Part shown: in pieces, positions 1-64,000 of the stretch | Position numbering within the stretch: position 1 is the stretch's first letter | Layout of the letters: every line of letters begins with the position of its first letter | Source: Flavobacterium gillisiae | GTDB taxonomy: Bacteria; Bacteroidota; Bacteroidia; Flavobacteriales; Flavobacteriaceae | Direction of reading: 5' to 3' | Length of the DNA stretch: 64,000 bases | Assembly (NCBI RefSeq): GCF_900107635.1 | Contig: NZ_FNRD01000001.1 | Location: forward strand, 1 to 64,000 | The notes under the pieces: model-generated | What the model was told of the DNA's origin: nothing | Database searches by the model: none | Seen by the model: the letters and a program-made list of their open reading frames with translations, nothing else | Made by a program: the position numbers and the translations under genes

Positions 1-1512
1 GTTGCTTACGAGTTATGTGATAAACTGACACCAAAAACCTGTGCTACAGTAACAGACAATGTAACGGTAACATCGGTAGTCAGCCCGATAACAGAAAGTG
101 GAAGCATCGCTGCAACTGGCGGAATTGCGATTACTACTGTATTATCGAATGACACAACCAATGGCGTTGCAAGTACAACATCGAACTCTACAATCGCGCA
201 AAGCGGTACATGGCCAACGGGAATTAGTTTAAACACGACTACCGGAGCAATAAGTGTAGCAGCAGGAACAGCACCTGGCGTATATGCAGTTGCTTACGAG
301 TTATGTGATAAACTGACACCAAAAACCTGTGCTACAGTAACAGACAATGTAACGGTAACATCGGTAGTCAGCCCGATAACAGAAAGTGGAAGCATCGCTG
401 CAACCGGCGGAATTGCGATCACTACTGTATTATCGAATGACACAACCAATGGCGTTGCAAGTACAACAGCCAACTCTACAATAGCGCAAAGCGGTACATG
501 GCCAACGGGAATTAGTTTAAACACGACTACCGGAGCAATAAGTGTAGCAGCAGGAACAGCACCTGGCGTATATGCAGTTGCTTACGAGTTATGTGATAAA
601 CTGACACCAAAAACCTGTGCTACAGTAACAGACAATGTAACGGTAACATCGGTAGTCAGCCCGATAACAGAAAGTGGAAGCATCGCTGCAACTGGCGGAA
701 TTGCGATCACTACTGTATTATCGAATGACACAACCAATGGCGTTGCAAGTACAACATCGAACTCTACAATCGCGCAAAGCGGTACATGGCCAACGGGAAT
801 TAGTTTAAACACGACTACCGGAGCAATAAGTGTAGCAGCAGGAACAGCACCTGGCGTATATGCCGTTGCTTACGAGTTATGTGATAAACTGACACCAAAA
901 ACCTGTGCTACAGTAACAGACAATGTAACGGTAACATCGGTAGTCACACCGATAACAGAAAGTGGAAGCATCGCTGCAACCGGCGGAATTGCGATCACTA
1001 CTGTATTATCGAATGACACAACCAATGGCGTTGCAAGTACAACATCGAACTCTACAATCGCACAAAGCGGTACATGGCCAACGGGAATTAGTTTAAACAC
1101 GACTACCGGAGCAATAAGTGTAGCAGCAGGAACAGCACCTGGCGTATATGCCGTTGCTTACGAGTTATGTGATAAACTGATACCAAAAACCTGTGCTACA
1201 GTAACAGACAATGTAACGGTAACATCGGTAGTCACACCGATAACAGAAAGTGGAAGCATCGCTGCAACCGGCGGAATTGCAATCACTACTGTATTATCGA
1301 ATGACACAACCAATGGCGTTGCAAGTACAACATCGAACTCTACAATCGCACAAAGCGGTACATGGCCAACGGGAATTAGTTTAAACACGACTACCGGAGC
1401 AATAAGTGTAGCATCGGGAACAGCACCTGGCGTATATGCCGTTGCTTACGAGTTATGTGATAAACTGACACCAAAAACCTGTGCTACAGTAACGATTAAT
1501 GTAACGGTAACA
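1..1512 (+). repeat. Tandem 288-bp coding repeat, five full copies plus a partial
   Basis: Units start at 1, 289, 577, 865 and 1153, with a partial copy from 1441 that diverges near 1492. The unit is 288 bp (96 codons), so a change in copy number keeps the frame. Copies differ at only a few bases, for example ACA/TCG (Thr-Ala against Thr-Ser) in unit 2, AGC CCG against ACA CCG in units 4-5, and ACA/ATA in unit 5. Such near identity suggests recent expansion or gene conversion. More copies probably lie upstream of the window, and assemblies may collapse the array. Confidence 0.97.
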
Positions 1513-2205
1513 GCAGTAGCTATAGTTCAATCTCCAAGTGTTTTACTTGTTAAAGAAGGGGTTTTTAATGATGTTAACGGTAACGGATTTGCTGAAGTTG
1601 GAGAAACAATAACTTATAGTTTTACAATTACAAATACAGGAAATGTTCCATTAACAAATGTCAATATTATTGATACAATGGTTGGCTTAGTAATAAGTGG
1701 AAATCCAATAGCTCTTTTACAAGTAGGTCAAACTAATAGTGCTTCAATTACTGCTACTTATGTGATTACTGAAGGAGATCTTGTTGCTTTATCCATATCA
1801 AATAAAGCAATTGTACAAGGAACAAGTCCTAATGGTGCTGTCGTGGAAAATACCTCTACAAAAATCGTTGACTTATCGCTGGTTGCTGGAGAATTAGTTT
1901 GTAGAATTGAAGTATTTAATGCCTTGTCACCAAACGGAGATGGTAAAAATGATGAGTTCTTTATTGAGGGCTTAGATTGTTATCCAGATAATAAAGTAGA
2001 AATCTATAACAGATGGGGTGTTTTGGTTTTCGAAAGAGAGAAATACAATAATAAAGAAAGAGCTTTTAGAGGGAAGTCTGAAGGACGTGTGACAGTGGGT
2101 CAGTCTCAGGATTTACCAACAGGAACCTATTTCTATATTTTGAAATATTCAGACTTTGATGCGAAAGTAATTGAAAAATCAGGGTATTTATATATTAATA
2201 GGTAA
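1..2205 (+). CDS. Repetitive surface adhesin, C-terminal part, T9SS type B sorting domain (5' truncated)
   Basis: The reading frame is open from the first base of the window, so the start lies upstream. Bases 1-1440 encode five nearly identical 96-residue repeats and a sixth partial one follows to about 1512; each has two cysteines (ELCDKLTPKTC), which may form a disulfide, and they resemble Ig-like adhesin modules. A DUF11/DUF7507-like domain follows (GVFNDVNGNGFAEVGETITY, about 1560-1890). The end is a gliding-motility C-terminal domain (FNALSPNGDGKNDEFFIEG, VEIYNRWGVLVFE, GTYFYILKY), the type B signal for export through the type IX secretion system. It is probably a cell-surface adhesin like SprB. 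The PorP/SprF-like gene follows 59 bases downstream. The ligand is unknown. Confidence 0.9.
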   Translation, partial: VAYELCDKLTPKTCATVTDNVTVTSVVSPITESGSIAATGGIAITTVLSNDTTNGVASTTSNSTIAQSGTWPTGISLNTTTGAISVAAGTAPGVYAVAYELCDKLTPKTCATVTDNVTVTSVVSPITESGSIAATGGIAITTVLSNDTTNGVASTTANSTIAQSGTWPTGISLNTTTGAISVAAGTAPGVYAVAYELCDKLTPKTCATVTDNVTVTSVVSPITESGSIAATGGIAITTVLSNDTTNGVASTTSNSTIAQSGTWPTGISLNTTTGAISVAAGTAPGVYAVAYELCDKLTPKTCATVTDNVTVTSVVTPITESGSIAATGGIAITTVLSNDTTNGVASTTSNSTIAQSGTWPTGISLNTTTGAISVAAGTAPGVYAVAYELCDKLIPKTCATVTDNVTVTSVVTPITESGSIAATGGIAITTVLSNDTTNGVASTTSNSTIAQSGTWPTGISLNTTTGAISVASGTAPGVYAVAYELCDKLTPKTCATVTINVTVTAVAIVQSPSVLLVKEGVFNDVNGNGFAEVGETITYSFTITNTGNVPLTNVNIIDTMVGLVISGNPIALLQVGQTNSASITATYVITEGDLVALSISNKAIVQGTSPNGAVVENTSTKIVDLSLVAGELVCRIEVFNALSPNGDGKNDEFFIEGLDCYPDNKVEIYNRWGVLVFEREKYNNKERAFRGKSEGRVTVGQSQDLPTGTYFYILKYSDFDAKVIEKSGYLYINR

Positions 2206-2264
2206 AACGAATGCTTTAGGTTTTTCGACCTTAGGTTATAAAAATAAGTTGTAAAAAATAAGTT

Positions 2265-3194
2265 ATGAAAACAAGATTATTAATATTGACTTTAATCTTA
2301 TTGTCTGGGACAATGGTGGCGCAACAAGATGCGCAGTTTACCCAATACATGTACAATACGGTGAACATTAATCCAGCCTATGCAGGTTCTAGGAGTGTAA
2401 TGAGCATTTTTGGAATACATAGAACCCAATGGGTAGGGTTGGATGGAGCGCCTACTACCAATGGATTTTCATTAAACACACCAATAAGTGGCAGTAATGT
2501 AGGATTGGGATTATCGATATTAAATGATAAAATTGGACCTTCAGTAGAGAACACTGTTTCGATTGACTTCTCTTACAGTATTGCAACATCAGAAAAATAC
2601 AAATTGTCGTTTGGTTTAAAGGCAACTGCTAATCTTTTGGATGTTAATTTTAGTAGATTAAATCAACACGATGCAAATGATTACAGTTTTGAAACCAATA
2701 TTGACAATAAGTTTACCCCAAATTTTGGAGTAGGATTGTATTTTCATTCTGACAACACTTATATTGGTATATCAGCTCCGAACATATTGGAAACTCAACA
2801 TTTTGACAGATATGCCAGTACTGGAGCCAACAGCCATGTTGCAAAAGAAGAGCTACATTATTATTTAATAGCTGGTCATGTATTTGATTTAAGTGGAACA
2901 GTTAAGTTTAAACCTTCGCTACTGACAAAAGTAGTTCAAGGAGCACCTTTGCAAGTGGATGTTTCCGGTAATTTTTTAATAAATGAAAAATTTGTAGCGG
3001 GAGTAGCCTATAGATGGAGTGCTGCAGTGAGTGCTATGGTAGGGTTTCAGGCCAGTGATTCTTGGTTTATAGGTTATGGGTATGATTTAGAAACCACTAG
3101 GTTATCTAATTATAATTCAGGCTCCCATGAAATATTTTTAAGATATGAATTATTTAATAAATATGATAGAATTGTATCTCCAAGATTCTTCTAA
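2265..3194 (+). CDS. PorP/SprF family type IX secretion outer-membrane protein
   Basis: This 309-residue protein has a signal peptide (MKTRLLILTLILLSGTMVAQ) followed by the hallmark PorP/SprF start QDAQFTQYMYNTVNINPAYAGSR as one continuous segment (residues about 21-45). The rest alternates in the pattern of an outer-membrane beta barrel. In Flavobacterium johnsoniae the SprF protein is needed to export the adhesin SprB, and sprF-like genes commonly sit directly after adhesin genes with type B sorting domains, as here. I infer that it serves the upstream adhesin. Its stop is 10 bases before the start of the OmpA-like gene, so the three are probably cotranscribed. Confidence 0.92.
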   Translation: MKTRLLILTLILLSGTMVAQQDAQFTQYMYNTVNINPAYAGSRSVMSIFGIHRTQWVGLDGAPTTNGFSLNTPISGSNVGLGLSILNDKIGPSVENTVSIDFSYSIATSEKYKLSFGLKATANLLDVNFSRLNQHDANDYSFETNIDNKFTPNFGVGLYFHSDNTYIGISAPNILETQHFDRYASTGANSHVAKEELHYYLIAGHVFDLSGTVKFKPSLLTKVVQGAPLQVDVSGNFLINEKFVAGVAYRWSAAVSAMVGFQASDSWFIGYGYDLETTRLSNYNSGSHEIFLRYELFNKYDRIVSPRFF

Positions 3195-3204
3195 ATTCCT
3201 CATT

Positions 3205-5142
3205 ATGAAAGTTAAAAACGTTATTTATAGTGCATTTTTAATTATTCTTGCCAGTCAAGGATATGCACAAAAAGCAAGTGTTGCTGCTGCAGATAAGAAA
3301 TACGATCGGTATGAATATATCGATGCTATAGCCACATACGAAAGAGTGGCCGAAAAAGGGTATAAGGATGAAAAAATGTTTCAAAAGCTAGGGAATGCCT
3401 ACTATTTCAATGCTGATTTAGAAAAAGCGGGAAGATGGTATAAGGAGCTTTTTGACTTGAATAAAGACCAAGAACCTGAATATTATTATCGCTATTCTCA
3501 AACTCTTAAATCAATAGGAGATTATGATAACGCTGATAAAATGTTAGATGTATTCAATAAGAAGTCAGGGAATGATCAACGCGCCAAATTATACGAAAAA
3601 AACAAAAATTATTTAGAAGAAATAAAGGCTAATTCAGGACGCTTTAACATTGAAGATGCAGGAATAAATTCTGAATTTTCAGATTATGGAAGTTCTTTTT
3701 CAAATAATAAATTAGTATTTGCTTCCGCAAGAGATACAGGCGGTGTTTCAAAGAAAGTGTTTAAATGGACCAACCAATCTTTTACAAATCTATACAGCTC
3801 AGAGGTTACAAGTGCGGGTAGTTTAAGTGCGCCTGAACGTTTTAGCAGAACAATTAATTCAAAGTTTCACGAATCTACGCCAGTGTTTACAAAAGACGGG
3901 CAAACCATGTTTTTTACTAGAAACAATTATTTGGACGGTAAAAAAGGTAAAGACACCAAAAGGATTACCCTATTGAAATTGTACAAGGCAAGGTTAGAAG
4001 TAGATAAATGGGTTGATGTTACTGAGTTGCCATTTAACAGTGATCAATACAGTATAGCACACCCAGCACTTAGTATAGATGATAAAACCTTGTATTTTGC
4101 ATCAGATATGCCCGGTACATTTGGACAATCTGATTTATTTAAGGTAAAAATAAATGATGACGGTACTTATGGAGCGCCAGAAAACCTTGGGAAAGCAATA
4201 AATACGGAGGGAAGAGAAACGTTTCCATTTATATCTGATGATAATGAATTGTATTTTGCCAGTGATGGACGTCCGGGACTTGGAGGATTAGACATCTATG
4301 TAACTAAGATAGAAAAAGACGATAGCTTTAATGAAATTAAGAATATTGGAGCACCGGTAAATGGCTCTAAGGATGATTTTGGTTTTTTAATCGACAGTAA
4401 AAGTAGAATAGGTTTTTTTACTTCAAATAGAGAAGGTGGAAAAGGATATGATGATATTTATAAATTCTCGGAAACACGAAAATTGACATGTGAGCAAGAA
4501 TTAACAGGGATAGTTACAGACGAGAAATCTGGGACAAGATTATCAGAAGTTAGGTTGAGTTTGTATGATGATAAATACAATATAATTAAACATACAATTG
4601 TTAATGATAATGGTGAGTATAGGTTTGAAGTCGCATGTGGAGAGAAGTACTATGTAAGATCCGAAAAAAGAGACTATGAGACAAAAGAAAATACAATTAC
4701 AATCCCTAAGTCAAGCGGAGAAAGTAAATTGGCATTTGAATTAGAGAAAAGAATTAAGACGATAGGTGTAGGAGGTGATTTAGCCAAAACGTTAGGTATA
4801 GAAATTATTTATTTCGATTTAGATAAATCATTTATTAGAAAAGATGCCGCATTTGAATTAGAGAAAATTGTTGCCGTTATGAAAGCATATCCAAATTTAA
4901 AAATAGATGTGCGCTCTCATACAGATAGTCGTCAAACGGCTCAATACAATGAATCATTATCCGATAGAAGAGCTAAATCGACTCGCCAGTGGTTGATTAA
5001 AAATGGTGTTGAAGAAGATAGATTAACTGCAAAAGGGTATGGAGAATCTCAACTTTTAAACAAATGTGCTGATGGAGTTATATGCAGTGAAACGGAACAT
5101 CAGTTAAACAGACGAAGTGAATTTATAATAATTTCTATGTAA
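3205..5142 (+). CDS. OmpA-family protein with TPR, PD40 propeller and OmpA C-terminal domains
   Basis: I start the protein at 3205 (645 residues) because MKVKNVIYSAFLIILASQGYAQ is a clear signal peptide, while the longer frame from 3145 would overlap the previous gene and bury it. Domains in order: TPR-like helices (about 25-130), WD40-like PD40 beta-propeller strands (about 150-420, repeated LYFASDMPG and LYFASDGRPG motifs), a carboxypeptidase-regulatory-like fold (about 430-515), and a peptidoglycan-binding OmpA domain (IIYFDLDKSFIRKDA, about 530-645, with the NESLSDRRAKSTRQWL motif). Proteins of this layout (PorE-like) often accompany PorP/SprF proteins and anchor secretion or adhesin complexes to the cell wall. 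Confidence 0.92.
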   Translation: MKVKNVIYSAFLIILASQGYAQKASVAAADKKYDRYEYIDAIATYERVAEKGYKDEKMFQKLGNAYYFNADLEKAGRWYKELFDLNKDQEPEYYYRYSQTLKSIGDYDNADKMLDVFNKKSGNDQRAKLYEKNKNYLEEIKANSGRFNIEDAGINSEFSDYGSSFSNNKLVFASARDTGGVSKKVFKWTNQSFTNLYSSEVTSAGSLSAPERFSRTINSKFHESTPVFTKDGQTMFFTRNNYLDGKKGKDTKRITLLKLYKARLEVDKWVDVTELPFNSDQYSIAHPALSIDDKTLYFASDMPGTFGQSDLFKVKINDDGTYGAPENLGKAINTEGRETFPFISDDNELYFASDGRPGLGGLDIYVTKIEKDDSFNEIKNIGAPVNGSKDDFGFLIDSKSRIGFFTSNREGGKGYDDIYKFSETRKLTCEQELTGIVTDEKSGTRLSEVRLSLYDDKYNIIKHTIVNDNGEYRFEVACGEKYYVRSEKRDYETKENTITIPKSSGESKLAFELEKRIKTIGVGGDLAKTLGIEIIYFDLDKSFIRKDAAFELEKIVAVMKAYPNLKIDVRSHTDSRQTAQYNESLSDRRAKSTRQWLIKNGVEEDRLTAKGYGESQLLNKCADGVICSETEHQLNRRSEFIIISM

Positions 5143-5183
5143 TAATAAATATTTTTTCTAGGTAAAGTATTTCAAAAAAGACT

Positions 5184-5227
5184 AAACTACATTATAATCA
5201 ACATTGGATTGTAATGTAGTTTTTTTT
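5184..5227. terminator. Rho-independent terminator, probably bidirectional
   Basis: A stem of about 16 bp with one mismatch (AAACTACATTATAATC paired with GATTGTAATGTAGTTT) is followed by a run of T on the plus strand and preceded by A residues. It lies between the convergent ends of the OmpA-like gene and the large outer-membrane protein gene. Confidence 0.8.
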
Positions 5228-5254
5228 ATTGCAAATTCTCAAAACGGAAAACTA

Positions 5255-8200
5255 TTAAAAATAGGCTCTCAATTGTACGTTGCCAGTATGAATGGCTTGA
5301 CTTGTTTCACTTTTTCTTCCCTGGTAATTGAAATTAATGTCTAAGAATTGGGTGATATTTTTCTGTAATAATAGTCTCCACGTGATGTTTTGTCCCGCTT
5401 GTAAACCTTCTAGCATCTGAAAGCCAACAGCAGAAAATTCATTCCCATTAAATTTATTTTGATAAAAGGAAACCTCACCATTCATTGTGATTTTATTCTC
5501 GCCAGCGTAAGAAAAGGAAGTCCCAAATCGGTTTTGAATTAAATTTTCGAAATTTCCAATTTGGTTTTTTTTGTTTTGCAATTCGTAAAAAATATCCCAA
5601 CTCGTATTTTTAGAAAACAGATAACTGATTTTTGGAGCTAATTGATAGCCAGATATTGTATAGTTCTTTTCAGGAAAATTTTCCGAGATTATAGATGTTT
5701 GAATCGTTTTTGCGGAAGCGCCAAACAGCCAGCTTTTTCTGTATAAATGAGAATATTGAACTTGATGGGAACTGTTGTTAGATTCCTGTGATCCTATAGA
5801 AAGTAAGTTTTTTGTTTTATTTTCTAAAAAAGAATAGGTGACAGAGTGCTTCTGTTTTCCTCTATTGTAAAACAAGCTATTTCTAAAACTAGAGCTCAGT
5901 CCCAATACATTTTCTTGTGAGGAATTAAAAGGGTTCAATTCAAAGTTGCCACCTTCGTTTTTCGTTTTACGATCAATAATAAAGGACGTCTGATTGTAAA
6001 AAAAGGAACTAAATTTTTTAAATCCTTTTTCGTTTTGCCATTGATTTGGATTTAAAATAATCGATTGAGAGAACTTAGTCTGATGCGTTTTTATATACAC
6101 ACGATTGGGTAAATACACTCTAATGTATTTTGCCTGATCGATAAATGGGGCCACTTCAAATTCCTGTAATTCCTGAATCCCGTTTGCATTGTAATCATTC
6201 CAAGTGTAAACACCTTGTCCCGTGGGAACTTCAAGGTAGGTAAATTCCTGTTGTGGTAGTGTCCCTGAATTCGTTTCATAAGCACTTGTTCCTTGAATTA
6301 GTTGGTTGAAAAAACGGTCATTGTATACGATTCTAGAATTCAGCGAAGGCTCTTTCCTTTTCGAAGAATCTACAAAATCTAATACGCGATAATTAGTATA
6401 AACAGATAAGTCGCTTTTTGCTGTTTGAATTAATTTTGACTTCAAATAATAGGTTTGAGAATTATTTACCCTTTGTAATACGCCATTTTGAATACTGTCA
6501 TTGGTTCTTTTTAATAACCCCAATTCAATAAATACCTTTGTACTATCCCCCCGACCAGCGAATAATCCATATTCAGAAAAGCGTTGACTTACGTTCGAAA
6601 ATTGATTAGTTGATTTATTTTTTTCCTGATTGTCCTCAAAGCGCTGACTAGTACCAATCCAGTTTTTGTCAAAGTGATACCGAATTTGAGATTGGTTTCT
6701 AATGAAATTCGAAGTGGTGAGTGCACCGTCACTTTTTAAATAACTCCCCTGGTTTTGAAAACTCCAGTTTTTCAAATTAAAATACCCATTCAGATTATGT
6801 CTGTTCCCAGAAAAACTTTCAGAGAAATCTAGCTTTTCAAATTGGTACTTTAGAACTCCATTGGAATTTGATTTTGAGGACGGCTTTAATTTAAAGTTCA
6901 AACCAGATACTAGTAAACTTTGATTCCCAATTGCTGTCGTACCGAGATTCCAATCTCTATCAAACTCAATGGTGTATAGCCTTTCGATGGTTCTAAATTC
7001 CTTTTGGGTAAATTGGTAATTGGCGAAAGCATCGACAATCCATTTCTTTGAAAATAGCCGTTGTTTAGTATTGATTTTCCCGCTTATTCCTTGATTGTTT
7101 GAATCATCGTTACTTGAGAAAAGATTAACGTCGTTGTTACTAACAGCTATTTCGAAATCAACAGCAGTTTTCTCAGAAGGGGAGTACTTCCCTAAAAAAG
7201 TAGCTATTTGAATTTTTGTAGGGGCTACAAGTTGAACTGTTGGGGCATAATTCCCTTGCGGAACGGTGTTTATTGGGGTAATATATTCATAGATTCTACT
7301 GATGCTGGCGGCATTTTTCAAAATGTAGTTTCCCTTATTGGGTCCAACTAGACTAAACCGGACATTGAACAGCACTTCTTCAGGATCGTTTGAATATTCG
7401 AAAATTTCAATCCCATTCACCATCATTTTTCTGTACAATACTTTGTTGTCAGAGTAAGAATCTGGATAGGCTGATGGAGCGATCATTAATTCTGGATTGT
7501 CTCCCGCATCGATCAAGATTTGTGCTTGCTCTTTAGAGAGGTTTTGTTGTAAAGGTTGATTTTTGATGTCGTTTTCAGAATAAATATAACTTGCAAAACT
7601 CCATTTTTCATTTTGATGTGTGGCACCTGCATATGTCACAAGTCGTGTGTAATTTCTGTCGGAGTACTGGTATTCAATCGCGATACGCATTTCAGACGTT
7701 ATGGTAAACAAAGGCGTAAATGTGATTTCACCTGCATTGTAGTCAATAGTATAATCATTATTTTCACCTCTTTCTAACAGTAATCCATTTACATAAACTC
7801 GCTCTGAGCCTGATATTACAAGTACATATAATTCGCCATTTTGCCCCTTTAATTTATAAGGTCCTTGGCTGCCTTCGACTCCCGTGAAATTACTTTTGGC
7901 ATATTGTCCCTTTACTAAGGCTACAGACGCGAAAATATTAGTTTTATTTTTAGAGGTGCCAAAATCAAAATTGGCTGCGAGTCCTTGTACCTTTTTATTA
8001 AAGTTTAAAAACTGGCTGGCATGATTTTCGAGAAAGAGATCTCCTGCCCGTATATTCCATTTATCGCTAAATAGCTCCATAAAAATGTTGTCAAACTGGT
8101 CTAGCTTCTGCGAATAACCGCCGTCTTGTAATGGAATATTACTGTCTTGCAATGAAGCTCGTAAACTAACTTTTTCAGATAGTTTTCCCGTGATTTGTAA

Positions 8201-8686
8201 ATCTAAATTGGAATTTAGAACCGTGTTTTGATTGTTCCCTATTGTTACTCCGCGGGTAATGCTCCCAGAAGTAGTCAGGCCGTCAAAAGGGATGTTTTTT
8301 TCAGCAGTTTTCGTGTTTACTTGATATAGTTTATCTGAGTTAATATCATTGCTTACCACCCGACTTGGGTCGTAAATACGATATTCCTTCGTTAGAAAAT
8401 CTGGGAATTTTAGGTATTGTACAGTGATAGAATCGGATTCAAAAAGAAGATTGTTTTTTAACAGTAATGTTCCTTTTAGAAAATCTACTTTATAGAAAGC
8501 ACTGTCTATGGGAGTACTATTGGCGTCAAGCAATTTGAAAAAAGACGCATTTAGGCTTTCACTTTCTAGATAAATGGTGTCACGAGAAAATGGAATTTTC
8601 TTGGTTTTGTATAATGAATTGTTTTCCTGGGCATGTAGCCCAGAAAAACATATAATCATCGCCAAAAGCAATATTTTTTTTACCAT
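5255..8686 (-). CDS. Large outer-membrane beta-barrel protein of unknown function
   Basis: This 1143-residue protein begins with a signal peptide (MVKKILLLAMIICFSGLHAQ). An N-terminal region with an Ig-like or beta-sandwich look (to about residue 130) precedes a long region of alternating strands rich in N, S, Y and F, ending in the aromatic terminus VQLRAYF typical of outer-membrane barrels. Stretches such as SGSERVYVNGLLLERGENND resemble conserved Bacteroidetes proteins of unknown role. I see no TonB box, plug domain or sorting domain. It stands alone between a terminator and the aspartate kinase gene. I do not assign a function; it could be a transport or envelope-assembly barrel. Confidence 0.8.
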   Translation of the reverse strand: MVKKILLLAMIICFSGLHAQENNSLYKTKKIPFSRDTIYLESESLNASFFKLLDANSTPIDSAFYKVDFLKGTLLLKNNLLFESDSITVQYLKFPDFLTKEYRIYDPSRVVSNDINSDKLYQVNTKTAEKNIPFDGLTTSGSITRGVTIGNNQNTVLNSNLDLQITGKLSEKVSLRASLQDSNIPLQDGGYSQKLDQFDNIFMELFSDKWNIRAGDLFLENHASQFLNFNKKVQGLAANFDFGTSKNKTNIFASVALVKGQYAKSNFTGVEGSQGPYKLKGQNGELYVLVISGSERVYVNGLLLERGENNDYTIDYNAGEITFTPLFTITSEMRIAIEYQYSDRNYTRLVTYAGATHQNEKWSFASYIYSENDIKNQPLQQNLSKEQAQILIDAGDNPELMIAPSAYPDSYSDNKVLYRKMMVNGIEIFEYSNDPEEVLFNVRFSLVGPNKGNYILKNAASISRIYEYITPINTVPQGNYAPTVQLVAPTKIQIATFLGKYSPSEKTAVDFEIAVSNNDVNLFSSNDDSNNQGISGKINTKQRLFSKKWIVDAFANYQFTQKEFRTIERLYTIEFDRDWNLGTTAIGNQSLLVSGLNFKLKPSSKSNSNGVLKYQFEKLDFSESFSGNRHNLNGYFNLKNWSFQNQGSYLKSDGALTTSNFIRNQSQIRYHFDKNWIGTSQRFEDNQEKNKSTNQFSNVSQRFSEYGLFAGRGDSTKVFIELGLLKRTNDSIQNGVLQRVNNSQTYYLKSKLIQTAKSDLSVYTNYRVLDFVDSSKRKEPSLNSRIVYNDRFFNQLIQGTSAYETNSGTLPQQEFTYLEVPTGQGVYTWNDYNANGIQELQEFEVAPFIDQAKYIRVYLPNRVYIKTHQTKFSQSIILNPNQWQNEKGFKKFSSFFYNQTSFIIDRKTKNEGGNFELNPFNSSQENVLGLSSSFRNSLFYNRGKQKHSVTYSFLENKTKNLLSIGSQESNNSSHQVQYSHLYRKSWLFGASAKTIQTSIISENFPEKNYTISGYQLAPKISYLFSKNTSWDIFYELQNKKNQIGNFENLIQNRFGTSFSYAGENKITMNGEVSFYQNKFNGNEFSAVGFQMLEGLQAGQNITWRLLLQKNITQFLDINFNYQGRKSETSQAIHTGNVQLRAYF

Positions 8687-8771
8687 AAAGAGAATAACGT
8701 CTATCAGTCAAAAGTAGTGTATTCTATATAATTATGGGCAATGGGTTGCTAAAGCGAGCAAACAATAATTT

Positions 8772-10028
8772 TTAATTTTCGCTGGTCACAATCTGCATTG
8801 TTTCAGTACTAATTTGTTTTAAAATGACATTTTTACCTTGTTCTACTGTTTCTGCAGCGGCGTCGTTAAAATGTCTAATGGTGTATAAAGTCACATTTTG
8901 GCTAAAGTCTACTTTGAATTTTTTTGATAGTATAGCATTCAACTCATTAAAATTATCAAATTTATCCTCTACACATACGGAGAAGCTAATAGCAGTATTT
9001 TGAATTAAATTTACTTTCAGCTTAAACTCATGGAATAAAGAAAATATCTCACTGATGTTTTCTTCCATGATAAAGGAAAAATCAATAGATGAAAGCGAGA
9101 TTAATAATTGGTCTCTTTTAACTATAAAGCACGGTAAATACGGCTCTAAAGTAACGCCTTTTGAAACACTTGTCCCTTTCAATAAAGGATTGATAAAGGA
9201 TTTTACATATAGTGGGATTTCCTTTTTTTGTAGAGGTTGCAATGTTTTTGGGTGGATAACTGTTGCGCCATAAAAAGCTAATTCAATGGCTTCACGATAC
9301 GAAATCTGATTCAGCAAACTAGCATTCTCAAAATAACGTGGATCAGCATTCATAACTCCTGGAACATCCTTCCAGATGGTCACGCTTTCGGCATTTAAAC
9401 AGTAAGCAAAAATTGCTGCTGTGTAATCAGAACCCTCACGTCCTAATGTTGTTGTGAAATTGTTTTCATCAGAACCCAGGAACCCTTGGGTAATGTTCAA
9501 CATTTTTCTTTTTACATTTTTCGAAATATTCTTTTGGGTAAGATCCCAGTCTACTGTGGCATCTCTATAATTAGCATCTGTTTTGATGAAATTTCTAACA
9601 TCGATCCATTCTGTTTTTATATCCATATGATTCATGAAATGAGCAAGAATAGTGGTCGAGATCAACTCACCGTAACTCACAACCTGATCATAAACAAAAT
9701 TATAGTTTGGAGATTTGTTGTGCGCCAAAAAATATTCTAGATCAGAAAACTGTGCTTTTACAGCAGCAAAAACAGCATTCTTATCATCTTCAAACAAATC
9801 TAATAAGATTTGATTGTGGTATTTTTTTACTTCTTGCACAGAGGATTGAAGTGCTGAAGACTTTTCAAAATAGTCTTTTATAACTACTTCAAGTGCATTA
9901 GTGGTTTTCCCCATTGCAGAGACTACTAATAAAACATCCTCATATCCTACTTTTTGTAAAACGTCATACACATTTTTAATTCCCTCAGCATCTTTTACGG
10001 ATGCGCCTCCAAATTTGAATACTCTCAT
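8772..10028 (-). CDS. Aspartate kinase (monofunctional)
   Basis: This 418-residue enzyme phosphorylates aspartate, the first step toward lysine, threonine, methionine and diaminopimelate. The N-terminus has the kinase motif KFGGASV (residues 5-11), and the substrate and nucleotide motif TTLGREGSDYTAA lies near residue 195. The C-terminal third (from about 300) looks like ACT-type regulatory domains. It is monofunctional, without a fused homoserine dehydrogenase. The GNAT gene lies 62 bases upstream on the same strand, so the two may be cotranscribed. Which end product inhibits it cannot be told from the sequence. Confidence 0.93.
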   Translation of the reverse strand: MRVFKFGGASVKDAEGIKNVYDVLQKVGYEDVLLVVSAMGKTTNALEVVIKDYFEKSSALQSSVQEVKKYHNQILLDLFEDDKNAVFAAVKAQFSDLEYFLAHNKSPNYNFVYDQVVSYGELISTTILAHFMNHMDIKTEWIDVRNFIKTDANYRDATVDWDLTQKNISKNVKRKMLNITQGFLGSDENNFTTTLGREGSDYTAAIFAYCLNAESVTIWKDVPGVMNADPRYFENASLLNQISYREAIELAFYGATVIHPKTLQPLQKKEIPLYVKSFINPLLKGTSVSKGVTLEPYLPCFIVKRDQLLISLSSIDFSFIMEENISEIFSLFHEFKLKVNLIQNTAISFSVCVEDKFDNFNELNAILSKKFKVDFSQNVTLYTIRHFNDAAAETVEQGKNVILKQISTETMQIVTSEN

Positions 10029-10090
10029 AATAATAAAAATTCCAACATTATAAATTCCAACCTTTAACCTCTAACTTCTATTCTGTAACC

Positions 10091-10573
10091 TTATTTTCTT
10101 AATTTATTGTCTACAAAATGGTTGATTGCTTCTTCATCCATTTGTGCCAAATACCAGTTTTTATAAACTGCGGCCCCTGATTTTTCATAAAAATCAATCG
10201 CTGGGGTATTCCAGTCTAGTACATGCCAATCAATTCTTCTTACATTGTCTCTTTTTCCCTGTTTGATAATTTCAGAATACAAAGCATAGCCAACTCCTGT
10301 ACCACGCATTTTATCTTTTACTACTAAGTCTTCTAGATGTATTATTTTACCTTTCCAAGTAGAGTAGCGATAATAATACAAAGCAATTCCCACAATCTCC
10401 GATTCAACTTCAGCTACAAAAACATGAAATAGGGGAGTTGGGCCAAAGCCATCGCGAATTAAGTCATCAACATTAATTAAAACGGCATCTGGTTCCTTCT
10501 CAAAATCAGCTAATTCTTGAATTAATTCGAGAACAGAGGTCATATCTTCGGCAATTCCTTTTCTAATAATCAT
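10091..10573 (-). CDS. GNAT family N-acetyltransferase
   Basis: This 160-residue protein is a single GNAT domain. The acetyl-CoA binding segment is VKDKMRGTGVGYALYSEII (about residues 85-103, R/QxxGxG/A type), followed by the core segment RRIDWHVLDWNTPAIDFYEKSGA typical of spermidine/diamine-type or ribosomal-protein-type GNATs. The family transfers an acetyl group from acetyl-CoA to an amine; I cannot name the substrate. It is divergent from the fructose bisphosphatase gene, with 168 bases between the two starts. Confidence 0.9.
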   Translation of the reverse strand: MIIRKGIAEDMTSVLELIQELADFEKEPDAVLINVDDLIRDGFGPTPLFHVFVAEVESEIVGIALYYYRYSTWKGKIIHLEDLVVKDKMRGTGVGYALYSEIIKQGKRDNVRRIDWHVLDWNTPAIDFYEKSGAAVYKNWYLAQMDEEAINHFVDNKLRK

Positions 10574-10741
10574 AAATTCTTGTTTTAAAGGGTGAAAAAT
10601 TAAAATATAGTTTTTTCAACCCGTAATTTAGGCATAATATCAGCAAATATACAATAGTGACAAACTAAGTAAATTTTATTCAATTCATTTTCACAAAAAA
10701 GCCGATATTTGTGACTTCAATTTAACTACAACGATGTCGTA

Positions 10742-11761
10742 ATGGAAGAACGCAATAAAACCTTAGGGGAATTTATCATTGAGAACCAAAATGCCTTTCA
10801 ATATTCGTCTGGCGAATTATCTCGTATTATCAACTCTATTCGATTGGCCGCTAAGGTGGTCAACTATAAAGTGAATAAAGCGGGGTTGGTGGACATAACA
10901 GGGGCTGCTGGAGCACAAAATATTCAGGGTGAAGACCAGCAGAAACTTGATGTTTATGCTAATGAAGTTTTTATTCAAACATTAATTAATCGTGAAATTG
11001 TTTGCGGAATCGCTTCTGAAGAAAATGATGATTTTATTACAGTTGAAGGAAGTGATAATAGCCATAATAATAAATATGTCGTATTAATGGACCCACTAGA
11101 TGGATCGTCAAATATAGATGTAAATGTTTCTGTGGGGACTATTTTTTCTGTTTATAGAAGAATAACTCCAATAGGAAGCCCGGTAACTATAGAGGATTTT
11201 TTACAACCTGGAACGAGTCAAGTTGCTGCGGGTTATGTGATTTACGGAACATCGACTATGATTGTTTATACAACAGGGCATGGAGTAAATGGTTTTACGC
11301 TAAACCCTGCTATTGGAACATTTTATTTGTCACATCCTAATATGCAGTTTTCTGAAGACGGAAATATTTATTCAATAAATGAAGGGAATTACACTCATTT
11401 TCCACAGGGTGTAAAAAATTATTTAAAATATTGCCAATCTGAGGAAGGGGATAGACCTTATACGTCTCGTTATATAGGTAGTTTAGTCTCTGATATTCAT
11501 AGAAACATGATTAAAGGCGGAATTTATATTTATCCAACAAGTTCTAAAGCTCCAAAAGGAAAATTGAGATTGTTGTATGAATGTAATCCAATGGCTTTTA
11601 TTGTAGAACAAGCTGGAGGTAAAGCTTCGGATGGGTTTAATAGAATAATGGAATTACAACCTACAGAACTTCATGAAAGAGTTCCTTTTTTCTGTGGTAG
11701 CTATAATATGGTGGAGAAAGCAGAAGAATTTATGCTTGAGGCCAAACTAAGTAAATACTAA
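10742..11761 (+). CDS. fbp: Class I fructose-1,6-bisphosphatase
   Basis: This 339-residue enzyme hydrolyses fructose 1,6-bisphosphate to fructose 6-phosphate in gluconeogenesis. The metal and substrate motif [19 protein letters not shown] (about residues 119-137) and the preceding CGIASEEND identify the class I family, and the length is normal. The C-terminal [22 protein letters not shown] is also typical. The gene is followed by a strong terminator shared with the convergent TerB-like gene. Confidence 0.96.
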
Positions 11762-11770
11762 AACAATAAA

Positions 11771-11800
11771 TAAAGAGCCCTAAATTTTTAGGGCTCTTTA
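11771..11800. terminator. Bidirectional terminator between fbp and the TerB-like gene
   Basis: Perfect stem TAAAGAGCCCTAAA/TTTAGGGCTCTTTA, with A residues before and T residues after, between two convergent stop codons. Confidence 0.85.
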
Positions 11801-11804
11801 TATT

Positions 11805-12233
11805 TTATAGATGTTTTTCCATTTCTGAAAGGAAATCATCGATATCTGCATTTTTGTCTACTAATACAAGTGCTTTAGCTACTACCAAGTCTACGTTTTC
11901 TGGAGTGAATCCAATTCCCAGACAAAGTTTTTTCAACATAACTTCTTGTTGGTCTCCCAAAATATGGTCAACATGTACTATTCTGGCTAGGTCGTACAAA
12001 CGTTCTAACCTCATTGAATTTAAGTATGGAGGGTTGATTGGGTACTTTGAAGGGTTTTCTAAAATCTCTACATATTCTGCAGGAGAAATTTCAAGCCTAA
12101 TGGCTAATTTGTCTAAAAACTCTTTTTCTTCAGGGGCAAAAACCCCATCTGCTAATGCTAATCTAACAATCGAAGAAAAGTGACCTTTGTTTCTTTGCTT
12201 GAATTCGCTATCAAATAAATCTGAAAATGACAT
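11805..12233 (-). CDS. TerB-like domain protein
   Basis: This 142-residue, all-helical acidic protein matches the TerB/DjlA-type fold: the segment FSSIVRLALADGVFAPEEKEFLDKLA (about residues 19-44) contains the acidic DG..-EE pattern of this family, and a second similar helix pair follows. TerB proteins were named for tellurite resistance but most are uncharacterised, possibly metal-sensing or membrane-associated. There is no signal peptide and no other ter gene nearby, so a tellurite role is not supported here. Confidence 0.8.
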   Translation of the reverse strand: MSFSDLFDSEFKQRNKGHFSSIVRLALADGVFAPEEKEFLDKLAIRLEISPAEYVEILENPSKYPINPPYLNSMRLERLYDLARIVHVDHILGDQQEVMLKKLCLGIGFTPENVDLVVAKALVLVDKNADIDDFLSEMEKHL

Positions 12234-12428
12234 AATTAATTGTATTTTTTTATGCTACAAATATAAATCAATTTTTAAACTATTAATTTAATTTCGTTTT
12301 AAATTTTATTTTATAATTATTGGGCCTTTTAATTGAAATATAAATGTACGATTTGAGTATTCGATTCTACCGTTTTCAAAATAAATCGTAAGTTTACAAA
12401 CCCTTTATCAACTATAATTATATTACCT

Positions 12429-13022
12429 ATGTCAGAATTTTTGATTTATTTTCAAATAGGATTAAAACACGTCTTGGATATTTACGCTTACGATCATGTT
12501 TTGTTTCTAATAGCTTTGGCTGTACCGTTTTCTTTTAATGATTGGAAACGAATAGTTCTCTTAATAACGCTTTTTACGATAGGTCACACTATGGCTTTAT
12601 TGCTGTCTGTTTTTGGTATTATTGCCATTAAAGTAAATGTAGTAGAACTATTAATCCCGATTACGATATTAATTACCGCCTTTTTTAATTTGTTTACTGC
12701 CGGTAAATCCAATAAAAAAGAAAGTGTAAATCTGATTTTTTTCGTCACTCTGTTCTTTGGAATTATACACGGATTAGGATTTTCTAATTATTTTAAAGCA
12801 ATACTTGGCGGAAACGCGACATCAAAATTACTTCCTTTAGCTGAATTTGCGTTAGGAATTGAAGCAGCGCAAATTGTTGTGGTTTTTGTAGTTTTGATTC
12901 TGGCGTATATTGTACAAACAGTTTTTAGATTCTCGAAAAGGGATTGGACTTTGGTGATGTCAGCGTTTATAATAGGTGTAGTATTGCCAATGATAATTGA
13001 AAATGAAATTTGGACGAGATAA
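12429..13022 (+). CDS. HupE/UreJ family membrane protein
   Basis: This 197-residue integral membrane protein has about six hydrophobic segments and the family motifs GLKHVLDIYAYDHVLFLIAL (about 11-30), IGHTMALLLSVFG and FGIIHGLGFSNYF. HupE/UreJ proteins are thought to move nickel or other metals for hydrogenases or ureases, but no such enzyme genes lie nearby, and flavobacterial members stand alone. The stop codon overlaps by proximity with the next gene, which starts one base after it, so translation is probably coupled. Confidence 0.87.
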   Translation: MSEFLIYFQIGLKHVLDIYAYDHVLFLIALAVPFSFNDWKRIVLLITLFTIGHTMALLLSVFGIIAIKVNVVELLIPITILITAFFNLFTAGKSNKKESVNLIFFVTLFFGIIHGLGFSNYFKAILGGNATSKLLPLAEFALGIEAAQIVVVFVVLILAYIVQTVFRFSKRDWTLVMSAFIIGVVLPMIIENEIWTR

Positions 13023-13023
13023 A

Positions 13024-13455
13024 ATGGAAGCAAAAAAATTAAATAAATACGATAAGGCTTATCTAAGAATTGCTACTGAATGGGGCAGTTTGTCGTATTG
13101 TAAGCGGAAACAAGTAGGAGCGATCATCGTTCGCGACCGAATGATAATTTCAGATGGTTATAATGGAACACCTACCGGTTTTGAAAACTGCTGTGAAGAT
13201 AATGAAGGGCTCACTCGATGGGATGTCTTACATGCGGAAGCAAATGCCATTCTAAAAGTAGCAAGATCCACGCAATCCTGCGAAGGGTCTACTTTATATA
13301 TTACACTGTCACCTTGCAAAGAGTGCAGTAAATTAATACATCAATCTGGAATAAAACGAGTGGTATATCATAGAGGGTACCGTGATGATTCAGGAATACA
13401 GTTTTTAATAAAAGCTGGTGTGATTGTTGAGCATATATCGATATTAGAGGAATAG
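13024..13455 (+). CDS. dCMP deaminase family protein (ComEB-like)
   Basis: This 143-residue protein is a zinc-dependent deoxycytidylate deaminase-type fold: HAEANAI (His70, Glu72) and PCKECSK (Cys98, Cys101) are the zinc ligands and catalytic Glu. It probably converts dCMP to dUMP in pyrimidine nucleotide metabolism. I use the ATG at 13024, immediately after the HupE stop, rather than the upstream in-frame ATG at 12997, which lies inside the previous gene. The S41 protease starts directly after the stop (TAG ATG), so the three genes form an operon. Confidence 0.9.
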   Translation: MEAKKLNKYDKAYLRIATEWGSLSYCKRKQVGAIIVRDRMIISDGYNGTPTGFENCCEDNEGLTRWDVLHAEANAILKVARSTQSCEGSTLYITLSPCKECSKLIHQSGIKRVVYHRGYRDDSGIQFLIKAGVIVEHISILEE

Positions 13456-15024
13456 ATGAAAACTGAAATTAAATACCTGCCAATACTTATTGGCGCAACT
13501 CTTGCGCTCGGAATCGTTATTGGTGGGTGGTTAAATGGTTTCGGCGACGATCATTTTTTGGTCGAAAACAGTTCTAAAACTAAAATCAATAAACTCATTG
13601 ATTTTATCGACAATGAATATGTAGATAATGTAAATACAGATTCTATCGTAAATATTACGGTTGACAACATTCTGAGTCAGCTGGATCCACATTCTGTTTA
13701 TATTTCGTCTAGTGAGCAAGTGCAGGTAGCTGAGAGCATGAAAGGTGATTTTGTGGGGATTGGAGTAAATTTTTATATGTATAAAGATTCTGTGGCTATA
13801 ATCAGACCCATTGAAAATGGTCCTTCGGCTAAAGCGGGGATACTGGCTGGGGATAGAATTTTATATGCTGATAAGACAAAATTATTTGGACGTAAATTGC
13901 CCAGTGACAGTCTGTTTTCTAAGTTAAAAGGAGAGCAGGGTTCTGTAGTGGAGCTTACTATTTATAGGAAATCAGCTAAGAAACAAATAAAACTAAAAAT
14001 AAAACGTGGTATTATTCCTTTAAAAAGTGTCGATGTGGCAGTTCTTTTGAATGATAATACAGGATATATAAAAATTAATCGTTTTGCAGAAACAACCTTT
14101 GAAGAATTTAAAAAGGGCTTGGCCAAATTAAAAAAAGAAGGAGCAATGACACTCGTTATCGATCTTCGTGATAATGGAGGTGGGTATATGGAAGAAGCAA
14201 TCGACATCGCAGATGAATTGTTAAAAGACAAGCAATTAATCGTTTTTACCAAAAATAAAAAAGGCAGCATACAAAAAACATATGCGACTAAAAAAGGTGA
14301 TTTTGAAACGGGTAAAGTATTTGTGCTGCAAAATGAGAATAGTGCTTCAGCGAGTGAAATTTTAGCGGGAGCGATTCAGGATAATGATCGTGGCACTATT
14401 GTAGGACGCCGTTCTTTTGGGAAAGGATTAGTACAACGCGAAATGGATTTTTCCGATGGTTCGGCAGTTAGATTGACCGTGGCGAGGTATTATACGCCTA
14501 CAGGAAGGTCGATACAAAGACCGTACAATAAAGGGAGTGAAGAATACTTTAAAGAGTCGGAAGAACGTTTTGAGAACGGTGAATTATATGAAAAAGACAG
14601 TATAAAAGTTGCCGACAGTTTGAAATTCAAAACGCCGAAAGGAAAAATTGTTTATGGTGGTGGTGGAATTGTTCCGGATATTTTTGTTCCTCTCGAAGTA
14701 GAGCATGGTAATGAAAATACAGTGTATTTAATGAAATCCGGAATCGTAGGGAATTTTGTTTTCGAGCAACTGGATAGAAACAGAATTGCTTTTAAAGGGC
14801 TTTCTTTTGAGCAGTTTAATAGTAAAATGGATAAAACCAATTTGTATTTTAGTGGTTTTAAAAAATACCTTTTGAGAAGTGGATTAGATATAGATTTATC
14901 GAAAAACAAAGACATTGTAAAGCGCTATCTCGCGGCTGAATTTGCCCGACAATTGTATGGAGAAAGCAAGTATTACGAAATTATTTTAAAAGAGGATGCT
15001 ATGGTTAAGGCGGTTTTGAAATAG
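13456..15024 (+). CDS. S41 family C-terminal processing peptidase (CtpA-like)
   Basis: This 522-residue protease has an N-terminal signal or anchor segment (LPILIGATLALGIVIGGWLN, residues 8-27), a PDZ domain (about 85-170, FVGIGVNFYMYKDS), and the S41 catalytic domain with the Ser-Lys dyad: Ser in NSASASEILAGA and Lys in RRSFGKGLVQ. C-terminal processing peptidases act in the periplasm on unfolded or envelope proteins. It begins right after the deaminase stop codon. The C-terminal 130 residues extend past the catalytic core, as is common in Bacteroidetes members. Confidence 0.93.
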   Translation: MKTEIKYLPILIGATLALGIVIGGWLNGFGDDHFLVENSSKTKINKLIDFIDNEYVDNVNTDSIVNITVDNILSQLDPHSVYISSSEQVQVAESMKGDFVGIGVNFYMYKDSVAIIRPIENGPSAKAGILAGDRILYADKTKLFGRKLPSDSLFSKLKGEQGSVVELTIYRKSAKKQIKLKIKRGIIPLKSVDVAVLLNDNTGYIKINRFAETTFEEFKKGLAKLKKEGAMTLVIDLRDNGGGYMEEAIDIADELLKDKQLIVFTKNKKGSIQKTYATKKGDFETGKVFVLQNENSASASEILAGAIQDNDRGTIVGRRSFGKGLVQREMDFSDGSAVRLTVARYYTPTGRSIQRPYNKGSEEYFKESEERFENGELYEKDSIKVADSLKFKTPKGKIVYGGGGIVPDIFVPLEVEHGNENTVYLMKSGIVGNFVFEQLDRNRIAFKGLSFEQFNSKMDKTNLYFSGFKKYLLRSGLDIDLSKNKDIVKRYLAAEFARQLYGESKYYEIILKEDAMVKAVLK

Positions 15025-15109
15025 GCGTTTTAATATCAATGGCAAAAATCAATTGCAATTTCAAATGAATGTGCGGTCTGATATATAATGTGGGACATAC
15101 TTTAAATCT

Positions 15110-15874
15110 CTAACTTCTGCCTTCCTTTGTTAGATTGTCCCAGTCTTCCCTGTAGCGAATAAGTTCCTTATCTATCATCTCTTTAGAAGTCTTTAATAAA
15201 TATTCTGGATCTTCAGAATATAGTGGCGGGAAATACGTGATTTTTATTTCGGTAGTGAGTTTTCCAAAACATTTTAAAAAGTGTGGGATAAAGGTGTCGT
15301 CATTTACGAAGGCATCTGACTTTACTTTATAATCGATAGCGACAGCTAGTATTGCTGCTTTTATTTGGGTGGCAGTTTTAAACGATCCATAATTAAAGTC
15401 TACCGTTGTAGGTAAAACATGAGTTGTTCCTTCTGGGAAATTAATGACTGAATTGCCATTATTGATGACTTCTTTTATGTTTTCGCATGTTTTTTGTCGG
15501 CTGTCCTGACATTCTCTTTCAACAAAAATCACTCCTGATATTTTACAGATATAACCAATGAGCGGCCAAGATTCGACTTCTTTTTTACCTACAGGGTAAG
15601 CATGAATGTGTCCTACAATAACTATGGGGTCAAAATAAGAACGATGATTAGCTACGATTAATCCTTGAATTGTTGGTAATTTACCATAAACGGTTGTGCG
15701 GATTCCTAAAATGAAATTTGTTGTTTTAATTATAAAATCACGTAAAAAAAGGGCGTTTCTTTTTGAAGTTTTTTCACTCCAAAATAAACTTAGGAAATAG
15801 AAAAGGATAGAGAAGAAAGAAATAAAGAGTATGAAAAGAATCAATCTTGTTAGTCCTAGTAAATATGATAGCAT
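15110..15874 (-). CDS. 1-acyl-sn-glycerol-3-phosphate acyltransferase (PlsC family)
   Basis: This 254-residue membrane-associated enzyme has a hydrophobic N-terminus (about residues 3-35) and the PlsC motifs NHRSYFDP (H-x4-D catalytic pair) and FPEGTTH. The family acylates lysophosphatidic acid to phosphatidic acid in phospholipid synthesis. It is downstream of the small flavoprotein gene (55 bases apart) and probably ends that operon. The exact acyl acceptor is not certain from sequence. Confidence 0.9.
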   Translation of the reverse strand: MLSYLLGLTRLILFILFISFFSILFYFLSLFWSEKTSKRNALFLRDFIIKTTNFILGIRTTVYGKLPTIQGLIVANHRSYFDPIVIVGHIHAYPVGKKEVESWPLIGYICKISGVIFVERECQDSRQKTCENIKEVINNGNSVINFPEGTTHVLPTTVDFNYGSFKTATQIKAAILAVAIDYKVKSDAFVNDDTFIPHFLKCFGKLTTEIKITYFPPLYSEDPEYLLKTSKEMIDKELIRYREDWDNLTKEGRS

Positions 15875-15929
15875 AATGAGTTTTGTAAAAAAGGTAAAAC
15901 TAACATTATTTTCTAATAATCAAAGGGTT

Positions 15930-16535
15930 TTATCTAATGCTGTCGTGAACATGTGTTTGAGTGCCGTTATTCCAAAGCGTAAGGATATCTGTAGCAACTG
16001 CTGCGCCACTTCCTGCGGCAATGGTAAGTTGGCTTCTCCATCCTGCAAGAGTTCCTGCTACGTAGATGCCATCGGCAACTTTATGATCGGTATTGTGTAA
16101 TTGGATTCTTTGTTTTTCGGGTAATGATTTTTGATGCGGCTCGACAAATTGCATTAGTCCTTCAATTGAAAAAGTATTTGCTGCGCCAATAGTGACTACA
16201 ATTACTTTAGCTTTATAAGTGTTTTTGTTTGTTATGATGGAAAAGTCAGTAGATTGTCCTTCAATTTTCAAGACTTTTTCGTCAGGTATTTGAGTGACGT
16301 GAGGATAGAGTTGGGATAGCTGTTGTGTGCTTTGTGCCAATAAATCCGAGCCCAATGTTTCTGCAGGAATTCCATAGGCGTTATTAAAAACAGCTTCCTG
16401 GAGAGATGATGATTTTTGATGGGTAAAAATTCCGACTGTTTTTTCGGTTGCAAATTTTTTGTTTTTTGCAGAGCCCAATACTAGGGCACATGACATTCCG
16501 GAAACGCCACCACCAATAATTAAAACGTCAAACAT
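15930..16535 (-). CDS. Short FAD-dependent oxidoreductase (thioredoxin-reductase-like fold)
   Basis: This 201-residue protein opens with an FAD-binding Rossmann motif (VLIIGGGVSGMSCALVLG, residues 4-21) and ends with the second FAD motif of the family (GIYVAGTLAGWRSQLTIAAG). It is much shorter than classical thioredoxin reductases (about 310 residues): the central NAD(P)H domain with the CxxC is absent. It may be a minimal flavoprotein that receives electrons from a partner. It starts one base before the stop of the 67-residue membrane protein gene, so the pair is tightly coupled. Confidence 0.83.
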   Translation of the reverse strand: MFDVLIIGGGVSGMSCALVLGSAKNKKFATEKTVGIFTHQKSSSLQEAVFNNAYGIPAETLGSDLLAQSTQQLSQLYPHVTQIPDEKVLKIEGQSTDFSIITNKNTYKAKVIVVTIGAANTFSIEGLMQFVEPHQKSLPEKQRIQLHNTDHKVADGIYVAGTLAGWRSQLTIAAGSGAAVATDILTLWNNGTQTHVHDSIR

Positions 16536-16536
16536 A

Positions 16537-16740
16537 TTATATGTTGTCGTTCATTTTTTCTTCTATTTTTTTAGACATTCTAAAAATCAAAAGGATTAAT
16601 ACTGCGCAGAATGAAGCTCCGATTCCAACGAATGCTACCATACTGTCTCCTTGAAACGGATGATTAAAATCTAGCAATGTGATATTGAAAATTATAAGCG
16701 CCAATGCTAGAAACACTAATATGTTAGTAAAGATTTTCAT
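16537..16740 (-). CDS. Small two-helix membrane protein, unknown function
   Basis: This 67-residue protein has two hydrophobic helices (about residues 4-24 and 34-54) with a short soluble turn and a charged C-terminus (SKKIEEKMNDNI). It is directly upstream of the short flavoprotein (1 base apart) and could anchor it at the membrane. I do not recognise a family. Confidence 0.7.
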   Translation of the reverse strand: MKIFTNILVFLALALIIFNITLLDFNHPFQGDSMVAFVGIGASFCAVLILLIFRMSKKIEEKMNDNI

Positions 16741-16866
16741 AAGATGGTATTTTATGCCTGAGTCGTAAAAAAACGATTAAAGGAGTGTTTTGATTTAAAA
16801 CATATCCTAGAAAAATCAGATTATATTTACAGGCTACATTAGGGGGTAAATTTATAAAAAAAAATA

Positions 16867-17442
16867 TTAGACAAACAAACCTTTAACATTAGCAGCGAAT
16901 AATTTAACAGCGATTGCTAGAAGAACGACGCCAAAAGTCTTGCGAACTACGCCTAGGCCGTCTTTCCCTAGCATTCTTTCGATTTTAGAAGATGACTTTA
17001 GCACAATATAAACTAATAAAATGTTTAAAATTATCGCAATAATTATGTTTACGGTATGGAATTGAGATTTAAGCGACAATAAAGTCGTCATCGTTCCGGC
17101 TCCAGCAATTAATGGAAATGCAAGAGGGACAATAGAGGCTGAGCTAGCTTCCTCGTCACGGTAAATTCGAATTCCTAAAATCATTTCTAATGCTAAAAAG
17201 AATAAAACAAAGGAACCAGCGACTGCAAATGAGTTCACATCGATACCAATCAGTTTTAAAAGCTCTTCTCCCACAAATAGGAATACAATCATGATAAATC
17301 CGGATGCTAAAGAAGCTTTTTCAGATTCAATATGTCCAAATTTTGATCTTAGGTCAACTATAATCGGAATGGAACCCACGATATCAATCACGGCAAAAAG
17401 CACCATCCCAACAGTAATTATCTCCCTTATATCTAGTTCCAT
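16867..17442 (-). CDS. MarC family integral membrane protein
   Basis: This 191-residue protein has about six membrane helices and the MarC pattern (ITVGMVLFAVIDIVGSIPI near the start, ASSASIVPLAFPLIAGAGT in the middle). MarC/YchE proteins were once linked to multiple antibiotic resistance but their role is unknown. I begin at the ATG at 17442 (MELDIREIITVG), where conserved similarity starts, instead of the in-frame ATG at 17478, which would add 12 unconserved residues. Confidence 0.88.
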   Translation of the reverse strand: MELDIREIITVGMVLFAVIDIVGSIPIIVDLRSKFGHIESEKASLASGFIMIVFLFVGEELLKLIGIDVNSFAVAGSFVLFFLALEMILGIRIYRDEEASSASIVPLAFPLIAGAGTMTTLLSLKSQFHTVNIIIAIILNILLVYIVLKSSSKIERMLGKDGLGVVRKTFGVVLLAIAVKLFAANVKGLFV

Positions 17443-17667
17443 AACGTATTTTTTTATTTGCAAAGGTAAACTAATCAATGGATTTCTTAGTAAAGCTAGA
17501 AGTTTGTTCGAATATAATTATTTCTCTAATTATGCATTCAATTAAGTTGTTTTTTTGATATCTACGCTGCTGCAAATGATTGTAATAAAACTAAAAAACG
17601 TATGTTGGGTTTGTGTTAGCTTATATAAAAAGCAACATTTAACAGATAGGCTTTGTCTTAGTTTGAC

Positions 17668-17675
17668 TATCTTTG
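17668..17675 (+). promoter_or_regulatory. Flavobacterial -7 promoter box (TATCTTTG)
   Basis: TATCTTTG fits the Bacteroidetes consensus TAnnTTTG and lies 28 bases before the DUF3109 gene start. I see no convincing -33 TTG at the usual spacing. Confidence 0.6.
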
Positions 17676-17703
17676 CACTTTATAATCTCAGTATACCACA
17701 ATA

Positions 17704-18270
17704 ATGTTTCAACTAGGAAAAACCATCGTTTCAGAAGATATTTTAAGTAAAGATTTTGTTTGCAATTTAACAGCCTGCAAGGGGGCTTGTTGCGTTAACG
17801 GAGATGCCGGAGCGCCGCTAAGTCTAGAGGAAACAAAAATTTTAGAAAAAATATATCCTAAGGTAAAGCCGTTCCTTCGTAAGGAGGGAATTGCAGTTAT
17901 TGAGGCGCAAGGAACTTCGATAGTAGGTACAGATGGGGATCTTGAAACGCCTCTTATTGACGACAAAGATTGTGCTTATGTAATCTATGATGGTAAAACA
18001 GCGCTCTGTGGTATTGAACAAGCTTATAACCAAGGAATAATAGACTGGAAAAAACCTGTTTCCTGTCATTTATATCCTATTCGTGTAAAAGATTTCACTG
18101 AATTTGCCGCTGTCAATTATGACAGATGGGATATTTGTGATCCAGCCTGTTCGTTAGGTCAGGAACTTGAAGTCCCAATCTATAAGTTTGTCAAAGAAGC
18201 CTTGGTTAGAAGGTTTGGCGAAGACTGGTACTTGGAACTTGAAAAAGTGGCTGAAGAGCTGAAAAAATAA
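17704..18270 (+). CDS. DUF3109 family cysteine-rich protein
   Basis: This 188-residue protein has conserved cysteines that look like a metal or iron-sulfur site: CNLTACKGACC near residues 21-31, then CAYVIYDGKTALCGIEQ, SCHLYPI and CDPACS. This pattern is shared with YkgJ-type zinc or iron-sulfur cluster proteins. DUF3109 members are found across Bacteroidetes and their function is unknown. It stands alone, upstream of the ribonucleotide reductase genes. Confidence 0.85.
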   Translation: MFQLGKTIVSEDILSKDFVCNLTACKGACCVNGDAGAPLSLEETKILEKIYPKVKPFLRKEGIAVIEAQGTSIVGTDGDLETPLIDDKDCAYVIYDGKTALCGIEQAYNQGIIDWKKPVSCHLYPIRVKDFTEFAAVNYDRWDICDPACSLGQELEVPIYKFVKEALVRRFGEDWYLELEKVAEELKK

Positions 18271-18431
18271 TTCTGAAATAACGCCATTTTTTTATCGCGC
18301 CCTATTTTTAAACTCCTATATATCACGGTGCTTTAGCGGGTTTTGTAAAATTTAAACCACTGAATTACAAGTATTTATGGTTTCGTGAAAAACGTTCTGT
18401 TTTCCCGTCTTTGTTCAAAACTATGGCCGAT

Positions 18432-18440
18432 TGTGGATAA
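18432..18440 (-). promoter_or_regulatory. Possible DnaA box upstream of nrdB
   Basis: TGTGGATAA on the plus strand is the complement of the consensus DnaA box TTATCCACA. It sits about 94 bases before nrdB. In E. coli DnaA regulates nrdAB; here a role is inferred only from the match, and one 9-mer can occur by chance. Confidence 0.35.
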
Positions 18441-18533
18441 GTTTGGCTTTTAATTATCGCAATATTTTACAATCTTTGTAAAACACGAAATACTTAAAAA
18501 TTCGTTAAAATATCAAAAAAACAAACAACAACA

Positions 18534-19511
18534 ATGTCACAAATTGAACCAATATTACAAGAGAATAAAAATCGTTTCGTAATTTTCCCTATCAAGCATC
18601 ATGATATATGGGAGTTCTACAAGTCAATGGAGGCTAGTTTTTGGACTGCTGAAGAAATCGATTTGTCTCAAGATTTGAATGATTGGAATAATAAACTGAA
18701 TGATGATGAAAGGTATTTTATAAAACACATTCTAGCTTTTTTTGCTGCTTCAGATGGAATTGTAAATGAAAATCTTGCAGAAAATTTTGTGAACGAAGTG
18801 CAATATGCTGAGGCGAAATTCTTTTATGGTTTCCAAATCATGATGGAGAATATTCATAGTGAAACCTATTCGTTATTGATTGATACCTATGTAAAAGATG
18901 AAGCTGAAAAAGACGACTTGTTTAATGCTTTAGAAGTTTTTCCAGCAATTAAGAAAAAAGCAGATTGGGCTTTACAGTGGATAGAATCGGATTCGTTTGC
19001 AGAGCGATTAATTGCTTTTGCAGCAGTTGAAGGGATTTTCTTCTCAGGAGCGTTTTGTTCTATTTATTGGTTAAAGAAAAGAGGCTTAATGCCAGGATTG
19101 ACTTTTTCTAACGAGTTGATTTCTCGTGATGAGGGAGTTCACTGTGATTTTGCAGTGCACTTACATAACCATCACTTGGTTAACAAAGTGCCAAAAGAAA
19201 GAATTAGAGGTATTATTGTAGATGCTTTAAATATAGAAAGAGAATTTATTACAGAATCACTTCCAGTAAGTTTAATAGGAATGAACGCGGTCTTGATGAC
19301 GCAGTACTTAGAATTTGTTGCCGATAGATTATTAGTTGAATTGGGTTGCAATAGAGAATATAATACTACAAACCCATTTGATTTTATGGATATGATTTCG
19401 CTTCAAGGGAAAACAAATTTCTTTGAAAAGAAAGTAGCCGAATATCAAAAATCAGGGGTTATGAATACTGATGGAGATGCTCAAAAAATATCTTTTGACG
19501 CTGACTTTTAA
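18534..19511 (+). CDS. nrdB: Ribonucleoside-diphosphate reductase, class Ia small subunit
   Basis: This 325-residue subunit holds the di-iron centre and tyrosyl radical that starts reduction of ribonucleotides to deoxyribonucleotides. Iron ligands and radical site are visible: Asp74 ([10 protein letters not shown]), Glu105-x2-His108-x3-Tyr112 (ENIHSETY), then Glu in [10 protein letters not shown] and Glu/His in RDEGVHCDF. The tyrosine is present, so this is a tyrosyl radical enzyme and not a radical-lacking class Ic type. nrdA follows on the same strand after a 221-base gap. Confidence 0.96.
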
Positions 19512-19732
19512 TTTCAGAAGCAAAGAAGTTAAGCTGTAAAGTAAATTGAAAGCTTAGTTTTAGCAGAAAGATTATAATAATAAAAACTTTGAGTCTTCGC
19601 ATCTTTAGAGGCTAGCGGAGATACAATCCTAAAGCATAAATACATTGTGCCTTAGCGCCCTAGTGGCAAAAAATAAATAACAAATAACAAGAAACAGCGA
19701 AGGGATTTTCTGTTTTAAAAACAAACAAAAGT

Positions 19733-22153
19733 ATGTACGTAGTAAAAAGGGATGGCCACAAAGAGCCGGTAATGTTCGACAAAATCACAGATAGAATTAA
19801 AAAACTATGTTATGGTTTAAATGATTTAGTAGATGCTGTGAAAGTGGCAATGCGAGTAATTGAAGGACTTTATGATGGAGTTTCTACGTCAGAATTAGAT
19901 AATTTAGCAGCTGAAACCGCAGCTTCGATGACTATTGCGCATCCTGATTATGCACAATTAGCAGCGAGAATTGCGATTTCAAATTTGCATTCGAATACAA
20001 CAAAATCATTTTCGGAAACAATGACCGAAATGTTTGAATATGTGAACCCAAGAAATGGACAATATGCTCCATTAATTGCTGATGATGTATACAAAGTAAT
20101 TCAGGAAAATGCTGAGTTTTTAGACTCGCATATCATTTACAATAGAGATTTTAACTACGATTATTTCGGATTCAAAACATTAGAACGTTCTTATTTGCTT
20201 AAGATAAACGGGAAAATTGTAGAGAGACCACAACATATGTTAATGCGTGTTTCTGTTGGGATTCACTTAGATGATTTAGAGTCGGTTTTAGAGACTTATG
20301 ACTTAATGTCTAAAAAATTCTTTACGCATGCAACACCAACATTATTTAATTCAGGAACTCCAAAACCTCAAATGTCTTCTTGTTTCCTTTTGGCAATGCA
20401 AGATGATAGTATTGACGGGATATACGATACGTTGAAACAAACGGCAAAAATCTCACAATCAGCAGGTGGAGTAGGGCTTTCTATTCACAATGTTCGTGCA
20501 ACAGGTTCTTACATTCGCGGAACAAATGGTACCTCAAACGGGATTGTTCCTATGTTGAGAGTCTTTAACGATACAGCGCGTTACGTAGATCAAGGTGGTG
20601 GAAAGCGTAAAGGTAGTTTTGCTATTTATATCGAAACTTGGCATGCAGATATTTTTGATTTCTTGGATTTGAAGAAAAATACAGGAAAAGAAGAGATGCG
20701 TGCGAGAGATTTATTCTTTGCGATGTGGACTTCTGATTTGTTTATGAAAAGAGTTCAGGAAGACGGTAATTGGACGTTGATGTGTCCTAACGAATGTCCT
20801 GGATTGTATGATGTATATGGTGAGGAATTTGAGAAAATGTACACCGATTATGAAAAAGCAGGTAAAGGAAGAAAAACAATTAAAGCACATGAATTGTGGG
20901 AGAAAATTCTAGAATCTCAAATTGAGACTGGAACTCCTTATATGTTATATAAAGATGCAGCTAACCGCAAATCAAATCAAAAGAACTTAGGAACAATACG
21001 TTCTTCAAATTTGTGTACTGAAATTATGGAGTATACTTCTCCTGATGAAGTAGCAGTTTGTAACCTAGCGTCGCTTTCATTACCAATGTTTGTGGAGAAC
21101 GGTAAGTTTGATCACGAAGCATTTTATAATGTAACAAAACGGGTAACGAAAAACTTGAATAAAGTTATCGATAGAAATTACTATCCTGTAAAAGAGGCGG
21201 AAAATTCTAACCTACGTCACAGACCAATTGGTCTTGGAGTACAAGGACTAGCAGATGCATTTATTATGTTGCGTTTGCCTTTTACATCTGATGAAGCTAA
21301 AAAGCTGAATCAAGAAATTTTTGAAACATTATACTTTGCTGCTGTAACCGCTTCTATGGAAATGGCAAAAGTAGAAGGGCCTTATTCAACATTTAAAGGA
21401 TCGCCAATCTCTCAGGGAGAATTTCAACACAATCTTTGGAATATTAAAGATGAAGAATTGTCAGGCCGTTGGGACTGGGCTGCATTGAGAAAAGAAGTAA
21501 TGGAGCACGGAGTTCGTAACTCATTATTAGTTGCGCCAATGCCTACTGCTTCAACTTCTCAAATTCTTGGAAATAACGAAGCATTCGAACCTTATACTTC
21601 TAACATTTACACGCGTCGTGTATTGTCAGGAGAGTTCATTGTGGTAAACAAACATTTATTACATGATTTAGTGGAGCGTGGTTTGTGGAATGAAACCATG
21701 AAACAAGAATTAATGAGGAATAATGGTTCTGTTCAAGACCTAGATATTCCTCAAGATTTGAAAGAATTGTACAAAACAGTTTGGGAAATGTCGATGAAAG
21801 ATATTATCGATATGTCACGTCATCGCGGTTATTTTGTAGATCAATCGCAATCATTGAACTTGTTTATGCAAAATGCCAATTATTCAAAACTAACTTCGAT
21901 GCACTTTTATGCGTGGCAATCAGGTTTGAAAACAGGAATGTACTACTTAAGAACAAAAGCGGCAGTTGATGCTATTAAGTTTACATTAAACAATGATAAA
22001 AAAGTAGAACCAATAGAAATACAATCAAAACCAGTTGCGGCTCCTGTAGCAGCGGTGGAAGTAGCAGTAGAAATGACTTCTGATGAATACAAAGCAATGA
22101 TCGAGCTAGCTAAAAATGCTGGTCCAGATGATTGTGAGATGTGTGGAAGTTAA
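19733..22153 (+). CDS. nrdA: Ribonucleoside-diphosphate reductase, class I large subunit
   Basis: This 806-residue subunit carries the active site for ribonucleotide reduction. An N-terminal ATP-cone (about residues 1-90, [16 protein letters not shown]) suggests allosteric activity control by ATP/dATP. The catalytic barrel contains the substrate-region motifs SSCFLLAM and [10 protein letters not shown], and the C-terminus ends CEMCGS (Cys801 and Cys804), the redox pair that is re-reduced by thioredoxin or glutaredoxin. It is followed by a hairpin terminator. The thioredoxin gene at 30.5 kb could supply electrons, though this is only inferred. Confidence 0.96.
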
Positions 22154-22169
22154 TAAGCAGTTTAAAATA

Positions 22170-22213
22170 AACAACCCTTGCAATTAAATATTTAATAGCA
22201 AGGGTTGTTTTTA
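22170..22213 (+). terminator. Terminator after nrdA
   Basis: Stem CAACCCTTGC against GCAAGGGTTG (with one extra A bulge), AT-rich loop and a T run, 17 bases after the nrdA stop. Confidence 0.8.
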
Positions 22214-22278
22214 TATGTGATTTAATCAGTTCTTATTTTTTAAGAAGTTGGTTAATTTCTTGTTGTTTAAAAAAAAGA

Positions 22279-22324
22279 AACGCCTCGTAAGAGGCGTCGG
22301 ACTAAAGATACTATCTTTAGCGTT
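22279..22324 (+). ncRNA. Tandem hairpin element upstream of the NYN gene, possible structured leader
   Basis: Two adjacent perfect hairpins: ACGCCTC-GTAA-GAGGCGT at 22280-22297 and CTAAAGAT-ACT-ATCTTTAG at 22302-22320. The outer bases AACGC (22279-22283) and GCGTT (22320-22324) are also complementary, so an alternative fold is possible that would open the first hairpin. It lies between the nrdA terminator and the NYN gene start at 22353. It could be a leader, a terminator or a small RNA; expression data would decide. Confidence 0.4.
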
Positions 22325-22352
22325 GTTTATGTGGTGCAAATATAAGTAAAAA

Positions 22353-22991
22353 ATGATGAGTGAAACAAATGTTTTAACAAAAAAAGAAAGAGTTATTGTT
22401 TACGTGGATGGCTTTAACTTATATTTCGGGATGTTGGATGCTGGTTTAGATTATTGTAAATGGCTAGATTTGATTCTTTTATCTAACAATTTATTACAAT
22501 CTAATCAAGTGTTAGTAGAAGTGAAGTACTTTACAAGTAGAGTTAGTAATAATCCAGAAAAACAGAAAAGACAAAATACGTACATTGAAGCGTTAGAAGC
22601 TGTTGGAGTTAATATGTTTTTTGGAAATTATCAGTCTGACAAAATTGAATGTAAAAGATGTCAAAACGTTTGGCCAAAATTTAATGAAAAAATGACAGAT
22701 GTTAATATTGCTACACAAATTTTAATTGATGCTTATCAAGACAAGTATGATATGGCGATGTTGATTTCAGGTGATAGTGATTTAGTTCCGCCAATGAAAG
22801 CAGTGCATGAAATTTTTAAAAACAAGAGGGTTTTTGCTGCTTTTCCGCCAAAAAGACATAATCAATCTGTTTCTTTAATCGCAAAAGGATCATTAACTAT
22901 TGGTAGAAAAAAACTAGTTGATAGTCAATTTCAACATGAAGTTACAAAGAAAGATGGGTATGTATTGAAAAAACCAACAGATTGGTCTTAA
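22353..22991 (+). CDS. NYN-domain protein (LabA-like, putative ribonuclease)
   Basis: This 212-residue protein is a PIN-like NYN domain. The metal-binding acidic residues are visible as IVYVDGFNLYFGM (Asp, about residue 18), MTDVNIATQILIDAYQ and MLISGDSDLVPPMKA. Family members cut RNA or act in RNA turnover; the exact target of this one is unknown. Two closely spaced Met codons begin it; I keep the first. It has its own terminator and sits behind a tandem hairpin, so it is probably transcribed alone. Confidence 0.88.
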   Translation: MMSETNVLTKKERVIVYVDGFNLYFGMLDAGLDYCKWLDLILLSNNLLQSNQVLVEVKYFTSRVSNNPEKQKRQNTYIEALEAVGVNMFFGNYQSDKIECKRCQNVWPKFNEKMTDVNIATQILIDAYQDKYDMAMLISGDSDLVPPMKAVHEIFKNKRVFAAFPPKRHNQSVSLIAKGSLTIGRKKLVDSQFQHEVTKKDGYVLKKPTDWS

Positions 22992-23000
22992 TAAAAGCAA

Positions 23001-23033
23001 AAACAGCTATCAATTTTTTGGTAGCTGTTTTAT
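23001..23033 (+). terminator. Terminator after the NYN gene
   Basis: Stem AAAACAGCTA/TAGCTGTTTT with a T-rich tail, 10 bases after the NYN stop. Confidence 0.8.
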
Positions 23034-23040
23034 TTTTAGG

Positions 23041-23175
23041 AGCTATTTACTTCGTCAGTTCGCTTCGCTCGTGTCCCACTTTCCATTGCAATCTTTTTTA
23101 CTATTTCTCGATATTCGCTTTACAGCCGAACTCGAACTGACGTAAAAAAGGATTTTCATTGCAATCAGGGCTATG
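23041..23175. repeat. Intergenic palindromic element, copy 1 of 6
   Basis: One end reads GAGCTA and the other ATCAGGGCTATG; GTCAGTTCG and CGAACTGAC form an internal inverted repeat, with AAAAAGGATTTTCATTGCAATC near the right end. The ends match the family at 31700, 32233, 42894, 61291 and 62934, but this copy is the most divergent. It fills most of the gap between the NYN and RDD genes. Confidence 0.6.
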
Positions 23176-23320
23176 AATATAATTGCCAGAATAGTATTTA
23201 AGGCTCTAATTTAAATTTAAAATCATGAATATTCTGATTAATATTTTAATATTAATTGCTTATATTTGAGTAGGTTAATGTTCGGTTTATTCTTTTTTGA
23301 TATTTAAAAAAAATGATAAT

Positions 23321-23815
23321 ATGAAAAATACAACATTTACAATTACAGATAATTTACTCGCCACTCGGGGACAACGATTTCTTAATTTTAGTATTGATTT
23401 AGTATTCTTGTATATTATCATCTTAAGCGTTGGGACTACTATTGTTCTGATTGCTGAGGCTGCGAGTAAATTTGCGGTTTCTGCCTGGGTCGAAACCATG
23501 TCAAAAGAAGAAATTGCTCTTTATAGTGTAGTAATCATGATTCTCTACTATAGCCTTACGGAAATCTATTTTTCTAGAACCATTGCACAACTGATTACTA
23601 AAACCGTTGTTGTTAAAAAGGATGGTTCTAAACCGGATATTAAAACGTTTGTTATACGCACGCTCTGCCGATTTATTCCTTTCGAGCCTTTGTCCTTTTT
23701 GGGAGGGACGCCTCGAGGTTGGCACGATACTTTTTCAGATACCTATGTAGTTAAAAAAAAGAGGCTGGCTAAAAGCGAGGCCACTGAAAAAGTCTTTTTA
23801 CGAATAAATTGTTAA
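23321..23815 (+). CDS. RDD family membrane protein, C-terminus replaced by an insertion sequence
   Basis: This 164-residue protein has the RDD-like N-terminal segment TRGQRFLNFSIDLVFLYIII and about three membrane helices; RDD proteins are often transporters or of unknown role. I start at 23321 (MKNTTFTI) rather than the upstream ATG at 23297. The last 12 codons (EATEKVFLRINC, from 23777) belong to the IS left end. Across the 9-bp target duplication the frame continues at 25539-25583 as IRFFNNPEEFGKAE plus stop, which is the likely original tail. The swap affects only the cytoplasmic end, so the protein may still work. Confidence 0.85.
   Translation: MKNTTFTITDNLLATRGQRFLNFSIDLVFLYIIILSVGTTIVLIAEAASKFAVSAWVETMSKEEIALYSVVIMILYYSLTEIYFSRTIAQLITKTVVVKKDGSKPDIKTFVIRTLCRFIPFEPLSFLGGTPRGWHDTFSDTYVVKKKRLAKSEATEKVFLRINC
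23768..23776 (+). repeat. Target-site duplication, left copy (GCTAAAAGC)
   Basis: The 9 bases directly before the IS left end are identical to 25530-25538 directly after the right end. The sequence is itself symmetric (GCT-AAA-AGC). Confidence 0.88.
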
Positions 23816-23817
23816 TT

Positions 23818-23855
23818 AAAAGGAGCAGAAAACGAAGTTTTCCTGCTCCTTTTTT
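23818..23855 (+). terminator. Terminator inside the IS left end
   Basis: Stem AGGAGCAGAAAAC with GTTTTCCTGCTCCT (one bulged C) and a T run, between the IS end and the transposase start. It would stop read-through from the RDD gene into the transposase gene. Confidence 0.75.
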
Positions 23856-23887
23856 CATATATTTAACTGTAATTATAATGTTTTTAG

Positions 23888-25336
23888 ATGTTAGTACAGC
23901 AGCAAACAATACAGTTCAGTGAGCATTCTTCGTTATATGATTTAATAATTCCTAAGGATAATCTTCTTAGGAAAATTAACGAGTTGATAGATTTTTCATT
24001 TATCTACGATGAGTTGGTAATTAAATACTGCACAAATAATGGACGTATGGCAGAAAGTCCTGTCCGTATGTTTAAATATCTATTACTTAAAACAATTTAT
24101 ACCATTTCCGATGTTGATGTAGTGGAGCGTTCTCGTTATGACATGTCCTTTAAGTATTTTTTAGAAATGAACCCAGAGGACGATGTTATCAATTCTAGTT
24201 CTTTGACAAAATTTAGAAAACTACGTTTAAAGGACACCGACTTATTAAACTTATTGATAAACAAGACGGTAACCATAGCCGTTGAAAAAGGCATCATCCG
24301 TTCCAAGTCTATTATAGTCGATGCCACAAATACTTTGTCAAGATCCAATCCATTTTCAGCCATAGAAGTATTGAGAGAGCGTTCAAAGTTACTTCGAAAA
24401 ACAGTATATACTTTTGACGACCAATTTAAAGGACGTATGCCCCAAAAGAATACCGACAATGATTTAGAAAAGGAGCTGGCTTATTGCAAGGAATTAGAAG
24501 AACGTATAGAAAACGAGCCGTCTATAAGTTCAATACCTGCTGTGAAAGAAAAATTAAACCTGCTAAAAGAAACCGTCGAAGATACTCAAGAAAACTTTAC
24601 TTTATCAAAAGATACCGACGCTAAAACAGGTCATAAGTCTGCTGATAGTTTCTTCTTCGGATACAAGACGCATTTGGCTATGACCGAAGAGCGCATTATT
24701 ACAGCGGCTGTAGTTACATCGGGAGAAAAAGGAGATGGGCCAGAATTACCTAAACTTTTAGAAATGAGTCAGGAAAATGGGATTGAGGTAGACACCATTA
24801 TTGGAGACGCGGCTTATTCTGGAAAAGAAAACCTTAAAATTACAAACGGACAGAATATCAAAGTAGTAGCCAGACTAAATCCATCGATAACACAAGGATT
24901 TAGAAAAGACGAAGATAAATTTGATTACAACAAAGATGCCGACAGGTTTATTTGTCCAGCAGGACATTTGGCAATACGAAAAGCACGAGGTGGAACCAAA
25001 GATGTCGGGGCAAATCAAGTTGACACTTATTATTTTGATGTTAAAAAATGCAAAACTTGTCCTTTAAAAAATGGATGTTACAAAGAGGGAGCTAAAACAA
25101 AAACCTATTCGGTGTCCATAAAATCAGAAGTACACCAAGACCAAATGGCTTTTCAGGAAACAGAATATTACAAAGAAAAAGCAAAGCATCGATACAAAAT
25201 TGAAGCCAAGAATAGTGAGTTGAAAAACGTACACGGTTATGACAGAGCAATATCATACGGTATTAACAATATGCAAATGCAAGGAGCGATGGCTATTTTT
25301 ACAGTAAACTTAAAAAGAATACTCAAATTAATATAG
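23888..25336 (+). CDS. IS1182 family transposase
   Basis: This 482-residue DDE transposase has an N-terminal DUF772-like DNA-binding region (SPVRMFKYLLLKTIYTISD, about residue 55), a first Asp in IIVDATNTLSR, a second in TIIGDAAYSGKENL, and the Glu in YKIEAKNSELKNVHGYDR near residue 440. A cysteine-rich stretch (CPAGHLA, CKTCPLKNGCYKEG) precedes the final Glu, as in related family members. The frame is intact and the length is normal, so it may be functional. Confidence 0.95.
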   Translation: MLVQQQTIQFSEHSSLYDLIIPKDNLLRKINELIDFSFIYDELVIKYCTNNGRMAESPVRMFKYLLLKTIYTISDVDVVERSRYDMSFKYFLEMNPEDDVINSSSLTKFRKLRLKDTDLLNLLINKTVTIAVEKGIIRSKSIIVDATNTLSRSNPFSAIEVLRERSKLLRKTVYTFDDQFKGRMPQKNTDNDLEKELAYCKELEERIENEPSISSIPAVKEKLNLLKETVEDTQENFTLSKDTDAKTGHKSADSFFFGYKTHLAMTEERIITAAVVTSGEKGDGPELPKLLEMSQENGIEVDTIIGDAAYSGKENLKITNGQNIKVVARLNPSITQGFRKDEDKFDYNKDADRFICPAGHLAIRKARGGTKDVGANQVDTYYFDVKKCKTCPLKNGCYKEGAKTKTYSVSIKSEVHQDQMAFQETEYYKEKAKHRYKIEAKNSELKNVHGYDRAISYGINNMQMQGAMAIFTVNLKRILKLI

Positions 25337-25430
25337 GAAATACAATTTTAACTACATAATGAACAAAATGGAATTGTATGAGTCAAAAACAGACTTGCAC
25401 AGCCTATAATAAAAAACAGTTCTGAAAATT

Positions 25431-25478
25431 AAAACGCTTATAACGGATCTTTAAAATCCAGTTATAAGCGTTTTTTTT
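25431..25478 (+). terminator. Terminator inside the IS right end
   Basis: Stem AAAACGCTTATAAC/GTTATAAGCGTTTT followed by T residues, after the transposase stop. Confidence 0.82.
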
Positions 25479-25529
25479 AAGTCTCTAAAAATGACACTAA
25501 TCAAATACATGATGTTTTTCAGTGGCCTC

Positions 25530-25583
25530 GCTAAAAGCATACGGTTTTTTAATAATCCAGAAGAATTTGGAAAAGCAGAATAA
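25530..25583 (+). pseudogene. Displaced 3' end of the RDD gene with right target-site copy
   Basis: GCTAAAAGC (25530-25538) is the right copy of the target duplication. In the same frame it continues as 14 codons, IRFFNNPEEFGKAE, to TAA at 25581-25583. Joined to 23321-23767 this restores a complete RDD gene, so the segment is the original gene end cut off by the IS. Confidence 0.85.
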
Positions 25584-25584
25584 T

Positions 25585-25622
25585 AAAAAACCCTAGTACG
25601 TATAAGGTGCTAGGGTTTTTTT
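25585..25622. terminator. Bidirectional terminator (ancestral RDD end and metE end)
   Basis: Stem AAAAACCCTAG/CTAGGGTTTTT with A and T runs on both sides, between the old RDD stop and the convergent metE stop. Confidence 0.85.
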
Positions 25623-25633
25623 AAGGTGTTGAA

Positions 25634-27958
25634 TTATACTGTTGCTGTAGTATTAACAGCAACGCGCATTTGTTTGGCGGCTTTAACCATTTCTACCAAC
25701 GCTTTTTTAGTTTCATCCCAATGGCGCGTTTTTAAACCGCAATCAGGATTTACCCACAATTGATCTATCGGGATTACCGCCGCAGCTTTTTCTAATAAAT
25801 CAACCATTTCTTGACTTGAGGGAACGCGTGGTGAGTGAATGTCATAAACTCCAGGCCCTATCTCGTTCGGATATTTGAAATCAGCAAAAGCATCTAGCAA
25901 TTCCATTTGGGAACGTGAACATTCAATAGTAATTACATCGGCATCCATATCAGCAATATTTTGAATGATATCATTAAATTCGCTGTAACACATGTGTGTG
26001 TGAATCTGTGTGTCATCACTCACTCCACTAGCTGATATTCTAAACGCTTTAATCGCCCAATCTAAGTAAGCAGCCCACTCTTCTTTTCTTAAGGGTAATC
26101 CTTCTCTAATAGCAGGTTCGTCAATTTGTATGATTTTAATTCCTGCTTTTTCAAGATCTACTACTTCATCACGAATCGCTAATGCGATTTGCGTACAGGT
26201 TACAGATCTCGGTTGGTCATTACGAACAAACGACCATTGTAAGATAGTTACCGGTCCAGTAAGCATTCCTTTAACCCATTTTGGAGTCAATGATTGTGCA
26301 AATTGCGCCCATTTTACGGTCATTGGATTGGGTCTTGACACATCACCATAAATAACGGGTGGTTTCACACAGCGGCTACCGTAACTTTGTACCCAACCAT
26401 TTTTTGTAAATGCAAATCCTTCTAATTGTTCTCCAAAATATTCTACCATGTCATTGCGTTCAAACTCACCATGAACTAAAACATCAATACCAGATTCTTC
26501 TTGAAAACGAATTGTTTCTTCCGTTTCTTTCTGTAATAAAGCATTGTATTCTGTGGGAGATAACTCTCCTTTTTTAAGCTTAGCTCTCCAGCTACGAACT
26601 TCAGGTGTCTGTGGAAAAGAACCAATAGTAGTTGTAGGGAATAAAGGCAATTGCAACGCAGCTATTTGCTGTTGACGTCGAACTGGGAACGGACTGTTTC
26701 TCTTAGAATGTTTTTCGACAATTGAAGCAACTCTATTTTTTACAGCATCATTATGAATGATGGTTGCTTTTTTTCTGTTGGTATTAGCAAGGGTGTTTTC
26801 TTCATAATGTGCTTGATCATCTTCGGTGATTTCATTCGAAGCAAGATTACGAAGTACGACAACTTCTTCTACTTTTTGTTTGGCAAAAGCCAACCATTGT
26901 TTAATTTCAGGAGTTAGCGTGGCGTCATTTGTTTCTAAATCTAAATCGCAAGGTGAATGAATTAAAGAACATGATGGTGCAATCCATATACGGTCAGCTC
27001 CCACTGCATCAACTGCTTGTTGAATAAGTGTTAATGAGTTTTTGAAATCATTTTTCCAGATATTTCTTCCGTCAATAACTCCTAAAGAAAGTATGGTGTT
27101 TTTAACTAATAAATTAGATTGTAAAATATCACCTAATTGCAAAGGACAACGCACTAAATCCAAGTGAAAAGCATGTACGGGCAATGATAAGGCTGTCGCC
27201 AAATTTTCACCAAAGCAATCAAAATAGTTGGCTAGAATGATCTTGATATTAGGGAATTTTTCGTTGATTTTAGTATAAGTATAAACCAAAGCTGCTCTTT
27301 CAATATCAGAAAGATTCAATGCTAAAAACGGTTCGTCAAACTGAATATAAGTTGCTTTTTCGTCTTGTAGTTTTTGTAAAATATCAAAATAAACAGGAAG
27401 CAGTTTATTGATAAGGTCAATTCTATGAAAACCTTCTTGCTTTTCTTTTCCTAAAAGTAAGTAAGACACAGGCCCAATAATAACGGGTTTTGTTTCGTAT
27501 CCAGCAGTTTTTGCTTCTTTGTATTCATCAATAATTTTTTCTGAAAACAATCTAAATTCTTGGTCTTTTGTGAATTCGGGAACGATATAATGGTAGTTTG
27601 TATCAAACCATTTGGTCATTTCCATGGCAACAACATCTTGTCCTTCTTTTTGAGCGCCTCTGGCCATGGCAAAATACAAATCGAGAACCGAATTCTCTTT
27701 TGCGAAAGCTTTATATTGCTCGGGAATAACGCCAAGTGTTAAAGATAAATCAAGGACTTGATCGTAAAAAGAGAAGTCATTTGAGGGAATTAAATCGATT
27801 CCAGCGTTGTGTTGTAGTTCCCAGTTTTCTTTACGAATATTTTTTCCAGTTGCTAAAAGTTCGTCGGCTGTAATTTTACCTAACCAGTATAATTCACTCG
27901 CTTTTTTTAGTTCTCTGTTGCTGCTTATTCGTGGATAACCTAAATTGTTTGTTTTCAT
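25634..27958 (-). CDS. metE: Cobalamin-independent methionine synthase
   Basis: This 774-residue enzyme transfers a methyl group from 5-methyltetrahydrofolate-polyglutamate to homocysteine, making methionine without vitamin B12. The two-barrel layout and the C-terminal zinc site are visible: HTHMCYSEFN (His and Cys), Glu in the following strand, and Cys in NPDCGLKTRHW. The length is as expected. It faces a divergent Lrp/AsnC regulator gene, with a perfect palindrome next to its -7 box. I see no room for a riboswitch in the short leader. Confidence 0.96.
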   Translation of the reverse strand: MKTNNLGYPRISSNRELKKASELYWLGKITADELLATGKNIRKENWELQHNAGIDLIPSNDFSFYDQVLDLSLTLGVIPEQYKAFAKENSVLDLYFAMARGAQKEGQDVVAMEMTKWFDTNYHYIVPEFTKDQEFRLFSEKIIDEYKEAKTAGYETKPVIIGPVSYLLLGKEKQEGFHRIDLINKLLPVYFDILQKLQDEKATYIQFDEPFLALNLSDIERAALVYTYTKINEKFPNIKIILANYFDCFGENLATALSLPVHAFHLDLVRCPLQLGDILQSNLLVKNTILSLGVIDGRNIWKNDFKNSLTLIQQAVDAVGADRIWIAPSCSLIHSPCDLDLETNDATLTPEIKQWLAFAKQKVEEVVVLRNLASNEITEDDQAHYEENTLANTNRKKATIIHNDAVKNRVASIVEKHSKRNSPFPVRRQQQIAALQLPLFPTTTIGSFPQTPEVRSWRAKLKKGELSPTEYNALLQKETEETIRFQEESGIDVLVHGEFERNDMVEYFGEQLEGFAFTKNGWVQSYGSRCVKPPVIYGDVSRPNPMTVKWAQFAQSLTPKWVKGMLTGPVTILQWSFVRNDQPRSVTCTQIALAIRDEVVDLEKAGIKIIQIDEPAIREGLPLRKEEWAAYLDWAIKAFRISASGVSDDTQIHTHMCYSEFNDIIQNIADMDADVITIECSRSQMELLDAFADFKYPNEIGPGVYDIHSPRVPSSQEMVDLLEKAAAVIPIDQLWVNPDCGLKTRHWDETKKALVEMVKAAKQMRVAVNTTATV

Positions 27959-27981
27959 TTTTCTTAGTGTTTATTTCTAAA

Positions 27982-27989
27982 CAAAGGTA
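27982..27989 (-). promoter_or_regulatory. metE -7 promoter box (TACCTTTG)
   Basis: Read on the minus strand this is TACCTTTG, matching TAnnTTTG, 24 bases before the metE ATG. The leader would be very short. Confidence 0.6.
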
Positions 27990-27996
27990 TTAGCTT

Positions 27997-28009
27997 AGTA
28001 TTAAATACT
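27997..28009. promoter_or_regulatory. Candidate operator palindrome (AGTATTAAATACT)
   Basis: A perfect 13-bp palindrome lies 7 bases upstream of the metE -7 box, between it and the expected -33 position, and before the divergent Lrp/AsnC gene. This is a good place for the regulator to act on metE and on itself. Binding is inferred. Confidence 0.45.
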
Positions 28010-28113
28010 TTAATTTGTGCATTAGTTAAGTAATAACAACTACATTTATACGATACTGCAGAATTTTGTTTTGCAGAGCATTAATAATAATAGTTTCAAC
28101 AGTAATTTATCCT

Positions 28114-28575
28114 ATGGAAAATCTAGATTCAACCGATTTACAAATTCTAAAACACCTTCAAGAAGACGCTCATATTAATATAAAAGACTTGGCGAGTAAG
28201 TTGTTTTTGACTGCAACTCCAGTTTATGAACGTATAAAAAGACTAGAACGAGAAGGTTATATAATGAAATATGTTGCTCTTTTAGATAAAGAAAAAATGA
28301 ATCTAGGAATGATTGTTTTTTGCAACGTGCGATTAAAAGAGCACGCTCGCAATGTAGGGAGCAATTTTGTGAAAGATATTGTAGCGCTTCCTGAGATTAT
28401 AGAATCCTATAATATTGCAGGTGACTATGATTTTATGTTAAAAATATTAGTCAAAGATATGGCAAGTTATCAAGACTTTGTAATGAATAAATTGTCTACA
28501 ATTGAAAACATCGGGAATACGCAGACCATTTTTGTGATGGGTGAAATCAAGCACAGCACTGCTTTAAATTTTTAG
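28114..28575 (+). CDS. Lrp/AsnC family transcriptional regulator
   Basis: This 153-residue protein has an N-terminal helix-turn-helix (LDSTDLQILKHLQEDAHINIKDLASKLFL as a region, residues 4-33) and a C-terminal ligand-binding RAM domain (from about 65). I start at ATG 28114 (MENLDSTDLQ), where the conserved domain begins, not at 28066. It is divergent from metE, and Lrp-type proteins often respond to amino acids such as methionine or leucine; the effector here is inferred, not seen. Confidence 0.9.
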   Translation: MENLDSTDLQILKHLQEDAHINIKDLASKLFLTATPVYERIKRLEREGYIMKYVALLDKEKMNLGMIVFCNVRLKEHARNVGSNFVKDIVALPEIIESYNIAGDYDFMLKILVKDMASYQDFVMNKLSTIENIGNTQTIFVMGEIKHSTALNF

Positions 28576-28598
28576 ATTCTAGGTAAGAAAAGGAATAA

Positions 28599-28627
28599 AA
28601 AAAGGAGACAATATGTGTCTCCTTTTT
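28599..28627. terminator. Terminator after the Lrp/AsnC gene
   Basis: Stem AAAAGGAGACA/TGTCTCCTTTT with flanking A and T runs, between convergent genes. Confidence 0.82.
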
Positions 28628-28656
28628 GATTTTAAAATAACAAGTTATTTTAAAAA

Positions 28657-29391
28657 TTATAGTTCAGTAAACGGATTTATACCATCATTAATCTCTTCTA
28701 TTGATTGTCCTGCTTTAACGTTTTCTAGTTTTAAATCAATTAGTCCTTTATGATTTGTGGCAATTTTTAGATTGTTTTGAAATGTTTTCCAATCTTCCCA
28801 ACTGGTTTCTAGTCCGCCCACAGGAATGATACTAACCCACATTCTCCATGCTTTAGGGACATAATTTTCATCTACTAACCATACATAAGAATCTCCAGGT
28901 GTACTACCACCAGAAGCGTAGGTAATCATTAATGCTTCTTGATTATCCTGCATCACGATACTTCTGGCAGTTCCAGCGTCACGCAATTTAAAGGGAGCAA
29001 TAAGCCAGAAAGAATCATTATTAAAGTAATCATTAGCTTTTTTTATAGCGTCCGTTTTATCCGTGTCGGTCAGTTTTTTATCGTTTTTATAAGCAAGCCC
29101 TTCTAGAGTTTGGTTGTTGTAAATAACTTTTGTATCATCCCATTCCACTTGGACCAAATTGTGTTTTTTGTCCCAAAGATAATGGTGATTTCCTCTAAAT
29201 GTAAAAGCAACTGCAGCGGTAGAATCCCAAGCTTTTTGATTAATAGCGTCCTGAATTTTATCTGTAAGTGCTTCGGCTTCTATTCCTTTTTCTCCTTCTG
29301 GAAGTGGTTTACTCGAGAAGTATAAAAAACCTACAAGCGAGACAACGAGGATCAGAATTATAACAGCAGTTATTTTGAGAAATTTTTTCAT
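28657..29391 (-). CDS. Membrane-anchored protein of unknown function
   Basis: This 244-residue protein starts with a hydrophobic segment (ITAVIILILVVSLVGFLYF, residues 7-25) that could be an uncleaved anchor, with the rest outside the cytoplasm. The body is rich in W, Y and D (NHHYLWDKKHNLVQVEWDD, GDSYVWLVDENYVPKAWRM) and may fold as a beta-rich domain of the LolA/LppX kind; this is a guess from pattern only. It has no close partner gene. I do not recognise a family. Confidence 0.72.
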   Translation of the reverse strand: MKKFLKITAVIILILVVSLVGFLYFSSKPLPEGEKGIEAEALTDKIQDAINQKAWDSTAAVAFTFRGNHHYLWDKKHNLVQVEWDDTKVIYNNQTLEGLAYKNDKKLTDTDKTDAIKKANDYFNNDSFWLIAPFKLRDAGTARSIVMQDNQEALMITYASGGSTPGDSYVWLVDENYVPKAWRMWVSIIPVGGLETSWEDWKTFQNNLKIATNHKGLIDLKLENVKAGQSIEEINDGINPFTEL

Positions 29392-29549
29392 TATTTTGAA
29401 TTGTTTTGTTTAAAAAAGCTTCTCAAAAGTACTAAAATAAGACCGTTTTTAGCAAATATTGTCTGATTTGTTCGCATACAACAAAGGGCTTAGCGTAGTA
29501 ACGCCAAACCCTTTGTGTTCAATTTTTGTGGTGGTATATAATCGTGGTA

Positions 29550-30011
29550 TTATTTAATTGAAGCCCATTTTTCATCAATAGCTTTCAGATATTTAGGTTC
29601 CTCTTTATTCCAGATGTCTAGCGTGTTTACTTGCGTTCCGTTGAAGTCTCCGTTAAAAAATAAATATAATTTATTATCTACAATTTTAAAAGTTTCAGGA
29701 TTGATAGAAAATTTAGAATCTTTTTCGGCTACACCCCAAGCGCAATATCCGTTAACTTCAGGCAGGTATTTTTTAGGATTTGCTTTAAAAGCTTTTGCGT
29801 TTTCTTTAGATGCAAAATAATACGTTGTTGCTTCAATTTTGGCTGTGTTTACAGCAGATCCTTTCATCGCTTTATTGTCTTTGTGGTAAGCCACGACGTC
29901 ATATCCTCCAATGGCTAAACCTGATTTGTCAATGGCGTCTACTTGCGCAAAAATTCCGTTTGAAAATAAAGTAATGAATGCTACTAGTAATGCTGATTTT
30001 AAATTTTTCAT
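29550..30011 (-). CDS. YHS domain-containing exported protein
   Basis: This 153-residue protein has a signal peptide (MKNLKSALLVAFITLFSNGIFA) and a YHS domain: GLAIGGYDVVAYHKDNKAM, then TYYFASKENAKAFKANPKKY and VNGYCAWGVAEKD. The YHS domain is small and often binds metals or sits beside copper or redox proteins. It is the last gene of a minus-strand cluster with OsmC, thioredoxin and an AhpD-like protein, so a role in redox or metal stress is likely but not shown. Confidence 0.87.
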   Translation of the reverse strand: MKNLKSALLVAFITLFSNGIFAQVDAIDKSGLAIGGYDVVAYHKDNKAMKGSAVNTAKIEATTYYFASKENAKAFKANPKKYLPEVNGYCAWGVAEKDSKFSINPETFKIVDNKLYLFFNGDFNGTQVNTLDIWNKEEPKYLKAIDEKWASIK

Positions 30012-30056
30012 TTGTTTTAATTTAGATTATTTGTAATCGTTGTACTTGATACTATG

Positions 30057-30488
30057 TTAAGCGGTGACCGCTTCGGTTATTATTAATTCCTGTGCACTTT
30101 CAATATTCCACTCACCTTCAATCATGCGGTGTACATAACACGCATCGGCTTGTTTTAGTAATTCGGTTTTTTGCTCTGCAGTTAAGTCGCCTTCAATCTT
30201 TATTTTGGCCGTAACATGAGTAGAAAGTTTGCCGCCTTCGCCACGTTTTACATTAAGTTCAAACTCGCCATCGACTTCACCAATTGTCCAATTATTTTTT
30301 CTAGCAATGTAGCGCACTGTTGCCACTTTGCACATCGCGATACTTGACAAGATTAAATCTTCAGGAGAAAACCCTAAGTCAGTTCCTTTGCTTGCCATAG
30401 GCTCGTCACCCACAATGGCATGTCTACCGTTTGTAATTAAAGATTGGTATCCTGTAGGTAGGTTTTTTATGTTTATTTTCTTTCCCAT
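30057..30488 (-). CDS. OsmC/Ohr family peroxide-detoxifying protein
   Basis: This 143-residue protein has the two conserved cysteines of the family, Cys53 (SIAMCKVATVRY) and Cys116 (QADACYVHR), which reduce organic hydroperoxides. It lacks a signal peptide and is cytoplasmic. It begins 4 bases after the thioredoxin stop, so the two are almost certainly cotranscribed and the thioredoxin may recycle it. Confidence 0.88.
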   Translation of the reverse strand: MGKKINIKNLPTGYQSLITNGRHAIVGDEPMASKGTDLGFSPEDLILSSIAMCKVATVRYIARKNNWTIGEVDGEFELNVKRGEGGKLSTHVTAKIKIEGDLTAEQKTELLKQADACYVHRMIEGEWNIESAQELIITEAVTA

Positions 30489-30492
30489 GATA

Positions 30493-30813
30493 TTACCCTT
30501 TTATAATGTTTTTTAAATGACTTGTCATCACTGATTTGCTTTGAACTCCGTTTTGAGTTCCTACAATTTCTCCATTTTTAAAGTAGAAAATAGCAGGAAT
30601 GCTGCGTACTTTAAATTGTGCTGCAAGCTCTGGGTTTTTGTCTACATTAATTTTTGAAATCACCGCTTTACCGTCAAAATCAGTAGCTAATTCCTCAAGT
30701 GCAGGATGCAAAGCTTTACAAGGCCCGCACCAGTCTGCGAAAAAATCTACTAGCACCACGTCATTGTTGTTTATTGTGGAATCAAAATTTGATTTGTCTA
30801 AATGTTGTATCAT
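30493..30813 (-). CDS. Thioredoxin
   Basis: This 106-residue protein carries the active site WCGPC (Cys29 and Cys32) and the cis-proline region VRSIPAIFYF. It is cytoplasmic, without a signal peptide. It reduces disulfides, probably for the neighbouring peroxide-detoxifying proteins, and perhaps also ribonucleotide reductase. It lies between the AhpD-like and OsmC genes. Confidence 0.93.
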   Translation of the reverse strand: MIQHLDKSNFDSTINNNDVVLVDFFADWCGPCKALHPALEELATDFDGKAVISKINVDKNPELAAQFKVRSIPAIFYFKNGEIVGTQNGVQSKSVMTSHLKNIIKG

Positions 30814-30842
30814 CTTAGTTGTTTTTAAGAATTAATTAAAAA

Positions 30843-31376
30843 TTATAGTGCCGGAGCAAGAGGGAAATCAATTGCAAAATCAGCTAGATTGTGAATGTAA
30901 TTACTAATGATTTTATCACCTACAACCACGACAACATCAATCATATTAACCTCAGTGTATCCTGCTTCAAAAAATGCAGTTTTAGATGCTGGAGTTGCTT
31001 TTCCTCTGTGTTCAACAACTGATGCTGTAAATTTTACTAAAGCATCTAGCTTCGTGTCAAAAGTGGCTGATCCTTTTCGTAATTCAATTACTTGGTCATC
31101 AGTAAAACCATTCATTTTTCCTAAAACAGTATGTGCCGACTGGCAATATAGACAACCATTTATTTGGCTAGTGATCAAATTCACCACTTCTCTCTCCTTG
31201 GCTTTCAAGCTGCTTTTTCTATTTTGAAGAGCTAAGTAATCTCCTAAAGCTGTTTCGCTTTTTGCGAAATAAGCATATAAATTAGGAACAAATCCTAGTC
31301 CTTTTTCTAGGTTATCAAAGATTGCTTGATTGTTTGCTGATACTTCTTCTCTTGTTGGTACGTTGAAATTTGACAT
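30843..31376 (-). CDS. Carboxymuconolactone decarboxylase family / AhpD-like peroxidase-related protein
   Basis: This 177-residue protein has the AhpD-type motif CLYCQSAH (Cys75, Cys78, His82), the redox pair plus histidine used in alkylhydroperoxidase-type chemistry. The fold is all-helical. It is first of the clear genes in the redox cluster and is followed 29 bases later by thioredoxin. A true carboxymuconolactone decarboxylase function is not supported by the neighbours. Confidence 0.88.
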   Translation of the reverse strand: MSNFNVPTREEVSANNQAIFDNLEKGLGFVPNLYAYFAKSETALGDYLALQNRKSSLKAKEREVVNLITSQINGCLYCQSAHTVLGKMNGFTDDQVIELRKGSATFDTKLDALVKFTASVVEHRGKATPASKTAFFEAGYTEVNMIDVVVVVGDKIISNYIHNLADFAIDFPLAPAL

Positions 31377-31404
31377 GTTTTTTATTTTTTGTTTGAATTA
31401 ATAA

Positions 31405-31563
31405 TTATATAAATAAGTTGCTTTCGTTACAGTAGTAATCGGTGATTGCCATATTCTGACAAAAACTTTCTTGATTAATTGCAATTAATTGCGGAGTGTT
31501 TTTTATAGTTTTCAGCCCTAAAATGTTTCTAAAGCTTGCTATGATTGTTTGTATTGTTTGCAT
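31405..31563 (-). CDS. Possible 52-residue Cys-containing peptide at the head of the redox operon
   Basis: A 52-codon frame with ATG at 31563 ends 28 bases before the AhpD-like gene. It has two cysteines (FCQNMAITDYYC). A longer frame from 31791 runs through a repeat element and is unlikely to be the real start. On the minus strand CACCTTTG, one base off the -7 consensus, lies about 25 bases upstream. I cannot place it in a family, and it may be a leader peptide or not a gene. Confidence 0.35.
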   Translation of the reverse strand: MQTIQTIIASFRNILGLKTIKNTPQLIAINQESFCQNMAITDYYCNESNLFI

Positions 31564-31699
31564 AATTCCTGTTGTTTCAGTTTGATGATACAAAGGTGCG
31601 ACGAAAGGAAGGCTTGAAGTTAGACCACATTTCCCGAGGAGTTGTTCATTCTTCCTTTCTAGCCCTTTTTTAGCCAAAAAAGCGTGTTTTTTTAGTTTT

Positions 31700-31806
31700 A
31701 GGAGCAGAAAACAGCATATTTTTAAGAAAATCCGTCCCGCTTTGCGCTGCAATCTTTTTATTTTTAAAGAAAAAATAAAAAGGATTTCCACTTCAATCAG
31801 GGCTAG
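31700..31806. repeat. Intergenic palindromic element, copy 2 of 6
   Basis: It runs from AGGAGC to TCAGGGCTAG, with ATAAAAAGGATTTCC near the right end and CTTTTTATTTTT pairing with AAAAATAAAAAG in the centre. It has the same end motifs as the other copies. It overlaps the 5' part of an otherwise unsupported minus-strand reading frame. Confidence 0.65.
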
Positions 31807-31832
31807 TCAATGACGTTTTATTCTCAATAGGA

Positions 31833-31948
31833 GTCATTGCTAGGAACGAAGCAATCTCACTAAACGAAGGAATTAGATAGTAGTGATGATTGTTTGCCAA
31901 GTAACGTTCGCAATAGGTCATTGCGAGGAACGAAGCAATCCCACTAAA
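31833..31948. repeat. Direct repeat pair with GGAACGAAGCAATC core
   Basis: Positions 31833-31864 and 31917-31948 match at 30 of 32 bases; the shared core is TAGGAACGAAGCAATC or GAGGAACGAAGCAATC. This kind of short dispersed repeat is common in Bacteroidetes intergenic DNA. Confidence 0.8.
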
Positions 31949-31971
31949 TTGAGGGTTTAAACGGTGTTAGT

Positions 31972-32203
31972 GATTCTTTGCGTAGTCGTGTTCTATTATA
32001 AAGTTAGTTTGCTATTAACAATGTTCTGTTTTTTCGTTCACTACTTCTCAAAGTTTGTCACATTGAAAGCGTCTCAAGATTGCTGAGCCACTTTCAGAGT
32101 GACAAACGGTAATTGTGACAGTTTGCAGAGCTACTTTGCTGAGACGCTTTCAGCGTGACAAACAGTAGTGGAGATTCTTTGTGTAGTCGTGTTCTATTAT
32201 AAA
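31972..32203. repeat. Direct repeats flanking an inverted repeat
   Basis: A 31-base sequence at 31972-32002 recurs at 32173-32203 with one change (core GTAGTCGTGTTCTATTATAA). Between them, 32053-32076 and 32140-32163 form a 24-base inverted repeat with two mismatches (GTTTGTCAC...GCGTCTCA). A related copy of the right arm is at 32081-32107. The nested layout suggests a small mobile unit. Confidence 0.75.
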
Positions 32204-32232
32204 ATAAGAATGACTTGCTACTCAAAACGCCC

Positions 32233-32308
32233 TAGCCCAGATAGGAGCGGCATCCTTTTATGCTGGGGTTCAGCATAAAAGATATAGTGGATAGCTGGAT
32301 TAGCTCCT
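32233..32308. repeat. Intergenic palindromic element, copy 3 of 6
   Basis: It is in reverse orientation relative to copies 1 and 2, from TAGCCCAGATAGGAGCGG to ATTAGCTCCT. The centre TTTTATGCTG/CAGCATAAAA is a perfect 10-bp stem. Confidence 0.8.
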
Positions 32309-32319
32309 GAAAAAAGGAA

Positions 32320-33141
32320 TTAAACTATTTTTTTAAAATCAGATGGGGAAACGCCTTCTGCTTTCTTGAAAAACCGACTGAAAGACTGGATGTCTTCGTA
32401 GCCTATTTCGTAAGCGATTTCTTTGATGCTTTTGTCGGAATAGCGTAACAATCGGCGTGCTTCAAGGATAGTGCGGTCTTGAATAATTTGTAAAGGCGAT
32501 TTTTCGTTGTATTTTTTGAATAAATTTGATAACGTCTTCGGACTTTTATTCAGCATTTCGGCGTAGTCCGCAACTTGGTGCTTGGTTTTAAAATTGCTTT
32601 CGACTAAGTAGTTGTATTCGCGTACTATATCCAATTGCTTTTTGTCGAATGTTGTTAACTCCGTTTGCTCTTTGTACACGCGAGTGCATAATATGAGCAG
32701 GCGTTTCAGCATCATTTGCAACATGTCGTTTTGCAAATCGTCTTTAGAAACCATTTCGATGGCAAACATTTTCCAAAGGATTTCAAATTTTTCTAACTCG
32801 GCATCTGGAATAGCAATTTTTGGGAATTGGGAGGCACCAAAAAACAAAATTCCTTTACAACCCACTTCGCTATCATGATCCGCAATGCAGTAAAACGCTC
32901 TATTGAACCGAATTAATCGCGCACTGTTTACGCTTAAAACTTCCACTTTATGGTACTCAGTTAAAAACAAAACCGAATTTGCTGGAAAAACATGTTCGCT
33001 TCCGTCAACTTTAATCTTTAATTCGTCCAGAGACCAAATGACACTCAAGCCATCAGTGATTTTTTCTTTTAGTAAATCACAATTTGTAGCGTCAATTTCG
33101 GCTAATCGTATGAATTCATTGAGTTGACCTGTATACAGCAT
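32320..33141 (-). CDS. AraC family transcriptional regulator
   Basis: This 273-residue protein has an N-terminal cupin-like sensory region (about 1-150) and a C-terminal double helix-turn-helix (NYLVESNFKTKHQVADYAEM, then SIKEIAYEIGYEDIQSFSRF and FKKAEGVSPSDFKK). It is upstream of the redox cluster on the same strand, which it may control. The effector is unknown; there is no direct sequence evidence for its target. Confidence 0.92.
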   Translation of the reverse strand: MLYTGQLNEFIRLAEIDATNCDLLKEKITDGLSVIWSLDELKIKVDGSEHVFPANSVLFLTEYHKVEVLSVNSARLIRFNRAFYCIADHDSEVGCKGILFFGASQFPKIAIPDAELEKFEILWKMFAIEMVSKDDLQNDMLQMMLKRLLILCTRVYKEQTELTTFDKKQLDIVREYNYLVESNFKTKHQVADYAEMLNKSPKTLSNLFKKYNEKSPLQIIQDRTILEARRLLRYSDKSIKEIAYEIGYEDIQSFSRFFKKAEGVSPSDFKKIV

Positions 33142-33483
33142 AATTGTTTTTTATTTGAAATTTTTTGTCTTTTTTTATCCAAACGGCTCTGTGATAAGAC
33201 GCAAAATATACCGATTCCTGACGCAAAATGGTCTGTAATTGTAGTTTTAGTTTTTCTAAACACTCTTCTTGGAGTTGTGTCTCCATTCCTGAAGTGATAA
33301 AATTACAAATCAAAAACGTATTTATACAGCATTTGGCGGGGCAAATAAAGCCGTTATGTGATTTACGCTCCTAAATGAAAGTGCTGTCAAGACGTAAAAG
33401 AAAATGCTGTTTTGATATAAATTTGTTTTCTTGTGTCGTTTGAGAAATCAACCGAAAGCTATTTTATGTTATCGCTATTTCTT

Positions 33484-33491
33484 TATCTTTG
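33484..33491 (+). promoter_or_regulatory. -7 promoter box of the dNTPase gene (TATCTTTG)
   Basis: TATCTTTG lies 37 bases before the ATG of the dNTPase gene and fits TAnnTTTG. Confidence 0.6.
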
Positions 33492-33528
33492 AAAAATAAT
33501 CCAATTATTCAAATTCGAAAAATACAGT

Positions 33529-34875
33529 ATGAACTGGGAACAACTTTTATCACTAAAACGCCAAGGCGACACAAGTAAACGATTACGTATTGAACAAGAT
33601 GATACCCGTTTAGGATTTGAAGTAGATTATGATCGTATTATTTTTTCGGCTGCTTTTAGAAGTCTACAAGATAAAACACAGGTGATTCCGCTTTCAAAAA
33701 CTGACTTTGTGCATACGCGTTTGACGCATAGTTTAGAGGTTTCTGTGGTTGGTCGTTCTTTGGGACGATTAGTTGGAAAGAAAATAATTGAGAAATATCC
33801 GCATTTAAAAGAAGCTCATGGTTTTCATATGAATGATTTTGGGGCTATTGTTGCTGCGGCATCTTTGGCGCACGACATAGGGAATCCGCCTTTCGGACAT
33901 TCTGGTGAGAAAGCTATTGGAGAGTATTTTTCCATTGGAAACGGAAAAAAATACCAGGACAAATTGTCTAAAAAACAATGGCAGGATTTAATCGATTTTG
34001 AAGGGAATGCAAATGGTTTTGCTGTATTGACTGCAAGTCGTCCCGGAATCGAGGGAGGTCTTCGAATTTCGTATGCTACGCTGGGTGCTTTCATGAAATA
34101 CCCAAAAGAAAGTTTGCCTAAGAAACCAACCAAAAACATAGCTGATAAAAAGTACGGTTTCTTTCAAACGGACAAAAAGTTCTTTGAAGAAGCTGCAAAA
34201 GATATGGGATTAATCCCAAATAAAACTGGAGACGATATTGGATTTGAAAGACATCCACTTGCTTATTTAGTAGAAGCAGCAGATGATATTTGTTATACTA
34301 TTATTGATTTTGAAGATGGAATCAACCTTGGATTAGTCTCCGAAGATTTTGCTTTGGAATACTTGATTAAATTGGTGAAAGATAGTATTGATACTTCTAA
34401 ATATAAAACACTTACTACTAAGGAAGATCGCATCAGTTATTTGCGTGCTTTGGCAATTGGTAGTTTGATTAATGACGCAGTAAAAGTTTTCATCGACAAT
34501 GAAGAGGCAATTTTAAACGGAAAATTCCCTTTTGCATTAACTGATAAAAGCAAGTATAAAGCACAGATGGATGATATCATCAGTATTAGTGTGAACAATA
34601 TTTATCAGAGTAGGGAAGTTATCGAGAAAGAGATTGTGGGTTACCAAATTATACAAACGTTATTGGATAAATTCATCACGGCGTACGATAACAAGTTCAA
34701 TGGAAATGCATCCAATTATGATGCATTAATATTAAAATTACTACCGGAGAAGCACCATTTCGAAAAAGCGGACCTGTATGAAAGATTGCTTCATATCTGT
34801 CATTTCGTTTCGTTGCTTACGGACGGAAATGCTTTGGAGTTATTTGAAACGATAAATGGAAAGAAGAAGGATTAA
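33529..34875 (+). CDS. Deoxyguanosinetriphosphate triphosphohydrolase-like dNTPase
   Basis: This 448-residue HD-domain hydrolase splits dNTPs to deoxynucleoside and triphosphate, limiting dNTP pools. The N-terminal motif RSLQDKTQVIPLSKTDFVHT and the HD site LAHDIGNPPFGHSGE (about residues 114-128) are diagnostic; a second metal Asp is in YLVEAADDICYTIID. The length fits the dgt-type family. It balances ribonucleotide reductase activity, but it is not in the nrd operon. Confidence 0.93.
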   Translation: MNWEQLLSLKRQGDTSKRLRIEQDDTRLGFEVDYDRIIFSAAFRSLQDKTQVIPLSKTDFVHTRLTHSLEVSVVGRSLGRLVGKKIIEKYPHLKEAHGFHMNDFGAIVAAASLAHDIGNPPFGHSGEKAIGEYFSIGNGKKYQDKLSKKQWQDLIDFEGNANGFAVLTASRPGIEGGLRISYATLGAFMKYPKESLPKKPTKNIADKKYGFFQTDKKFFEEAAKDMGLIPNKTGDDIGFERHPLAYLVEAADDICYTIIDFEDGINLGLVSEDFALEYLIKLVKDSIDTSKYKTLTTKEDRISYLRALAIGSLINDAVKVFIDNEEAILNGKFPFALTDKSKYKAQMDDIISISVNNIYQSREVIEKEIVGYQIIQTLLDKFITAYDNKFNGNASNYDALILKLLPEKHHFEKADLYERLLHICHFVSLLTDGNALELFETINGKKKD

Positions 34876-34979
34876 TGAGTTTTGACGTTAAAAATCAAAC
34901 ATATCAACTCTTAATTGTTAAATCAGATATTAATAATTAAGTTTGCTGCACTAATAAAAAAACAAACAAACCGCAGCTT

Positions 34980-37646
34980 ATGAAAAAAATTACTTTCCTA
35001 ACTTTTTTATTGATCTCCTTTATCTCTTATTCTCAATCAAATAAGGAAGTTATTCAAAGATATTTAAACACGAATAGTGCTAAAATTGGGCTCTCTAAAA
35101 TGGACGTTCAGGATTGGGTAATCCAAAGCGAAGGGAGCGCTACAACTACAGCGATTAATAATTGTTATGTAGTTCAAAGATATAATGGAATTGAAATTTA
35201 TAGAGCGATCTCTAATTTCTCTATTAAAGAAGGTCAGGTAATTAGTGCGCAAAAACGATTTGTCGCTAATTTATCTCGAAAAGTAAATACAACAAAACCA
35301 TCTCTTTCAGTAACAAACGCCTTAGTTAAGGCTTATGCTTTATTAGGTATTACCGCCTCAGTTCCCTTCACTATTATAGAAACCATTGAACAACATAAAT
35401 TTAAAATCAGCAATGGTTTTGGTAGCGAGGAGCCTGTTTCTGCTAATTTAGTTTATCACATTTCTAATGAAAATGAATTGATATTGGCTTGGGACTTCAC
35501 AATTGAAACACCCTCGCACGATCATGTTTGGAGTGTGAGAATTGACGCGGTAAGTGGGAAAATGTTGGAGAAAAAGGATTTTATTATTTCTTGTAAATTT
35601 GATCAGCAAGATAGTAATTCTGTAATAGGTGAAAAGACAGCTGTGTCAACTGATTTTTTTGATAATTCGTACAAACAATTATTTTCAGCTGCTTCATCGA
35701 CTCTATTGGCGGGCTCCTACCGCGTAATTCCTTTTAATCATGAAAGTCCAAATCATAGTACTAGACAATTAATCTCAAATCCTGCAGATGGTGTGGCTTC
35801 TCCTTACGGTTGGCATGACGTTAATGGTGTTGCGGGTGCAGAATATACTTATACAAGAGGAAATAACGTATGGACAAAGGCTGATTTTGGCGGAGAGAAT
35901 TTTAATAGCGGATCTAGTCCTGACGGAGGAGCATCTTTACTATTTGACTTTCCTTATGGAGGTGTAAATGTTGATGCATCAAGCTATATCGATGCGGCAA
36001 ATACAAATTTATTCTATATGAATAACGTCATGCATGACATTTGGTATCAATATGGTTTTGATGAGACGAGCGGGAACTTTCAACAAAATAATTATGGAAA
36101 AGGCGGAAAAGCTACAGATTTTGTTTATTCTGATGCTCAAGATGGGTCTAAAGCTACGCCTCAAAGCGTAAATAACGCAAATTTCTATGCGCCAGTTGAT
36201 GGAGCAAAACCAAGAATGCAAATGTTTTTATGGGATTATTCTGCTGAAAACAGACCTGTTATAATAAATTCTCCGAGCTCTATTGCCGGCGATTACCCTG
36301 CGAGACAAAATTCATTTGACCCAGGTCATGTGGGATTGCCAATAGTTCCTGCTTTTATACAATCAGATTTAGTGCTTTATCTTGATGCTACAGGACAGTC
36401 TGACGGTTGCGCAGCCCCTGTAAATGCGGCTGACATGAATGGTAAAATTGTTATTTTGAGAAGAGGTACTTGTACTTTTGTTGCTAAATCAAAAGCAGCG
36501 CAAGATGCAGGTGCTGTAGCATTAATTATTGTGAATAATGTGGAAGGAACTATCGGGATGTCTGGCGCGGATGCGACAATCACTATTCCTGTTGTCAGTA
36601 TGACAAGGGTAATTGGGGAAAAAATTATTGACGAAATGAAAACACAAGCCGTTAATGTTAAATTACAATTACCGCAATCTTCATTTATAAATACAGACGG
36701 GGATTTCGATAATGGAATTATTGCACATGAATATGGGCATGGTATTTCAATACGATTATCTGGAGGGGCAAGTAACTCCAGTTGTTTAGACAATACCGAT
36801 CAAATGGGAGAAGGTTGGTCTGACTGGTTCGCTCTGATGTTGCAAATTAAGGCAGGTGATTCAGGTAAGGCTAAAAAGGGTATTGGAACGTTTGTTTCAA
36901 ATCAAGCTATCGATGGTGTAGGTATAAGAAACTATCCGTATTCTACAGATAGAACTATAAACCCAATGACGTATGCTAATACCAATAACTACCAATATAC
37001 GGATAAAGATGGGGTGATACAGACAGAAATTCACGGTACAGGTTCGGTATGGACTACTGTTTTATGGGATTTAACATGGGCGTATATCAATAAATATGGA
37101 TATGATGATAATAAATATTCGGGTATTGGAGGAAACAATAAATTAATGCGAATTGTTCTTGATGGTATAAAATTACAGCCATGTAGTCCAACTTTCGTAA
37201 GTGCCCGTGACGCAATTATAGCAGCTGATCAGGCAATTACAGGCGGTAAGGATTATTGTATGATTTGGGAAGTGTTTGCTGCGAGAGGTTTAGGGGCGAA
37301 GGCTTCTGCTGGTCATGGAAATGTAGGGGATGATCAAGTGGAAGATTTCACTATGCCAGTTGCAGGGTCTAATTGCGTTTTAGGAGTCAATGATTTTGAT
37401 AGTGATGATGTGATGACAGTTTTTCCAAACCCATCTAATGGGCAAATAAATGTTCGGATAAGTAAATACTTTGGTAAAGTAGATATTCAAGTAATAGATA
37501 TCACTGGAAGGGAAGTTTTCAACGCTAAAAACGAAGAGTTTAATAGTCAAAAGAGTATTGATTTAAGTCGTCTTAAAGCGGGGATTTATATTTTGAAAAT
37601 CAGTGGAGATTCTTTAAATTATGTTGAAAAGCTCATTTTAAATTAA
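34980..37646 (+). CDS. Secreted M36 (fungalysin-type) metalloprotease with T9SS type A sorting domain
   Basis: This 888-residue protein has a signal peptide (MKKITFLTFLLISFISYSQS), an FTP-like propeptide (about 20-210), the catalytic M36 domain with zinc motif HEYGH (His583, Glu584, His587) and downstream Glu in GEGWSDWFA, and an inserted PA domain (about 460-560, GTCTFVAKSKAAQDAGAVAL). The end has a type A sorting domain, VFPNPSNGQINVRIS...AGIYILKISG...VEKLILN, for export by the T9SS. It is probably a secreted or surface protease for protein degradation. Confidence 0.95.
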   Translation: MKKITFLTFLLISFISYSQSNKEVIQRYLNTNSAKIGLSKMDVQDWVIQSEGSATTTAINNCYVVQRYNGIEIYRAISNFSIKEGQVISAQKRFVANLSRKVNTTKPSLSVTNALVKAYALLGITASVPFTIIETIEQHKFKISNGFGSEEPVSANLVYHISNENELILAWDFTIETPSHDHVWSVRIDAVSGKMLEKKDFIISCKFDQQDSNSVIGEKTAVSTDFFDNSYKQLFSAASSTLLAGSYRVIPFNHESPNHSTRQLISNPADGVASPYGWHDVNGVAGAEYTYTRGNNVWTKADFGGENFNSGSSPDGGASLLFDFPYGGVNVDASSYIDAANTNLFYMNNVMHDIWYQYGFDETSGNFQQNNYGKGGKATDFVYSDAQDGSKATPQSVNNANFYAPVDGAKPRMQMFLWDYSAENRPVIINSPSSIAGDYPARQNSFDPGHVGLPIVPAFIQSDLVLYLDATGQSDGCAAPVNAADMNGKIVILRRGTCTFVAKSKAAQDAGAVALIIVNNVEGTIGMSGADATITIPVVSMTRVIGEKIIDEMKTQAVNVKLQLPQSSFINTDGDFDNGIIAHEYGHGISIRLSGGASNSSCLDNTDQMGEGWSDWFALMLQIKAGDSGKAKKGIGTFVSNQAIDGVGIRNYPYSTDRTINPMTYANTNNYQYTDKDGVIQTEIHGTGSVWTTVLWDLTWAYINKYGYDDNKYSGIGGNNKLMRIVLDGIKLQPCSPTFVSARDAIIAADQAITGGKDYCMIWEVFAARGLGAKASAGHGNVGDDQVEDFTMPVAGSNCVLGVNDFDSDDVMTVFPNPSNGQINVRISKYFGKVDIQVIDITGREVFNAKNEEFNSQKSIDLSRLKAGIYILKISGDSLNYVEKLILN

Positions 37647-37658
37647 ATTTAATTATTT

Positions 37659-37699
37659 AAAAAAAGTCGGTTTGTATGAAATACAAACCGACTTTTTTT
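37659..37699. terminator. Bidirectional terminator between the M36 and DUF3078 genes
   Basis: Perfect 19-bp stem (AAAAAAAGTCGGTTTGTAT and complement) with loop GAA. Its right arm overlaps the stop codon of the convergent DUF3078 gene. Confidence 0.88.
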
Positions 37700-38666
37700 A
37701 AAAGTTATAGACAATTCCCACTCCTAGAACTTGTTTTAATTGTGTTTTTGGTCCTACTGTGACTTGCTTGCCATTGACTTCCTCTTTGGCTTTAATATCA
37801 TCATCATAGATAACATGAACTCCAATGTTTGTTTTGACATATTCATTTACCACTAACTCTAAAGTCAGGTCATAATCGACATCAATGTTGCCAAATTTAT
37901 TTATATAATCAGAGTACAAACTAAGTCTGTTTTCAACAGTGATGTTTTTGAATATTTCTTTTTTATAAAATCCAGTTAATAGAAAACCAAGTTCCACTTT
38001 TGATTTTTCTCCTTCAGCAATTAGATTTCCATCTAAATCATATAGTGCTTTTTTAACACCAAAAGCACCCTGATTAGCTAACCTCTGGTCTAATACCATT
38101 GTTATTTTGGAAGTAAAAGGAGATAGGTAAAGCAATTCGTGTTTGTCTTTTGAAGCATATTCCGCTCCAAGTCCCAAGAATATATAAGCGGGTGCAAATG
38201 GTCTGGATACTGAAATATCCTTATTTGGATACGCATATCCATCTGTGAATTGGGTAGCGAAATTGAATTTTGCAGTATGGAACCAGTTCGATAATGTGTC
38301 CTTGCGATATCCTAAAGCAGAACTTAACTGCAGTACATCTTCTGTTTTTCGCAATTCAATTCCATCTTGTTTGTTCAGGCCATAACGTACAATCAATTCA
38401 TTAGTCCAGTTGTAATTGTCTTTGGTATATACGCGATTAAATTTCCCTTTTAGTAATCCTGAAATGGAGCTAGTTCCACCGGCATTCCAATTGACAAAGG
38501 CAATTTCAGAAATGTCAAATCCAATTCGGTTTTTATTTACCCAGTGAGAAAGAGTATCTATCTCGACTTTTTTAGGGCTATCTATAGAAGTAATAATTTT
38601 CTGAGAAAACATATTTACAGATAATAGCAATGTGAAAAATAGGAGGGACGAAGACAGTAATTTCAT
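37698..38666 (-). CDS. DUF3078 domain-containing outer-membrane protein
   Basis: This 322-residue protein has a signal peptide (LLSSSLLFFTLLLSVNMFS) and regular amphipathic strands ending VLGVGIVYNF, as in outer-membrane barrels. The segment FDISEIAFVNWNAGGTSSIS fits the DUF3078 family, common in Bacteroidetes and of unknown function. It is upstream of dxs in order of transcription only after it, with 39 bases between dxs end and this gene start, so the two may be cotranscribed. Confidence 0.85.
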   Translation of the reverse strand: MKLLSSSLLFFTLLLSVNMFSQKIITSIDSPKKVEIDTLSHWVNKNRIGFDISEIAFVNWNAGGTSSISGLLKGKFNRVYTKDNYNWTNELIVRYGLNKQDGIELRKTEDVLQLSSALGYRKDTLSNWFHTAKFNFATQFTDGYAYPNKDISVSRPFAPAYIFLGLGAEYASKDKHELLYLSPFTSKITMVLDQRLANQGAFGVKKALYDLDGNLIAEGEKSKVELGFLLTGFYKKEIFKNITVENRLSLYSDYINKFGNIDVDYDLTLELVVNEYVKTNIGVHVIYDDDIKAKEEVNGKQVTVGPKTQLKQVLGVGIVYNF

Positions 38667-38705
38667 TATAAGCTGATGGTGTTTAGGGGCGCAAAATAAT
38701 TATTT

Positions 38706-40487
38706 TCAATCAATTGAAAAAACTATTTCTAAACTTTTAACGTCAATATTGTAATATTGTTGTAGTTCTAGTACAGTTCCGTGTTCTACGAATTCGTCAG
38801 GAATTCCCAGCAATTGTATTTTTGAAGTATACTTATTTTTAGCTGCAAATTCTAGAATTGCACTTCCAAAGCCCCCTTTTATAACGCCGTCTTCGATTGT
38901 TATAATCTTTTCAAAGGTTTTTAAAATAGTATGTAATTCTTTTTCATCCAATGGTTTTACGAATGCAAAATCGTAATGAGCAATAGTTGCTGGATTGTTT
39001 AAATTGGCTAATGCCATAGTTACATTCTTGCCTATCGGGCCATTCGATAAGACTGCAGTTTCAGTTCCGTGTTTTAAGCAATTAGCACTCCCGATTTCAA
39101 TTTTTTCATAGTTACCGAAGCTTTTGGATTGCCAGTCTGCGAGGACGCCACGACCACGAGGGTAACGTATTGCTATAGGGTGGTCTAAACCTAATTGGGC
39201 AGTATACAGTATGTTTTGTAGTCCAATTTCGTTCAGTGGAGAGTAGACGATCATATTGGGAATACAACGCAAATAAGCCAAATCAAAAACGCCGTGATGG
39301 GTTGCTCCGTCTTCTCCTACGAGTCCTGCTCTATCCAAGCAAAAAATAACAGGTAGGTTTTGTAGGGCGACGTCGTGAATCACTTGGTCGTAGGCCCTTT
39401 GTAAAAAAGTGGAGTAGATGTTGCAAAAAACCACCATTCCCTGCGTTGCCATTCCGGCAGAAAGGGTAACGGCGTGCTGCTCGGCAATCCCCACGTCAAA
39501 GGCGCGCTCCGGTAAAGCGTCCATCATGAACTTCAAGGAACTTCCTGAGGGCATAGCGGGTGTGATTCCTATTATTTTTTCATTTTTGCGCGCTAGATCC
39601 AATAGCGTTAAACCAAAAACATCTTGGTATTTTGGAGGAAGGTTTTCTTCTTGTTTTTTATGGATTTCTCCAGATTTAGCATCAAATTTTCCAGGGGCAT
39701 GGTATTTTACCTGATCTTCTTCGGCTTGTTTTAATCCTTTACCTTTTGTGGTAATCACATGAAGGAATTTAGGTCCTTTTATTTTTTGTAAACGTTTCAG
39801 TTCTTTAATTACGGCAAAAATATCATGTCCGTCAATAGGACCAGAGTAGTCGATATTTAAGGATTTGATCATATTGTTTTGTCTCGGATTTTTTCCGTTT
39901 TTCACTGCAGTTAGGTAATTTTTCAGGGCACCTACACTCGGATCAATTCCGATAGCGTTGTCGTTTAAGATTACCAATAAGTTTGCATCAGTAACTCCGG
40001 CATGATTTAATCCCTCAAAAGCCATCCCAGAAGCTATAGAAGCATCTCCTATCACCGCGATGTGCTGTTTGTCGACGTCTCCTTTTAGCTTAGAGGCAAT
40101 TGCCATTCCTAAAGCAGCAGAAATAGAAGTGGAGGAGTGGCCTACGCCAAAAGCGTCGTAAATACTCTCGCTTCTTTTTGGGAAACCGGATATCCCGCCC
40201 AATTGTCTGTTGGTATGAAAACTATCCCTTCTTCCGGTCAGTATTTTATGTCCGTATGCCTGATGCCCCACGTCCCAAATCAATAAATCATCGGGTGTGT
40301 TAAACACATAGTGCAAGGCGATCGTGAGTTCCATCACGCCTAAACTAGCGCCAAGATGCCCTTCTTTTACAGAAACAACATCGATGATAAAATTACGTAA
40401 TTCTTGGGCTAGCTGTGGAAGTTGAGCTTCGTCGAGTTGGCGCAAATCATAGGGAGAATCAATGTTTAAAAGTAAATTGTCTGGCAT
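38706..40487 (-). CDS. dxs: 1-deoxy-D-xylulose-5-phosphate synthase
   Basis: This 593-residue thiamine-diphosphate enzyme joins pyruvate and glyceraldehyde 3-phosphate in the first step of the MEP isoprenoid pathway. The diphosphate-binding motif GDASIASGMAFEGLNHAG with following NDN, and the conserved segment DRAGLVGEDGATHHGVFDLA, are clear. The length is slightly below the E. coli enzyme (620), as is normal for flavobacteria. It is divergent from tadA. Confidence 0.96.
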   Translation of the reverse strand: MPDNLLLNIDSPYDLRQLDEAQLPQLAQELRNFIIDVVSVKEGHLGASLGVMELTIALHYVFNTPDDLLIWDVGHQAYGHKILTGRRDSFHTNRQLGGISGFPKRSESIYDAFGVGHSSTSISAALGMAIASKLKGDVDKQHIAVIGDASIASGMAFEGLNHAGVTDANLLVILNDNAIGIDPSVGALKNYLTAVKNGKNPRQNNMIKSLNIDYSGPIDGHDIFAVIKELKRLQKIKGPKFLHVITTKGKGLKQAEEDQVKYHAPGKFDAKSGEIHKKQEENLPPKYQDVFGLTLLDLARKNEKIIGITPAMPSGSSLKFMMDALPERAFDVGIAEQHAVTLSAGMATQGMVVFCNIYSTFLQRAYDQVIHDVALQNLPVIFCLDRAGLVGEDGATHHGVFDLAYLRCIPNMIVYSPLNEIGLQNILYTAQLGLDHPIAIRYPRGRGVLADWQSKSFGNYEKIEIGSANCLKHGTETAVLSNGPIGKNVTMALANLNNPATIAHYDFAFVKPLDEKELHTILKTFEKIITIEDGVIKGGFGSAILEFAAKNKYTSKIQLLGIPDEFVEHGTVLELQQYYNIDVKSLEIVFSID

Positions 40488-40610
40488 AAAGCAAATGTAC
40501 GATTTGAATTTGTATTTTTACATTCGATAAAATAACTTGTTTTACAAAGATTCACAAAAAAAGCGAAGATTCACAGAGATTTTAAAATTTGCGAATTCGC
40601 GGTCGATACT

Positions 40611-41054
40611 ATGATAAACCCTTTCACTGACGAGTACTTCATGAAGAAAGCTTTACAGGAAGCTGAAATAGCTTTCGATAAAGGCGAAATTCCTGTAGGT
40701 GCCATTGTTGTCGTTAACAATGTTGTTATCGCGCGAAGTCATAATTTAACCGAATTGCTAAACGATGTCACTGCTCATGCTGAAATGCAGGCAATTACCG
40801 CAGCGGCAAATTATCTTGGAGGTAAATATTTAAAGGATTGCACGATGTATGTTACACTGGAACCTTGCCAGATGTGCGCCGGTGCTTTGTATTGGAGTCA
40901 GATTTCTAAAATTGTTTTTGGGGCAAGCGATGAAAGTCGCGGTTTTTTAAAAATGGGTACGCAACTCCATCCAAAAACTGTCGTAAAACGAGGTGTTTTA
41001 GCAGAGGAAGCTTCAGACTTGATGAAGCGGTTTTTTGCTACGAAAAGGAAGTGA
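40611..41054 (+). CDS. tadA: tRNA-specific adenosine deaminase
   Basis: This 147-residue enzyme makes inosine at the wobble base of tRNA-Arg(ACG). Zinc site and catalytic Glu are HAEMQAI (His56, Glu58) and PCQMCAGA (Cys86, Cys89). Size and the MKKALQEAEIAFDKGEIPVG start fit TadA. A broader nucleoside deaminase role cannot be excluded. It is the only tadA-like gene in the window. Confidence 0.92.
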   Translation: MINPFTDEYFMKKALQEAEIAFDKGEIPVGAIVVVNNVVIARSHNLTELLNDVTAHAEMQAITAAANYLGGKYLKDCTMYVTLEPCQMCAGALYWSQISKIVFGASDESRGFLKMGTQLHPKTVVKRGVLAEEASDLMKRFFATKRK

Positions 41055-41069
41055 ATTTATCCAATCAGT

Positions 41070-42110
41070 TTAATTGTTTGTATTCATTATTATTTCATGA
41101 TTGTAACTTCCACAATTAAGGTCAGTCCATTCCCATCCGTCATCTTTAAGGAGAGACAATAATAATCGGCGTCTCGTTCTTAGTTTTTCATATTCTAAAT
41201 CTACCATGTCACCAGATATTATTTTTATTCCCTTATTTTCAAGGGCCGTAAGAATTAATATAGGAGGCGTTTTTTTTCCAGGAGTTATAAAAGTGGCCGG
41301 TAGCGTTACCAGGTAGCTAGAAATAGCTTTTCTCAATCTGATAAGTACATTGAAAGAAGGCCGTTGCTCTACAGGAATGCTGTGGAGCAGAACAGTAAGC
41401 GCCTCATCGAGGTTGGTGATATTGAGGACAAAGGCTTCTTTCTTGTCTGAGGAGTGAAAAAAGTGCAAGACAGAGTATGCTTTATGATTTTGGGCGTGTA
41501 AAATGATAGAATCAATCAGGGTGATAAAAGGTTGTTCTAATTCTTTAAAATCTTTTCCGTTCCAATGATTCAAAAGTATTTCTTCTACAGAACCGCCAAG
41601 CGTATTGATATATACACTTATTTTTCTTTTTGTTATTTCAGCTGAAACGACTGGAATTAAATAAGTAATAGCGATTGAAATTAGTATCAGTCCGGTAAAT
41701 GAAAGTATAGCGGTAAGAATATCCCAGAAGTTTCCTTCGGGTTCTATGTCTCCTAATCCCAAAGTGGATAAAGTATAACCAGTGAAAAATATTTTATTTA
41801 CTACGGTCGTGGAAGTGTTGGTCTCGACATTCATCAGAGAATCGGGTTGACTGATGAACAATAGGCTTGCAGAAATCCATATTAGTAGCAGCCAGTTAAT
41901 CAAAATGGAAACCAAAATGACGGCTCCGCCAATTTCTAGTACTTTTCTGCGTCCCATTTTTTTATTAATGACTAGCAGGATACTCCAGATAAATTTAGAT
42001 AATCGTTTTGAGATAAAACCTGCTCCACGAACAGATAGGGACGTATTGATTAAATCAGTGGCGGTAACAAGAAGAAGTATGACTCCTAGAAAAAACACAA
42101 AATAGTTCAT
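41070..42110 (-). CDS. Ion channel (two-helix K+ channel family) membrane protein
   Basis: This 346-residue protein has several membrane helices in the first 160 residues, including a pore loop with TLGLGD (in GYTLSTLGLGDIEPEGNFWD), a variant of the potassium filter TxGYGD. The C-terminal 180 residues are cytoplasmic and unrecognised. I use ATG 42110 (MNYFVFFLGVILL) rather than 42137, because the hydrophobic start fits better there. With Leu in place of Tyr, ion choice could differ from classical K+ channels. Confidence 0.8.
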   Translation of the reverse strand: MNYFVFFLGVILLLVTATDLINTSLSVRGAGFISKRLSKFIWSILLVINKKMGRRKVLEIGGAVILVSILINWLLLIWISASLLFISQPDSLMNVETNTSTTVVNKIFFTGYTLSTLGLGDIEPEGNFWDILTAILSFTGLILISIAITYLIPVVSAEITKRKISVYINTLGGSVEEILLNHWNGKDFKELEQPFITLIDSIILHAQNHKAYSVLHFFHSSDKKEAFVLNITNLDEALTVLLHSIPVEQRPSFNVLIRLRKAISSYLVTLPATFITPGKKTPPILILTALENKGIKIISGDMVDLEYEKLRTRRRLLLSLLKDDGWEWTDLNCGSYNHEIIMNTNN

Positions 42111-42471
42111 GGTATTGATTTTTATCTGGAGCAACAAAATAACTTTAGTACGAGATACTCTAGGTAACCTTGTATTGGGTTTTGTCGTGCGGTCAGTCGG
42201 CTAATATAGTAAATAAACGGTGATGTAAATGATGCTCTAAGCAGTCTTTAGATATGTAAAGTAGATTTGGTTTTTGCTAAACTTTGTCTAAGGAAAAAGA
42301 TTGGTGTGGTAAATTGTATTCTTGTCGCTAGGTAAACTGGTTTCCATTTTGATAACTTATAAGAGCGATGTTTCTCTCTACACCATCTATATTATTTGTT
42401 TTTTTAAATGGAACAAATAAATATTTTATAAATTTTGTGGCTATTATACAGGACTATAGGTATTCTAATTT
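42111..42471. other. Intergenic stretch without a visible gene
   Basis: This 361-base gap between the channel gene and the small membrane protein gene is AT-rich. I see no long frame with support, no clear terminator and no repeat. Confidence 0.5.
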
Positions 42472-42783
42472 CTACGTCCCGCTAATTGGTGAGTCGAAAA
42501 TACCAGCGGCAAGTTCTGTCCAAATGAGGGCTAGAATTATCAGCAAAACTAAACAGATGACGATACGGTAACTGGTTTTGGAAATCTTTCTTAATACAAA
42601 TTCGCATAGGAGGCTTGTGCCGAGGAGTAGTATTCCCGCTATGACAAAATCAGCCAGATTCCAGTTTACTTCCGGCGTAAACTGCATCGCTATTAAAGGG
42701 ATCAGTAATAGAATTACTGTTGTAATGACGATGATGACTAGTCTTTTATTTTGCACAAACAGTCGCTCTTTTAGATTTGTCAT
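42472..42783 (-). CDS. Small three-helix membrane protein, unknown function
   Basis: This 103-residue protein has three hydrophobic segments (about residues 14-33, 43-62 and 72-94) with short charged loops and an N-terminus rich in basic residues. I do not recognise a family. Downstream on the same strand is the channel gene, but 361 bases separate them, so a shared transcript is uncertain. Confidence 0.65.
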   Translation of the reverse strand: MTNLKERLFVQNKRLVIIVITTVILLLIPLIAMQFTPEVNWNLADFVIAGILLLGTSLLCEFVLRKISKTSYRIVICLVLLIILALIWTELAAGIFDSPISGT

Positions 42784-42893
42784 TGTATGTGGTGTTTCTT
42801 GTTTTGGGTGTTGTCATTTGCTAATTTATAAAAATTTATTGCAAAAGATCCAGTAAGTGCTCAGCTATGAGTGTTGTTATAAGACAAATCCCT

Positions 42894-42996
42894 TAGCCCG
42901 GATAGTAGTGAAAATCCTTTTTATCCTGAATTTAGTTCAGAACTCTGTACTAAATTCAGGATAAAAAGATTGTAGCGTATAGCCGGATTAGCTCCT
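42894..42996. repeat. Intergenic palindromic element, copy 4 of 6
   Basis: It runs from TTAGCCCGGATAGTAGTG to GGATTAGCTCCT, in the same orientation as copy 3. The centre is a perfect 18-bp stem, TTTTATCCTGAATTTAGT and its complement, with a 12-base loop. Confidence 0.85.
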
Positions 42997-43028
42997 AAAA
43001 AAGACAATTATTTGCTTAAAAAAAGGCG

Positions 43029-43059
43029 AAAAAAAACTCCTCAATTTCTTGAGGAGTTT
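43029..43059 (-). terminator. Terminator of the RNase G gene
   Basis: On the minus strand, stem AAACTCCTCAA/TTGAGGAGTTT followed by T residues, just after the stop at 43065. Confidence 0.82.
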
Positions 43060-43064
43060 CTGAT

Positions 43065-44609
43065 TTATTCTTTTATAACATTTCCCGTTTTGTCGTAGAA
43101 ATGATATTCTAAATACGTGTAAGCGTCACGCGGTATGATTTTTACCCACTTTTTATGTTCAAAAAACCATTTTGAACGTAATGATGGAAAACCTTTTGTA
43201 AGGTATGCTGCCACAAATGGATGTACGTTAAGTACAACGTCTTTGTTGGTTTTTAATATTCCTTCTAAATCAGAATTGATTCGGTCAATGATTAAAATTG
43301 GCGCTTCAATTTCGCCATTCACATCGTTTGGATCTTCTTCTCTAGTTTTAATGTTTACTTCAGGTCTTACTCTTTGTCTTGTAATCTGGACAAGTCCAAA
43401 TTTACTAGGAGGTAAGATCTTGTGTTTCGCTTTATCATCGTTCATTTCTTCTCTCAAGAAGTCGAACAATATTTTACGGTTTTCAGGATTAGACAAGTCG
43501 ATAAAATCAATTACGATAATACCACCCATATCACGTAGACGCAATTGTCTAGCGATTTCAGCAGCTGCAATCATATTGACTTCCATGGCAGTATCTTCCT
43601 GGTTAGATGCTTTATTAGAACGGTTTCCGCTGTTTACGTCAATGACGTGCAAAGCTTCAGTATGTTCGATAATAAGGTAAGCACCTTTACTCATGGACAC
43701 TGTTTTCCCGAATGAAGTCTTGATTTGTCTCTCTATGTTGTATTTCTCAAAAATGGGCGTATCATTTGATTGATAAAACTTAACAATTGATTGTTTTGAA
43801 GGTGCAATTTCTTGCAAATAATCCTTCGTTTGGTTGTACAACTCTTCATCATCAATTTGAATACTAGTGAAAGTATCATTAAAAACGTCTCTTAAAATAG
43901 AGGAAGCTCTGTTGAGTTCTCCTAAAATTTTTGACGGATGATGAGCGGTCGGTAATTTTTTACACATTGCATCCCATCTGCTAAGCAGGTTCTGCATGTC
44001 TTTTTCTAATTCGGCTGTATTTTTGCCTTCTGCTACTGTACGAACAATAACACCAAATCCTTTTGGCTTGATAGATTGTACAAGTTTTTTTAGTCTGTCT
44101 TTTTCTTTCTTGTCTTCTATTTTTTGAGAAATAGAAACACGGTCAGAAAACGGAACTAAAACAATAAATCTTCCGGCAAGAGAAAGCTCAGCGCTTATTC
44201 TTGGACCTTTGGTAGATATTGGTTCTTTTACAACTTGTACTAAGATAGATTGATTAGCATTTATTACATCTGTAATAATACCGTCTTTGTCTATCTCTTT
44301 ATCAAACTGGAAGTTTTTTAGGGAGAAATCTTTTATTTTACCTGCGCTTACAAGTTTTATGAATTTCAGTTGGGAAGCTAAATTTGGACCTAAGTCATGA
44401 TAATGTAAAAAAGCATCTTTTTCGAAGCCTACATTTACAAAAGCAGCATTAAGACCTGCAACTGGTTTTCGTATTTTGGCGATAAAAATATCACCTACTT
44501 GAAAGTTGCTTTTTTCTTCTTCCTTGTGTAATTCAATTAGTTTTCCATCTTTTAATAAGGCAAAATCTACAAAATCAGAACTAGATCGAATGATTAATTC
44601 TTTATTCAC
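43065..44609 (-). CDS. rng: Ribonuclease E/G family endoribonuclease
   Basis: This 514-residue RNase G-type enzyme cuts RNA in 5S/16S rRNA processing and mRNA decay. It has an S1-like N-terminal region (VGDIFIAKIRKPVAGLNAAFVNV, split S1 domain), the catalytic metal Asp region (ALHVIDVNSGN and GGIIVIDFIDLS) and no long C-terminal scaffold, so it is the short G type. HU and the 30-residue basic protein lie upstream on the same strand. Confidence 0.93.
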   Translation of the reverse strand: MNKELIIRSSSDFVDFALLKDGKLIELHKEEEKSNFQVGDIFIAKIRKPVAGLNAAFVNVGFEKDAFLHYHDLGPNLASQLKFIKLVSAGKIKDFSLKNFQFDKEIDKDGIITDVINANQSILVQVVKEPISTKGPRISAELSLAGRFIVLVPFSDRVSISQKIEDKKEKDRLKKLVQSIKPKGFGVIVRTVAEGKNTAELEKDMQNLLSRWDAMCKKLPTAHHPSKILGELNRASSILRDVFNDTFTSIQIDDEELYNQTKDYLQEIAPSKQSIVKFYQSNDTPIFEKYNIERQIKTSFGKTVSMSKGAYLIIEHTEALHVIDVNSGNRSNKASNQEDTAMEVNMIAAAEIARQLRLRDMGGIIVIDFIDLSNPENRKILFDFLREEMNDDKAKHKILPPSKFGLVQITRQRVRPEVNIKTREEDPNDVNGEIEAPILIIDRINSDLEGILKTNKDVVLNVHPFVAAYLTKGFPSLRSKWFFEHKKWVKIIPRDAYTYLEYHFYDKTGNVIKE

Positions 44610-44632
44610 GTTGTAAATTTTTATCCGAACTT

Positions 44633-44700
44633 TTTAGTTTTCAGTTTTCGGTTTTCAGTTTTCAGTTTTGCAACTCATAACTCATAACTCATAACTCATA
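44633..44700. repeat. Two adjacent heptamer tandem repeats
   Basis: About five copies of GTTTTCA (44633-44670, one imperfect) are followed directly by four copies of AACTCAT (44672-44699). Such simple heptamer tracts are common in flavobacterial intergenic DNA and can vary in length by slippage. They lie in the leader of the RNase G gene. Confidence 0.85.
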
Positions 44701-44767
44701 ACTGAATTGTAAGGATGGATTAAACAATAATTTTAACAGGTATTGAACCCGGGGAAAACTAGCTAGC

Positions 44768-44817
44768 AGTCCTCAAATTTAAGTAATCAGTATACTGAAT
44801 GCTTAAATTTGAGGACT
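44768..44817. repeat. 50-bp intergenic palindrome
   Basis: Arms AGTCCTCAAATTTAAG (44768-44783) and its exact complement (44802-44817) flank a loop with its own palindrome CAGTATACTG. It could form a cruciform or act as a terminator or RNA hairpin. No T run follows on either strand. Confidence 0.8.
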
Positions 44818-44854
44818 GAGGACTAATTTTCAATTTCAATGAACTTTTAAAAAG

Positions 44855-44880
44855 GAAAAAGTAGTTAAAAACTACTTTTT
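44855..44880 (-). terminator. Terminator of the small basic protein gene
   Basis: Stem AAAAAGTAGTT/AACTACTTTTT; it overlaps the stop codon of the 30-residue protein (44872-44874). Confidence 0.65.
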
Positions 44881-44964
44881 CTTTTTGTGACGGTTAGCTC
44901 TCGCTCTTTTTTTACGTTTGTGAGTTGCTACCTTATGTCTCTTTCTTTTTTTACCACTTGGCAT
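44872..44964 (-). CDS. AURKAIP1/COX24-domain small basic protein, 30 residues
   Basis: This very short frame encodes 30 residues, mostly Lys, Arg and His: MPSGKKRKRHKVATHKRKKR then ARANRHKKKK and TAG. The pattern matches the AURKAIP1/COX24 (mS38-like) family, whose bacterial members in Bacteroidetes are about 30 residues and probably bind ribosomal RNA. Its place between HU and RNase G, a gene for rRNA processing, fits a ribosome-related role. I am sure of the frame; the ribosome role is inferred from the family. Confidence 0.82.
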   Translation of the reverse strand: MPSGKKRKRHKVATHKRKKRARANRHKKKK

Positions 44965-44994
44965 ATCTTGTCGATTTTATGATTAATTAATATT

Positions 44995-45285
44995 TTATTT
45001 TGCTTCGTTATTGATCTTTACTCCTTCAACAAAAACTTTTGCAGGTTTGAATGCAGGTATGTTATGTGCAGGAATTTTTATTGTTGTATTTTTGGAAATA
45101 TTTCTTCCAGTTTTTTCAGCTCTAGTTTTCACTATAAAACTTCCGAAACCTCTTAAATAAACATTGTCTCCAGTTTCTAATGAATTTTTAACTTCATTCA
45201 TAAAAGTCTCTACTGTTGCTTGCACATCACCTTTTTCAAGACCTAATTTTTCTGAAATTTTTGCTACGATATCTGCTTTCGTCAT
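44995..45285 (-). CDS. HU family DNA-binding protein
   Basis: This 96-residue histone-like protein bends DNA in the nucleoid. It has the DNABINDING-type body (MTKADIVAKISEKLGLEKGD) and the arm region RGFGSFIVKTRAEKTGRNI, with FKPAK before the C-terminus. It is upstream of the small basic protein gene (30 bases) and divergent from mutY. Confidence 0.93.
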   Translation of the reverse strand: MTKADIVAKISEKLGLEKGDVQATVETFMNEVKNSLETGDNVYLRGFGSFIVKTRAEKTGRNISKNTTIKIPAHNIPAFKPAKVFVEGVKINNEAK

Positions 45286-45329
45286 TTTCTTTCCTTATTT
45301 ATTATATTGTAATCATTTTTTTTAGTGTG

Positions 45330-45361
45330 CAAATATATGAATTTAAAAAACAATTATTCAA
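45330..45361 (-). promoter_or_regulatory. HU gene promoter (TTG ... TATATTTG)
   Basis: On the minus strand TTG (45359-45361), 21 bases, then TATATTTG (45330-45337), matching the flavobacterial -33/-7 pattern, 45 bases before the HU ATG. Confidence 0.62.
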
Positions 45362-45394
45362 GCTAATTCATTAAAATTTAATCACATAAACTTT

Positions 45395-45402
45395 TACTTT
45401 TG
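45395..45402 (+). promoter_or_regulatory. mutY -7 promoter box (TACTTTTG)
   Basis: TACTTTTG fits TAnnTTTG and lies 17 bases before the mutY ATG. Confidence 0.55.
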
Positions 45403-45419
45403 CTAACAAATATTTAATA

Positions 45420-46454
45420 ATGAAATTTTCTAACTTGCTTATAAAGTGGTATTTACAGAATAAAAGAGATTTACCCTGGCGAAGCACTACAAATCCATAC
45501 CCAATTTGGCTCTCCGAAATCATGCTTCAGCAGACTCGTGTTGCTCAAGGAACGCCTTATTTTTTGGCATTTACGACTGCATTTCCCACTGTTTTTGATC
45601 TTGCGGCAGCAAGTGAAGAAGAAGTGCTAAAGCTTTGGCAAGGACTTGGGTATTACTCGCGTGCTAGAAACTTGCATAAAACTGCTCAATATGTGGCTTC
45701 GGAATTATCAGGTGTTTTTCCTCCTACTTATAATGAGCTATTAAAATTAAAAGGTGTGGGTGAATATACTGCCGCCGCGATTGCTTCTTTTTCTTATAAT
45801 GAGGTTGTGCCTGTTGTAGACGGAAACGTGTTTCGGGTATTGTCTCGTTATTTTGATGTAGAGACTGATATTGCTTTGGCTTCTGCCAAAAAAGAATTTG
45901 CTGCGTTAGCTTTCGAATTAATGCCAAAAGATAATCCTGCGACTTTTAATCAGGCAATTATGGAATTTGGTGCTTTGCAATGTGTTCCCAAAAGTCCGAA
46001 TTGTAGTATTTGTGTATTTAATGATAGCTGTGCTGCGCTCCAGAAGAATAAAGTTGATCAACTTCCAGTGAAGTCTAAGAAGGTGAAAGTGCGAAATCGC
46101 TACTTTAATTACTTGGTTGTGGAGGATGAAAATGAAAATACTGTGATTCAAAAGAGAACATCAAAGGGGATTTGGCAAAATTTATATGAATTTCCTGTAA
46201 TAGAGACCGATAAGGTGGAAGACTACGAATATGTTTATGGACAAGTTCAGCAGAACTTTTTTAAAGATAATGATGTGGTTAGTTTTATAGGATATAACGA
46301 AGAAAGTATTATTCATAAATTATCACATCAACACCTATATATAAAGTTCTGGAAAGTTAGTCTAAAAGGAACGGTTGAAAACGGAATAAACAATGAGGTT
46401 TTAAAGACGTTTCCATTCCCTATTGTGATTCATAATTTTATTGAAAAGGAATAA
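45420..46454 (+). CDS. mutY: A/G-specific adenine DNA glycosylase
   Basis: This 344-residue enzyme removes adenine paired with 8-oxoguanine. Catalytic Glu33 (LSEIMLQQTRV), Asp134 (VVDGNVFRV), the helix-hairpin-helix LKLKGVGEYTAAAIASF and the four iron-sulfur cysteines C188-x6-C195-x2-C198-x5-C204 are all present. A NUDIX-like C-terminal domain follows. It is the first gene of the mutY-ssb-gldE-gldD order known from flavobacteria. Confidence 0.96.
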   Translation: MKFSNLLIKWYLQNKRDLPWRSTTNPYPIWLSEIMLQQTRVAQGTPYFLAFTTAFPTVFDLAAASEEEVLKLWQGLGYYSRARNLHKTAQYVASELSGVFPPTYNELLKLKGVGEYTAAAIASFSYNEVVPVVDGNVFRVLSRYFDVETDIALASAKKEFAALAFELMPKDNPATFNQAIMEFGALQCVPKSPNCSICVFNDSCAALQKNKVDQLPVKSKKVKVRNRYFNYLVVEDENENTVIQKRTSKGIWQNLYEFPVIETDKVEDYEYVYGQVQQNFFKDNDVVSFIGYNEESIIHKLSHQHLYIKFWKVSLKGTVENGINNEVLKTFPFPIVIHNFIEKE

Positions 46455-46473
46455 TTAAAAGAGGTAAAAAATG

Positions 46474-46481
46474 TACCTTTG
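46474..46481 (+). promoter_or_regulatory. ssb -7 promoter box (TACCTTTG)
   Basis: TACCTTTG lies 22 bases before the ssb ATG, so ssb-gldE-gldD may be transcribed from here as well as from mutY. Confidence 0.55.
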
Positions 46482-46503
46482 AGTAAAATACACACCAAAT
46501 ACC

Positions 46504-46944
46504 ATGAACGGAACGTTAAATAAGGTGATGCTGATTGGGCACCTTGGAGATGAAATTAAAATGCATTATTTTGATGGAGGAAACTGCATTGGTAGATTCC
46601 AATTGGCCACCAACGAAGTCTATATTAACAAAACCACCAACGAAAAAATCACTTCTACGGAGTGGCATAACTTAGTGGTGCGCAATAAAGCGGCGGAAAT
46701 TTGTGAAAAACATTTATCGAAAGGGGATAAAATATATGTCGAGGGACGGATTAAGTCACGCCAATGGCAGACAGAGGACGGAACGACAAAACATACCACT
46801 GAAATTCAAGTTACGGAGTTTACTTTTTTGTCCACCAAGAAAGCTAGCGAAAACAACAAACAAATTGACAGCCCGGAATCCGTAAAAAACACTAACTTTG
46901 ACCCACAAAATAATGGCTTGCCTATCAATGATTTGCCATTCTGA
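46504..46944 (+). CDS. ssb: Single-stranded DNA-binding protein
   Basis: This 146-residue protein has one OB fold (NKVMLIGHLGDEIKMHYFDG, STEWHNLVVRNKAAEICEKH, YVEGRIKSRQW) and the acidic tip ending NDLPF, the site for partner proteins. The linker is short. It is between mutY and gldE. Confidence 0.95.
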   Translation: MNGTLNKVMLIGHLGDEIKMHYFDGGNCIGRFQLATNEVYINKTTNEKITSTEWHNLVVRNKAAEICEKHLSKGDKIYVEGRIKSRQWQTEDGTTKHTTEIQVTEFTFLSTKKASENNKQIDSPESVKNTNFDPQNNGLPINDLPF

Positions 46945-46967
46945 TTGTTTAACTAATCTTTTTTAAT

Positions 46968-48266
46968 TTGGACCCAGAGCCCAGTTTAAATTTCGCATAT
47001 ACATTAGATACAGATCTAGTGTATGGTTTTACCGGAATATTTGTATTGCTTCTTTGCTCTGCATTAGTTTCCGGGGCCGAAGTAGCCTTGTTTTCTTTGT
47101 CGCAAAAAGACATTGACGAAACAATACAAGGGAATGATTCCAAAGGAAGAATTCTTGCCGATCTTATAGATAGGCCCAAAAAACTTTTGGCGACTCTTCT
47201 TGTGGCTAATAATTTCATCAATATCGGAGTGGTAATTTTATTCTCATTTATTGGAAAAAATTTGTTCGCTGCGATTAGTTCACCAGCTTTAAAGTTTACC
47301 GTCGAAGTAATCGTGGTTACCTTTTTACTTTTGTTGTTTGGCGAAGTGCTGCCTAAAGTATATGCTAGCCGAAACAATATTAAGTTTGCTAAAATGATTG
47401 CGTACCCAATTTCAATATTAGATAAATTGCTTTCGCCTATTAGTGTTCCTATGCGGGAAACAACCATTTATTTACACAATAAACTAGGGAAACAAAAAAC
47501 AAATTTTTCAGTTGATCAGCTGTCGCAAGCTTTAGAACTTACTTCGTCAGATGAAACTTCTTTAGAAGAGCAGAAGATTTTGATGGGAATCGTGACTTTT
47601 GGTAATACAGATACGAAGCAGGTTATGAGTCCGAGGATTGATGTTTTTGCTTTGGAAATAACAGAATCATTTTCTGAGATCTATTCTAAAATTATCGAAA
47701 AAGGATATTCAAGAATTCCTGTTTATAGAGACAATATTGACCAGATAGAAGGTGTTTTGTTTGTTAAGGATTTATTGCGCCATCTTGATGAGAAAGATTT
47801 TGAATGGAACACCTTAATAAGAGAGCCGTTTTTTATTCCGGAGAATAAGAAACTGGATAACCTACTAAAAGATTTTCAAAGAATGAAAAGTCATCTTGCT
47901 ATTGTAGTAGATGAATACGGAGGAACCTCCGGTTTAGTTTCTCTAGAAGATGTAATTGAAGAAATTGTTGGAGATATCAGTGATGAATTTGATGATGACA
48001 ATGTCAATTTTACTAAAATTGATGAAAAAAACTATCTTTTTGAGGGTAAAATAAATCTGAAAGATTTCTATAGAATTATTGATGTTAACGAAGAAGTTTT
48101 TGAGGTAAAAAAAGGGGAAGCTGAAACTTTGGCGGGATTTATTCTTGAAATATCAGGAAACTTCCCAATGAAAGGGCAAAAAATCTCTTATGAAAATTGC
48201 CTGTTCACAATTGAGACAGTGGATAAGAAACGTATAAAACAGATAAAAGTAACGGTTGATGTTTAA
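46968..48266 (+). CDS. gldE: Gliding motility protein GldE (CNNM/HlyC-CorC family), TTG start
   Basis: This 432-residue membrane protein has a DUF21/CNNM transmembrane domain (about 15-190), two CBS domains (about 210-330, MSPRIDVFALEI and FIPENKKLDNLLKDFQ) and a CorC_HlyC C-terminal domain. The start is TTG; an in-frame stop lies 18 bases upstream and the next in-frame ATG is about 140 codons inside, so TTG is the only reasonable start. In F. johnsoniae GldE supports gliding with GldD. The stop overlaps the gldD start by 8 bases. Confidence 0.93.
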   Translation: MDPEPSLNFAYTLDTDLVYGFTGIFVLLLCSALVSGAEVALFSLSQKDIDETIQGNDSKGRILADLIDRPKKLLATLLVANNFINIGVVILFSFIGKNLFAAISSPALKFTVEVIVVTFLLLLFGEVLPKVYASRNNIKFAKMIAYPISILDKLLSPISVPMRETTIYLHNKLGKQKTNFSVDQLSQALELTSSDETSLEEQKILMGIVTFGNTDTKQVMSPRIDVFALEITESFSEIYSKIIEKGYSRIPVYRDNIDQIEGVLFVKDLLRHLDEKDFEWNTLIREPFFIPENKKLDNLLKDFQRMKSHLAIVVDEYGGTSGLVSLEDVIEEIVGDISDEFDDDNVNFTKIDEKNYLFEGKINLKDFYRIIDVNEEVFEVKKGEAETLAGFILEISGNFPMKGQKISYENCLFTIETVDKKRIKQIKVTVDV

Positions 48267-48849
48267 TTTGAAACGGGATAATAAAAAATATTTTTCGAGT
48301 ATAGTAGTTGCGATTGTTTTTATGGGATTGTTCCTGTTTTCTAGTTGCAAAGAGGATGTTTTTCCTAAACCTGCAAGTTATTTGCGCTTAGATTATCCAG
48401 TTGCGACTTATGCTAATTTTGAAAATGAATGTCCGTTTACTTTCGAAATGAATTCAGAAGCGGTTATAAAAGGAGAAAAAGATTGCGGATTTACAATAAC
48501 GTATCCAAAAATGAAAGCGACCATTTATTTGACTTATAAGCCTGTAAATAATGATATCAATGCCTTGTTGAGAGATGCTCAGAAATTAACTTATGAGCAC
48601 GTTATAAAAGCCGATGACATACTAGAGCAGCCTTTTTTGAATTCTTCCAAAAAAGTGTATGGTATGTTTTATCAAGTCGATGGAAATGCAGCAACTAATT
48701 CACAATTTTATGCAACCGATAGTACGAAGCACTTTGTTACCGGTTCAGTTTATTTTTATGCCAAACCCAATTTTGATTCGATTATGCCTGCGGCAAGTTA
48801 TATTAAAAATGATATGCAGCGTTTGATGGAAACCTTAAAGTGGAAGTAA
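48259..48849 (+). CDS. gldD: Gliding motility lipoprotein GldD
   Basis: This 196-residue protein has a lipoprotein signal (VFMGLFLFSSC, lipid Cys30) and the GldD body (FPKPASYLRLDYP, CPFTFEMN, MKATIYLTYKPV). GldD is required for gliding and T9SS function in F. johnsoniae. I use ATG 48259, since the TTG three bases earlier adds nothing. It overlaps gldE by 8 bases, which suggests translational coupling. Confidence 0.95.
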   Translation: MFNLKRDNKKYFSSIVVAIVFMGLFLFSSCKEDVFPKPASYLRLDYPVATYANFENECPFTFEMNSEAVIKGEKDCGFTITYPKMKATIYLTYKPVNNDINALLRDAQKLTYEHVIKADDILEQPFLNSSKKVYGMFYQVDGNAATNSQFYATDSTKHFVTGSVYFYAKPNFDSIMPAASYIKNDMQRLMETLKWK

Positions 48850-48862
48850 GTTGAAATTTTAA

Positions 48863-49054
48863 ATGGATATGAAAACAAAGGTAATTGCGCTTTCTATTTT
48901 AGGTCTTGTACTACTTTACTTTTATTTGAATGACTTTTTTTTAACAGTAAATATTGGAGATACGTATTACTTGATCAATTATTTTTTTGTCATAGTAGCA
49001 ATTGTGTTTTTGTCTTTGATGGTCTTTGTTCTAAGAAAAGCAATCAAGAAGTAA
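48863..49054 (+). CDS. Small two-helix membrane protein after gldD
   Basis: This 63-residue protein is nearly all hydrophobic, with two helices (about 6-25 and 37-58) and a basic C-terminus (RKAIKK). It begins 13 bases after gldD and probably belongs to the operon. I do not recognise a family, and a link to gliding is only positional. Confidence 0.6.
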   Translation: MDMKTKVIALSILGLVLLYFYLNDFFLTVNIGDTYYLINYFFVIVAIVFLSLMVFVLRKAIKK

Positions 49055-49070
49055 GGGTTGTTATAAAATG

Positions 49071-49125
49071 ACTTTCTTGCATAAAAAAAGCTTCTCATTG
49101 AGAAGCTTTTTTTATGCAAGAAAGT
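49071..49125. terminator. Long bidirectional terminator, 26-bp perfect stem
   Basis: Arms at 49071-49096 and 49100-49125 are exact complements with the 3-base loop ATT; each arm contains a run of A or T (AAAAAAAGCTTCTC), so it can end transcripts from both sides. It is unusually long for a terminator. Confidence 0.85.
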
Positions 49126-49132
49126 CGTTTGC

Positions 49133-49513
49133 TTACGATTTAATATTCGAAACAGTGTAGGTTTTTCCGTCACCTGTAGCTTGCACGACTTTAGTTAAGC
49201 TTTCAGGTGTTTGTACTGTTTTATCAAAAGTTACTGTTGCTAATTTTGTGTCAAAATCCACTGTTGCGGTTTGTACTCCGTCAAGTTCCGTTAATTCTTC
49301 CTGAATTGTTTTGGCACAACCTACTGCGCAGACCATTCCTTCGACAGAAAAGTTGGCAGTTTGTACATTTTCGGCAGCGATTACTTTTTTTACTTTTGGA
49401 GCTTCTGTTTCTGTTTTTGCAGTTTCTTTTGGAGCTTCCTCAGTGTTTTTTTTGCAGCTTACAAACAAAAGACCAGCTAATGCTATAACAGCAATTGATT
49501 TTTTAATATTCAT
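49133..49513 (-). CDS. Heavy-metal-associated (HMA) domain lipoprotein
   Basis: This 126-residue protein has a lipoprotein signal with lipid Cys20 (GLLFVSC), an acidic/lysine linker and an HMA domain with GMVCAVGC (Cys62 and Cys66). The pair is Cys-x3-Cys instead of the usual Cys-x2-Cys, a variant also seen in related bacteria. It probably binds copper or another soft metal in the envelope. It has no partner gene nearby. Confidence 0.87.
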   Translation of the reverse strand: MNIKKSIAVIALAGLLFVSCKKNTEEAPKETAKTETEAPKVKKVIAAENVQTANFSVEGMVCAVGCAKTIQEELTELDGVQTATVDFDTKLATVTFDKTVQTPESLTKVVQATGDGKTYTVSNIKS

Positions 49514-49623
49514 TATGATTTGATTTTAAGTGTTTTAAACGTTTTTTTTAACGAAAACAAAATTACTTAAAAAAGAAGAGGTAATTCATAAAATTATTAC
49601 AATTTTGGGGTAAACTAGCAATT

Positions 49624-50490
49624 ATGGAATCGAAACAATTAAAATGGATTTATTTAATAGGACTTGCCTTAATTTGGGGAAGCTCATTTATTTTAATAAA
49701 AAAAGGATTAATTGGATTATCCGCTTTGCAAGTTGGTTCCTTACGAATCATTTTTGCTGCGATTTTTTTATTGGTAATTGGTTTTAAAAGTTTGTCAAAA
49801 ATTCCGAAAGAAAAATGGAAATTCATTGCGATGACTTCCATGTTCGGGACATTTGTACCTGCATTTCTTTTTGCTTTGGCACAAACGGAAATTGATAGCT
49901 CTGTAAGTTCTATTTTAAACTCTTTGACGCCTTTAAACACCTTGATTTTGGGTGCGCTGGTTTTTGGGGTAAGTTTTGAAAGAAGACAAGTTTGGGGTGT
50001 TTTTATAGGACTTATTGGAAGTTTACTGTTGGTTTTCAATGGAGCAATGAATCATCCGGATCAGAATTACTATTATGCTATTTTAGTGATTATCGCTTCG
50101 GTTTGTTATGCTATTAATGTCAACCTAATCAAACGATTTTTGTCAGACTTGAGTCCGCTTAGTATTACAACGGGAAATTTCCTAGTGCTGTTGTTTCCGT
50201 CTTTGGCAATATTATATTTCAGCGGTTTTTCAGATGTTGTGCATGTTGAGAAAGTACAACAGGCAGTTGTATTCATAGTTATTTTGGGGGTTCTGGGAAC
50301 TGGAATTGCGAATATTCTTTTCTTTAAACTAATACAGATGTCATCGCCTGTTTTTGCCACTTCGGTAACGTATTTGATTCCGGTAGTTGCCTTCTTCTGG
50401 GGACTATTAGATAATGAAATGCTAACTCCGGTACAGTTTTTTGGTGCTTTTATAATCTTGATTGGAGTTTACTTATCTGCTAAAAAGTAA
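49624..50490 (+). CDS. DMT superfamily (EamA) transporter
   Basis: This 288-residue protein has about ten membrane helices in two EamA repeats (LIWGSSFILIKKGL near the start, VCYAINVNLIKRFLSDLSP in the middle). DMT transporters export amino acids, metabolites or drugs; the substrate cannot be told. It stands alone before a shared terminator. Confidence 0.9.
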   Translation: MESKQLKWIYLIGLALIWGSSFILIKKGLIGLSALQVGSLRIIFAAIFLLVIGFKSLSKIPKEKWKFIAMTSMFGTFVPAFLFALAQTEIDSSVSSILNSLTPLNTLILGALVFGVSFERRQVWGVFIGLIGSLLLVFNGAMNHPDQNYYYAILVIIASVCYAINVNLIKRFLSDLSPLSITTGNFLVLLFPSLAILYFSGFSDVVHVEKVQQAVVFIVILGVLGTGIANILFFKLIQMSSPVFATSVTYLIPVVAFFWGLLDNEMLTPVQFFGAFIILIGVYLSAKK

Positions 50491-50520
50491 TATTCGATAT
50501 AAACTGGCTGTTTTGTAAAA

Positions 50521-50556
50521 TAACAAAGGCTGTCGTTTAAGACAGCCTTTATTGTT
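50521..50556. terminator. Bidirectional terminator between the DMT and M16 genes
   Basis: Stem AAAGGCTGTC/GACAGCCTTT between convergent genes, with T-rich sequence on the plus side and A-rich on the other. Confidence 0.78.
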
Positions 50557-50571
50557 TATTTCAGGATTTGA

Positions 50572-52620
50572 TTATTTAAAATCGGCATCCGTAACTCCTT
50601 CGTTGATTTTTACGTCAGCTATTTTGATGTCTAATTCAAAGCCTACGTTCTGGATGATGTTAAAAGGGACTTTCACTCCTTTAACTTCTCTATAATCTCC
50701 AAAATTGGTTACTTGAGTAATAGACTTACCTCCTTGATCCATTGTTTTTGAGTCAGCTAGTTTTAAACCGCTAGTCACATCATAATAGAGTGTGGTTTTA
50801 CCGTCTTTAATGGCGTAAGTATCTTTACCGTTAATGGTTTCGATACCAGTAAGTGTTACACCGTCTTTTTTAGCCAATAGTAATTCTTCGAATAAGATTG
50901 CACTATTTTTCATTTCGGCTAACTCAGCTCCTTCAAAGTTTTTTCGTTGTCCTTGTTGTAGTACATAAGCGCTAGTTTCATTAACCACTTGTTTCATTAT
51001 GCTCATGGTTCCCATTGCTAGCTCGACATTTAATTTGCCTTTTGCATCCGCTTTTGAAGTAAAAGTTAAAGGTGATGGAGCTTGAGGTATTACTGTTGAG
51101 CCTACCATAGAGATTGTTTTTACAGCTTTTACAGCTTTTTCTCCACCTATAGCAACAATGTAGTTGTCTAAGACACTTTTAATGGTTACACCTGCTGGCA
51201 TGTCTTTTTTGAAAACTGGTTTTTCAATGGCCGTTCCGTATTTATCAAAATAAAACATAGGTATTTTTAGTTTCTCCAATGCAGGAGCTACTTCAGATCC
51301 TTTACCCACAACTACTATTCTGATGTTGTCCGCTAGGAAAAAGCGGTTTGCTACGCTTTTAATATCTTCTACTGTTACTGCATTTATATTTTTAATATAA
51401 TTTTCGTAAAAATCAGCAGGTAGATTTTGTGTCTCCGTATTTAAAGCATAACGAGCTACTGTAGCTGGTTTTTGGATTTGCATTACGAAGTTACCTATGT
51501 ATTTTGCTTTTGCATTTTTTAAATCATCAGCAGATACTAATTCAGTTCTGATTTTTTTTAATTCGCTTAAAATTTCGACTACAGAACTATCAGTCACTGC
51601 ATTTCTTACTGACGTTGAAGAACGAAATTTCTCTACGTATTTACCGAATCCTACATTAGAGTAAGCTCCGTATGTCCAACCGTGTTTTTCACGTAAGTTC
51701 AAAAACAATCTACCTTCTCCGCCACCACCAAGAATTTGATTTGCCAAGATTGCAGCAAAATATTGTTTATCGGTAATTTTTAAATTGATTGTATTTACCA
51801 CTGCGATTTCAGACTGAACAGCGTTTGGCATATCTACAAAATCAATCTGAGTTTGCTGCACGTTTTTAGGATCAGGATATGTAACCTGAGGAGCTATACC
51901 TTTAGCCCAAGAACCAAAAAGTTTTTCAACCATTTTTTTTACGTCTTTCGTATTGACATCACCTACAACAACTAGGTACGCATTTCCAGGAACAAAATTA
52001 GTTTTGTAGTTTGCAACGGCATCCATTAAAGTAACTTTGTTAATGGTTTCTGCGCTTAAAAACTCTCCTGAAGGATGATTTACTCCAAAAGCCAATACAT
52101 CTTCAACTCGTCCTGCAACAGCAGTAACGCTTTTTTCTTGTGTTTTTATTCCTTCTAAAAGCTTTGCTTTTATTTTGTCAAATTCTTCAGCAGTGAATAC
52201 AGTGTTTAATGCGCCATCAGCCATTAATTCTAATATTCTTCCAGAGTATTTAGACAATCCGCTACCAGAAGCGCCATTTGAATCAAAATTTATATTTGCG
52301 CCTAAGAAATCAATTTCTTCATTAAAGGCATCTTTTGATGTTTTAGTAGTTCCACTTCCAATAAGCATACCTGTAATATCTGCTACTCCTTTTTTGTCTC
52401 CTTCAGCATAAGGCATGTTGTCTAAGCTAAGTCTATAGGCGACTCTAGGTAGTTTGTGATTTTCTACGACCATTACTTTTAGTCCGTTCTTAAGTACAAA
52501 ATTATTGGATTTACCAATCTTAATTGTAGGAGGAGCTGCAGGCGTTGGTTGCGGGATTATTTGTCCCTGTAACGCTAAAGTCAAAAATAGACTTGATAGT
52601 ATATATATTGTTTTTTTCAT
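50572..52620 (-). CDS. M16 family peptidase-like protein, non-catalytic, with C-terminal extension
   Basis: This 682-residue protein has a signal peptide (MKKTIYILSSLFLTLALQGQ) and two M16 halves, but no HxxEH zinc motif; the N-terminal region reads GVADITGMLIGSGTTKTSKD. The HLREKHGWTYGAYS-like segment (NLREKHGWTYGAYSNVGFG) is the substrate-binding signature of the family. Beyond the paralogue at 54171 it carries about 220 extra residues. It pairs with the catalytic gene starting 12 bases away, as M16 peptidases commonly work as active/inactive dimers in the periplasm. Confidence 0.9.
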   Translation of the reverse strand: MKKTIYILSSLFLTLALQGQIIPQPTPAAPPTIKIGKSNNFVLKNGLKVMVVENHKLPRVAYRLSLDNMPYAEGDKKGVADITGMLIGSGTTKTSKDAFNEEIDFLGANINFDSNGASGSGLSKYSGRILELMADGALNTVFTAEEFDKIKAKLLEGIKTQEKSVTAVAGRVEDVLAFGVNHPSGEFLSAETINKVTLMDAVANYKTNFVPGNAYLVVVGDVNTKDVKKMVEKLFGSWAKGIAPQVTYPDPKNVQQTQIDFVDMPNAVQSEIAVVNTINLKITDKQYFAAILANQILGGGGEGRLFLNLREKHGWTYGAYSNVGFGKYVEKFRSSTSVRNAVTDSSVVEILSELKKIRTELVSADDLKNAKAKYIGNFVMQIQKPATVARYALNTETQNLPADFYENYIKNINAVTVEDIKSVANRFFLADNIRIVVVGKGSEVAPALEKLKIPMFYFDKYGTAIEKPVFKKDMPAGVTIKSVLDNYIVAIGGEKAVKAVKTISMVGSTVIPQAPSPLTFTSKADAKGKLNVELAMGTMSIMKQVVNETSAYVLQQGQRKNFEGAELAEMKNSAILFEELLLAKKDGVTLTGIETINGKDTYAIKDGKTTLYYDVTSGLKLADSKTMDQGGKSITQVTNFGDYREVKGVKVPFNIIQNVGFELDIKIADVKINEGVTDADFK

Positions 52621-52632
52621 GATAGTTCTGAA

Positions 52633-53958
52633 TTATTTTTTGGCTTTGTCTGATGATGGAACATAATCTAATACTAATCGTTGGTTAGGATTTAGATATT
52701 TTTTAGCAACAGTTCTAATCTCTTCCGGAGTAATGGTGCGGTACATCTCAATTTCAGTATTGATTAAGTTTACGTCTTTGTAAAGCATGTAAAAAGTAGC
52801 AAGATTATCTGCAACCCCTTCGATAGTAGCGTTACTGTTTACGTATTGATTCTCATACTTGTTTTGAAGTTTTTGCAATTCCTTGTCAGAAATTAATTCG
52901 GTCTGTAGTTTTACAATTTCAGAATCAATTTCAGTAAGTATGTTCTCAGATGTGCTTGGTGCTTGAGGTAAACCATAAAGGATATACGTTCCGTAATCTT
53001 CTTGACTGTAACTAAATGCACCAATTTGCAAGGCCATTTTTTTGTCGTCCACTATTTTTTTGTATAATCTAGAGCTTTTACCGTCACTTAATATTGTTGA
53101 GATAAAATCTAAAACTCTAGCATCACGGGTTTTCATTGATGGAGTTCTGTATGCCGCAACAACCATTGGGATTTGAATGTTTGTGTCCTCAAATCTTGCC
53201 TTGATGGTTTCGGTAATTGGTGCCTCTACGAAAGTTTCTCTTTCAATTGCAGCTCCTTTTTTTATGGCGCCAAAGTATTTTTGGATCCATTCTTTTGTTT
53301 GAGCTGCGTTAAAGTCTCCTGCTACTACAAGGACTGCGTTGTTCGGGACGTAGAATTTCTTGTTGAAGTCTTTGAATTCCTCCAATTTTGCGGCGTCTAA
53401 ATGATCCATCGAACCAATAGTCGTCCAGCGATATGGATGGTTTGTGAACATTTTTTTCTTTACCTCTGGAATCATTTGTCCATAAGGGCTGTTGTCATAA
53501 CGCAATCTTTTTTCCTCTTTTACAACCTCATTTTGGGTGTCTACACCAATTTGGTTGATTACAGGATGCAGCATTCTTTCAGATTCCATCCATAATCCTA
53601 ATTCAAGATTGTTAGAAGGAAACACTTCGTAATAGTACGTGCGGTCTTCGGTCGTATTGGCGTTATTTGTCCCTCCGTTTCCGGTAACAATTTTAAACCA
53701 CTCTCCGCGCTTGATGTTCTCAGTACCTTCAAATAATAAATGTTCAAAAAAGTGAGCAAAACCAGTTCTTTCTGGATTTTCATTTTTGGCGCCTACGTGA
53801 TACATTACTGATGTTATCACAACTGGGGCTGAAGGGTCATTTTGTAAAATAACATGTAGACCATTGTCTAAATTGTATTCTTCGAAAGACACTTTTTGTG
53901 CAGAAACGGCTCCGCCAAGCAAAAGTGTGGCGCTTAATGCCATTATTGATTTTTTCAT
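52633..53958 (-). CDS. M16 family zinc metalloprotease, catalytic
   Basis: This 441-residue protein has a signal peptide (MKKSIMALSATLLLGGAVSAQ) and the catalytic motif HFFEH (in GFAHFFEHLLFEG, about residue 67) with the distal Glu in NEVVKEEKR. It resembles insulinase/pitrilysin-type peptidases. It is 12 bases upstream of its non-catalytic partner and probably cotranscribed. Confidence 0.93.
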   Translation of the reverse strand: MKKSIMALSATLLLGGAVSAQKVSFEEYNLDNGLHVILQNDPSAPVVITSVMYHVGAKNENPERTGFAHFFEHLLFEGTENIKRGEWFKIVTGNGGTNNANTTEDRTYYYEVFPSNNLELGLWMESERMLHPVINQIGVDTQNEVVKEEKRLRYDNSPYGQMIPEVKKKMFTNHPYRWTTIGSMDHLDAAKLEEFKDFNKKFYVPNNAVLVVAGDFNAAQTKEWIQKYFGAIKKGAAIERETFVEAPITETIKARFEDTNIQIPMVVAAYRTPSMKTRDARVLDFISTILSDGKSSRLYKKIVDDKKMALQIGAFSYSQEDYGTYILYGLPQAPSTSENILTEIDSEIVKLQTELISDKELQKLQNKYENQYVNSNATIEGVADNLATFYMLYKDVNLINTEIEMYRTITPEEIRTVAKKYLNPNQRLVLDYVPSSDKAKK

Positions 53959-54100
53959 AGGTGTTAATAGGTTAATTTAATCTATAGGTCGTATTGTTGA
54001 TTGTATTGTTACATTAAAAACAACTTTTTTTATAAGAATTTACGTCTCTTTTGTTTAATGTTGAATAATTTTTGGTTGTATTTGTTTGTCAAACCAATAA

Positions 54101-54141
54101 AAAAAAAGGCTTTCCATCAGTAAATTTGATGGAGAGCCTTT
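54101..54141 (-). terminator. Terminator of the upstream M16 pair
   Basis: Stem AAAGGCTTTCCATCA/TGATGGAGAGCCTTT with one mismatch, and T residues on the minus strand. It separates the two M16 gene pairs into different transcripts. Confidence 0.8.
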
Positions 54142-54170
54142 GTAATAATTACAGTTTGCTGAAGTTATTT

Positions 54171-55538
54171 TTATTTTATCGCAGGTTTTTCTGTTGGTTG
54201 GCCAAATTTATTGAAATAAAATAATGGGATATTTAGTTTTTCTAATCCAGGAATAATATCCGCAGCTTTTCCTGCGATTATAATTCGGGTATTGTCGATC
54301 AGGAAATATTTATTGGCTGCATTCAAAACGTCATCTGCCGTTACTGCATTTATTGTTTTAATATAGTTTTCGTAAAAGTCAGGAGTTAGTTCTTCAGTTT
54401 CTACATTTAAGGCATATCGTGCAATAGCCGATGGTTTTTCCACTTGCATCACAAAACGCCCAATATATCCCGCTTTCACATCTTTTAATAGCTCTTCAGA
54501 TACTTTTTCGGTTCTGATTCTTTTTGTTTCTTTTATGAATTCTACCACAGCGCTATCGGTTGCCGTGCTTCTTATTGATGAGGTCGATTTTAATTTCGAA
54601 ACATATTTCCCTGCTCCTATATTAGTAGTAGCACCGTAAGTCCAGCCGTGTTCTTCTCTCAAGTTCATATTTAAGTAGCTGTTAAAGTCTCCTCCAAGTA
54701 TGTAGGCGGCGATAACTGCTGGGAAAAAGTCTTTATCTCCCATTTTTAAATCAATGGTATTAACCAATGAGACCTCGGACTGAACAGCATTTGGAACGTC
54801 TACAAAATTAATTTGTGTGAATGGAGCATTTTGCGGGGCATCATAATTTACTTGAGGCGTGCTTGCCTTTTCCCAGGATCCAAAAAGTTTTTCAACAATG
54901 GGTTTTACCTCTTTGTATTTGATGTCTCCAATAATTACTAAATAGGCATTTTCTGGTGCGAAATGAGCAGCATAATTCGCCTTTACATCGTCGAGGGTGA
55001 CATTGTTAAGCGTTTCTTCGGTTGTGTATTCTCCTGCAGGGTGATTTATCCCAAAGGCTAAAGCGTTAACAACTCTACTCGCAATTGCGGGAACGTTTTT
55101 TTCCTGTGCCTTTATGCCTTCTAGCAACTTTGCTTTTTCTTTATCAAATTCTTCCTGAGTAAAATTAGGATACAGCGCGCCGTAAGTTAATAGTTGCAGT
55201 ACGCGACCAGAATATTTAGAAAGGGCACTAGCATAAGCGCCGTGTGAGTTAAAGCCAATGTTTGCTCCTAAGAAATCTACTTCTTCATTAAAATCATCTT
55301 TTGTGATTTTGATGTTTCCGTTTCCTATTAAGTTGCTGCAAAGTTCGTCTACTCCCTTTTTACTGTGTTCTGCAAAAGGAGGATTGTCTATAGTCAGGTT
55401 AAAAGTGACACGGGGTAATTTATGATTTTCCACAACCATTACTTTTAGCCCATTGGCTAAGAAAAATGTCTGTGGTTTTTTAAGATTTACAACTGGTGGT
55501 TTTCCAGGCTTGGGTTGGGTGTAATTTTCTGCTTGCAT
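54171..55538 (-). CDS. M16 family peptidase-like protein, non-catalytic, with damaged signal-peptide start
   Basis: The frame from ATG 55538 gives 455 residues (MQAENYTQPKPG...), a paralogue of 50572-52620 without HxxEH and without its C-terminal extension. In the same frame upstream of the ATG, codons back to the previous gene's TAA read RLRNYEKTSILFILLFVTGI, a normal signal peptide body with no ATG, GTG or TTG. The paralogue starts MKKT, but here the corresponding bases read TACGAAAAAACA. The start was probably lost, leaving a protein that begins inside its signal peptide and would not be exported. A sequence error is possible. Confidence 0.8.
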   Translation of the reverse strand: MQAENYTQPKPGKPPVVNLKKPQTFFLANGLKVMVVENHKLPRVTFNLTIDNPPFAEHSKKGVDELCSNLIGNGNIKITKDDFNEEVDFLGANIGFNSHGAYASALSKYSGRVLQLLTYGALYPNFTQEEFDKEKAKLLEGIKAQEKNVPAIASRVVNALAFGINHPAGEYTTEETLNNVTLDDVKANYAAHFAPENAYLVIIGDIKYKEVKPIVEKLFGSWEKASTPQVNYDAPQNAPFTQINFVDVPNAVQSEVSLVNTIDLKMGDKDFFPAVIAAYILGGDFNSYLNMNLREEHGWTYGATTNIGAGKYVSKLKSTSSIRSTATDSAVVEFIKETKRIRTEKVSEELLKDVKAGYIGRFVMQVEKPSAIARYALNVETEELTPDFYENYIKTINAVTADDVLNAANKYFLIDNTRIIIAGKAADIIPGLEKLNIPLFYFNKFGQPTEKPAIK

Positions 55539-55598
55539 AATTCCTGTTACAAATAATAGGATGAATAGAATACTTGTTTTTTCGTAGTTACGAAGGCG

Positions 55599-56924
55599 TT
55601 AATTGAGAGCTGTTTCTATAGTAGGGACGTAATCCAAGATCAATCTCTGATTCGGGTTTAGATATTTTTTTGCCACTTCCCTGATTTCTTCTCTGCTAAT
55701 AGAGTGGTAAAGATCAATCTCAGTATTTATTAAATTGATGTCTCCATATAGCAAATAATACTTTGCCAGATTCTCAGCAATCCCTTCTACGTTCGAGTTG
55801 TTGTTCACATATTGGTTCTCAAACTGATTTTGTAATTTCTGATAATCTTTCTCAGAGATCAAATCCGTTTGGATTTTTACGATTTCCTCGTCAATTTCAT
55901 GTAGCAAATCTTCGGTAGTATGTGTTCCCATCGGTAAGCCATATAGAATATACATTCCGTAATCTTCCTGACTAAAACCTACGGCGCCTATTTGCAAGGC
56001 TATCTTTTTTTCGTCTACAATCTTTTTATATAATTTTGAACTTTTCCCATCACTTAAATACGATGATATAAAGTCCAATACGCGAGCGTCTCTCGTTTTC
56101 ATGGACGGTGTTCTATACGATGCGACCACCATCGGAATTTGAATGTTAGGATCTTCGTACGTCGCTTTAATCGTTTGTGTTATTGGTTCTTCAACATGCG
56201 TTTGTCTTTTAAAGACTTCGCCTTTTGCTATTGGGCCAAAATATTTCTCTATCCATTCTTTTGTTTGATTTTTTTCGAAATCTCCAGCAACTACTAATAC
56301 AGCATTATTAGGGGTGTAGAATTTTTGGTGAAACGCTTTAAAATCTTCTAAGGTGGCTGTGTCTAAATGCTCCATTGAACCGATAGTTGACCAACGATAC
56401 GGATGGTTTTTAAACATGTTTTCCTTAACAATAGGTAAAATTTTGCCGTAAGGCTGGTTGTCGTAACGTGAGTTTTTCTCTTCTTTAATAACCCCGTTTT
56501 GGGTATCGACCCCAATTTGATTGATTACAGGATGCATTAGTCTTTCAGATTCCATCCAAATAGCTAGTTCTAAATTATTGGAAGGGAATACTTCATAGTA
56601 ATAGGTACGATCATCAGAAGTATTGGCATTGTTAATTCCGCCATTAGAACTTACAATTTTAAACCATTCGCCTCTTTTGATGTTCTTAGTCCCTTCAAAT
56701 AGTAGGTGTTCGAAAAAGTGGGCAAAACCAGTTTTGTCTGGGTTTTCATCTTTAGATCCTACATGATACATCACGGAGGTTATTACGACAGGTGCAGTAG
56801 CATCATGGTGCAGAATAACATGCATACCATTGTCCAGATCGTATTCTTCAAAAACTATTTTTTGAGCAGTAGCGACTCCGCCAAGGAGAAGGGCATTAGT
56901 TAATCCCATTATTGATTTTTTCAT
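55599..56924 (-). CDS. M16 family zinc metalloprotease, catalytic (second copy)
   Basis: This 441-residue protein has a signal peptide (MKKSIMGLTNALLLGGVATAQ) and HFFEH (GFAHFFEHLLFEG). It is a clear paralogue of 52633-53958 with the same length and layout. It precedes the damaged non-catalytic partner, so the second pair probably lacks one exported subunit. Confidence 0.93.
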   Translation of the reverse strand: MKKSIMGLTNALLLGGVATAQKIVFEEYDLDNGMHVILHHDATAPVVITSVMYHVGSKDENPDKTGFAHFFEHLLFEGTKNIKRGEWFKIVSSNGGINNANTSDDRTYYYEVFPSNNLELAIWMESERLMHPVINQIGVDTQNGVIKEEKNSRYDNQPYGKILPIVKENMFKNHPYRWSTIGSMEHLDTATLEDFKAFHQKFYTPNNAVLVVAGDFEKNQTKEWIEKYFGPIAKGEVFKRQTHVEEPITQTIKATYEDPNIQIPMVVASYRTPSMKTRDARVLDFISSYLSDGKSSKLYKKIVDEKKIALQIGAVGFSQEDYGMYILYGLPMGTHTTEDLLHEIDEEIVKIQTDLISEKDYQKLQNQFENQYVNNNSNVEGIAENLAKYYLLYGDINLINTEIDLYHSISREEIREVAKKYLNPNQRLILDYVPTIETALN

Positions 56925-57108
56925 AAAGATTAATAAAAATGCATTTTCAGTGGATGAAAATACAAATTATTGTAACTTCAAAAATACCTTTTTTTAATGA
57001 TGTATGTCCAGTATTCTGTTTTTTTAGGAAAATGATTGGGATTTTGGAAAGGCAAACCCCTGAAAACATGGTAAAAAGCAAAGAAATCATATTTTAACTT
57101 TTAAGGGA

Positions 57109-57138
57109 TTGCACAATAAAAATTAATTTGTATATTTG
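57109..57138 (+). promoter_or_regulatory. rplU-rpmA promoter (TTG ... TATATTTG)
   Basis: TTG (57109-57111), 19 bases, then TATATTTG (57131-57138), matching the flavobacterial -33/-7 pattern, 30 bases before the rplU ATG. This is one of the best matches in the window. Confidence 0.75.
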
Positions 57139-57168
57139 CAACCTTAAAAATCAATAAATCAATTTGGT

Positions 57169-57612
57169 ATGTATGCAATCGTAGAGATAGCAGGGCAACA
57201 ATTCAAAGTAAGCAAAGACCTAAAGGTTTACGTTCACCGTTTGGCAAATGAAGAAGGAACTACAGTTTCTTTCGACAAAGTTTATTTGTTAGACGACAAT
57301 GGCGTAATCACAATAGGCGCCCCCGCTATAGAAGGTGCTTCAGTAGAAGCTAAAGTGTTACAACACTTAAAAGGAGATAAAGTTATCATTTTCAAAAAGA
57401 AAAGAAGAAAAGGGTACAAAAAGAGAAATGGTCACAGACAATATCTTACTCAAATTGTAATTGAAGGTATTACTGCATCAGGTGCTAATAAAGCGGCTCC
57501 TAAAAAAGAAGCAGCTCCTAAGAAAGCAGCGGTAGAAGCAAGTACTGAAGAAGCTCCGGCTGCTAAAGTAAAAAAAGCTCCTAAAGCTAAAAAAGAAGAT
57601 ACTAAAGAATAA
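57169..57612 (+). CDS. rplU: 50S ribosomal protein L21
   Basis: This 147-residue protein has the L21 core (MYAIVEIAGQQFKVSKDLKV, VIIFKKKRRKGYKKRNGHRQ) plus a C-terminal tail rich in Ala, Lys and Pro (from about residue 105: APKKEAAPKKAAVEA and onward), as in other Bacteroidetes. It forms the usual rplU-rpmA pair (24 bases apart). Confidence 0.97.
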   Translation: MYAIVEIAGQQFKVSKDLKVYVHRLANEEGTTVSFDKVYLLDDNGVITIGAPAIEGASVEAKVLQHLKGDKVIIFKKKRRKGYKKRNGHRQYLTQIVIEGITASGANKAAPKKEAAPKKAAVEASTEEAPAAKVKKAPKAKKEDTKE

Positions 57613-57635
57613 TAACAATATTAAACTAATACGTC

Positions 57636-57902
57636 ATGGCTCACAAGAAAGGTGTCGGTAGTTCCAAGAATGGTAGAGAATCAGAATCAAAACGTTTAGG
57701 TGTTAAGATTTTTGGTGGACAAGCTGCTATTGCAGGGAACATCATCGTAAGACAAAGAGGTTCAAAACACAATCCAGGTGCAAATGTTTACATCAGTAAA
57801 GATCACACACTACACGCAAGAGTAGATGGAGTTGTACACTTCCAAAAGAAAAGAGATAACAAATCATACGTTTCAATACTTCCATTTGAAGTTGAAGCAT
57901 AA
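57636..57902 (+). CDS. rpmA: 50S ribosomal protein L27
   Basis: This 88-residue protein has the conserved start [20 protein letters not shown] and the body [19 protein letters not shown]. It starts directly with MAHKKG, without the cleaved N-terminal peptide found in Firmicutes. Its last 40 codons and downstream sequence are duplicated at 60162-60310. Confidence 0.97.
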
Positions 57903-57930
57903 TTGATTTAATCAATTTATTAAAAAACCC
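57782..57930 (+). repeat. Direct repeat, left copy (3' part of rpmA and downstream)
   Basis: These 149 bases match 60162-60310 with about four differences, spaced 2380 bases apart, and bracket the aconitase gene. Confidence 0.92.
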
Positions 57931-57957
57931 GTCCCGATTTATTTCGGAACGGGTTTT
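57923..57957 (+). terminator. Terminator after rpmA
   Basis: Stem AAAACCCGTCCCGA with TCGGAACGGGTTTT (one mismatch) and T-rich tail, 20 bases after the rpmA stop. Confidence 0.82.
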
Positions 57958-58019
57958 CTGTTTTATAAATAATACGGATTGATTAATCAAAAAAGGTTAA
58001 AAAATGCTTGTTTGACAAA

Positions 58020-59966
58020 TCACTTATGTTTTACTAAATTTATAACCCCGCCTTTTAAGATGATTTCAGCTTGTCTTTCGCTGATAGTATAGGTGAGTAT
58101 GATTTTAATGTCTTTGCCAGCTACAGTCGCGGTTATAGAATCGTTATTTTTGATTGCCGCTTTCAGGCCTTCTATGCGTAAAATATCACCCTGTTCCAGT
58201 TTGTTCCAGTCTGCAGCATTCTTAAATTCAAACGGAATAATACCAAAGTTAATCAAGTTCTGCCAGCCGATACGAGCATACGATTTGGCTATGGAAAATT
58301 TTTGACCGAGATATTTGGGTGCTAAAGCAGCATGTTCCCTGCTTGACCCTTGAGCAAAATTATCGCCCGCTATAACACAATAACCTTCGTATTCTTTTTG
58401 GTTTTCAATGGCTCGATCATAGAAAGTTGGATCTATGGCATAATAGGAGTATTTGCTTATTTCAGGTATGTTAGAGCGTAATGGCAATACTTCTGCTCCC
58501 GCTTTTAGAATACCATCGGTAGAAATATCATCTCCCATTTTCAATAGAATAGGAACTTCCAGCGTATCGGGGAGTTCGTCAAATAAAGGGAGAGTTTTGA
58601 TGTTTGGCCCTTTTATCAATTCAGTAGTGCCGCCATTAGGGTCGATTAGCATCTCTTTTATTATCTTAATTTTAGCGGGCTCTTTCCATTGCGGATAGGA
58701 GATGTTCAATATGGTTTCGAGATCTCTTGGATCGGTTATTTTTCCCGTCAATGCCGCTGCTGCCGCTGTTTCGGGGCTACATAAATATATTTTATCGTCT
58801 AATGTGCCGGAGCGTCCTGGAAAATTACGAGGCATTGTTCTAAGGCTAATGGTGTTGGTGGCGGGAGCTTGTCCCATTCCGATGCATCCCATGCAGCCAG
58901 ATTGGTGAAGACGTGCGCCGGCAGCAATCAAAGGTCCTAGAGCTCCCATTTCCATCAAATTTTCCAATACTTGTCGTGACGAAGGATTGACATCGAAGGA
59001 AATCTCAGGGGAAACAGCTTTCCCTTTTACAATTTGGGAGACGATCCAAAAATCACGTAATCCCGGATTTGCAGATGAACCAATAACGACTTGGTTTACG
59101 GTAAGCCCGCTGACTTCTCTAACAGTAACGACATCGCCTGGACTTCCGGGAAGTGCAATCAAGGGCTCTACAGCAGATAAATTGATTTCTATTTCTTTGT
59201 CGTAGGTAGCGCCCGAATCAGCTTCCAGATTTATCCATTGGTCTTCTCTCTCTTCTTGTTTAAGGAATTCACGAGTAATCTCATCTGATGGAAAGACAGA
59301 GGTTGTTGCACCTAGCTCTGTACCCATATTAGCGATGACGTGACGATCCCAGGCGCTTAATGTTTTTAGACCGGGACCATAATATTCCAATATATAACCG
59401 CGTCCGCCAGTCACATCGTATCTGCGAAGCATTTCTAAAACAACATCTTTGGCACTCACCCAGTCAGGTAATTTTCCAATTAGTTTAATACCCATAATTT
59501 TGGGCATTTTAACATAATACGGTTCGCCCGCAGCTGCAAGAGCAACATCTAAACCGCCTGTTCCAATGGCTAGCATTCCAATGCCGCCTCCTGCTGGCGT
59601 ATGGCTGTCGGAACCCAAAAGTGTTTTGCCTGGTCTGCCAAATCGTTCCATGTGCACAACATGACTAATCCCGTTTCCAGTTCTGCTGAACCAGAATCCA
59701 AAACGTGCTGCCGCCGATTGCAGGAACAGGTGGTCGTCCATATTCTTGTAATCCGTTTGAAGTAGGTTGTGATCGACATACTGAACGGCAATTTCCGGTT
59801 TGGCTTTTTTTAGATTAAAAGCTTCCAATTCCAGCATGACTAATGTACCAGTAGCATCTTGCAGTAATACTTGATCAATTTTTAACCCGATTTCAGTTCC
59901 GGGAATCATCTCGCCCGAAATAAGATGGGCACTGATTAATTTTTGACTGACATTTTGTGTTTTCAT
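58020..59966 (-). CDS. Aconitase family hydratase, short (Aquifex-like) type, with Ser in place of first Fe-S Cys
   Basis: This 648-residue protein is a full aconitase-family enzyme (domains 1-3 about 1-420, swivel domain 450-648, with GDNFAQGSSREHAALAPKYL). It is shorter than the roughly 750-residue enzyme usual in Bacteroidetes. Substrate motif GSDSHT is present. The Fe-S site has Cys358 and Cys361 (SGCMGCIGMG), but the usual first Cys in GSCTN is Ser298 here (GSSAN); Cys396 (YLCSPE) is another cysteine nearby. I start at ATG 59966 (MKTQNVSQK) rather than 59984. It lies between duplicated rpmA 3' ends. It may make isocitrate from citrate or act on a related acid. Confidence 0.87.
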   Translation of the reverse strand: MKTQNVSQKLISAHLISGEMIPGTEIGLKIDQVLLQDATGTLVMLELEAFNLKKAKPEIAVQYVDHNLLQTDYKNMDDHLFLQSAAARFGFWFSRTGNGISHVVHMERFGRPGKTLLGSDSHTPAGGGIGMLAIGTGGLDVALAAAGEPYYVKMPKIMGIKLIGKLPDWVSAKDVVLEMLRRYDVTGGRGYILEYYGPGLKTLSAWDRHVIANMGTELGATTSVFPSDEITREFLKQEEREDQWINLEADSGATYDKEIEINLSAVEPLIALPGSPGDVVTVREVSGLTVNQVVIGSSANPGLRDFWIVSQIVKGKAVSPEISFDVNPSSRQVLENLMEMGALGPLIAAGARLHQSGCMGCIGMGQAPATNTISLRTMPRNFPGRSGTLDDKIYLCSPETAAAAALTGKITDPRDLETILNISYPQWKEPAKIKIIKEMLIDPNGGTTELIKGPNIKTLPLFDELPDTLEVPILLKMGDDISTDGILKAGAEVLPLRSNIPEISKYSYYAIDPTFYDRAIENQKEYEGYCVIAGDNFAQGSSREHAALAPKYLGQKFSIAKSYARIGWQNLINFGIIPFEFKNAADWNKLEQGDILRIEGLKAAIKNNDSITATVAGKDIKIILTYTISERQAEIILKGGVINLVKHK

Positions 59967-59984
59967 TATAAGAAGTGTTAGCAA

Positions 59985-60161
59985 CGGTTATAGACAAATT
60001 AGCGAGATTTTTAATTATCAGAAAAATACTTAACTCGTGTTTATTTAATCATATGCGTTTATCATTCTGAAAACCAGTATGTAAGTTAGTTAAAGTAATC
60101 GGTTTAAACGATAAAAAAAGGGATCTTAATCTTGACTACAAGTAAATGGCTATCTAACAAA
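59985..60161. other. Gap between aconitase and the rpmA fragment, no gene
   Basis: This stretch of 177 bases upstream of the aconitase gene holds no supported gene or strong hairpin; it should contain the aconitase promoter. Confidence 0.5.
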
Positions 60162-60310
60162 AAATGGTTACATCAGTAAAGATCACGCACTACACGCAAG
60201 AGTAGATGGAGTTGTACACTTCCAAAAGAAAAGAGATAACAAATCATACGTTTCAATACTTCCATTTGAAGTTGAAGCATAATTGATGTAAACAATTTAT
60301 TAAAAAACCC
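60162..60310 (+). pseudogene. rpmA 3'-end fragment (duplicated)
   Basis: It encodes the last 38 residues of L27 ([19 protein letters not shown] and onward to EVEA), with Thr changed to Ala, and ends at TAA 60280-60282. The first 50 codons are missing, so it is not a gene. The matching bases run past the stop into the terminator region. Confidence 0.92.
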
Positions 60311-60334
60311 AATCTGAAAAGATTGGGTTTTTTT
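60302..60334 (+). terminator. Terminator after the rpmA fragment
   Basis: Stem AAAACCCAATC/GATTGGGTTTT and T run. Its stem differs from that after the intact rpmA, so the two copies diverge right at this point. Confidence 0.82.
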
Positions 60335-60550
60335 GTTTTCTTACTCAGTTCTCATTAACGTAGAGGAGGAATGGGTGGGAGTGATTGGGTTTGCTGTGAA
60401 TTAGCGTTGATACATGCATGATTGAAGATACACGCGTTGCATACATGTGCTGCTATGCGTTTATACATATCGGTAGGTATGTGGTAGTTTTAATTTGTGT
60501 GACAAGGCATGTCGTATAAGCTTGAGTTTCGTCCTTGACTAGATTGATTC
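60335..60550. other. Intergenic stretch, no gene
   Basis: These 216 bases have somewhat higher GC than nearby DNA and several ATGC-rich words, but no supported gene, terminator or clear repeat. Confidence 0.45.
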
Positions 60551-61150
60551 TTATTGCAATTTAAAATAATAAAATACTGGATTGCCACAAACCAATTGAG
60601 TATAATTATCTTCTATTTTTTCTCCAATGTAAAATGCTGTTAATTCACCTGAATCTTTGTTAATAGTGTACTCCCAAACGTCGTTATTTGAGTATAAAAT
60701 ATCTGCAAAAGAATAGGATTCGGGATTTTCGGAAAAATTAATTTTTTCAGTTTTTGCTAATTCCCATTTTTTTGAATTACGATACAATTCAAAAAACAAG
60801 ATCTCTTCTGTATTGATGGTTATCATTTTTCCAACTAAGCCGTCGTCTCGGATAGCCCAATTCCCGTCTTTAGAAATCCATTTCCAATTGCCTGTTAAAC
60901 TATTAATTTTATCCTTCCTCAAAATAGTTTTTATAGAGTCTGCTTTTTTTAAAGCAATTTGGGCAGTTTCTGATTTTGGGTTTATCTTATGTGCTATTGT
61001 AAACCCTCTTATGGCGACCAGATAGTCATGATTCTCAAGTGAATTTTGCGCCAACTTAAATTCTTGTTGCTGATAGTCGTTTCGATTATTGTCTTGAGCC
61101 GAAATTTGCGCGGTTAGCAATAATAGTAAAAAGAATGTATAGTTTTTCAT
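60551..61150 (-). CDS. Exported protein of unknown function with a TPR-like segment
   Basis: This 199-residue protein starts at ATG 61150 with a signal peptide (MKNYTFFLLLLLTAQISAQ). Residues about 25-75 look like a short TPR helix pair (FKLAQNSLENHDYLVAIRGF), and the rest (LTGNWKWISKDGNWAIRDDG) resembles a lipocalin-like small beta domain. The longer frame from 61207 would start upstream of a natural signal peptide. I do not recognise a family, and it stands alone. Confidence 0.7.
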   Translation of the reverse strand: MKNYTFFLLLLLTAQISAQDNNRNDYQQQEFKLAQNSLENHDYLVAIRGFTIAHKINPKSETAQIALKKADSIKTILRKDKINSLTGNWKWISKDGNWAIRDDGLVGKMITINTEEILFFELYRNSKKWELAKTEKINFSENPESYSFADILYSNNDVWEYTINKDSGELTAFYIGEKIEDNYTQLVCGNPVFYYFKLQ

Positions 61151-61290
61151 AAGATGCAAAACTGGTTTTTTTGATTGTAATTCTATCAAATATACTATAA
61201 TTAGCAATCGGTTTTATATACTTAAGAAGTAGAGACGCTCTGCAGTGTGTTTATGCATGAAAATTGAATTGTGTTTGTCGATATGCGCGA

Positions 61291-61370
61291 GAGGGATAGT
61301 AGCGGCATCCTTTTATGAAAGTCCCGATATTTATCGCGACTTTTATAAAAGATACAGCGAATAGCCCGAC
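61291..61370. repeat. Intergenic palindromic element, copy 5 of 6
   Basis: It contains GATAGTAGCGGCATCC at one end and GATACAGCGAATAGCCCGAC at the other, in the same orientation as copies 3 and 4. The centre pairs as GAAAGTCCCGATA with TATCGCGACTTT, with small mismatches. Confidence 0.75.
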
Positions 61371-61392
61371 CTGAAGGGTCTCGCCCAAAAAC

Positions 61393-61424
61393 AAAAAACC
61401 CTCGCTTCGCAGCAAGGGTTTTTA
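61393..61424 (-). terminator. Terminator of ahcY
   Basis: On the minus strand a stem pairing AAAACCCTTGCT with AGCGAGGGTTTT (one mismatch) and T residues, 44 bases after the ahcY stop. Confidence 0.75.
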
Positions 61425-61467
61425 AATATCTAAAATCATAAATCAGCAATCGCTAATCTACAATCAT

Positions 61468-62784
61468 TTAGTATCTGTAATATTCTGGTTTGAATGGTCC
61501 ATCTACTGGAACTCCAATGTATGCCGCTTGATCATCACGTAAAGTCTCCAATTCAACTCCTAATTTAGCAAGGTGCAACATTGCAACTTTCTCATCAAGG
61601 TGTTTTGGTAACATGTAAACGTCATTATCGTAATTTGCGCTGTTTTTCCATAATTCGATTTGAGCCAAAGTCTGGTTAGTAAATGAGTTACTCATTACAA
61701 AACTTGGGTGACCTGTAGCACAACCAAGGTTTACTAAACGACCTTCAGCCAAAAGGATGATATCTTTACCATCGATAGTATATTTATCAACCTGTGGTTT
61801 GATTTCTACTTTAGAAGCTCCGTGGTTCGTGTTTAACCAAGCAACTGCAATTTCGTTATCAAAATGTCCTATGTTACAAACGATAGTTTTATCTTTCATT
61901 TGCTCAAAGTGAGATCCAAGAACGATATCTTTATTTCCAGTTGTTGTGATGATGATATCAGCATTTCCAACAACAGTGTTTAATTTTTTAACTTCAAAAC
62001 CGTCCATTGCAGCTTGTAAAGCACAAATAGGATCGATTTCAGTAACTGTAACAATAGATCCAGCACCTCTAAAAGAAGCAGCAGTACCTTTTCCTACGTC
62101 ACCGTATCCACATACAACAACTCTTTTACCAGCAAGCATAATATCAGTTGCACGACGAACTGCATCAACTGCAGATTCTTTACAACCGTATTTGTTGTCA
62201 AATTTCGATTTAGTAACCGAGTCATTAACATTGATAGCAGGCATAGGTAAAGTTCCAGCTTTTACTCTTTCGTAAAGTCTATGAACTCCAGTTGTAGTCT
62301 CTTCAGACAAACCTTTAATTCCAGCAACTAATTCTGGGTAACGGTCAATAACCATGTTAGTCAAATCTCCACCGTCATCAAGAATCATGTTCAATGGTTT
62401 TCTATCTTCACCAAAGAATAATGTTTGCTCAATACACCAGTCAAAATCAACTTCGTTCAACCCTTTCCAAGCGTAAACTTGAATTCCAGCAGCAGCCATA
62501 GCAGCAGCAGCTTGATCTTGAGTTGAGAAAATATTACAAGAAGACCAAGTAACTTCAGCACCAAGAGCGATTAAAGTCTCGATTAAAACTGCAGTTTGGA
62601 TCGTCATGTGTAAACATCCAGCAATACGAGAACCAGCAAGTGGTTGTTCGTCTTTATATTCAGAACGAAGCGCCATTAAACCTGGCATTTCAGCTTCTGC
62701 TAATTCAATTTCTTTTCTTCCCCAGGCTGCTAGAGAGATATCTTTTACTTTGAAAGCCACAAAAGGCATAGTTGTAGTACTCAT
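61468..62784 (-). CDS. ahcY: Adenosylhomocysteinase
   Basis: This 438-residue NAD-dependent enzyme splits S-adenosylhomocysteine to adenosine and homocysteine, renewing the methyl cycle together with metE. Signatures [17 protein letters not shown], the NAD-binding [20 protein letters not shown] (about 215-234) and the C-terminal KPEYYRY are clear. Its leader is short, and I see no SAH riboswitch. Confidence 0.97.
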
Positions 62785-62813
62785 TTATAGTATATTTGTA
62801 TTGTATTTTTTTG

Positions 62814-62821
62814 CAAATTTA
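62814..62821 (-). promoter_or_regulatory. ahcY -7 promoter box (TAAATTTG)
   Basis: On the minus strand TAAATTTG, 29 bases before the ahcY ATG, fits TAnnTTTG. Confidence 0.55.
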
Positions 62822-62933
62822 CGGAATAACTTATGATTTAAAAAGGATTCACTTATATTTATGAATTGTTTAATAGTGTAATCTTTTAAAAATCAGTAAA
62901 ATAATAATTAAAATACCCTTTAGCTTCATTTTC

Positions 62934-63035
62934 AGGAGCTAATCCCGCTGTTCACTATATCTTTTTATCTGGAACTTGTTTTGGTAACCAGAAACTATTT
63001 GCAAGATAAAAAGGATGCCGTTTCCATCGGGGCTA
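62934..63035. repeat. Intergenic palindromic element, copy 6 of 6
   Basis: It has the most complete ends: AGGAGCTAATCCCGCTGTTC on the left and CCGTTTCCATCGGGGCTA on the right, with CTTTTTATC/GATAAAAAG pairing in the centre. Same orientation as copies 1 and 2. Confidence 0.85.
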
Positions 63036-63053
63036 TGAAATCAATTACATATC

Positions 63054-63689
63054 ATGCCTTTATACAAAACGATACACTTTAGTTCTACAACACAAATTTT
63101 TGTTTGGAAAATCACCGAATCCTTCGAGCAATTAAACAACGAAGTACAATTAAACGACAAAAACTGTATTCGTCTTGAAGGAATGAAGTCAGAAATGCAT
63201 CAACGTGGTTTTCTAAGTGTGCGTAAATTATTGCAAACTGCCGGTTATACTGATTTTGATTTGTATTATGATGAATTTGGGAAACCACATCTAACAGACG
63301 ATAAATACATTTCCATCACCCATTCCCATAATTTTTCAGCCATTATTGTGAGTGATGAAACAGTAGGAATTGATATCGAATTGCAGCGCGAAAAAATCAT
63401 CCGTATTGCTGATAAGTTTGTCGATGAAGAGTTTGGGTATTTAGATAAAAATGATTTAGAAAGCTATATTAAAAAGCTGACTGTGATTTGGGGAGCCAAA
63501 GAAGCCATTTTTAAAATTAGAAACGAAAAAGGAATCAGCTTTAAAGACCATATTAAAGTCACGCCATTTAGCTTAGAAGATACAAAAGCAAAGGCTGTAC
63601 TTCATTTTGAGGGCGTAGTTCAGGATTTTGATTTGTTTTATGAGGAAATTGAAGGTTTTGGGCTTGTTTATGCTTTCGAGAAGATTTGA
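63054..63689 (+). CDS. 4'-phosphopantetheinyl transferase superfamily protein
   Basis: This 211-residue enzyme adds the phosphopantetheine arm from CoA to carrier proteins. The magnesium and CoA motifs VGIDIELQREKI and WGAKEAIFKIRNEKG are visible. It is the Sfp/holo-ACP synthase II-like size. It has no biosynthetic cluster nearby, so it may serve the acyl carrier protein of fatty acid synthesis or another target. Confidence 0.88.
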   Translation: MPLYKTIHFSSTTQIFVWKITESFEQLNNEVQLNDKNCIRLEGMKSEMHQRGFLSVRKLLQTAGYTDFDLYYDEFGKPHLTDDKYISITHSHNFSAIIVSDETVGIDIELQREKIIRIADKFVDEEFGYLDKNDLESYIKKLTVIWGAKEAIFKIRNEKGISFKDHIKVTPFSLEDTKAKAVLHFEGVVQDFDLFYEEIEGFGLVYAFEKI

Positions 63690-63739
63690 CGAGATTTGAC
63701 AACTTTTTAAAAGTTGTCAAATCTGAGTTGTCAAATCTA
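63681..63739. repeat. REP-like palindrome upstream of the RAYT gene
   Basis: A 33-bp palindrome (63692-63724) has arms AGATTTGACAACTTTT and its complement. An extra half-site AGATTTGAC lies before it (63682-63690) and an AGTTGTCAAATCT half-site after it (63726-63738). It overlaps the end of the phosphopantetheinyl transferase gene. Confidence 0.88.
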
Positions 63740-63767
63740 AAAATATACACAGATAAAACCCCAAAAC

Positions 63768-64000
63768 ATGGCAAAAAAGGAAGATTATTACACCCGATTT
63801 GAGAACGATGGAATTTATCATGTTTATAATAGAACAGTAGATCGAAAACCGATGTTTACATCTAATGAGAATTACGCTTATTTTATTCGTCAGTTCGATA
63901 AATACCTGTCTGATTATGTAAAAATTTATGCCTATAATTTGCTAGGGAATCATTTTCATTTTATGATAAAAGTTAATAATTTGGCAGATTTGACAACTTT
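63768..64000 (+). CDS. REP-associated tyrosine transposase (RAYT, Y1 family), 3' truncated by the window
   Basis: The first 77 codons are visible, starting MAKKEDYYTRFENDGIYHVY. HFH in NHFHFMIKV is the metal-binding HUH motif of Y1 transposases, which cut single-stranded DNA at hairpins; the catalytic Tyr lies beyond the window. RAYT proteins move or maintain REP palindromes. The final visible bases AGATTTGACAACTTT match one arm of the palindrome just upstream. Confidence 0.9.
   Translation, partial: MAKKEDYYTRFENDGIYHVYNRTVDRKPMFTSNENYAYFIRQFDKYLSDYVKIYAYNLLGNHFHFMIKVNNLADLTT

Follow-up and report, generated by a model that had tools for sequence, protein, structure and literature searches.

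The systems closest to the locus analyzed here are the TnpA-REP proteins of subclass 2.4 (Bertels group 4), which, according to the relevant passages of Quentin et al. (2018; PMC6006769), are abundant in Cyanobacteria and Bacteroidetes. The same passages report that REPs are inserted within the tnpA-REP genes themselves without disturbing the frame, generally between the HuH and Y motifs and at a position that is peripheral in a structural model; such in-gene REPs are called unique to subclass 2.4, the E. coli protein being placed in subclass 2.2. REP recognition has been described for RAYTs of other groups (excerpts of PMC8266576), and the sections of PMC3733652 consulted record REPs also inside other genes of several species. 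Palindromic coding repeats are treated in part of PMC2996958, and term searches of PMC2817692 and PMC3686654 gave no passage on in-gene copies. A looser parallel is offered by the palindromic elements of Rickettsia, which lie in frame inside coding genes (summarized in part of the review PMC10969869).

The window, by which we mean the whole stretch of 64,000 nucleotides from Flavobacterium gillisiae that was analyzed, ends within a RAYT-like gene that is preceded by a REP-like palindrome and contains a second copy of it. The features concerned are the following, with C18 coordinates referring to the contig as read beyond 64,000:

63054..63689, + strand: upstream neighbour, a gene of the 4'-phosphopantetheinyl transferase superfamily, which ends in the left half-site
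63682..63690, + strand: left half-site AGATTTGAC, seen in the sequence; in the folded DNA it is base-paired to the right half-site
63692..63724, no strand assigned: flanking palindrome of 33 bp, REP-like, AGATTTGACAACTTTTTAAAAGTTGTCAAATCT, seen in the sequence and in relatives
63726..63738, no strand assigned: right half-site AGTTGTCAAATCT, seen in the sequence
63768..64000, + strand, running on to C18:64421 outside the window: RAYT / TnpA-REP-like HUH-tyrosine gene, 217 aa
63986..64000, + strand: left arm of the palindrome inside the gene, in codons for ADLTT (full palindrome, C18:63986-64018)

As the original prediction had it, a 33-bp palindrome with half-sites precedes the RAYT-like gene, lying between this gene (start at 63768) and the 4'-phosphopantetheinyl transferase superfamily gene, and the last 15 bases of the window (63986-64000) equal its left arm exactly, in a frame reading ADLTT. 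The prediction had also guessed the bases beyond 64,000, and the contig agrees with that guess except at the centre: the full in-gene palindrome, AGATTTGACAACTTTCAAAAAGTTGTCAAATCT (C18:63986-64018), has TTTCAAAAAG at its centre where the flanking copy has TTTTTAAAAG. It reads DLTTF-KKLSNL, the peptide that had been anticipated, within an intact gene (...NNLADLTTFKKLSNLTTEKLSNQQK...) whose frame is still open at the window end and continues uninterrupted to 64421, a total of 217 codons. An additional right arm is found 24 nt further on (C18:64027-64041), and no downstream copy of the palindrome lies within 300 bases of the gene. The TGA stop of the upstream gene (63687-63689) is itself part of the left half-site; at the corresponding locus of another genome of the genus, G273 (L106, around 381-386), the open frame upstream likewise terminates in a palindrome.

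When folded as single-stranded DNA of the + strand, both the flanking copy with its half-sites (z = -10.2) and the in-gene copy (z = -7.6) are far more stable than their shuffled counterparts, and a strong mRNA hairpin is predicted at the in-gene copy (z -5.8). Allowing up to two mismatches, the arm occurs four times in the window against 0.56 expected, a number reached in 0 of 100 shuffles. The genome count that had been proposed along with the prediction returned four copies of the exact 15-mer arm, all at the RAYT locus (reversed control, 0). A chance match of the arm is ruled out by the window shuffles, this genome count and the survey of 398 genomes described below. Full palindromes number only two in this genome, both at the RAYT locus, and hence give no sign of current activity; no transposition was seen.

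The encoded protein is a RAYT (TnpA-REP-like), with the cleaving and joining of single-stranded REPs as its putative activity. The NCBIfam profile for REP-associated tyrosine transposases (NF047646) matches it with E 1.2e-14 (54.4 bits, below the cutoff of 80), and the Pfam Y1_Tnp profile also detects it below cutoff (20.4 against 23). The HUH motif (H62-F-H64) is encoded in the window and a conserved tyrosine, Y147, beyond the window end; the columns of H62, H64 and Y147 are identical in 127/127 aligned relatives, and, judging from the Y motif in Quentin et al. (2018), Y147 is probably the catalytic tyrosine. Structural comparison used a model not of the window protein itself but of a relative, L129, whose gene contains the same palindrome (model built from 37 sequences, mean pLDDT 93.4). 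Its best fold match is the REP-bound RAYT of E. coli (4er8_A; Z 15.4, rmsd 3.0, 153 aligned residues), with IS608 scoring well below this (Z 9.0).

These properties place the locus among several known systems. It resembles E. coli TnpA-REP/REP (PDB 4er8) in its fold, its HUH and tyrosine residues and the association of the gene with palindromes; however, the E. coli REPs are GTAG-tagged and bulged (excerpts of PMC8266576), whereas the window palindrome has no foot. With subclass 2.4, as characterized in the passages of PMC6006769, it shares the NH[IFV]H motif (here NHFH), an in-frame variable insertion between beta3 and alphaC, the occurrence in Bacteroidetes and a palindrome in frame within the gene between HuH and Y. 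The window protein has FQ at the putative WQ place and YINTNA for the YIxNNP tyrosine motif of that subclass. Furthermore, the REPs of subclass 2.4 are canonical long or 'double foot' forms with GT[AG]G, whereas GTRG or CYAC is present near the stem end in only 12/236 flanking palindromes in our survey; a search for GTRG/CYAC near either stem end found no such foot at the window copies. A canonical GTAG-type REP is thus ruled out, and we refer to the palindrome as REP-like.

As with RAYTs in general, the gene is flanked by a palindrome (upstream in the window, on both sides in G273, G380, G271 and G195) that is also found elsewhere, with dispersed copies in the relatives. The 'TIRYTs' (parts of PMC3733652) likewise combine a RAYT-like gene with flanking repeats without a GTAG tag, but their flanks are described as long terminal inverted repeats, whereas the flanks in the present case are short palindromes in their own right, a copy of which is also present within the gene. 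The TnpA proteins of the IS200/IS605 family (IS608, ISDra2) share the Y1 HUH transposase fold (Z 7.8-9.0), but belong to true insertion sequences with subterminal hairpins (passages of PMC6006769). The Rickettsia elements are about 150 bp long and lie in unrelated metabolic genes (parts of PMC10969869), in contrast to a 33-bp palindrome that lies in a RAYT gene and, at the 17 dispersed places checked, in no ORF of at least 100 codons.

The palindrome was sought in RAYT genes of other flavobacteria, as had been suggested, by means of a survey of 398 genomes of the genus, 145 of which, including the window genome, encode a relative with an E value of at most 1e-20. Relatives of at least 70% identity are present in only four other genomes, namely G273 (85%), G380 (78%), G195 (a split gene, 70% + 78%) and G271 (73%). 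All four have the in-gene palindrome in the same loop, at the offset of the window gene in G273, G380 and G195 and nine residues later in G271, and all four have palindromes both upstream and downstream of the gene. Together with the window gene, the in-gene palindrome is thus present in 5/5 window-type RAYT genes found. At up to two mismatches, the palindrome is detected in 24/398 genomes, at up to 12 places in one of them (G273), with the reversed control giving 0 in the genomes. In G195 (C65; L109:756-1012), there are five tandem in-gene palindromes with spacings of 57/55/57/57 nt and the RAYT frame is split, the split coinciding with the 55-nt step; this may reflect either the erosion of the gene by an expanding repeat or a faulty assembly of the metagenome bin.

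A wider survey comprised 134 loci: 51 from earlier relative searches, three stretches, and, out of the 522 relatives found with a window-led query, the 80 that matched best. Removal of L140 (on the same contig as L028) and of two identical proteins left 131 distinct proteins, and 127 entered the tree and the counts after L049, L051, L126 and L169 (short, or with no HUH found) were left out; the near-identical pairs L135/L137 and L034/L038, all without a palindrome, were kept. A loop hairpin was taken as REP-like if it scored at least 15 against its own flanks or at least 18 against the flanks of another locus. A flanking hairpin lies within 300 bases in 116/131 loci. A REP-like palindrome located 10-45 residues past the HUH motif, and ahead of the tyrosine, is found in 38/127 RAYT-like genes, a fraction that, being drawn from best matches, mostly of Bacteroidota, is biased as a measure of prevalence. 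These palindromes differ widely in sequence in the same loop: GTCGGCGTCGCTCAAAGCGACACCGAC in L050, types such as CTTTGTCAAAG in several loci of the window genus, and AACCTTGTCAAGG types in Chryseobacterium and Kaistella. The original prediction had counted RAYT genes lacking the match against itself; taken literally, such genes are in the majority (89/127), but the palindromes of several unrelated families in the same loop of the remaining 38 indicate that the feature recurs and is not coincidental. The in-gene palindromes of the genus relatives and of genes beyond the genus also rule out a one-off insertion in the window genome.

Five of these 38 genes have no flanking hairpin within reach. 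L130 and L131 have the flanking palindrome family of the window and intact genes with no in-gene copy, which implies that the latter is not needed for a RAYT with flanking palindromes. Loop hairpins in L052, L069 and L138, and a 24-bp one in L132, match no flank and were not counted as REP-like. Outside the loop, 24 hairpins were found, of which 10 belong to six genes with extra in-gene copies matching their own flank: behind the core in L153, L161, L192, L196 and L201, and at an apparently mis-called start in L055. The N-terminal hits in L029 and L055 look, from the sequence, like mis-called starts that run over an upstream palindrome. In the Saprospiraceae RAYT L161 (3576-3784), four tandem palindromes of its own type, 57 nt apart, lengthen the C-terminal part in frame. 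L170 has two in-gene palindromes of different families: the one in the loop matches its own flank and the other (residue 177, near the C-terminus) matches none. L129, on a contig binned as Thiomargarita, encodes a Bacteroidota-type RAYT; seven identical palindromes lie at most 200 bases from the gene and an eighth of the same sequence lies within it, reflecting either a wrong bin or a transfer.

This RAYT gene, next to a REP-like palindrome of 33 bp, carries a second, in-frame copy in the loop leading from the HUH strand to the next long helix, before the tyrosine, probably because the palindrome was copied there and has since been held at the DNA level. Copying into a tolerant surface loop is the most likely explanation of the data, in keeping with the option of an element inserted in the gene that the original prediction had raised. 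The self-recognition that it had also proposed finds no support in these results. The RAYT would act on the single-stranded hairpin and copy the palindrome preferentially near its own gene; as 33 bp correspond to 11 codons, the frame would be kept; and copies would persist only where the protein tolerates them and keeps working. The palindrome would then be held at the DNA level, either because it is copied anew from the flanks or because selection acts on the hairpin as DNA.

To assess the relationship between in-gene copies and flanks, each copy was compared with its own flank and with that of its nearest neighbour in a tree built by a quick method with the loop columns excluded. Among the 33 genes with a flanking hairpin, the own flank wins in 21, ties in 6 and loses in 6, a result partly helped by the criterion by which the 38 genes were selected; the three genes dropped by that criterion give a small win, a tie and a loss (own to neighbour, 9 to 5, 6 to 6 and 5 to 7). 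The six copies that match the neighbour's flank better speak against the copying proposed above, as do the five genes with no flanking hairpin within reach, the ordered helix modelled in the loop of L129 (see below) and the presence of only two full palindromes in the window genome. Where the neighbour has a palindrome of a different family (score 13 or less), the own flank is the better match in 12/13 cases, the single loss being L203, which is without a flanking hairpin of its in-gene family. On the tree, presence and absence of the palindrome require at least 23 state changes, as against a mean of 32.8 and a minimum of 26 in 500 shuffles. The codon phases of the 37 odd-length cases are distributed as 18, 17 and 2, compared with 17, 14 and 6 expected among open phases; with no clear preference, selection of a codon phase is rejected. 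The at least 23 changes and the three phases together fit several origins, the changes not distinguishing gain from loss, and the fact that they are fewer than in any of the 500 shuffles implies that inheritance also contributes.

Loop lengths provide a further view of the proposed insertion. Loops with a palindrome span 36-86 residues (median 48) and those without 24-85 (median 42), and the rise of the shortest loop from 24 to 36 is close to an 11-codon insertion. Over 31 pairs of genes with and without the palindrome, the median difference is +4 (23 positive, 8 negative), but it amounts to only 3, 1 and -2 in the three closest pairs, and a search among the nearest pairs turned up no clean empty site. 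In L070, a close relative of L064, the loop resembles at the same place a palindrome eroded by point changes in an intact gene; among genes without a palindrome, the loop match exceeds every control stretch in 11/78, so that only some show remnants. The nearest relatives lacking it could hold decayed copies, or the loop could be older than the palindrome; we read the sequences as suggesting past insertion, after which the palindrome decayed in certain lineages and was renewed or selected for elsewhere. Of 17 dispersed palindromes, picked from the listed places in nine genomes (L110-L125, with L125 truncated by the contig end), 0 lie inside an ORF of at least 100 codons, and an insertion into genes at large, of the kind known from Rickettsia, is accordingly not seen. 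Set against the 5/5 window-type RAYT genes, this makes random insertion with tolerance a less favoured account than copying, or selection, in the vicinity of the RAYT gene.

Selection for use is the strongest of the rival explanations: the in-gene palindrome might be kept as a self-marker, or for autoregulation, as a site at which the RAYT binds or cuts the gene or mRNA encoding it. In favour of this explanation, as of the copying described above, is the conservation of codons. Among eight genes of the window clade, shared residues have identical codons in 254/260 pairs inside the palindrome (127 expected by residue) versus 1658/2938 elsewhere; two other clades give 68/76 (52 expected) and 48/51 (36 expected), and three smaller sets with few codons point in the same direction (6/8, 32/44 and 6/8), with the proviso that the pairwise counts are not independent. 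This excess implies that the DNA itself is conserved and not just the peptide, and the strong hairpins predicted in mRNA and DNA and the presence in 5/5 window-type genes fall on the same side. However, re-copying from the flanks would yield equal conservation, 89/127 relatives do without the in-gene palindrome (L130 and L131 among them, although their flanking palindromes are of the same family), the apparently decayed copy of L070 sits in an intact gene, and other genes hold copies behind the core. We therefore regard selection for use as unlikely. Equally unlikely is a broader proposal, in which the in-gene palindrome is no passive passenger: the RAYT genes of this group would maintain a copy of their own target in the HUH-tyrosine loop and renew it continually. 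The target DNA, the coding sequence and the peptide of the loop would thereby change together across lineages, and the copy would act either as a control site that the RAYT addresses to itself or as a module for specificity.

It is far less probable that specificity is templated by the target, with the peptide written by the palindrome forming part of the surface that reads it, so that target and reader change together. In-gene and flanking palindromes do differ jointly between lineages, and in the model of L129 the residues that the palindrome encodes (about 71-81), after strand 62-69 and before the long helix 88-111, are not a floppy loop but include a short, confidently predicted helix (74-80; block pLDDT 93-94), such that the peptide is modelled as ordered beside the HUH strand. 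Yet the variable region lies at the periphery of the subclass 2.4 model, distant from the sites of DNA binding and catalysis (passages of Quentin et al., PMC6006769), the three codon phases yield different peptides, and many RAYTs have no in-gene palindrome. All genes of the window clade read the palindrome as DLTTFxKLSNL, or nearly so, although its distance from the HUH motif ranges from 10 to 45 residues. A similar pattern (LTTFxKLS, LQGFQNLE, FPKFETLE, LTGFRNLS), with a hydrophobic residue at about every third position, is encoded by phase-0 palindromes that differ in sequence; its cause may be either the symmetry of the palindrome or selection on the protein.

Finally, chance or a constraint on the protein, by which the residues DLTTFKKLSNL merely happen to yield a palindrome, has the conservation of the peptide within the clade in its favour, but its likelihood is negligible given the excess of identical codons (254/260 versus 127 expected), which rules out a peptide-driven palindrome, and the own-flank match in lineages with unrelated palindromes.

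The in-gene REP arrangement has been known since 2018 (passages of PMC6006769), and the window locus, where copying into a tolerant loop is the reading we prefer, is a well-supported new example of it and not a new phenomenon. As far as the passages of PMC6006769 and the literature listings show, the cognate matching, the codon test and the recurrence counts are new here. The dissemination of REPs is described as poorly understood (excerpts of PMC8266576), and genes that hold their own cognate palindrome constitute a built-in record, since the palindrome is set down in the flanking DNA and again in the protein. The conservation of the hairpin at the DNA level, in turn, makes the question of whether it is a passenger or a control site answerable by means of synonymous mutants.
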